Below, piece after piece: positions 1-21,312 of a DNA stretch of 21,312 bases. The stretch is taken from the IMG/VR virus record IMGVR_UViG_3300025128_000413, positions 1 through 21,312 of that record. One strand, written 5' to 3'. Within the stretch, counting starts at the first letter, position 1. Every line of letters begins with the position of its first letter. This DNA comes from a virus. The notes below the pieces were generated by a model. It had not been told where the DNA came from and searched no databases. It was given only the letters and a program-made list of their open reading frames with translations. A program made the translations under genes and the position numbers.

Positions 1-1535
1 CTATTAGTGTAAGTATCCATTTTCTTGGCGTAAACAGCATCCGCTCTTTTTTGCACACTTCCTAAAGAGCCGTTGTTAGCGATAGCGTAAGGATCATTAA
101 CACCATCATCAAAATATAATTCGCTTTTTTCATAATGCGCTCTTTTTTGTGCTTTTCTTTGATCAGTCAAAACAATACCCATAAATTTAGAGTATTGAGT
201 TATTTGATGTGGATCAAAGTCGCCACCTGCTTTTTGAGCACCTACGTTGTCCTTACCTCTAAGCTTCATTTCCAAAAGAGTTCTTCGATCTTCTTTAGAT
301 CGAGCTTTCCACTCGTCAGAACCGTAAGTCAAGGTTTGTCCATCCTCCGTTGCCCATGTGATAGGATTACCATTCTCATCATTGTACATGTATGAGTGTT
401 TTTCTGGATCAGCTAGTTCGTAAATAAACATGTTAGCGTATGTGTTATCTACTTCTTCAGGGTTTTCTGTATCTACGCTTCCGTCTTCTTTAAATGCAAT
501 ATTTACCACCTTGTTATCGTTAGGCGTGCCATCACTAAAAAGTAAATCATTAAGTTCAGTTCTAGTGTCTACTTTACCCAAACCATCTTTATCACCGGTT
601 TTAACTAGTCTCTTTTTAAGTTCGTTTGCGATTGTAGTTTCTTGACCTTCTACAACATCATTGAAATCAGCGTTAGTAGATGATTTTTCTGTAGTCTTAA
701 TTACGAACCCAAGCATGTTATTTCGAGACTCATCTACACTTCCATATCTAGCGGCATCGTTAACGTTAACTAAAGTATATTTATTGGGGTTGTAAGTGGT
801 TACGCCATCTATAGTTGTTTTATCTTTAAGATTATTCCTGTCGTTCCACTCTTTAAGCTCCGTGTCATGCTTGGTTTTATTTGCTTTTAAACCTTGTAAC
901 TCATCCAATTCAGCCCGTGTTCTTGTCATAACCGGTTTAGCCTCTATATCCTTTATTCTTTTCGCGTCAACATCATCAAACTCGGGTGGTTTAGTACTAT
1001 TTATAGGTATAGCGTAATACAGCTCGTTACCATTTCCAGCTGCATTAGGCCTCATACCAGGAAGATAATCTCTGTTTTGTAACTTTGATGCTAATAAATG
1101 ATCATCATCATCAAAACCCTCTGGTATATACGTGGCTTCCACATTACTATTAACAACATCCTGGGCATCTTTCATTAACAAAACCATCTCATCAAATTTT
1201 CTTTGGTTTTCAGCTAAAGCTCTTTTTGACTTAAAACTCCCATCTTGGTTATCTAAAAACGTTTGCTTAAAGTCCTCCATTTTTGTCTGTAAAAAAGTTT
1301 GCATTTGGGGATCTAGAGCTCCAGAAGGCATTTTATAGCTATCGTCAAAAGCTTTGTTTAAATCAGTTATTTTTTTCTTATTAGCTAATTGTTTTGTTTT
1401 ATAACTCTCAACTATAGCATCTACACCAGCACCTATACCAACGCCTAACGCTAGGTTACTATCCATATACTGCCCTGCTTCAGCGGTAGCCGTTGCTTTT
1501 ATTAATCCTGTATCTGCTTTTCCGAATGCTGCCAT
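1..1535 (-). CDS. Large virion-associated protein of unknown function, C-terminus beyond left edge
   Basis: An open frame starts at the ATG at 1533-1535 and runs without a stop to the left edge, giving at least 511 residues. It begins MAAFGKADTGLIKATATAEA. Residues 1-40 are Ala/Gly-rich and could form a helical or membrane-interacting segment (around LALGVGIGAGVDAIV). The rest is very polar, rich in Lys, Asp, Glu and Asn, with predicted helical stretches such as KRALAENQRKFDEMVLLMKD, and has no catalytic motif I recognise. It starts 20 bases after the 260-residue gene and is preceded by an A-rich leader ending AAATTATG, so it is likely co-transcribed with the tail genes. A large charged protein following an Ala/Gln-rich coiled-coil protein at the end of a podovirus tail module suggests an internal or ejected virion protein; that role is inference. 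A tail-associated protein is the alternative. Confidence 0.75.
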   Translation of the reverse strand, partial: MAAFGKADTGLIKATATAEAGQYMDSNLALGVGIGAGVDAIVESYKTKQLANKKKITDLNKAFDDSYKMPSGALDPQMQTFLQTKMEDFKQTFLDNQDGSFKSKRALAENQRKFDEMVLLMKDAQDVVNSNVEATYIPEGFDDDDHLLASKLQNRDYLPGMRPNAAGNGNELYYAIPINSTKPPEFDDVDAKRIKDIEAKPVMTRTRAELDELQGLKANKTKHDTELKEWNDRNNLKDKTTIDGVTTYNPNKYTLVNVNDAARYGSVDESRNNMLGFVIKTTEKSSTNADFNDVVEGQETTIANELKKRLVKTGDKDGLGKVDTRTELNDLLFSDGTPNDNKVVNIAFKEDGSVDTENPEEVDNTYANMFIYELADPEKHSYMYNDENGNPITWATEDGQTLTYGSDEWKARSKEDRRTLLEMKLRGKDNVGAQKAGGDFDPHQITQYSKFMGIVLTDQRKAQKRAHYEKSELYFDDGVNDPYAIANNGSLGSVQKRADAVYAKKMDTYTN

Positions 1536-1555
1536 AATTTATATCTTTTTCTTAT

Positions 1556-2338
1556 TTAATTTTTTTCTTCTACCCCAGGTATGTCTTCAATAATCCTTGG
1601 CTTAAAAATACCGGTTTGATCTTCGTACATACCGGCAACACCACCGATAACATCACCAATACCTTTCGCCATCAACTGTTGACCAGCTTGAACAGCTTGT
1701 TGGGCTCCTGTAACAGCCTGAGCGTCCATACCTAGTATAGTACCTTGTTTACTTTGCTCCATTTGCATTGATGTAATTTGAGCTTGTTGAGCGCCGGCGG
1801 CTTGTAATTGTTGTATCTTAGAACCTTCACCCGCTTGTAGTTGATCTATTTTAGCTGCTTGCTGCGCTGCTAGCAACTTGTTTTTAGCCTCTTGTTGACC
1901 AATAAAAGCAGCTTGTCTCTGTGCTTGTGTTGCAGCTTGGTTTGACAACGCTTGAGCTAAACCAGCTACACCACTTCCACCAGCGGCACCTCTAAGGTTT
2001 TGCATTATGTTAGCTTGAGATCTTTCAAAAGATTGTCTTTCAAATCTAGCCTGCTGTTGGTTTACCGTTAGATCTTCAAACGTATTTTCCATACCCTCGT
2101 ATTGGTTTGTCATACCTTCGTAAGCATTATCAACTTTAGTTTCTAAGTTGTTAAATATCTCTTTTTGCTCGTTGTAAGCTGCTCTAGCTTTAGCTAAAGC
2201 CTTTTTTCTTTTTCCACCCCAATCGTAACCCATAGCCATTTGGGCTAAACCACCGAGAGCTGTAGCTGTCCCAATGAAAGCTTGGTTTATACCTGGATCA
2301 CTTGATCCAAAAAGAAGTGTTTTAATTAATTCTAACAT
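1556..2338 (-). CDS. Ala/Gln-rich coiled-coil protein, probable internal virion (ejection) protein
   Basis: This gene encodes 260 residues. Residues 1-40 are hydrophobic and Gly/Ala-rich (GTATALGGLAQMAMGY) and could be a short membrane-active helix. Residues 45-75 are charged helix, followed by a near-duplicated heptad YEGMTNQ-YEGMENT and then FEDLTVNQQQARFERQSFER. A Gly-rich break (RGAAGGSGVAGLAQ) leads into a long Ala/Gln coiled coil to about residue 215, and a second hydrophobic stretch (GIGDVIGGVAGMY) precedes an acidic tail. The order FEDLTVNQQQA, then an Ala-Gly-Gly-Ser-Gly turn, then Gln/Ala helix recurs, as I recall it, in marine phage proteins near the tail module. The composition resembles podovirus internal proteins that exit with the DNA and line a channel through the envelope. 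The family assignment is from memory, and the ejection role is inferred from composition and position. Confidence 0.8.
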   Translation of the reverse strand: MLELIKTLLFGSSDPGINQAFIGTATALGGLAQMAMGYDWGGKRKKALAKARAAYNEQKEIFNNLETKVDNAYEGMTNQYEGMENTFEDLTVNQQQARFERQSFERSQANIMQNLRGAAGGSGVAGLAQALSNQAATQAQRQAAFIGQQEAKNKLLAAQQAAKIDQLQAGEGSKIQQLQAAGAQQAQITSMQMEQSKQGTILGMDAQAVTGAQQAVQAGQQLMAKGIGDVIGGVAGMYEDQTGIFKPRIIEDIPGVEEKN

Positions 2339-2377
2339 AATTTATTTTTGTATATTTATTATTACAGTTTTACGCTA

Positions 2378-2812
2378 TTATTTACTACTTAATGTAACCT
2401 CTGAGTTTACAGAGAATAATTCTGCTTTTATTTTGCTATTGTTTTGAAAGTTTACTAGATTAAAGTATCCCTTTAAAGACGACTTGTTAACAGAGTTGTT
2501 TTTAGAAAAAGTTAAAAATAAGTCAGTAACAGGACATCCTTGAATTGGAGCTGTTATGTTTATTCCAGTAAAATAGTTTGAATATTTTATACCTATCCAG
2601 TTCCAACTTTCTGTTAAAGAATCTAAAGTTAGCTCTGTTACCTCGCCTAAAATAATAGGATCAGTATCACTTATAGCATAACCAATGTTACTGGAAATTA
2701 CTGGAGATATGCAGTTGCAGTATATCAAATCACCCACTTGCAACGAGACGTTTAAGTGCTTTTTAATTAATAAAGCAGATTCAGTATCTTGAGAGGTTGC
2801 GTTAAAAGCCAT
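2378..2812 (-). CDS. Small conserved phage structural protein, 144 residues
   Basis: This is a compact, beta-rich protein with no signal peptide. The N-terminus has GDLIYCNC (Cys32 and Cys34), followed by a DPIILGEVTEL strand pattern and WNWIGIKYSNYF. The C-terminal third (FSKNNSVNKSSLKGYF, then NNSKIKAELFSVNSEV and a final SSK) matches a pattern I recall from small structural proteins of marine tailed phages, where an F-S-K-[DN]-x-x-V-N-x-S-S-L-x-G-Y signature is followed by K-A-E-L-F-x-V. I have no biochemical function for that family. It sits between the 567-residue tail protein and the coiled-coil protein, with 18- and 39-base gaps, so it is most likely a minor tail or decoration component. 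Its start is preceded by AATAAATAAATG, the same context as the 454-residue connector gene. Confidence 0.75.
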   Translation of the reverse strand: MAFNATSQDTESALLIKKHLNVSLQVGDLIYCNCISPVISSNIGYAISDTDPIILGEVTELTLDSLTESWNWIGIKYSNYFTGINITAPIQGCPVTDLFLTFSKNNSVNKSSLKGYFNLVNFQNNSKIKAELFSVNSEVTLSSK

Positions 2813-2830
2813 TTATTTATTTTTTAATTA

Positions 2831-4534
2831 TTACGAAGTTGCTAAAAATTGTTGTATGTCTAAAACAATTAAGACGTCACTCTCACCAACTTTTTTTATT
2901 TCAATATCACCAGTTATAGTGATAATATTACCCGTGTTTTCTACGGTTAAAGTAACACCGTTTTCTAAAGTTTGAGCTGCGTCCATAGTCCAATCACCCG
3001 CGCCATCAGCGCCTCCACCAGATGTAATAAGTGGGTTTTGTAATGCAGGGTTAATACCTATACCACTAACTCTAGAAACATTGTTAATAACACCCTCTCT
3101 ATCACTAACAGCTATGTCAGCAGAGCTACCGCCGGCAGAAACCTCTGTTGTTGTTGTTGTTGGCTTGGTTATCGTTGCTTTAACGTTTGTCACTTTAATG
3201 TCATATCCAGTCAAAGATTTTATATTATCACCTCCGTAGGCGTATACGCCGACAGTATCGTCCGCTAATCCTACAGGTTGGGCTTTATTAAAAACGATGT
3301 TACCAGCTTGAGTAGTTATTCTTTCGTCAGTGATAGTTGGAACTGCTGTAGCCTGCGTGCTAGCCTCAGATACTTTAGTTATTTTTTTATTTTGTTTGTC
3401 TTGCGAGTACGAAATGTCCTCGTAGTTAGATATTTCTGTGCCAGCTGTTACGTTTGTACCTACCACCTTCATACCGCTTCTAAGACCAACAATATTATTA
3501 ACGGGCCATTTGTAAAGTTGAACTACCCTCCCATCACGTGTTTTTATACCAACCGAAGCGCTTCCAATAGTACGATTTTCTTTTGTTACAATCATACTTT
3601 CAGTAGGGTTGTTTAGAATATAAAAAGGTCTGGTAGCCGCCGCGGTACCTATAATTTTAAAAGGATATTTTACAGAGTCTTTATGTTTTGTAACGTCTAC
3701 AGTAAAATTATTAGTAGTACCATCAAACCCAGCAAAAGCAGATACACCCAATATGCTTCCCATTTGAAAAGTTAGTGTGTTTTTTGTATATTGATATAGT
3801 TTTTTAGAGTAAGAGAGTGATCTACTAATACTACTATTATAAACTGTGTTATGTTTTGATGATGCTAGAACTGTTATAGTATAATTGATGTCTGAAGAAA
3901 CCGTTGGAAAGTTAACTATAACACTAGCGCTTCCCTTAGATAAAGTTAAACCACGTAGAGAGTGTTCTTGTGTTGTAAAAGATTTAGTTTTAAAGTTGTA
4001 GTACTTTCCATCACTATCTACTACTACAATGTCAACCGCGCTAAAGCTATCGCCATAAATATTAATAGATCTGCTTTCACCTATACTATCCAAAATACTA
4101 TCGTCAAATTGTACTTTGTTAATCTTCTTTTTGATATCAGTTGTTCTCTGTTTTTTTGTTTTAGCTTTGTTGTTTGGTGCTATTGGTGGTCCACACCCGC
4201 ATGTAACTTTTAAATACTCAAACTGCGCTATTTTAGCTTGCTTATGTTGGTAATGTGCGTATCCCTGTTGGTTTCCTGGGTTTGGGTTCATATTAAGCAA
4301 TTGAGCATTCCAATGGTTTAACCTATTGTCAAACCAACCACACCCAACGTTTTGATACCTAGTCCACATATTCCAAGCGTGAACTGGATAACCGTTAGTG
4401 TTATTTCCAATACAAAAATTTTCTGTAGTGAAAATAGTAGGGTTTTGACAATGTATTTGAAACATAGAGGTTGTTGGACCGGTTGGCCCCACCATGAAGT
4501 AAGCGTATTGAAAATCTGAAATTGTACAAGACAT
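2831..4534 (-). CDS. Putative tail or decoration protein with Cys-rich N-terminal domain, 567 residues
   Basis: The protein has two parts. Residues 1-116 are rich in Cys, Trp, Tyr, His and Asn, and hold all six cysteines that I find in the protein (3, 29, 41, 65, 112 and 114, the last two as TCGCG). There is a short collagen-like GPTGPT near residue 16. A basic, Lys-rich linker follows at about 121-143. Residues 145-567 are beta-rich and low in charge: a strand-rich region (SINIYGDSFSAVDIVVVDSD), a GLRSGMKVVGTNVTAGTEI segment, a Thr-rich linker (TKPTTTTTEVSAGG) and a C-terminal beta block ending DVLIVLDIQQFLATS. It lies 11 bases after the giant stabilization protein gene. Position and composition suggest an exposed tail, fibre or decoration protein; I recognise no enzyme motif. 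The Cys-rich domain could be disulfide-bonded or metal-binding. Confidence 0.75.
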   Translation of the reverse strand: MSCTISDFQYAYFMVGPTGPTTSMFQIHCQNPTIFTTENFCIGNNTNGYPVHAWNMWTRYQNVGCGWFDNRLNHWNAQLLNMNPNPGNQQGYAHYQHKQAKIAQFEYLKVTCGCGPPIAPNNKAKTKKQRTTDIKKKINKVQFDDSILDSIGESRSINIYGDSFSAVDIVVVDSDGKYYNFKTKSFTTQEHSLRGLTLSKGSASVIVNFPTVSSDINYTITVLASSKHNTVYNSSISRSLSYSKKLYQYTKNTLTFQMGSILGVSAFAGFDGTTNNFTVDVTKHKDSVKYPFKIIGTAAATRPFYILNNPTESMIVTKENRTIGSASVGIKTRDGRVVQLYKWPVNNIVGLRSGMKVVGTNVTAGTEISNYEDISYSQDKQNKKITKVSEASTQATAVPTITDERITTQAGNIVFNKAQPVGLADDTVGVYAYGGDNIKSLTGYDIKVTNVKATITKPTTTTTEVSAGGSSADIAVSDREGVINNVSRVSGIGINPALQNPLITSGGGADGAGDWTMDAAQTLENGVTLTVENTGNIITITGDIEIKKVGESDVLIVLDIQQFLATS

Positions 4535-4545
4535 ATTTTTATTGT

Positions 4546-7500
4546 TTATATACTTCCAAGGGTGTCAATAATCTGATTAACAGTACCTATTCCTTGGAAA
4601 GTAAATTGATTAATATCTGGTGACTCTACGTCGCTAGCGCCTTTTACGTTTGAAAAGTATTTACCTTCTTTTTCTGTAAAATACACGTCTTGACCAAACT
4701 CTAAATCAGTTTGCATTTGCCCTACAAACCAACCATCGGAAACAGTTGTCTGCTGATATGGTATTTCTAACATGTAACCAGAGTTAGTAGCTAAAGGCAA
4801 ACTACCTTCATACCCTATTGTTTTAAAACTTTTAACAACACTAGGCGTGTCGTTTAACAGAACGTTTATACTAGAGTTGTAATAATCACCATAGAACGTA
4901 TTAGAATCAACTAAATTAGCAGGGGCATGGTGAAGCCAAGCTTTACCTTTCAGAAAAGTAAAGTAATCGTTACCCATACTATTACCTTGCTCCATTTGTC
5001 CAAAACTTTTAAAACTACTCCAACCTTTGTTTTTCTCACTGTAACTAACAACAACATCATTTGCTACTTCAACGTTTATAGCTTTACCAGAAGGTAAAAA
5101 GCCTCTAGGGTTTAACTTTAAGTTATACTCATCTTGACGTTCATCATAACTACCAATTATACGGTCACTTAACTCTAAGTTATCTCTAAACCAATCCTTC
5201 ATGCCAGCTTCAGATACAGGTGTTAAACCATCTTTTGATAACCTTAAAACAGCTCCCCTCGTTCTATCGGTAAAATAAGCTCTATAAGAATATGCGGCAA
5301 ATGACTCTGGGTTTTTAGATATACCAAACTCACCAGCATAAGGTATAGCTTGTCCTAACACACTGTTTGTAGAAGTAAGATTAATATTTCCATCAGCATT
5401 AAACACCGCGTCTTTATTTGCTAGTATCTTTAAAACTCTATCTTCACAGATGGTTATTAAATCACCATCAGCTGTTGACCTAGAGTGTAGTTTTTGAATA
5501 CTACTATATATTGGATTTATATCTTTAGTTATTTTTTCTGCCTGAATAAATTGGTTTAAACTATTCATCCCAGATATAGAGTTATATATACCAGAGTATA
5601 TTAAACCATACTCCCTACGTTCTTGCTTGTAAGAATCTGCAACCGTAGATACTCTAACCCCTTTGGATATAAAAGAAGTGTTATAGTTATCTCTGATTCT
5701 ATTAGATTCAACACCGTTGTTAAACGAGTAGCAGTTGTGATAATTTAAATCATGATAGCTATTCCACGTTTTACTATCTATTACTATTTTAACTGGATTG
5801 TTAACGTCTATCTGCCCAGAAGTAACATTGGTATCAAACAAAGGTGTTATACCACCACTCGCGTTAATATTGTGTGATACAACTTTAGTTTTAAACACGG
5901 TCATATCTGGCCTTCTAATACTTAATATACTTCCAGGCGTTAAGGTTACTGAACCCCAAGCCGCTGGGGTGTTGCAGTTCATTGTTAGTTCGTTCCCTTT
6001 AACTTGTACTATCTCGATAAAACCTTGTGTTAATGCAATTGAAGAATAATCAAACCCTGTTATATTTGTTGTTATTACAGAGTTTTGATAAGAACCATGT
6101 GGGTTGTGAACTGATTGAAAAGTGTTTAAGGTTGTGTTAGAGTACGGGGAAGGCGAAGATGAGATTGGTGTTAATAAATCAGGATCCCACACATACTTTG
6201 TTGGAATAAAATCGTTTGTAAGATCTTCGTTAAGATCTATAGGTATTCTTCCACTAGCCTCGTGGTAAATATCTAAATCCGGTAAGTCTTGCGGTTCTGT
6301 TTCCCATACAGCTGGGTTTTCTGATAGTATTGAACCATCAATTTCTACTTTTGATAAAAACTCTATATTGTATTCGACAGCCCTCCACGAGTTTTCATGT
6401 GTAATCGACCCAGTGTTAAACGCGCTGTCTGCCTTTGTGCTTTCAAATATTTTTCTAACAGAGTTACTGCTATAACCATTCATTCTAGCCTGTGTAAACT
6501 GAAGTGTATCTCCATTTGTAAATGCTATAGCATCCATTAGTAACAGTGGTCTCATATAACCACCTAAAATAATTTTGAAACCAAAAGCACCAGAATCTTC
6601 AATACCTAAAACCTGTAGATATATGTAACTTGAATTATCGCTTATGCTAGCAATATTTTCAGTAAATGACGTAGCGCTACCACCACTTGTTGTACGTTTA
6701 ACAACTATCATACCAACCTCTAGAGAGGCGTTTGTAATTGAATCAAAAATACTATCAGTATATACGGCGTATTGGCTAGTTTGTAAAGTTTGAGTACCAC
6801 TGTTTGTGTTAGTGTTCACTACAATATTGCAAGTGGAGCCTCCTGTGATAGGACCAGGATAACCAACTGGGTTCCAAGGTATCACGTTTAAATTATTAGC
6901 ATCTGTGTTCACTGTAGATAACCTCCAGTTCTTACTAAAATTACACGATAACAACTCCCCTCTAGTATAATGACTTGGACCGCCTTCAAAACTTTGCGAT
7001 GAACTATTCCACCTAGGTGTTGTGACCTGCTGTGAGAAATCATTATTGAAAATTTGCGAACTGTCACCAAAAATATTAGTAGGCATAAATTCTCTATAAG
7101 TACCTAACATTAAAGCGGAATCCGCGTAGTTTAATAGGTTTCTTGTGTTAACGCTCTGTATGTTATAAACGGTTTTAGATGGATCTTCTTTAAACCTAAA
7201 ATATTGATTTGGTGAAAGCGAGTTTACAACCTGCTCTGTTTGGCTATCTTGATAGCTTTGATTAGCACCACCGATATCAAATATATCAACTATATTCAAC
7301 TCATCAAACTCATCAGTGTGAGGAAAGCTAACATCAGAGTCAGCCGTTGGAGTGTAATCTATACCCCCTAAAGACAAGTTAAATTGAACCCCACTTGGAT
7401 TAGTAGTAATACCAGGTAAACGATCGCCGGGTCCAAGGCCAGTGTTACCTAACGCATCCCAAATGCTATTTTTAAAATCAACAGAGTCACCAGCCCAATT

Positions 7501-10500
7501 TCTAGCAGCGTATGGACCTTCGTTAATATACCAAACCTCAGTTTCCCTAATATTTCTATCGCTTTTTCTTTTATACCCGTCGTGACTCGTAAACCACTGT
7601 AAATAAAACTCGCTAAGAGTTGGTTGCGATCCACCAAACCAGGTATTGCTAACACCGCCGGTTTGTTTTGTAGTTGCCCAAACTTTATTAGTAATACCTG
7701 TATATCTACCATACTCTTGTTGCCAACCATTTGGTTCGTATGTGTTCTCAAACTTGTAAACTGGATTTACGTTAGCAAAAGTATTTTGATCATATATTGT
7801 AGACGAACTTCCATCTACAACCATTTCAATAGGTAAGTTTACGGGAGTACCATTAGAGCTAGGATCTGTTATGTCAATCAACGTTGGATTGCTAGCCTCA
7901 GTATAAAGTCTAAAAAATGGAGCGTAGTGTCTAAGACCAAATTGCCCCACGTTATTTGGATCTGGGTTTTCTGGTGGTCCTTGAGAGTTTACGTAGGCGT
8001 ATTGAGGTGGTTGTACATGAGAATACGCGTTGAAAGAATCCATGTTATTGCTACTCCACCAACCAAACGGAGTATCACCCGCAGCCCCGTGATTTATCGG
8101 ACCTATTGGAAAGCCGCATCCAGCGTGGTATTTATTCCCTGAAGAGTCTCCGTAGTCTGCGTAGTTGTCGTCAACGTTAAAACCATCGTGTAAAGTTTTG
8201 TGATTTTTAGACATGTAAGCGGTTTTTATAGAACTGCTAACGTAATAATCTGTTATGTTATCTGTTGGATCATAAGAAGATTGAATATATTTACCAAAAA
8301 TATCATCAGTATATATTTTAACAAAAAACCTACCATCAAACTCTGGTTTGTTTTCTTTAGTTTGTTTAAAAATTCTTACTTGAGCACCAACAACAACTTC
8401 ACTAGGAGGGAAGGCGTCAAAAATTATACCAACATCTTCACCTAAATTATCTTCTAACTTAATGTAATACTTAGCTACTTCAAAGTTAGTAGGATTACCC
8501 GTCGCTTGGTCAAGCTCTAAATCAGTTGTAAGTGAGTTTATTTTGTATTTTTCTGTAACTTGATTACCAAAACTAAATTGTACATATAACTCGCCATCAG
8601 CGTCTTTAAACTGACCGTGAAGATCACTTCCGCTAGTTTGATGATAAGCTCTGTAATTTAGTTCAAATCCTTTCGCGTTAACTGTTGGTTGATTAACTAT
8701 AGTGTTTACACCTAGTGGACCCGTTGGGTTAGAATTTGCGTCAAGAACGTTTGTGGTTTCTTTAGTATCTAGTAACCAGTATTGTTTTTTAATAAAATCT
8801 GGAGCTTCGTTCTCTATTGCTAAGACCTTATATTTTGCTGGTTCTTTAACTGCGTCGTAACTTTCCGCACCTTTTTTTAGTATTATAAAGTCATCTACAA
8901 TTAATTTATTTGCATCTGTTGATGGAAAAGAAAGCCAAACATTACCATCTCCAGCATCATACCAACGATCCATAGCGAGATTATAATATTCGCCAGAAAC
9001 TTCTTTTACGTAAAATTTAAAGTATTTAAAAGGTGAAACTAAAGTGCTAGGTGGAGCGCCTTTCATTTGAACGGATAGTCTATTGTTTTTATCACAAAAA
9101 GATTTATCTATATTAAAAGAACCTGTTTCACTAGTTATTATAGGTGTTTCCCTACCGTACTTATCAATAAAGATAATTCCATATTGATACTCTCTTAATG
9201 ATTTTATTGATCTTTTAGGGTTTGAATCACCAATGGCACCTTGAGTAACAGTAAGGTTTGGAAAAGAATTTATGTAATGTTTAAATTGAGGATAAAAACC
9301 TTCAAAAGGATTTATACTACTCATTAGATCAAAGTTTTGAACGTAATTACCGTATACTATTCTACTACCAGTAACTTCTTGTGCAAGCGCTTTTCTAGGC
9401 ACATTATCATATACTCTTAATAATTGATTTTCAGGTAAAACAGATCTTACCTCTTCAAAGTCAATTTTATAAGCGTTAGTTTCCCAGTGGTTATATTTAG
9501 GTTGACTTAAACTAACAGGAAGTAAAAAACCGGCAGAACTTATAGTTTTAGCGTCATTACTTCTAATCGTATCTACAATATATATAGAGTTAGACGAATC
9601 TTCTTTATATAACAATTCTATTTCAGTAACATCTAAAGGTATATTGTCAGGCTTAAAGTTTTTAACTATAATATGGTTTATCCTGTTTACCATAGCTAGG
9701 TTATGACCTTTTTTAGGATGGTAATCAAAACCACCAGGTACAAACGCTACCTGCGTGAATGGTGCGAATGAAGAATACTCACCATCTTCATATTTGTATC
9801 TGTAGCTAAATCTAGGGTATTTGTATTTAAAAATTTTATCCTCAGAATCATATTTATCTACAACATACTTTAACTCTCCGTTTTCTGGTGAAGGTGGAAC
9901 ACCATCTAAATCTACTATTCTTAAATCTACAACAACGCTACCACCAGGTCCTATATTTACAGTAGTGATATTCTCTATCTTACACTTCAATCTATAGTTA
10001 AGTACAGGTAAAGGGGGTGGGGTACTGTTGTCTTCATCGTACTCCTTCAAAACAAGTGTATCACCTACGTCCCAATCAAAACCAGCATTACCACCACCAT
10101 TTAACGTGCCGTCAAAATCTTCTTTTACATCGATTTGAATTAAATCACCCTTGCTTACGGCACTTAAATTTGTTATAGTATTGTCAAATACATTTGAACC
10201 TTGGTATTCAATACCAATAACATCATCTAGTGTAGTTGGTTGAGGTGATACGTTAGAGTTTGTTGTTATAATACCCGTGTAAACTCTCGTGTATAAAGCC
10301 CAGTTATAAAAAAACAGCTCTGTTTCCCTTCTAGTTCTCAACTCCATGGCAAGCGGACTGTTAGGAGATTTTTTTATATTAGTAACGTATTGCTCTGTTA
10401 TTCTACCTAAAGAGTTTGGTGCCAACACCTCGTGTGGATGACTTTCGTTTACTATTCTTGTTTGAGACAATCCAAGTGGGTCTGTGCCCATTATAGATCT

Positions 10501-11511
10501 TTCAATATTTATTTTTTTAGGCTCATTGTGGTTGTCTGTCCAAAATAACATATCATCAACAACGTTGATACCAGTTATATTTTCAACACTCCTAAAGTTA
10601 ACGGCTGGCGCTTTGTTTTGAAAGTAAAAAGCTTTAATTAAACCTGCTTGTCCAGTGCCGTTATTAAGAATATCATTATTAAAGTCATCCCAAGCAGTTA
10701 TAGCTGCCAACGAGTTGCTTTTTAGTTTAATTTCTACTTCAAAATCAACACCATCAGTTTGTTTGCCTACTACTTCTATCCAAGGACCTATACCAACAAC
10801 GGTAGGAAAGGTACCAGAGGCAGTGGCTGTTATACCGTAACCTAGTAAAACAAAACCAACTTCTATAGCGTTGAACGCTGTGATATCAACATTTAAAACA
10901 GCACTATCATTCACGTTGTAAGTAAAAGGTGGTGACGTATTTGTAACGGTAGGTTGGTTTGCAATACTTAGTTCAGCATTACAAATAACCTCAAATTGAT
11001 CAACAAGCACTGGTTCCAATGGGGATAAACTAATTATCATGTCTTGCCCAATAGTTGTTTCTACGCCCGGCACACATGTGGCGCCAGGTGGACCTCCAGG
11101 TAATGGTGCTTGACATGTCCACTTCCATAGATCTGTATAGATATCCGGACTGAAAGAATTAACTTTCCAGAAAGTATCGTTTAAACCACCGTAAGCTCCC
11201 TCAAAAAACTCAAAAGAATAGTTAGACCCAATTGTGTTGAAGGTAGGTTTTATAAACCAATATAAGTCATTATTTTTTTCATCCGCTATAGATCCTATGC
11301 AGTTGTAACTATACTGGTCGTTGTTTATAATTGTTGTTTGCCCAGGCACCTCAAAGTTACCAGCTAAATTTTGAACAGTACCAATATCAGAACCTTCTGA
11401 ACTTAATACTTGTATGTTAAAAGCTTCTCTATATTCTCCATTAGGAACTAATCTCTCATCGAGATCTAAATTCATTTTACCTTTAGTAAACTGGTGTTTA
11501 ATTTCTGGCAT
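4546..11511 (-). CDS. Giant crAss-like tail stabilization protein, 2321 residues
   Basis: This single 7-kb frame is the largest gene here. Residues 1-52 carry the family hallmark: FTKGKMNLDLDERLVPNGEY, then N-I-x-V-x-x-S-E-G-S-D-x-G-T-V-Q-N. Further blocks I recall from the same family are MLFWTDNHNEPKKINIER (about 321-338), YPRFSYRYKYEDGEYSSF (about 560-580), NVPRKALAQEVTGSRIVYGN (about 705-725), YYNLAMDRWYDAGDGNVWLS (about 840-860), INPIYSSIQKLHSRSTADGD (about 1995-2015), YRAYFTDRTRGAVLRLSKDG (about 2075-2095) and NVLLNDTPSVVKSFKTIGYE (about 2215-2235). This is the 'stabilization protein' of crAss-like and related marine phages, a tail-barrel component beyond the neck rings. The stretch at about 1050-1950 is Asn/Ser/Gly-rich and matches nothing I know. 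The gene starts 4 bases after the connector gene, implying coupled expression. Family confidence is high; the exact place in the tail is inference. Confidence 0.9.
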   Translation of the reverse strand: MPEIKHQFTKGKMNLDLDERLVPNGEYREAFNIQVLSSEGSDIGTVQNLAGNFEVPGQTTIINNDQYSYNCIGSIADEKNNDLYWFIKPTFNTIGSNYSFEFFEGAYGGLNDTFWKVNSFSPDIYTDLWKWTCQAPLPGGPPGATCVPGVETTIGQDMIISLSPLEPVLVDQFEVICNAELSIANQPTVTNTSPPFTYNVNDSAVLNVDITAFNAIEVGFVLLGYGITATASGTFPTVVGIGPWIEVVGKQTDGVDFEVEIKLKSNSLAAITAWDDFNNDILNNGTGQAGLIKAFYFQNKAPAVNFRSVENITGINVVDDMLFWTDNHNEPKKINIERSIMGTDPLGLSQTRIVNESHPHEVLAPNSLGRITEQYVTNIKKSPNSPLAMELRTRRETELFFYNWALYTRVYTGIITTNSNVSPQPTTLDDVIGIEYQGSNVFDNTITNLSAVSKGDLIQIDVKEDFDGTLNGGGNAGFDWDVGDTLVLKEYDEDNSTPPPLPVLNYRLKCKIENITTVNIGPGGSVVVDLRIVDLDGVPPSPENGELKYVVDKYDSEDKIFKYKYPRFSYRYKYEDGEYSSFAPFTQVAFVPGGFDYHPKKGHNLAMVNRINHIIVKNFKPDNIPLDVTEIELLYKEDSSNSIYIVDTIRSNDAKTISSAGFLLPVSLSQPKYNHWETNAYKIDFEEVRSVLPENQLLRVYDNVPRKALAQEVTGSRIVYGNYVQNFDLMSSINPFEGFYPQFKHYINSFPNLTVTQGAIGDSNPKRSIKSLREYQYGIIFIDKYGRETPIITSETGSFNIDKSFCDKNNRLSVQMKGAPPSTLVSPFKYFKFYVKEVSGEYYNLAMDRWYDAGDGNVWLSFPSTDANKLIVDDFIILKKGAESYDAVKEPAKYKVLAIENEAPDFIKKQYWLLDTKETTNVLDANSNPTGPLGVNTIVNQPTVNAKGFELNYRAYHQTSGSDLHGQFKDADGELYVQFSFGNQVTEKYKINSLTTDLELDQATGNPTNFEVAKYYIKLEDNLGEDVGIIFDAFPPSEVVVGAQVRIFKQTKENKPEFDGRFFVKIYTDDIFGKYIQSSYDPTDNITDYYVSSSIKTAYMSKNHKTLHDGFNVDDNYADYGDSSGNKYHAGCGFPIGPINHGAAGDTPFGWWSSNNMDSFNAYSHVQPPQYAYVNSQGPPENPDPNNVGQFGLRHYAPFFRLYTEASNPTLIDITDPSSNGTPVNLPIEMVVDGSSSTIYDQNTFANVNPVYKFENTYEPNGWQQEYGRYTGITNKVWATTKQTGGVSNTWFGGSQPTLSEFYLQWFTSHDGYKRKSDRNIRETEVWYINEGPYAARNWAGDSVDFKNSIWDALGNTGLGPGDRLPGITTNPSGVQFNLSLGGIDYTPTADSDVSFPHTDEFDELNIVDIFDIGGANQSYQDSQTEQVVNSLSPNQYFRFKEDPSKTVYNIQSVNTRNLLNYADSALMLGTYREFMPTNIFGDSSQIFNNDFSQQVTTPRWNSSSQSFEGGPSHYTRGELLSCNFSKNWRLSTVNTDANNLNVIPWNPVGYPGPITGGSTCNIVVNTNTNSGTQTLQTSQYAVYTDSIFDSITNASLEVGMIVVKRTTSGGSATSFTENIASISDNSSYIYLQVLGIEDSGAFGFKIILGGYMRPLLLMDAIAFTNGDTLQFTQARMNGYSSNSVRKIFESTKADSAFNTGSITHENSWRAVEYNIEFLSKVEIDGSILSENPAVWETEPQDLPDLDIYHEASGRIPIDLNEDLTNDFIPTKYVWDPDLLTPISSSPSPYSNTTLNTFQSVHNPHGSYQNSVITTNITGFDYSSIALTQGFIEIVQVKGNELTMNCNTPAAWGSVTLTPGSILSIRRPDMTVFKTKVVSHNINASGGITPLFDTNVTSGQIDVNNPVKIVIDSKTWNSYHDLNYHNCYSFNNGVESNRIRDNYNTSFISKGVRVSTVADSYKQERREYGLIYSGIYNSISGMNSLNQFIQAEKITKDINPIYSSIQKLHSRSTADGDLITICEDRVLKILANKDAVFNADGNINLTSTNSVLGQAIPYAGEFGISKNPESFAAYSYRAYFTDRTRGAVLRLSKDGLTPVSEAGMKDWFRDNLELSDRIIGSYDERQDEYNLKLNPRGFLPSGKAINVEVANDVVVSYSEKNKGWSSFKSFGQMEQGNSMGNDYFTFLKGKAWLHHAPANLVDSNTFYGDYYNSSINVLLNDTPSVVKSFKTIGYEGSLPLATNSGYMLEIPYQQTTVSDGWFVGQMQTDLEFGQDVYFTEKEGKYFSNVKGASDVESPDINQFTFQGIGTVNQIIDTLGSI

Positions 11512-11515
11512 TTAA

Positions 11516-12880
11516 CTAGTGTTTTATTTGTTTAGATTTACCTCTTAAAATTTGAGTTAACTCTTCAACTTTCATGTTAGAAAGTCTTAGTTTAGCTGTT
11601 CTAACAGCTGCAAATCTTTCTTTTTTAAATCTTGCTACCAAGTATTCTGGAGTATTTATTCTACCCGCTAAAATACCATGATTTATCCATTTGTACATTG
11701 CTTCTTCAGCGAATTTATGTACTCGCATCTCAGCCTCTGTACCAAGACTATCGCTTATGTATTCTATAATCACAGTTTTTCCAGAAACATTAGAGCTAAA
11801 ATGTATTTTACCAGAATGACAATCTATATAAAACGACCCGTTTACTTGAGCGTGTTGAGGGTCTAATCCATACCTGTTACCATTCATTCTCCAATAAACA
11901 TCATCTTCATAATCATCGTAAATATCAGATGGAGTTGAAGACTTATAGTTCTCCCAAGTTGTAGATCTGTTAATATTAGAAATAAAACCAACAGTATCGC
12001 CAAGCACAATCTCTTCAACAGCTGGATGTGAAAGCTCGATAGTAGAACTACCAATCCCCACTATTTTTATAGCAGCCTCACCTTCTCCAACGTCATTATT
12101 ATTAACGAATGCTGGGTGATTTATAATCATACCAACCTCAAGATCCGCAACACTTGTTAGGTTTAGTTGCGTATCACCAATACTCACCGCTACCGTAGTT
12201 GTCGTCTCAGTTAAAGTTGTACGCGCTGGTATCAAATCGTTACCAGAATATTGAATCCTAGTGATTAGTAGTTGTTCGTTTGTAGTCGCAAGAGCATTTT
12301 TATCTGTATCTCCATTTTTATTTTCTAGAGTTATTGATGTAATACCAGATGTAGTTGTTGTCTTATGTATGTAACTAGCGGGTTTAAGATTTGGGCCAAC
12401 AACCCTCATCCCATTCATTAGTATATCGCTATAGTCCCCGTCTAAAACAACAACATTAGAACCGAGTGTCAACGTTCCTATTGGGTTTAATTTAAACTCA
12501 CCATTATCATCTTGCAAAGGAGCTGTAGGGTTAGAAGTGTTTTTAGTATAATGTAGAGGGTGTTTTACGCCAACTGAATCTACCCAGCTAATTTTAGTGT
12601 AGTTAACATAATCGTGCGGAAGCACTATTTGAAGTGAAGCTGGTATTAAAACCTCTTGAGACTTGCACGACTTAAAAGTATCAAAGGAAAGTTCAGCTAA
12701 CGCTCTTTGCGCATGGAAAGCCACGTCAGTTCTTTTAGCTTTAGAAATTATTTTTTCTTCTCCGACATAAATAATCATAAACTGATTTATTATATCTTCT
12801 AAAGAAACAAATTGATAATTACCAAAATTACTTTCGTCGCCATTGTAGTAATCAGTAGGTGTTCCGTTTAATAATGCCAT
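11516..12880 (-). CDS. Head-tail connector (tail-tubular/ring) protein, crAss-like, 454 residues
   Basis: Residues 22-100 (YQFVSLEDIINQFMIIYVGE, then AKRTDVAFHAQRALAELSFD, SQEVLIPASLQIVLPHDYVN) and the C-terminus (about 385-454: HKFAEEAMYKWINHGILAGR, PEYLVARFKKERFAAVRTAK, final TQILRGKSKQIKH) are the conserved ends of a connector family found in crAss-like and marine phages. It has been annotated as tail-tubular or neck-ring protein and compared with P22 gp4-type connectors. The middle (about 150-290) is beta-rich and contains NGMRVVGPNL and VADLEVGMIINHP segments, similar to ones in neighbouring tail proteins. It should bind below the portal and lead into the stabilization protein encoded next. 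The stop is TAG at 11516-11518, 4 bases before the next ATG. The start is the first ATG after a stop, preceded by AATAAATAAATG. Confidence 0.88.
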   Translation of the reverse strand: MALLNGTPTDYYNGDESNFGNYQFVSLEDIINQFMIIYVGEEKIISKAKRTDVAFHAQRALAELSFDTFKSCKSQEVLIPASLQIVLPHDYVNYTKISWVDSVGVKHPLHYTKNTSNPTAPLQDDNGEFKLNPIGTLTLGSNVVVLDGDYSDILMNGMRVVGPNLKPASYIHKTTTTSGITSITLENKNGDTDKNALATTNEQLLITRIQYSGNDLIPARTTLTETTTTVAVSIGDTQLNLTSVADLEVGMIINHPAFVNNNDVGEGEAAIKIVGIGSSTIELSHPAVEEIVLGDTVGFISNINRSTTWENYKSSTPSDIYDDYEDDVYWRMNGNRYGLDPQHAQVNGSFYIDCHSGKIHFSSNVSGKTVIIEYISDSLGTEAEMRVHKFAEEAMYKWINHGILAGRINTPEYLVARFKKERFAAVRTAKLRLSNMKVEELTQILRGKSKQIKH

Positions 12881-12884
12881 TTAT

Positions 12885-13637
12885 TTATTGTTTTTCTTGT
12901 TGTACTTTACCTTGTTCTAATCCAGCGGCTACTTGCGTTAATTCTGGTTTTTGTATTGAAATACCCGCTAATCCAAGTATTCTATTAACCAACTCCCCTT
13001 GATCAGAAGCGTGTAGTTCGAAATCAGTTGAGATACCAGGGTTGTAAAGAGCGTCTATGTTTGACTGACCACCAGTAAATACTGTATAACCCCAGTTTAC
13101 ATCTACAGGTTTTCTTATATACCACATTTCAAGGTCGCCAAACTTACTTACCCTCAACACACCTTCAGGACTAGGGTTTCCAGCTATACCTACTCTAGTT
13201 ACAGTTGCTATTGGTCTACTGTCTGTCGGTTTTGTTAACGGTGAGTTAGCAAAGTTATTAAAATCTTTTGAGTTTACAATTTCAACGTTTTTACCGTCTA
13301 CAATTATTTGACTAATTCTATATATGTTGTTTGGCGCATTTGGCAAGCTATATTCTCCTGGTGAATCTACATCTTCCCAGTTTGTAGTTGTTAATGGATC
13401 GGCATAATGTTCAAATATTTGTATTTTTTGCTCTAACAAACTAACCATATCAGCATAATTAGTATCGTTGCCTGGTACTCTTCTAAATTGATTAAGATCA
13501 TAAAAGTACTGCTCAAATATTGCCATCTGTGCTTGGTTAGCAAATAAATTAAACTCTTGAGGTGTTATATAACCTCTTTGCTCTTTATTAGCTAATGCTA
13601 AAACTTTTTGATATACCGTGTCTACATTTATAGCCAT
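12885..13637 (-). CDS. Conserved crAss-like neck/structural protein, 250 residues
   Basis: The N-terminal half is helical and carries the pattern VYQKVLALANKEQRGYITPQ, EFNLFANQAQMAIFEQYFYD, LNQFRRVPGND, followed by a helix (ADMVSLLEQKIQIFE). I recall this as a very conserved block of a structural protein placed just upstream of the tail-tubular gene in crAss-like and marine phages. The C-terminal half is beta-rich (RISQIIVDGKNVEIV, EGVLRVSKFGDLEMWYIRKP), then FELHASDQGELVNRILGLAG, and ends in a Gln/Lys-rich tail. A 4-base gap to the 454-residue connector gene and a shared strand point to a partner in the neck, possibly an adaptor ring on the portal. The exact ring position is inference. The start is preceded by AAATTATG. 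Confidence 0.85.
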   Translation of the reverse strand: MAINVDTVYQKVLALANKEQRGYITPQEFNLFANQAQMAIFEQYFYDLNQFRRVPGNDTNYADMVSLLEQKIQIFEHYADPLTTTNWEDVDSPGEYSLPNAPNNIYRISQIIVDGKNVEIVNSKDFNNFANSPLTKPTDSRPIATVTRVGIAGNPSPEGVLRVSKFGDLEMWYIRKPVDVNWGYTVFTGGQSNIDALYNPGISTDFELHASDQGELVNRILGLAGISIQKPELTQVAAGLEQGKVQQEKQ

Positions 13638-13645
13638 AATTTCTT

Positions 13646-13810
13646 TTATTTATTATAAAAAGGAAACTTTTTATTTAAAGCTTCTCTTCTTTCTTTACAC
13701 CCGCAATCTTTTTTTGTAACCTTACTAACAGTGTCCACTGCTTTCTTTATACCTGTTAATTTTGTAAATTTTTCAACTAAATCTCCAAAACCTTGTATTT
13801 TGTTTTCCAT
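13646..13810 (-). CDS. Small CxC-motif protein, 54 residues
   Basis: A short frame runs from ATG 13808-13810 to TAA 13646-13648. The product starts MENKIQGFGDLVEKFTKLTG, continues through an amphipathic helix, then KKDCGCKERREALNKKFPFY and a short end. The Cys-Gly-Cys followed by Lys/Arg-rich residues and L-N-K-x-F-P matches a very small protein type I recall in many marine phage structural blocks, with no known function. The CxC pair could bind metal or form a disulfide, but two cysteines alone are not a complete zinc site unless the protein dimerises. It fills what would otherwise be a 230-base gap, ends 8 bases before the next ATG, and follows a strong RNA hairpin whose 3' arm ends 12 bases before the start. 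Reality as a gene is supported by the fit into the gap and the family-like C-terminus. Confidence 0.72.
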   Translation of the reverse strand: MENKIQGFGDLVEKFTKLTGIKKAVDTVSKVTKKDCGCKERREALNKKFPFYNK

Positions 13811-13822
13811 ATAATTTAATTT

Positions 13823-13861
13823 TGTAGTTTACGATCGCTCCGTAGAGCGACCGCACCTACA
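13823..13861 (-). promoter_or_regulatory. Stable RNA hairpin with UACG tetraloop in the leader of the CxC gene
   Basis: Read on the minus strand, an 11-pair stem (13830-13840 with 13845-13855) closes on a C(UACG)G tetraloop. A second 5-pair stem, TGTAG with CTACA (13857-13861 with 13823-13827), lies outside a 1-by-2 internal loop. Two of the inner pairs are G-U on the minus-strand RNA but would be A-C mismatches on the plus strand, so the fold suits the transcribed strand. No U-tract follows, so it is not a canonical terminator. It lies 6 bases after the stop of the 272-residue gene and 12 bases before the CxC gene start. Possible roles are 3'-end protection or processing of the upstream message, or control of downstream translation. 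Confidence 0.7.
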
Positions 13862-13867
13862 GTTAGA

Positions 13868-14686
13868 TTAATTTAATCTTTTTTCAATATTGGAGTAAAT
13901 CTCCATTCCTTCGTCAGTTTTAAACCAAGCGGCTAAAGCTGAGTAAGGGTGTTCGTCAAACGGAACGTTCATTAACTTTCTATCATTAGAACCCCAAGTA
14001 AAAGTTCTTTGATCAGAAGATAATTTAATTATTCCCATTTCAGTTGCTTTAATACCAAAGTTTCTAAGTTGAACGTTGTCATCATTTACTAATTCTAAGA
14101 ATAAAACTGGGTTTCTCTTAGCGTATAACAACAAATCTCTTTTAAGTTCTTTAGAACTCATCTCTGACACCTTAGAACCTACCTCTACACGCATAACTGC
14201 TTCGGCCATATCTATATCTAAACTTTGAGCCGCGTTTAACGCTTCAATCTCCATTTCTATATCTTCGACCTCATAAGCTGCTGTAAGTTGTGGTTGGTTT
14301 TCGTAATAAATTTTATCTTTCATAGGGTGATATAAAGATAATAATTTTTGTAATACAACTTTGTTTTTTGGCACTTGTAAAACGCCGTTTCTAAAAATAA
14401 TATGCGATAATCTTTGATCACCTTTCATTTCATCTACAAAGCAAGTAATTTGATTTTCACAATACTTTAGTTCTCTTTCGTAACCCTCTTTTTCATCAAA
14501 CCAGTATATACCTGCTGATTTAATAGACTTACTTAATGGTGTTCCTCTTTTTATAAGATATGTTCTATCTTTAACCTCCCATTGAGGTTCTTTAGATTCA
14601 ATTTTTTTAGGTTTTGGTGTTTCAACAACTGGTGTTTCAACAACAGGTACCTCTACCACTTCTTTTGTTTCTTTTTTCTTTGCCAT
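13868..14686 (-). CDS. Conserved head-region protein of unknown function, 272 residues
   Basis: Residues 1-35 are a low-complexity lysine and Pro/Val/Glu/Thr leader with a doubled PVVET unit. Residues 36-272 form a conserved-looking body: WEVKDRTYLIKRGTPLS, IYWFDEKEGYERELKYCENQ, KNKVVLQKLLSLYHP, IEMEIEALNAAQSLDIDMAE, SSKELKRDLLLYAKRNPVLF, DNVQLRNFGIKATEMGIIKL and FDEHPYSALAAWFKTDEG. I recall this block from proteins placed right after the capsid gene in marine phages of this type; their function is unknown to me. The helical body, the position next to the capsid gene and the disordered N-terminus suggest a capsid-associated or head-completion protein. The gene is bracketed by an intrinsic terminator in front and a stable hairpin behind, so its expression may be uncoupled from that of the capsid gene. 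The start follows TATATTATATTATG. Confidence 0.85.
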   Translation of the reverse strand: MAKKKETKEVVEVPVVETPVVETPKPKKIESKEPQWEVKDRTYLIKRGTPLSKSIKSAGIYWFDEKEGYERELKYCENQITCFVDEMKGDQRLSHIIFRNGVLQVPKNKVVLQKLLSLYHPMKDKIYYENQPQLTAAYEVEDIEMEIEALNAAQSLDIDMAEAVMRVEVGSKVSEMSSKELKRDLLLYAKRNPVLFLELVNDDNVQLRNFGIKATEMGIIKLSSDQRTFTWGSNDRKLMNVPFDEHPYSALAAWFKTDEGMEIYSNIEKRLN

Positions 14687-14697
14687 AATATAATATA
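14687..14697 (-). promoter_or_regulatory. A/T-only start leader shared with the scaffold gene
   Basis: On the minus strand, TATATTATATT directly precedes this gene's ATG and is identical to the leader of the scaffold-like gene (17364-17374). No Shine-Dalgarno is present. It may be an unstructured ribosome-entry region or part of a phage promoter; simple A/T richness could also explain it. Confidence 0.3.
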
Positions 14698-14701
14698 TAA
14701 T

Positions 14702-14745
14702 AAAATTAATAAAATAAAAGGCCGAGGCCGAAGCCCCGGTCTTTT
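14702..14745 (-). terminator. Intrinsic terminator after the major capsid gene (UUCG loop)
   Basis: On the minus strand, AAAAG, an A-C mismatch, then CCGGGGC, loop UUCG, GCCUCGG and CUUUU form a strong stem: 7 inner pairs including one G-U, and 5 outer pairs. It is followed by an interrupted U-rich run (CUUUUAUUUUAUU). The loop is the extra-stable C(UUCG)G type. It starts 9 bases after the capsid stop codon at 14755-14757 and is the only GC-rich intergenic segment with a U-tract in the window. It should end or attenuate capsid transcription, separating capsid levels from those of the neck and tail genes. On the plus strand the arm A/T ends give only a short U run, so activity in that direction is doubtful. 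Confidence 0.85.
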
Positions 14746-14754
14746 AAGAATTGC

Positions 14755-16185
14755 TTAGTTTAATAACATGAAGTTATTAGCACCTTGAGTAACCATACAT
14801 CTTTCAGTTAAGAAGTTTACAGTCATCGCGTCTAAATCAGAAGTAGTAGCTCCAACAGAACCAGTAACCCACGTCTTCATTTTTCTACTTTCTAACTGTG
14901 AAGCTCTATATCTAACATGTAAGAAAGGACGTTTCATGTTCTTTCCTAAAGCTTGATCATAAACTGAAGATACACCAGCAGGTATAACAACACCTCTAAT
15001 ACCTTCAGCAGCAGCAGTAAGATTAATACCACCTCTAGTAGCTAAGTCATTTAAGTATTTCCAGTCAGACTTATAGAAGTCATAAGAACCTCTTCTGAAA
15101 CCAGAGAAACCTAAGTTTAATGCCATATCTTCTGAGTTGTCAAATACTCCGTAAGAAGTACCACCAGCTCCGTAAGAATTCATAGAAGCTAACATATCGT
15201 CAATAGCTAAAGCAGTTGCTCTATTTACAAATAACATGTTTTCTTCAATTGCACCATTTCTATCAAACTCAGCTAAGATAGCGTCAAATTCAGCTAAATC
15301 AGTTGCAGCGTTAACACCAGTAATACCAGACGACTGATGTCCTCTAGCTTCGATAGCAGCAAATAAACCTTCAGTACCTGCAGTTCCCGCACCACCATCA
15401 GTTGGTAAAGCTATAGCAGAAGCACCAGCTACTGTTTCAGCTTCAATTAAAGCCATCTCACAGTAATCCGTGAATCTAGCTCTAGTATCACCTTCAGCTT
15501 TTAAATACCAGTAGTAACCGTTTTGTCCATCCTCACCAGATACTTCAACCCAACCTACTTGAGCAACATCAGATCCTGAAACCTCGTACATGTCTTTCAT
15601 TATGATTGGCTTGTTAGTAAATGTAGTGAATTGTGGCTCATTAGCTCTAGCTCCTAAATATGCAGTACCTTTAGCATACTCAGAACCAAATACCATTATA
15701 GTACAAGCATTATCACCATTAACAAAACCTGCGTTTGTCATGTGTGCAACACTATAAGGTTGTACTGTAATAGTTTGGTTACCAGCAGCAGCAACACTTA
15801 CACGAGCTGTAACCGTTTGTCCACCACCAGAAATTAATACCATATCACCAACTCTAATACCGTGAGTAGTTGTTTGAGCAACACCATCAATATCAGTTAA
15901 AATATTAATAGTACTTGCTGTAACATCTAACATATCACATATATAAGATAAGTGTAACCTACCTTGTTCTGACCAAATAACTTGATCAGCTGACATAGCT
16001 TCTTCTGCACCAACTTGAGATAAGAAACCTGATATAGTTCTCTTACCGAAAACCTCAGCTTCTTTTTCCATCAAGTCAGGAAGATATTGCTGTGCCCATC
16101 CATTGTTTTGGATGTCTAAATAATTCTCAGAAGTAACCGCTTGTACCGCCGCGCCTCTACTCTGAGTTCCTCTTGTAATTGCCAT
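14755..16185 (-). CDS. Major capsid protein, crAss-like (HK97-fold expected), 476 residues
   Basis: Residues 33-81 hold the family block (QYLPDLMEKEAEVFGKRTIS, GFLSQVGAEEAMSADQVIWS, EQGRLHLSY), which I recognise from major capsid proteins of crAss-like and related marine phages. Residues about 85-160 look like an inserted beta domain (HGIRVGDMVLISGGGQTVTA, QTITVQPYSV). The C-terminal half has the conserved YGVFDNSEDMALNLGFSGFR, RGSYDFYKSDWKYLND, RPFLHVRYRASQLESRKMKT and ERCMVTQGANNF segments. The HK97 fold is inferred from the family, not visible directly. The gene follows the scaffold-like gene by 20 bases, as expected for shell assembly, and is followed at once by a strong terminator, which fits very high independent expression. 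I see no N-terminal prohead-protease gene or obvious cleavage site nearby. Confidence 0.92.
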   Translation of the reverse strand: MAITRGTQSRGAAVQAVTSENYLDIQNNGWAQQYLPDLMEKEAEVFGKRTISGFLSQVGAEEAMSADQVIWSEQGRLHLSYICDMLDVTASTINILTDIDGVAQTTTHGIRVGDMVLISGGGQTVTARVSVAAAGNQTITVQPYSVAHMTNAGFVNGDNACTIMVFGSEYAKGTAYLGARANEPQFTTFTNKPIIMKDMYEVSGSDVAQVGWVEVSGEDGQNGYYWYLKAEGDTRARFTDYCEMALIEAETVAGASAIALPTDGGAGTAGTEGLFAAIEARGHQSSGITGVNAATDLAEFDAILAEFDRNGAIEENMLFVNRATALAIDDMLASMNSYGAGGTSYGVFDNSEDMALNLGFSGFRRGSYDFYKSDWKYLNDLATRGGINLTAAAEGIRGVVIPAGVSSVYDQALGKNMKRPFLHVRYRASQLESRKMKTWVTGSVGATTSDLDAMTVNFLTERCMVTQGANNFMLLN

Positions 16186-16205
16186 TTTAAATTTTTTTTA
16201 AATTA

Positions 16206-17363
16206 TTACTTTTTAAATTTGTTGTTTTTAATTTTAAACTTAAAATCATTAGCATTATCACCTAATACTCTTACTGTCATACCGCCTGTTTCAATTTTCC
16301 CATGACTTTGTCTTGGGTTCATATCAACGTTTTTGGCTTTAGCCATACTATTTTTCATAGCATCTGCTTTTCCTTGTTCGTAAAAGTGTTTCGCAACAGC
16401 ATCTGCATTCATTGCTGTGTATAGAGATTTATGATAACCCTTGGCATCTGACATTTCATTGTTTTCATTCAAGAACTTCTTGACAAAATTATTAATATCA
16501 CCCTGAGTGTTCTTAACCTCTTCAGCATTGCTTACGTTAAACCTATATTTTTTATCACCGACGTTGTATTCAAAACCTTTGAACTTGTCGTTAAAAACAT
16601 TTTCAGTTTTACTTAAAAAAGTTGATTTTTGTTTTTCCGCTGCTTTTTGAGTTGCTTCTGACTCCTTGTTGTATCTATTAAAGAAATCAATTGCTTTTTG
16701 CTGCTCACCCGTGAGTTTGCTTCCAGCTTTGATTTCGTTATAGTATCTAGACTTTTGCCCGTCTAGGTGGCTTTTAGCGCTGGCAACTTGCTCTTTAAGC
16801 GCTAATTTTTTTCTACGTATATCTCTATCGTCGTCTACATCTTCGTCGTAAGAGAACGTGTCTTCCATAAGGAAGTTAATTTCTTCGTTATCTAAATGAG
16901 GTTTTGTTTGTTTGTAGTATTCTTTTAACAAAGCAGTATCACTTAGTTCGTTGTAATCTTGATTAAGTTTTACATAATCACTTAGATCACCACCAGTATC
17001 CTCCATAAAGTCCATTAACTTTTGGATATTTTCTGGCAATGGTTTTCCGGTAGCCTCAGCTTTAGCTATAGCTTCCTCGACTTGCTCCTCAACCTTTTCA
17101 ACTTCTTCCTCAGTAATCTCCTCTAGTACTGGAGCTTCTTGTGATTCAGGTTCTGGCTGCGCTTTCGTTTCCTCAGCAACCTCAGTTACGGCTTCTACTT
17201 TTTCTTCTGCCACAACTTCATTTTCTACTTTTTCTTGTGGTGGAGCGCTTAAATCTACTTTAATAACATTGTCGTTTCCAGCAGATTCAAATTTACTTTC
17301 GTCGACTTGTTCAGTCGTTTCCTGTGTAATCTCTTCGACTACTTTTTCATTTTCTTCTTCCAT
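16206..17363 (-). CDS. Putative capsid scaffolding protein, 385 residues
   Basis: Residues 1-125 are strongly acidic and Glu/Val-rich (EEENEKVVEEITQETTEQVD, with VIKVDLSAPPQEKVE near residue 33), likely disordered. Residues 125-345 are helical and charged (KLALKEQVASAKSHLDGQKS, GEQQKAIDFFNRYNKESEAT, GYHKSLYTAMNADAVAKHFY, EQGKADAMKN). The C-terminus turns conserved and basic: PRQSHGKIETGGMTVRVLGD, then DFKFKIKNNKFKK. An acidic, helical protein with a basic C-terminal tail between portal and capsid genes is the classic layout of a scaffold, whose tail binds the inner capsid surface. The role is inferred from position and composition; sequence identity of scaffolds is rarely informative. The start follows the TATATTATATTATG leader shared with the 272-residue gene. 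Confidence 0.75.
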   Translation of the reverse strand: MEEENEKVVEEITQETTEQVDESKFESAGNDNVIKVDLSAPPQEKVENEVVAEEKVEAVTEVAEETKAQPEPESQEAPVLEEITEEEVEKVEEQVEEAIAKAEATGKPLPENIQKLMDFMEDTGGDLSDYVKLNQDYNELSDTALLKEYYKQTKPHLDNEEINFLMEDTFSYDEDVDDDRDIRRKKLALKEQVASAKSHLDGQKSRYYNEIKAGSKLTGEQQKAIDFFNRYNKESEATQKAAEKQKSTFLSKTENVFNDKFKGFEYNVGDKKYRFNVSNAEEVKNTQGDINNFVKKFLNENNEMSDAKGYHKSLYTAMNADAVAKHFYEQGKADAMKNSMAKAKNVDMNPRQSHGKIETGGMTVRVLGDNANDFKFKIKNNKFKK

Positions 17364-17374
17364 AATATAATATA
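17364..17374 (-). promoter_or_regulatory. A/T-only start leader shared with the 272-residue gene
   Basis: The minus-strand leader reads TATATTATATT followed by ATG, with the same 11 bases as upstream of the 272-residue gene. Further upstream it continues as ATT-type repeats. This is either a ribosome-accessible unstructured leader or part of a promoter; there is no independent evidence for either. Confidence 0.3.
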
Positions 17375-17393
17375 ATAATAATTAATAATAATC

Positions 17394-19817
17394 CTACTTA
17401 GGGTCGAATGCGTTTAAATTGAAGTCTCCACTTAATATATCATTACCTGAAGACTCAAAGTTTTTAGGCATTCCACCGCTATTTCTTTGATCTATAAGCT
17501 CACTTTGTTGAGTAGCTTGTATTTTGGTTCTTTTGTCTTTTCTATCTTCCCTTCTACTTTCTCTATCAGACATACCTTGCGACTCCATAGTTTTTAGTTG
17601 CATGTTGTACTCAAACTCAATTTTCATTAACTGTTTTTTAAGTTCAACTTCTTGCGTCTGTTCTTGTATTTTGAGTTGAGACTTTGTCTGTTCCAACTGT
17701 ATTGTTGTCTGAGCTATAGCTTGGTTTTTTTGAACTTCAGCTTGCGCTGCCGCTTGGGCTGACTGTTGGTTTATTTGACCTTGTCGCTCCATATTTTCTT
17801 GCTGCGCCTTTTGATCTCTTTCCATCTTTTTTCTTCTACGCAACTTTAAGAATTGATTTGCTAGCTTTAAATTCCTAACGTTTCTAACATCAATAGCATC
17901 CTCAAGTTCTATAGTTTGCTGCTGAAGAGCTATTTGTATATTGTTTTCTAACATAGCTTTTTCTTCCTCATCTGGTTGTAGCTCTATGAAAATACCAAAA
18001 TCATGTAGATGTAAATCTGACATCTCTTCCAACGTAGCTATATTACTAGATCCAATAGCCTGAATGAAAGCATCTTTTGTTGGGGAATACTCTATAATAT
18101 CAGATATTCTAAGTGATAAACACTCTGCTGTCTCAGCAGTTAAAAATAAACCAGCTTGTAGTATATGTCTAGTTGCTGTATTTGAGTTTGCCGCAGCTAT
18201 CTTCTGCACGCCAACTAAAGCGTTTTTATCTGGCATACTACCATCTCTAGCCTCATTAAGGCCGGTTACGTCCCTTATCATTTGAAGGTAGTAGTTGTAC
18301 GTTCCTATTAAAGCTTGCATTTTGTTTCCACCAGAACCTGATGTTATTTCTTGAATAGGAACTTTACCTGGATTCATATCACCCTCAGAAGTAAATGATC
18401 TACCAATAACAGATCCTGTTTGGAAGAACATATTTAAAGCTTCTTGCGGGTTGTAGTTTGTACCATTACCTAAATCTATCTCAGCTAAACCATCAGCATC
18501 TAAATACACACCATCTGGAACCATTCGAGACATTACTTGTTGTAACTTCAAATGAGTTAGTTGAATCATATCTGCAAACCCTGTAACGCGCTTTACTAAA
18601 GAATCTATTTTACCGTTATACATTCTGGGTGCTACTATAGAATAATTCATTTTTACTTTAGTAAAATCACTCTTAGGTCTCATCATGTTTTTAGACATCT
18701 CCCATCGAAGAAGTTTATTGGTACCTAGAATCATAGCTCCATCGTAAAGACACTCTATAGATCTTAACATTCTACTGTAACCACCCTCCATATTTTCTGG
18801 TGGGTTGAATGAATCATCTTTAGATATTATTTTATCTGCACCAGTAGCCATTTGCTTCACCTTGTAGACTTCATTCATATAAGTCTTGTAGTTAAAGTAT
18901 AACACTTGGACAGTGTTGTTGTCCTCTTTATCGTAACTATGTTTAGAGTTGTAGTTAGATCTATTGTTAGATTTATTCTTCATTATATCTTCAAGATCAC
19001 TTTCAGATAAATGAGGAAATTGTTTTGCTAACTCGTTTACTGGAATAGTTTTTATTTCACCCACGTAATATATGTCTTCAAAGTAAGGTGATTCTGTGTA
19101 AGAATAAACTAAATTTGCTGGATCAACGTAATCAATAACAACTCCCTCTGAAGTATTAAATGACGTTTTTACAGCTCCAATACCTAAGACCGTAAGGTCT
19201 TGGTAAAATCGTTTTTTAATTAACTCGTAATTGTTACCATCAAACAGTGTGTTTAAAGCCTGTTCTTCAGCTATCTCAATTGATTGCTTGTAATTTAGTT
19301 GCATGTGAAGGTTCAACTCTTCTTTATTTTCAGGTAAATCTTCTTGTTTTACGTTACTACTAGAAGCGTCTACACCTAGCGCTGCCGCTTGATCTATAAA
19401 AGGTTTTGCCTGCATATCATCAAGAACATTCTGCATGTAATCAGTTCTTTGTTTAACACCAAAAGGATCTTGTGAAAAAGCCTTTATATCGTATGTTCTC
19501 TCAGCTATACCATTTACAACTATATCTACAAATTTAGATATAATCGGAACTGGCTTCCAGTCTAAATTTAAATAGGACAAATCACCGTTTATAGATAACT
19601 CATCCTTGTACTTTTGAATAGACTGTTCGCCTCTAGCATACAATCTTAAATTATGAAAATCATTGTGGTTAGTTCTATGTCTAGTGTTACCTCTATCATT
19701 ATTAAACCACTCTTGCTCTATTGCTTTACCTACTTTCAAACCATAATCATAGCTTAGCTTCTCAGCATCACTAACTGTTTGACTCGGGAAATAACTTTTA
19801 ATGCCAGACTCTGCCAT
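17394..19817 (-). CDS. Portal protein, crAss-like, 807 residues
   Basis: The N-terminus includes HNDFHNLRLYARGEQSIQKY, GDLSYLNLDWKPVPIISKFV and DIVVNGIAERTYDIKAFSQD (about 50-115), the hallmark block of crAss-like portals. The central wing and crown region has YVDPANLVYSYTESPYFEDI, NYKTYMNEVYKVKQMA and the RDVTGLNEARDGSMPDKNAL, VGVQKIAAANSNTATRHI block (about 515-555), typical of phage portals near the tunnel helix. Residues about 665-775 are a long Gln/Lys/Glu coiled coil, expected to form the barrel extending into the capsid. The portal forms the dodecameric DNA channel, binds the terminase encoded 5 bases upstream, and later the neck proteins. The length is in the usual range for this family. 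The stop is TAG (17394-17396), followed in frame by GAT TAT TAT TAA, so even suppression would add only four residues. Confidence 0.93.
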   Translation of the reverse strand: MAESGIKSYFPSQTVSDAEKLSYDYGLKVGKAIEQEWFNNDRGNTRHRTNHNDFHNLRLYARGEQSIQKYKDELSINGDLSYLNLDWKPVPIISKFVDIVVNGIAERTYDIKAFSQDPFGVKQRTDYMQNVLDDMQAKPFIDQAAALGVDASSSNVKQEDLPENKEELNLHMQLNYKQSIEIAEEQALNTLFDGNNYELIKKRFYQDLTVLGIGAVKTSFNTSEGVVIDYVDPANLVYSYTESPYFEDIYYVGEIKTIPVNELAKQFPHLSESDLEDIMKNKSNNRSNYNSKHSYDKEDNNTVQVLYFNYKTYMNEVYKVKQMATGADKIISKDDSFNPPENMEGGYSRMLRSIECLYDGAMILGTNKLLRWEMSKNMMRPKSDFTKVKMNYSIVAPRMYNGKIDSLVKRVTGFADMIQLTHLKLQQVMSRMVPDGVYLDADGLAEIDLGNGTNYNPQEALNMFFQTGSVIGRSFTSEGDMNPGKVPIQEITSGSGGNKMQALIGTYNYYLQMIRDVTGLNEARDGSMPDKNALVGVQKIAAANSNTATRHILQAGLFLTAETAECLSLRISDIIEYSPTKDAFIQAIGSSNIATLEEMSDLHLHDFGIFIELQPDEEEKAMLENNIQIALQQQTIELEDAIDVRNVRNLKLANQFLKLRRRKKMERDQKAQQENMERQGQINQQSAQAAAQAEVQKNQAIAQTTIQLEQTKSQLKIQEQTQEVELKKQLMKIEFEYNMQLKTMESQGMSDRESRREDRKDKRTKIQATQQSELIDQRNSGGMPKNFESSGNDILSGDFNLNAFDPK

Positions 19818-19822
19818 ATTTA

Positions 19823-21312
19823 TTATTTGATTATTTGTGAATTGCTTCCAGTATTACTATACTTGGAAATTTTTATATTTAGTGGTTGTTTTTCAACCTT
19901 AGCGTTTGGTGCATATAAATGCCTATTGTTAGCCATAATAGCTAAACCAGAACTTATTGACGCATCATGCTTTGTTCTTTTGTTTATATCAAACTTTGCC
20001 CAATCGTTTAGTAATTCATTAAAATACAAATCTCCAAACGTTCCATCTTGCTTCATTCCAACGTGATCTTGTATGTACATCTCAATTGCTGCCGCGTGTG
20101 CTTGTTTGATATCTTCTGAGGAGTTAGGTATTCCACCAACTTCTTTTTCTGCAACAGACAACTTGTTCCAAATTTTATCCGGCCTATTCATACTAAACCC
20201 TCTATATCCTCTACGTCTCAAGTAATACAAGAGACGAGGTTTATTGTTCTCTGCGAGTATAGGCATCCCGTAAAATACTAAGGCCATTAGAACGTCCTCA
20301 AAAAACATCTCGGCCGTTGGTGGTCTTGACAAGTATTCTAAAAAGAAACTATTTGCGGGCGCATCTTCCATGCTAAACCTAGTTAACCCGTGCAAAGCTC
20401 CTTTCGATCCAACCCCGTCCACTGTGCCTGATATATCGTAGCTATCACAACCAAAAGCACCCATGTGTTCGTTGCCTGGATATTTTATACCATTTTTAAG
20501 TATTACCCTATTTTGTAACTGCTGAGGTGGAACCCAGCTTAATTTAAATCTTCCTTTTGGATCTGGGTAGAATATAACCTGAGAATCTTTAACGCCATTT
20601 ACCCATTGAAAATTACCAGTTGTAATTCCTAAGGTTCTAGCCATCTCCTCGTTATAATCTATCTGTTCGTATAATTTAACTAAGTTAAATATACTGTTTT
20701 TAGTCTCGTCTCTAAACGCGTGTTCGGTAGTTCTTGGGAACTGGCGATAAAACTCGTTTAAAGCGTCTTGATCGTCTTTTAAACCATCTACTTCATTTTG
20801 CCAATTATCTATTACACCTACGTCTATTAATTCACCGTCTGGTGTAAGTCTGTCGATATCAGGGTTAGTAAAGACTGGAATTCCATACTCATCAATAAAT
20901 CCTTCGTAGTTCCACTCCATTGGGATAAAAAGAGAGTATAAGCCAGACTTTGTCTGACCATTTCTATTTCTTTTCGTGACATCTGAGGCATTGTATAGTT
21001 TTTTAAAATTCTCTCCACCTTTATCTAAAGCATTTGAAGTTGAGCCCATCATACATTTACCAATAATTCTACTACCTAATCGTAAACATGTTTTTGTAAC
21101 CCTCCAGTTATTTAAAATATTATCGGGTCTCTCCCATTTACCAGATTCATCGTGAACTAATAAAGCTAGTTTTTCACCATCATAGCTATTGTCTCCAGTG
21201 TTTTTCCAGTCAATAGTCGTGTCTAAACCTTCAATATCCTCCATACCATCTGTAGCTGACATCTTTTTTCTTGTAAACTTACTAGCTGGTACTCTATAGG
21301 CTAACTCTGACT
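19823..21312 (-). CDS. terL: Terminase large subunit, C-terminal part (5' end outside window)
   Basis: The frame is open to the right edge: 16 in-frame residues (SELAYRVPASKFTRKK) precede the internal Met at 21260-21262, so that Met is not the start. Counting from it, KLALLVHDESGKW (31-43) is the Walker B motif of the packaging ATPase, and GKCMMGSTSNALDKGG (68-83) includes the coupling motif. The nuclease domain shows three acidic positions expected for the RuvC-like two-metal site: Asp273 in GCDSYD, Glu338 in LAENN and Asp433 in KHDAS. The Walker A motif lies off-window. The patterns match crAss-like terminases. The protein cuts concatemeric DNA and pumps it through the portal encoded just downstream. 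It ends with TAA 5 bases before the portal ATG. Confidence 0.95.
   Translation of the reverse strand, partial: SELAYRVPASKFTRKKMSATDGMEDIEGLDTTIDWKNTGDNSYDGEKLALLVHDESGKWERPDNILNNWRVTKTCLRLGSRIIGKCMMGSTSNALDKGGENFKKLYNASDVTKRNRNGQTKSGLYSLFIPMEWNYEGFIDEYGIPVFTNPDIDRLTPDGELIDVGVIDNWQNEVDGLKDDQDALNEFYRQFPRTTEHAFRDETKNSIFNLVKLYEQIDYNEEMARTLGITTGNFQWVNGVKDSQVIFYPDPKGRFKLSWVPPQQLQNRVILKNGIKYPGNEHMGAFGCDSYDISGTVDGVGSKGALHGLTRFSMEDAPANSFFLEYLSRPPTAEMFFEDVLMALVFYGMPILAENNKPRLLYYLRRRGYRGFSMNRPDKIWNKLSVAEKEVGGIPNSSEDIKQAHAAAIEMYIQDHVGMKQDGTFGDLYFNELLNDWAKFDINKRTKHDASISSGLAIMANNRHLYAPNAKVEKQPLNIKISKYSNTGSNSQIIK

Follow-up and report, generated by a model that had tools for sequence, protein, structure and literature searches.

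Between two virion genes of a marine phage lies a hairpin that, judged by comparison with its relatives, acts as RNA on the transcribed strand, is under selection for its fold, and is homologous to a U-tract terminator that relatives have at the same gene boundary. The window (the whole stretch of DNA analysed, a virus record of 21,312 nt) carries this hairpin on the minus strand at positions 13861–13823, in a 57-nt gap between the stop codon (13868) of a 272-aa gene (13868–14686, minus strand; phrog_34748) and the ATG (13810) of a 54-aa gene (13646–13810, minus strand). The 54-aa gene, the CxC gene, has no Pfam or PHROG match; its product has the conserved end DCGC..R...LN..FPY and recurs in relatives, where it is sometimes missing. 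Further downstream is the gene of a 250-aa virion structural protein (12885–13637, minus strand; phrog_14543), which in many relatives follows the hairpin directly.

The hairpin folds on the minus strand as UGUAG-G-UGCGGUCGCUC-UACG-GAGCGAUCGUA-AA-CUACA. A five-pair outer clamp, formed by the 5′ arm UGUAG (13861–13857) and the 3′ arm CUACA (13827–13823), is joined through a 1×2 internal loop (G/AA) to an inner stem of 11 pairs, two of them G-U, that is closed by a C(UACG)G loop (13844–13841); the inner stem and loop (13855–13830) constitute the conserved core. Refolding reproduced exactly the 11-pair stem, C(UACG)G loop, outer 5-pair stem and 57-base gap of a preliminary description of the sequence. 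The fold energy is −27.4 kcal/mol, compared with −10.1 ± 2.5 kcal/mol in shuffled sequences (z-score of −6.98; none of 200 shuffles as stable). The clamp 3′ arm occupies the place of a terminator's U-tract and is followed by a 12-nt A/U-rich spacer (13822–13811, minus strand), which together with the initiation region of the next gene contains neither a Shine–Dalgarno sequence nor TAnnTTTG; class A relatives (defined below) are A-rich at positions −3 to −12. A search of the window against Rfam gave matches at chance level, none of them at the hairpin.

The capsid protein of the window is 39–48% identical to those of Maribacter phage Panino, Manatee Spring podovirus and the Flavobacterium elemo phages, and Cellulophaga phages also match it. 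Capsid-gene relatives are also present in MAG contigs that bear the labels Sphingobacteriales, Saprospiraceae and Cytophagales; because a few bins with such relatives carry other labels, a host among the Bacteroidota is likely rather than proven.

Scanning IMG/VR with the 272-aa protein and its relatives yielded 252 usable loci that differ from one another over the final 300 nt of the gene. In the clade of the window (172 loci) the gap starts nearly always with a strong hairpin, which is found at the same gene boundary in more than 120 relatives and varies in sequence. Loci of this clade were assigned to classes by script, with two moved from '?b' to B after inspection. Class A, a hairpin without a U-tract, comprises 122 loci (123 including one freshwater locus); class B, a U-tract terminator followed by the conserved motif CTAACCTTYCRCTTTATTATGTAACTAT, 29 loci; class C, a U-tract without the motif, six loci; and class D, in which the 272-aa gene is not immediately followed by a hairpin, 15 loci. 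The class A loops are mostly UNCG, with CUACGG in 57, CUUCGG in 43 and CUCCGG in two of the 123. A covariance model built on class A scores 51.5 bits at the hairpin, its sole strong match in the window (the runner-up scores 16.1 bits). Of ten longer contigs, eight contain one strong match to the model and two contain none. A dispersed repeat was rejected on the basis of one strong match per genome. A second strong hairpin without a U-tract (TTACAGGCTCACTAGAAAGTGGGTCTGTAA) was seen outside the predicted ORFs at locus L333 (contig G007, 33816–33845, minus strand).

Selection at the level of RNA is indicated by the pattern of substitutions. Over ten loop-anchored positions, the 44 distinct class A core hairpins contain 368 Watson–Crick pairs, 70 G-U pairs, one A-C pair and one other; finding class A hairpins by folding the transcribed strand favours G-U somewhat, and a ratio of 70 to 1 is far beyond that effect. 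Across 71 aligned sequences, 98.9% of cells are paired and eight of the ten pairs show double-sided changes (116 cells), whereas none of 500 shuffles matches any of these measures and slid pairings reach at most 56%. Of 111 relatives, 96 retain at least four pairs of the outer clamp, of which several versions occur, and the internal loop varies from 1×1 to 2×3. The covariation and the excess of G-U over A-C argue that the hairpin acts as RNA on the transcribed strand; a DNA palindrome or an RNA of the opposite strand was ruled out by the G-U asymmetry and by far lower model scores on the other strand. The function as minus-strand RNA claimed in the preliminary description is thus borne out in relatives, where the stem is present in the same gap and its changes are compensated. 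Strong covariation and G-U asymmetry likewise contradict a chance palindrome, an unused relic or a DNA-level element, for which no support was found and which we regard as extremely improbable.

The position of the hairpin in loci with inserted genes indicates that it belongs to the gene boundary rather than to the 272-aa gene. Class D loci have one to three additional small genes behind the 272-aa gene; where the gap beyond them is readable, the last of these inserts is followed by a terminator (AATAGCCATCC-N4-GGGTGGCTATTTTTTTT), usually accompanied by a related motif downstream. The hairpin therefore appears as a boundary mark, unbound to the 272-aa gene, and the earlier suggestion of a tie to this gene was rejected from these loci. 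The inserts lie between the 272-aa and CxC genes (for example at L078, 4900–6250, and L060, 4857–6147), and many begin with a YLYF-like motif; they possibly encode exchangeable virion surface proteins. A control element specific to the CxC gene, also proposed earlier, fails as well: among 114 class A loci, 38 have a small ORF next and 76 a large one, so that in two thirds a large ORF, mostly the 250-aa homologue, lies directly downstream. Retention of the hairpin before small and large ORFs alike makes a regulator dedicated to a single gene less likely.

The GC-rich, stable RNA hairpin of a terminator is present at this boundary, and the directly following U-tract is absent. No U-tract accompanies the hairpin on either strand of the window, and a terminator in either direction was rejected by sequence. 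Of the 10 nt that follow the inner stem in class A, 64% are A and 20% T, and TTTT is seen in none of 123 loci; instead of a U-tract come first the 3′ arm of the clamp, paired and A-rich, and next the initiation region of the following gene, which is rich in A as well. The statement that the element is not a simple terminator holds in the same genomes in which the terminator of the capsid gene is U-rich (120 of 120). The U-less hairpins are also the more stable, with a median of −22.4 versus −17.9 for the capsid-gene terminators. The comparison element in the window (14739–14722, minus strand) is the UUCG-capped CCGGGGC-UUCG-GCCUCGG followed by CCUUUUAUUUUAUU; a U-rich hairpin occurs there in 167 of 169 window-clade relatives, and the next gene mostly lacks a recognisable promoter. 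Expression of the 272-aa gene may rest on leakage through the capsid-gene terminator.

From the stem to the next AUG the distance in class A is 8–23 nt in all loci but one, mostly 8–20 nt with a median of 13 nt, compared with a median of 55 nt in U-tract forms with the motif. This short distance leaves no room for a promoter, and neither sigma-70 promoters nor TAnnTTTG were found on the minus strand of the 57-nt gap in the window. As no recognisable promoter separates the genes, those downstream are presumably served by read-through, although a promoter of another type is possible. The distance from stop codon to stem is not decisive as a cause of read-through, capsid-gene terminators lying at a similar distance. 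A literature search for terminators without a U-tract in Bacteroidota gave nothing usable.

At the equivalent boundary, more distant relatives carry terminators. Panino, ctfjg026, elemoE and phi38:1 have a U-tract terminator in the corresponding gap, followed directly in the last three by a match to TAnnTTTG, a promoter element described for Bacteroidota (PMC6847099). In the freshwater group, a hairpin with a U-tract is present in 73 of 74 loci and a promoter match in all 74. Within the window clade, either promoter-like motif is found in 0 of 122 U-less loci versus 29 of 35 U-tract loci; the paired sign test for U-tract versus motif gives p = 0.125, the independent changes being few and clustered on the tree. 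The arm AGCCACTC is common to 19 class A and 21 class B loci at this site and occurs three times elsewhere in 1.5 Mb, which ties the two forms together and indicates that the U-less hairpin is homologous to the U-tract terminator.

Well supported branches of the tree force at least seven changes of class A. The outgroup carries U-tracts, but the most parsimonious reconstruction has the U-less form at the root of the window clade, so that the terminators of classes B and D may have been regained or exchanged. The motif CTAACCTTYCRCTTTATTATGTAACTAT comprises 28 nt and lies after the U-tract terminator, approximately 45–75 nt past the stop codon of the 272-aa homologue (L138, L262 and L273). It is nearly invariant in class B and occurs once per genome in all five class B genomes searched. 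The motif departs from TAnnTTTG and may represent a promoter or a regulatory site of another type. A tentative reading, somewhat short of an even chance, is that the clade switches repeatedly between a terminator with a promoter-like motif and a U-less clamped hairpin joining both units, with the stem ending or tuning the transcript.

For the U-less form, we favour with moderate confidence a terminator-related intercistronic hairpin that would now be read through and would stabilise or define the 3′ end of the upstream segment. A message-stabilising 3′ end was among the roles offered in the preliminary description. The hairpin would act in cis as an intercistronic RNA of a long late transcript, between the genes at the capsid end and the head genes that follow. 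Since the U-tract is missing, RNA polymerase would be expected to read through and transcribe the downstream genes; the message would be cut or trimmed downstream, and the UNCG-capped stem would then block 3′-to-5′ exonucleases. By defining and stabilising the upstream 3′ end, the stem would set the level of this segment apart from that of the downstream genes, giving segmental mRNA stability as in selective RNA processing and stabilisation (SRPS). The features that characterise an SRPS-type element are found here, namely a stable stem-loop without a terminator tail at the 3′ end of a gene within a transcription unit, the two genes presumably sharing a transcript as no recognisable promoter lies between them. 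Against stabilisation stand the six class C relatives, whose U-tract is accompanied by no known promoter, and the capsid-gene terminator, after which TAnnTTTG is usually missing too, so that leaky terminators within this transcript are also normal. The link between U-tract and motif, moreover, depends on few independent changes, and a uniformly short distance to the AUG is equally compatible with a translational element.

In the Clostridium cip-cel SRPS system, stable stem-loops likewise lie at gene 3′ ends within an operon, 28 of 33 such intra-operon structures lack a U-run, the downstream gene is still transcribed, and the mechanism serves genes of a multi-subunit complex (PMC4423207). Processing and stabilisation were measured in Clostridium, whereas the present hairpin is recognised from sequence, is borne by a phage and has kinship with a terminator occupying this site.

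Rather unlikely, and the strongest of the alternatives, is a weak or host-specific terminator or pause site that, lacking a U-tract, lowers downstream transcription rather than stopping it. The homologous and positional equivalents are U-tract terminators, and U-tract forms that lack a recognisable promoter are known from this boundary (class C) as well as from the end of the capsid gene. Yet the position of the U-tract is occupied by the paired, A-rich clamp arm, and the U-tracts kept at the capsid-gene terminators in 120 of 120 of the same genomes imply that the polymerase uses them. In Escherichia coli even a full terminator near a stop codon is read through (PMC4824070), although the capsid-gene terminators here are equally close.

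Somewhat less probable again is a translational element for the next gene, which would keep the A-rich initiation region unstructured or would couple or block re-initiation. This would suit the narrow stem–AUG spacing of class A and its A-rich start context, which resembles that of Bacteroidota (PMC6847099), but the hairpin is kept before differing downstream genes, the motif-bearing U-tract forms stand far from the AUG, and, in the window, folding predicts no alternative pairing between the hairpin and the start region.

A site for endonuclease processing, for example by RNase III, in which the asymmetric internal loop would mark the cut, is improbable in our view. Intercistronic hairpins with an asymmetric internal loop serve as T7-type RNase III signals in late phage mRNA. 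The present hairpin resembles them in position and, in many relatives, in combining a stem, an asymmetric 1×2 or 1×3 internal loop and a lower stem; however, it is shorter (approximately 16 pairs), its lower stem is short, its loop is variable, and cleavage would be putative.

Compared with Rho-independent terminators, the hairpin shares the GC-rich stem after a stop codon and a site that is a terminator in relatives, and differs in lacking the U-tract in 122 window-clade loci and in possessing the extra clamp stem instead. The CUUCGG hairpins of T4 and other phages (Tuerk et al. 1988, cited in PMC8948821) are very stable, UNCG-capped, closed by C-G and mainly intergenic. The present element (CUACGG in the window) shares with them the C(UNCG)G tetraloop on an intergenic stem; unlike in that description, UACG is as common as UUCG, and there is one copy per genome at one conserved boundary, with no established sequence relation to those hairpins. 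No published description of the hairpin was found in the literature searched; the element is new, and its kind, an intercistronic stem-loop, is already known.

The hairpin is a strongly supported structured RNA, hitherto uncatalogued, that belongs to a well represented marine phage group. With some relatives bearing a terminator at this place and others a U-less hairpin, the group lends itself to a natural comparison of how phages set the relative amounts of capsid protein and other head proteins; the same comparison bears on whether Bacteroidota stabilise message segments with stem-loops.
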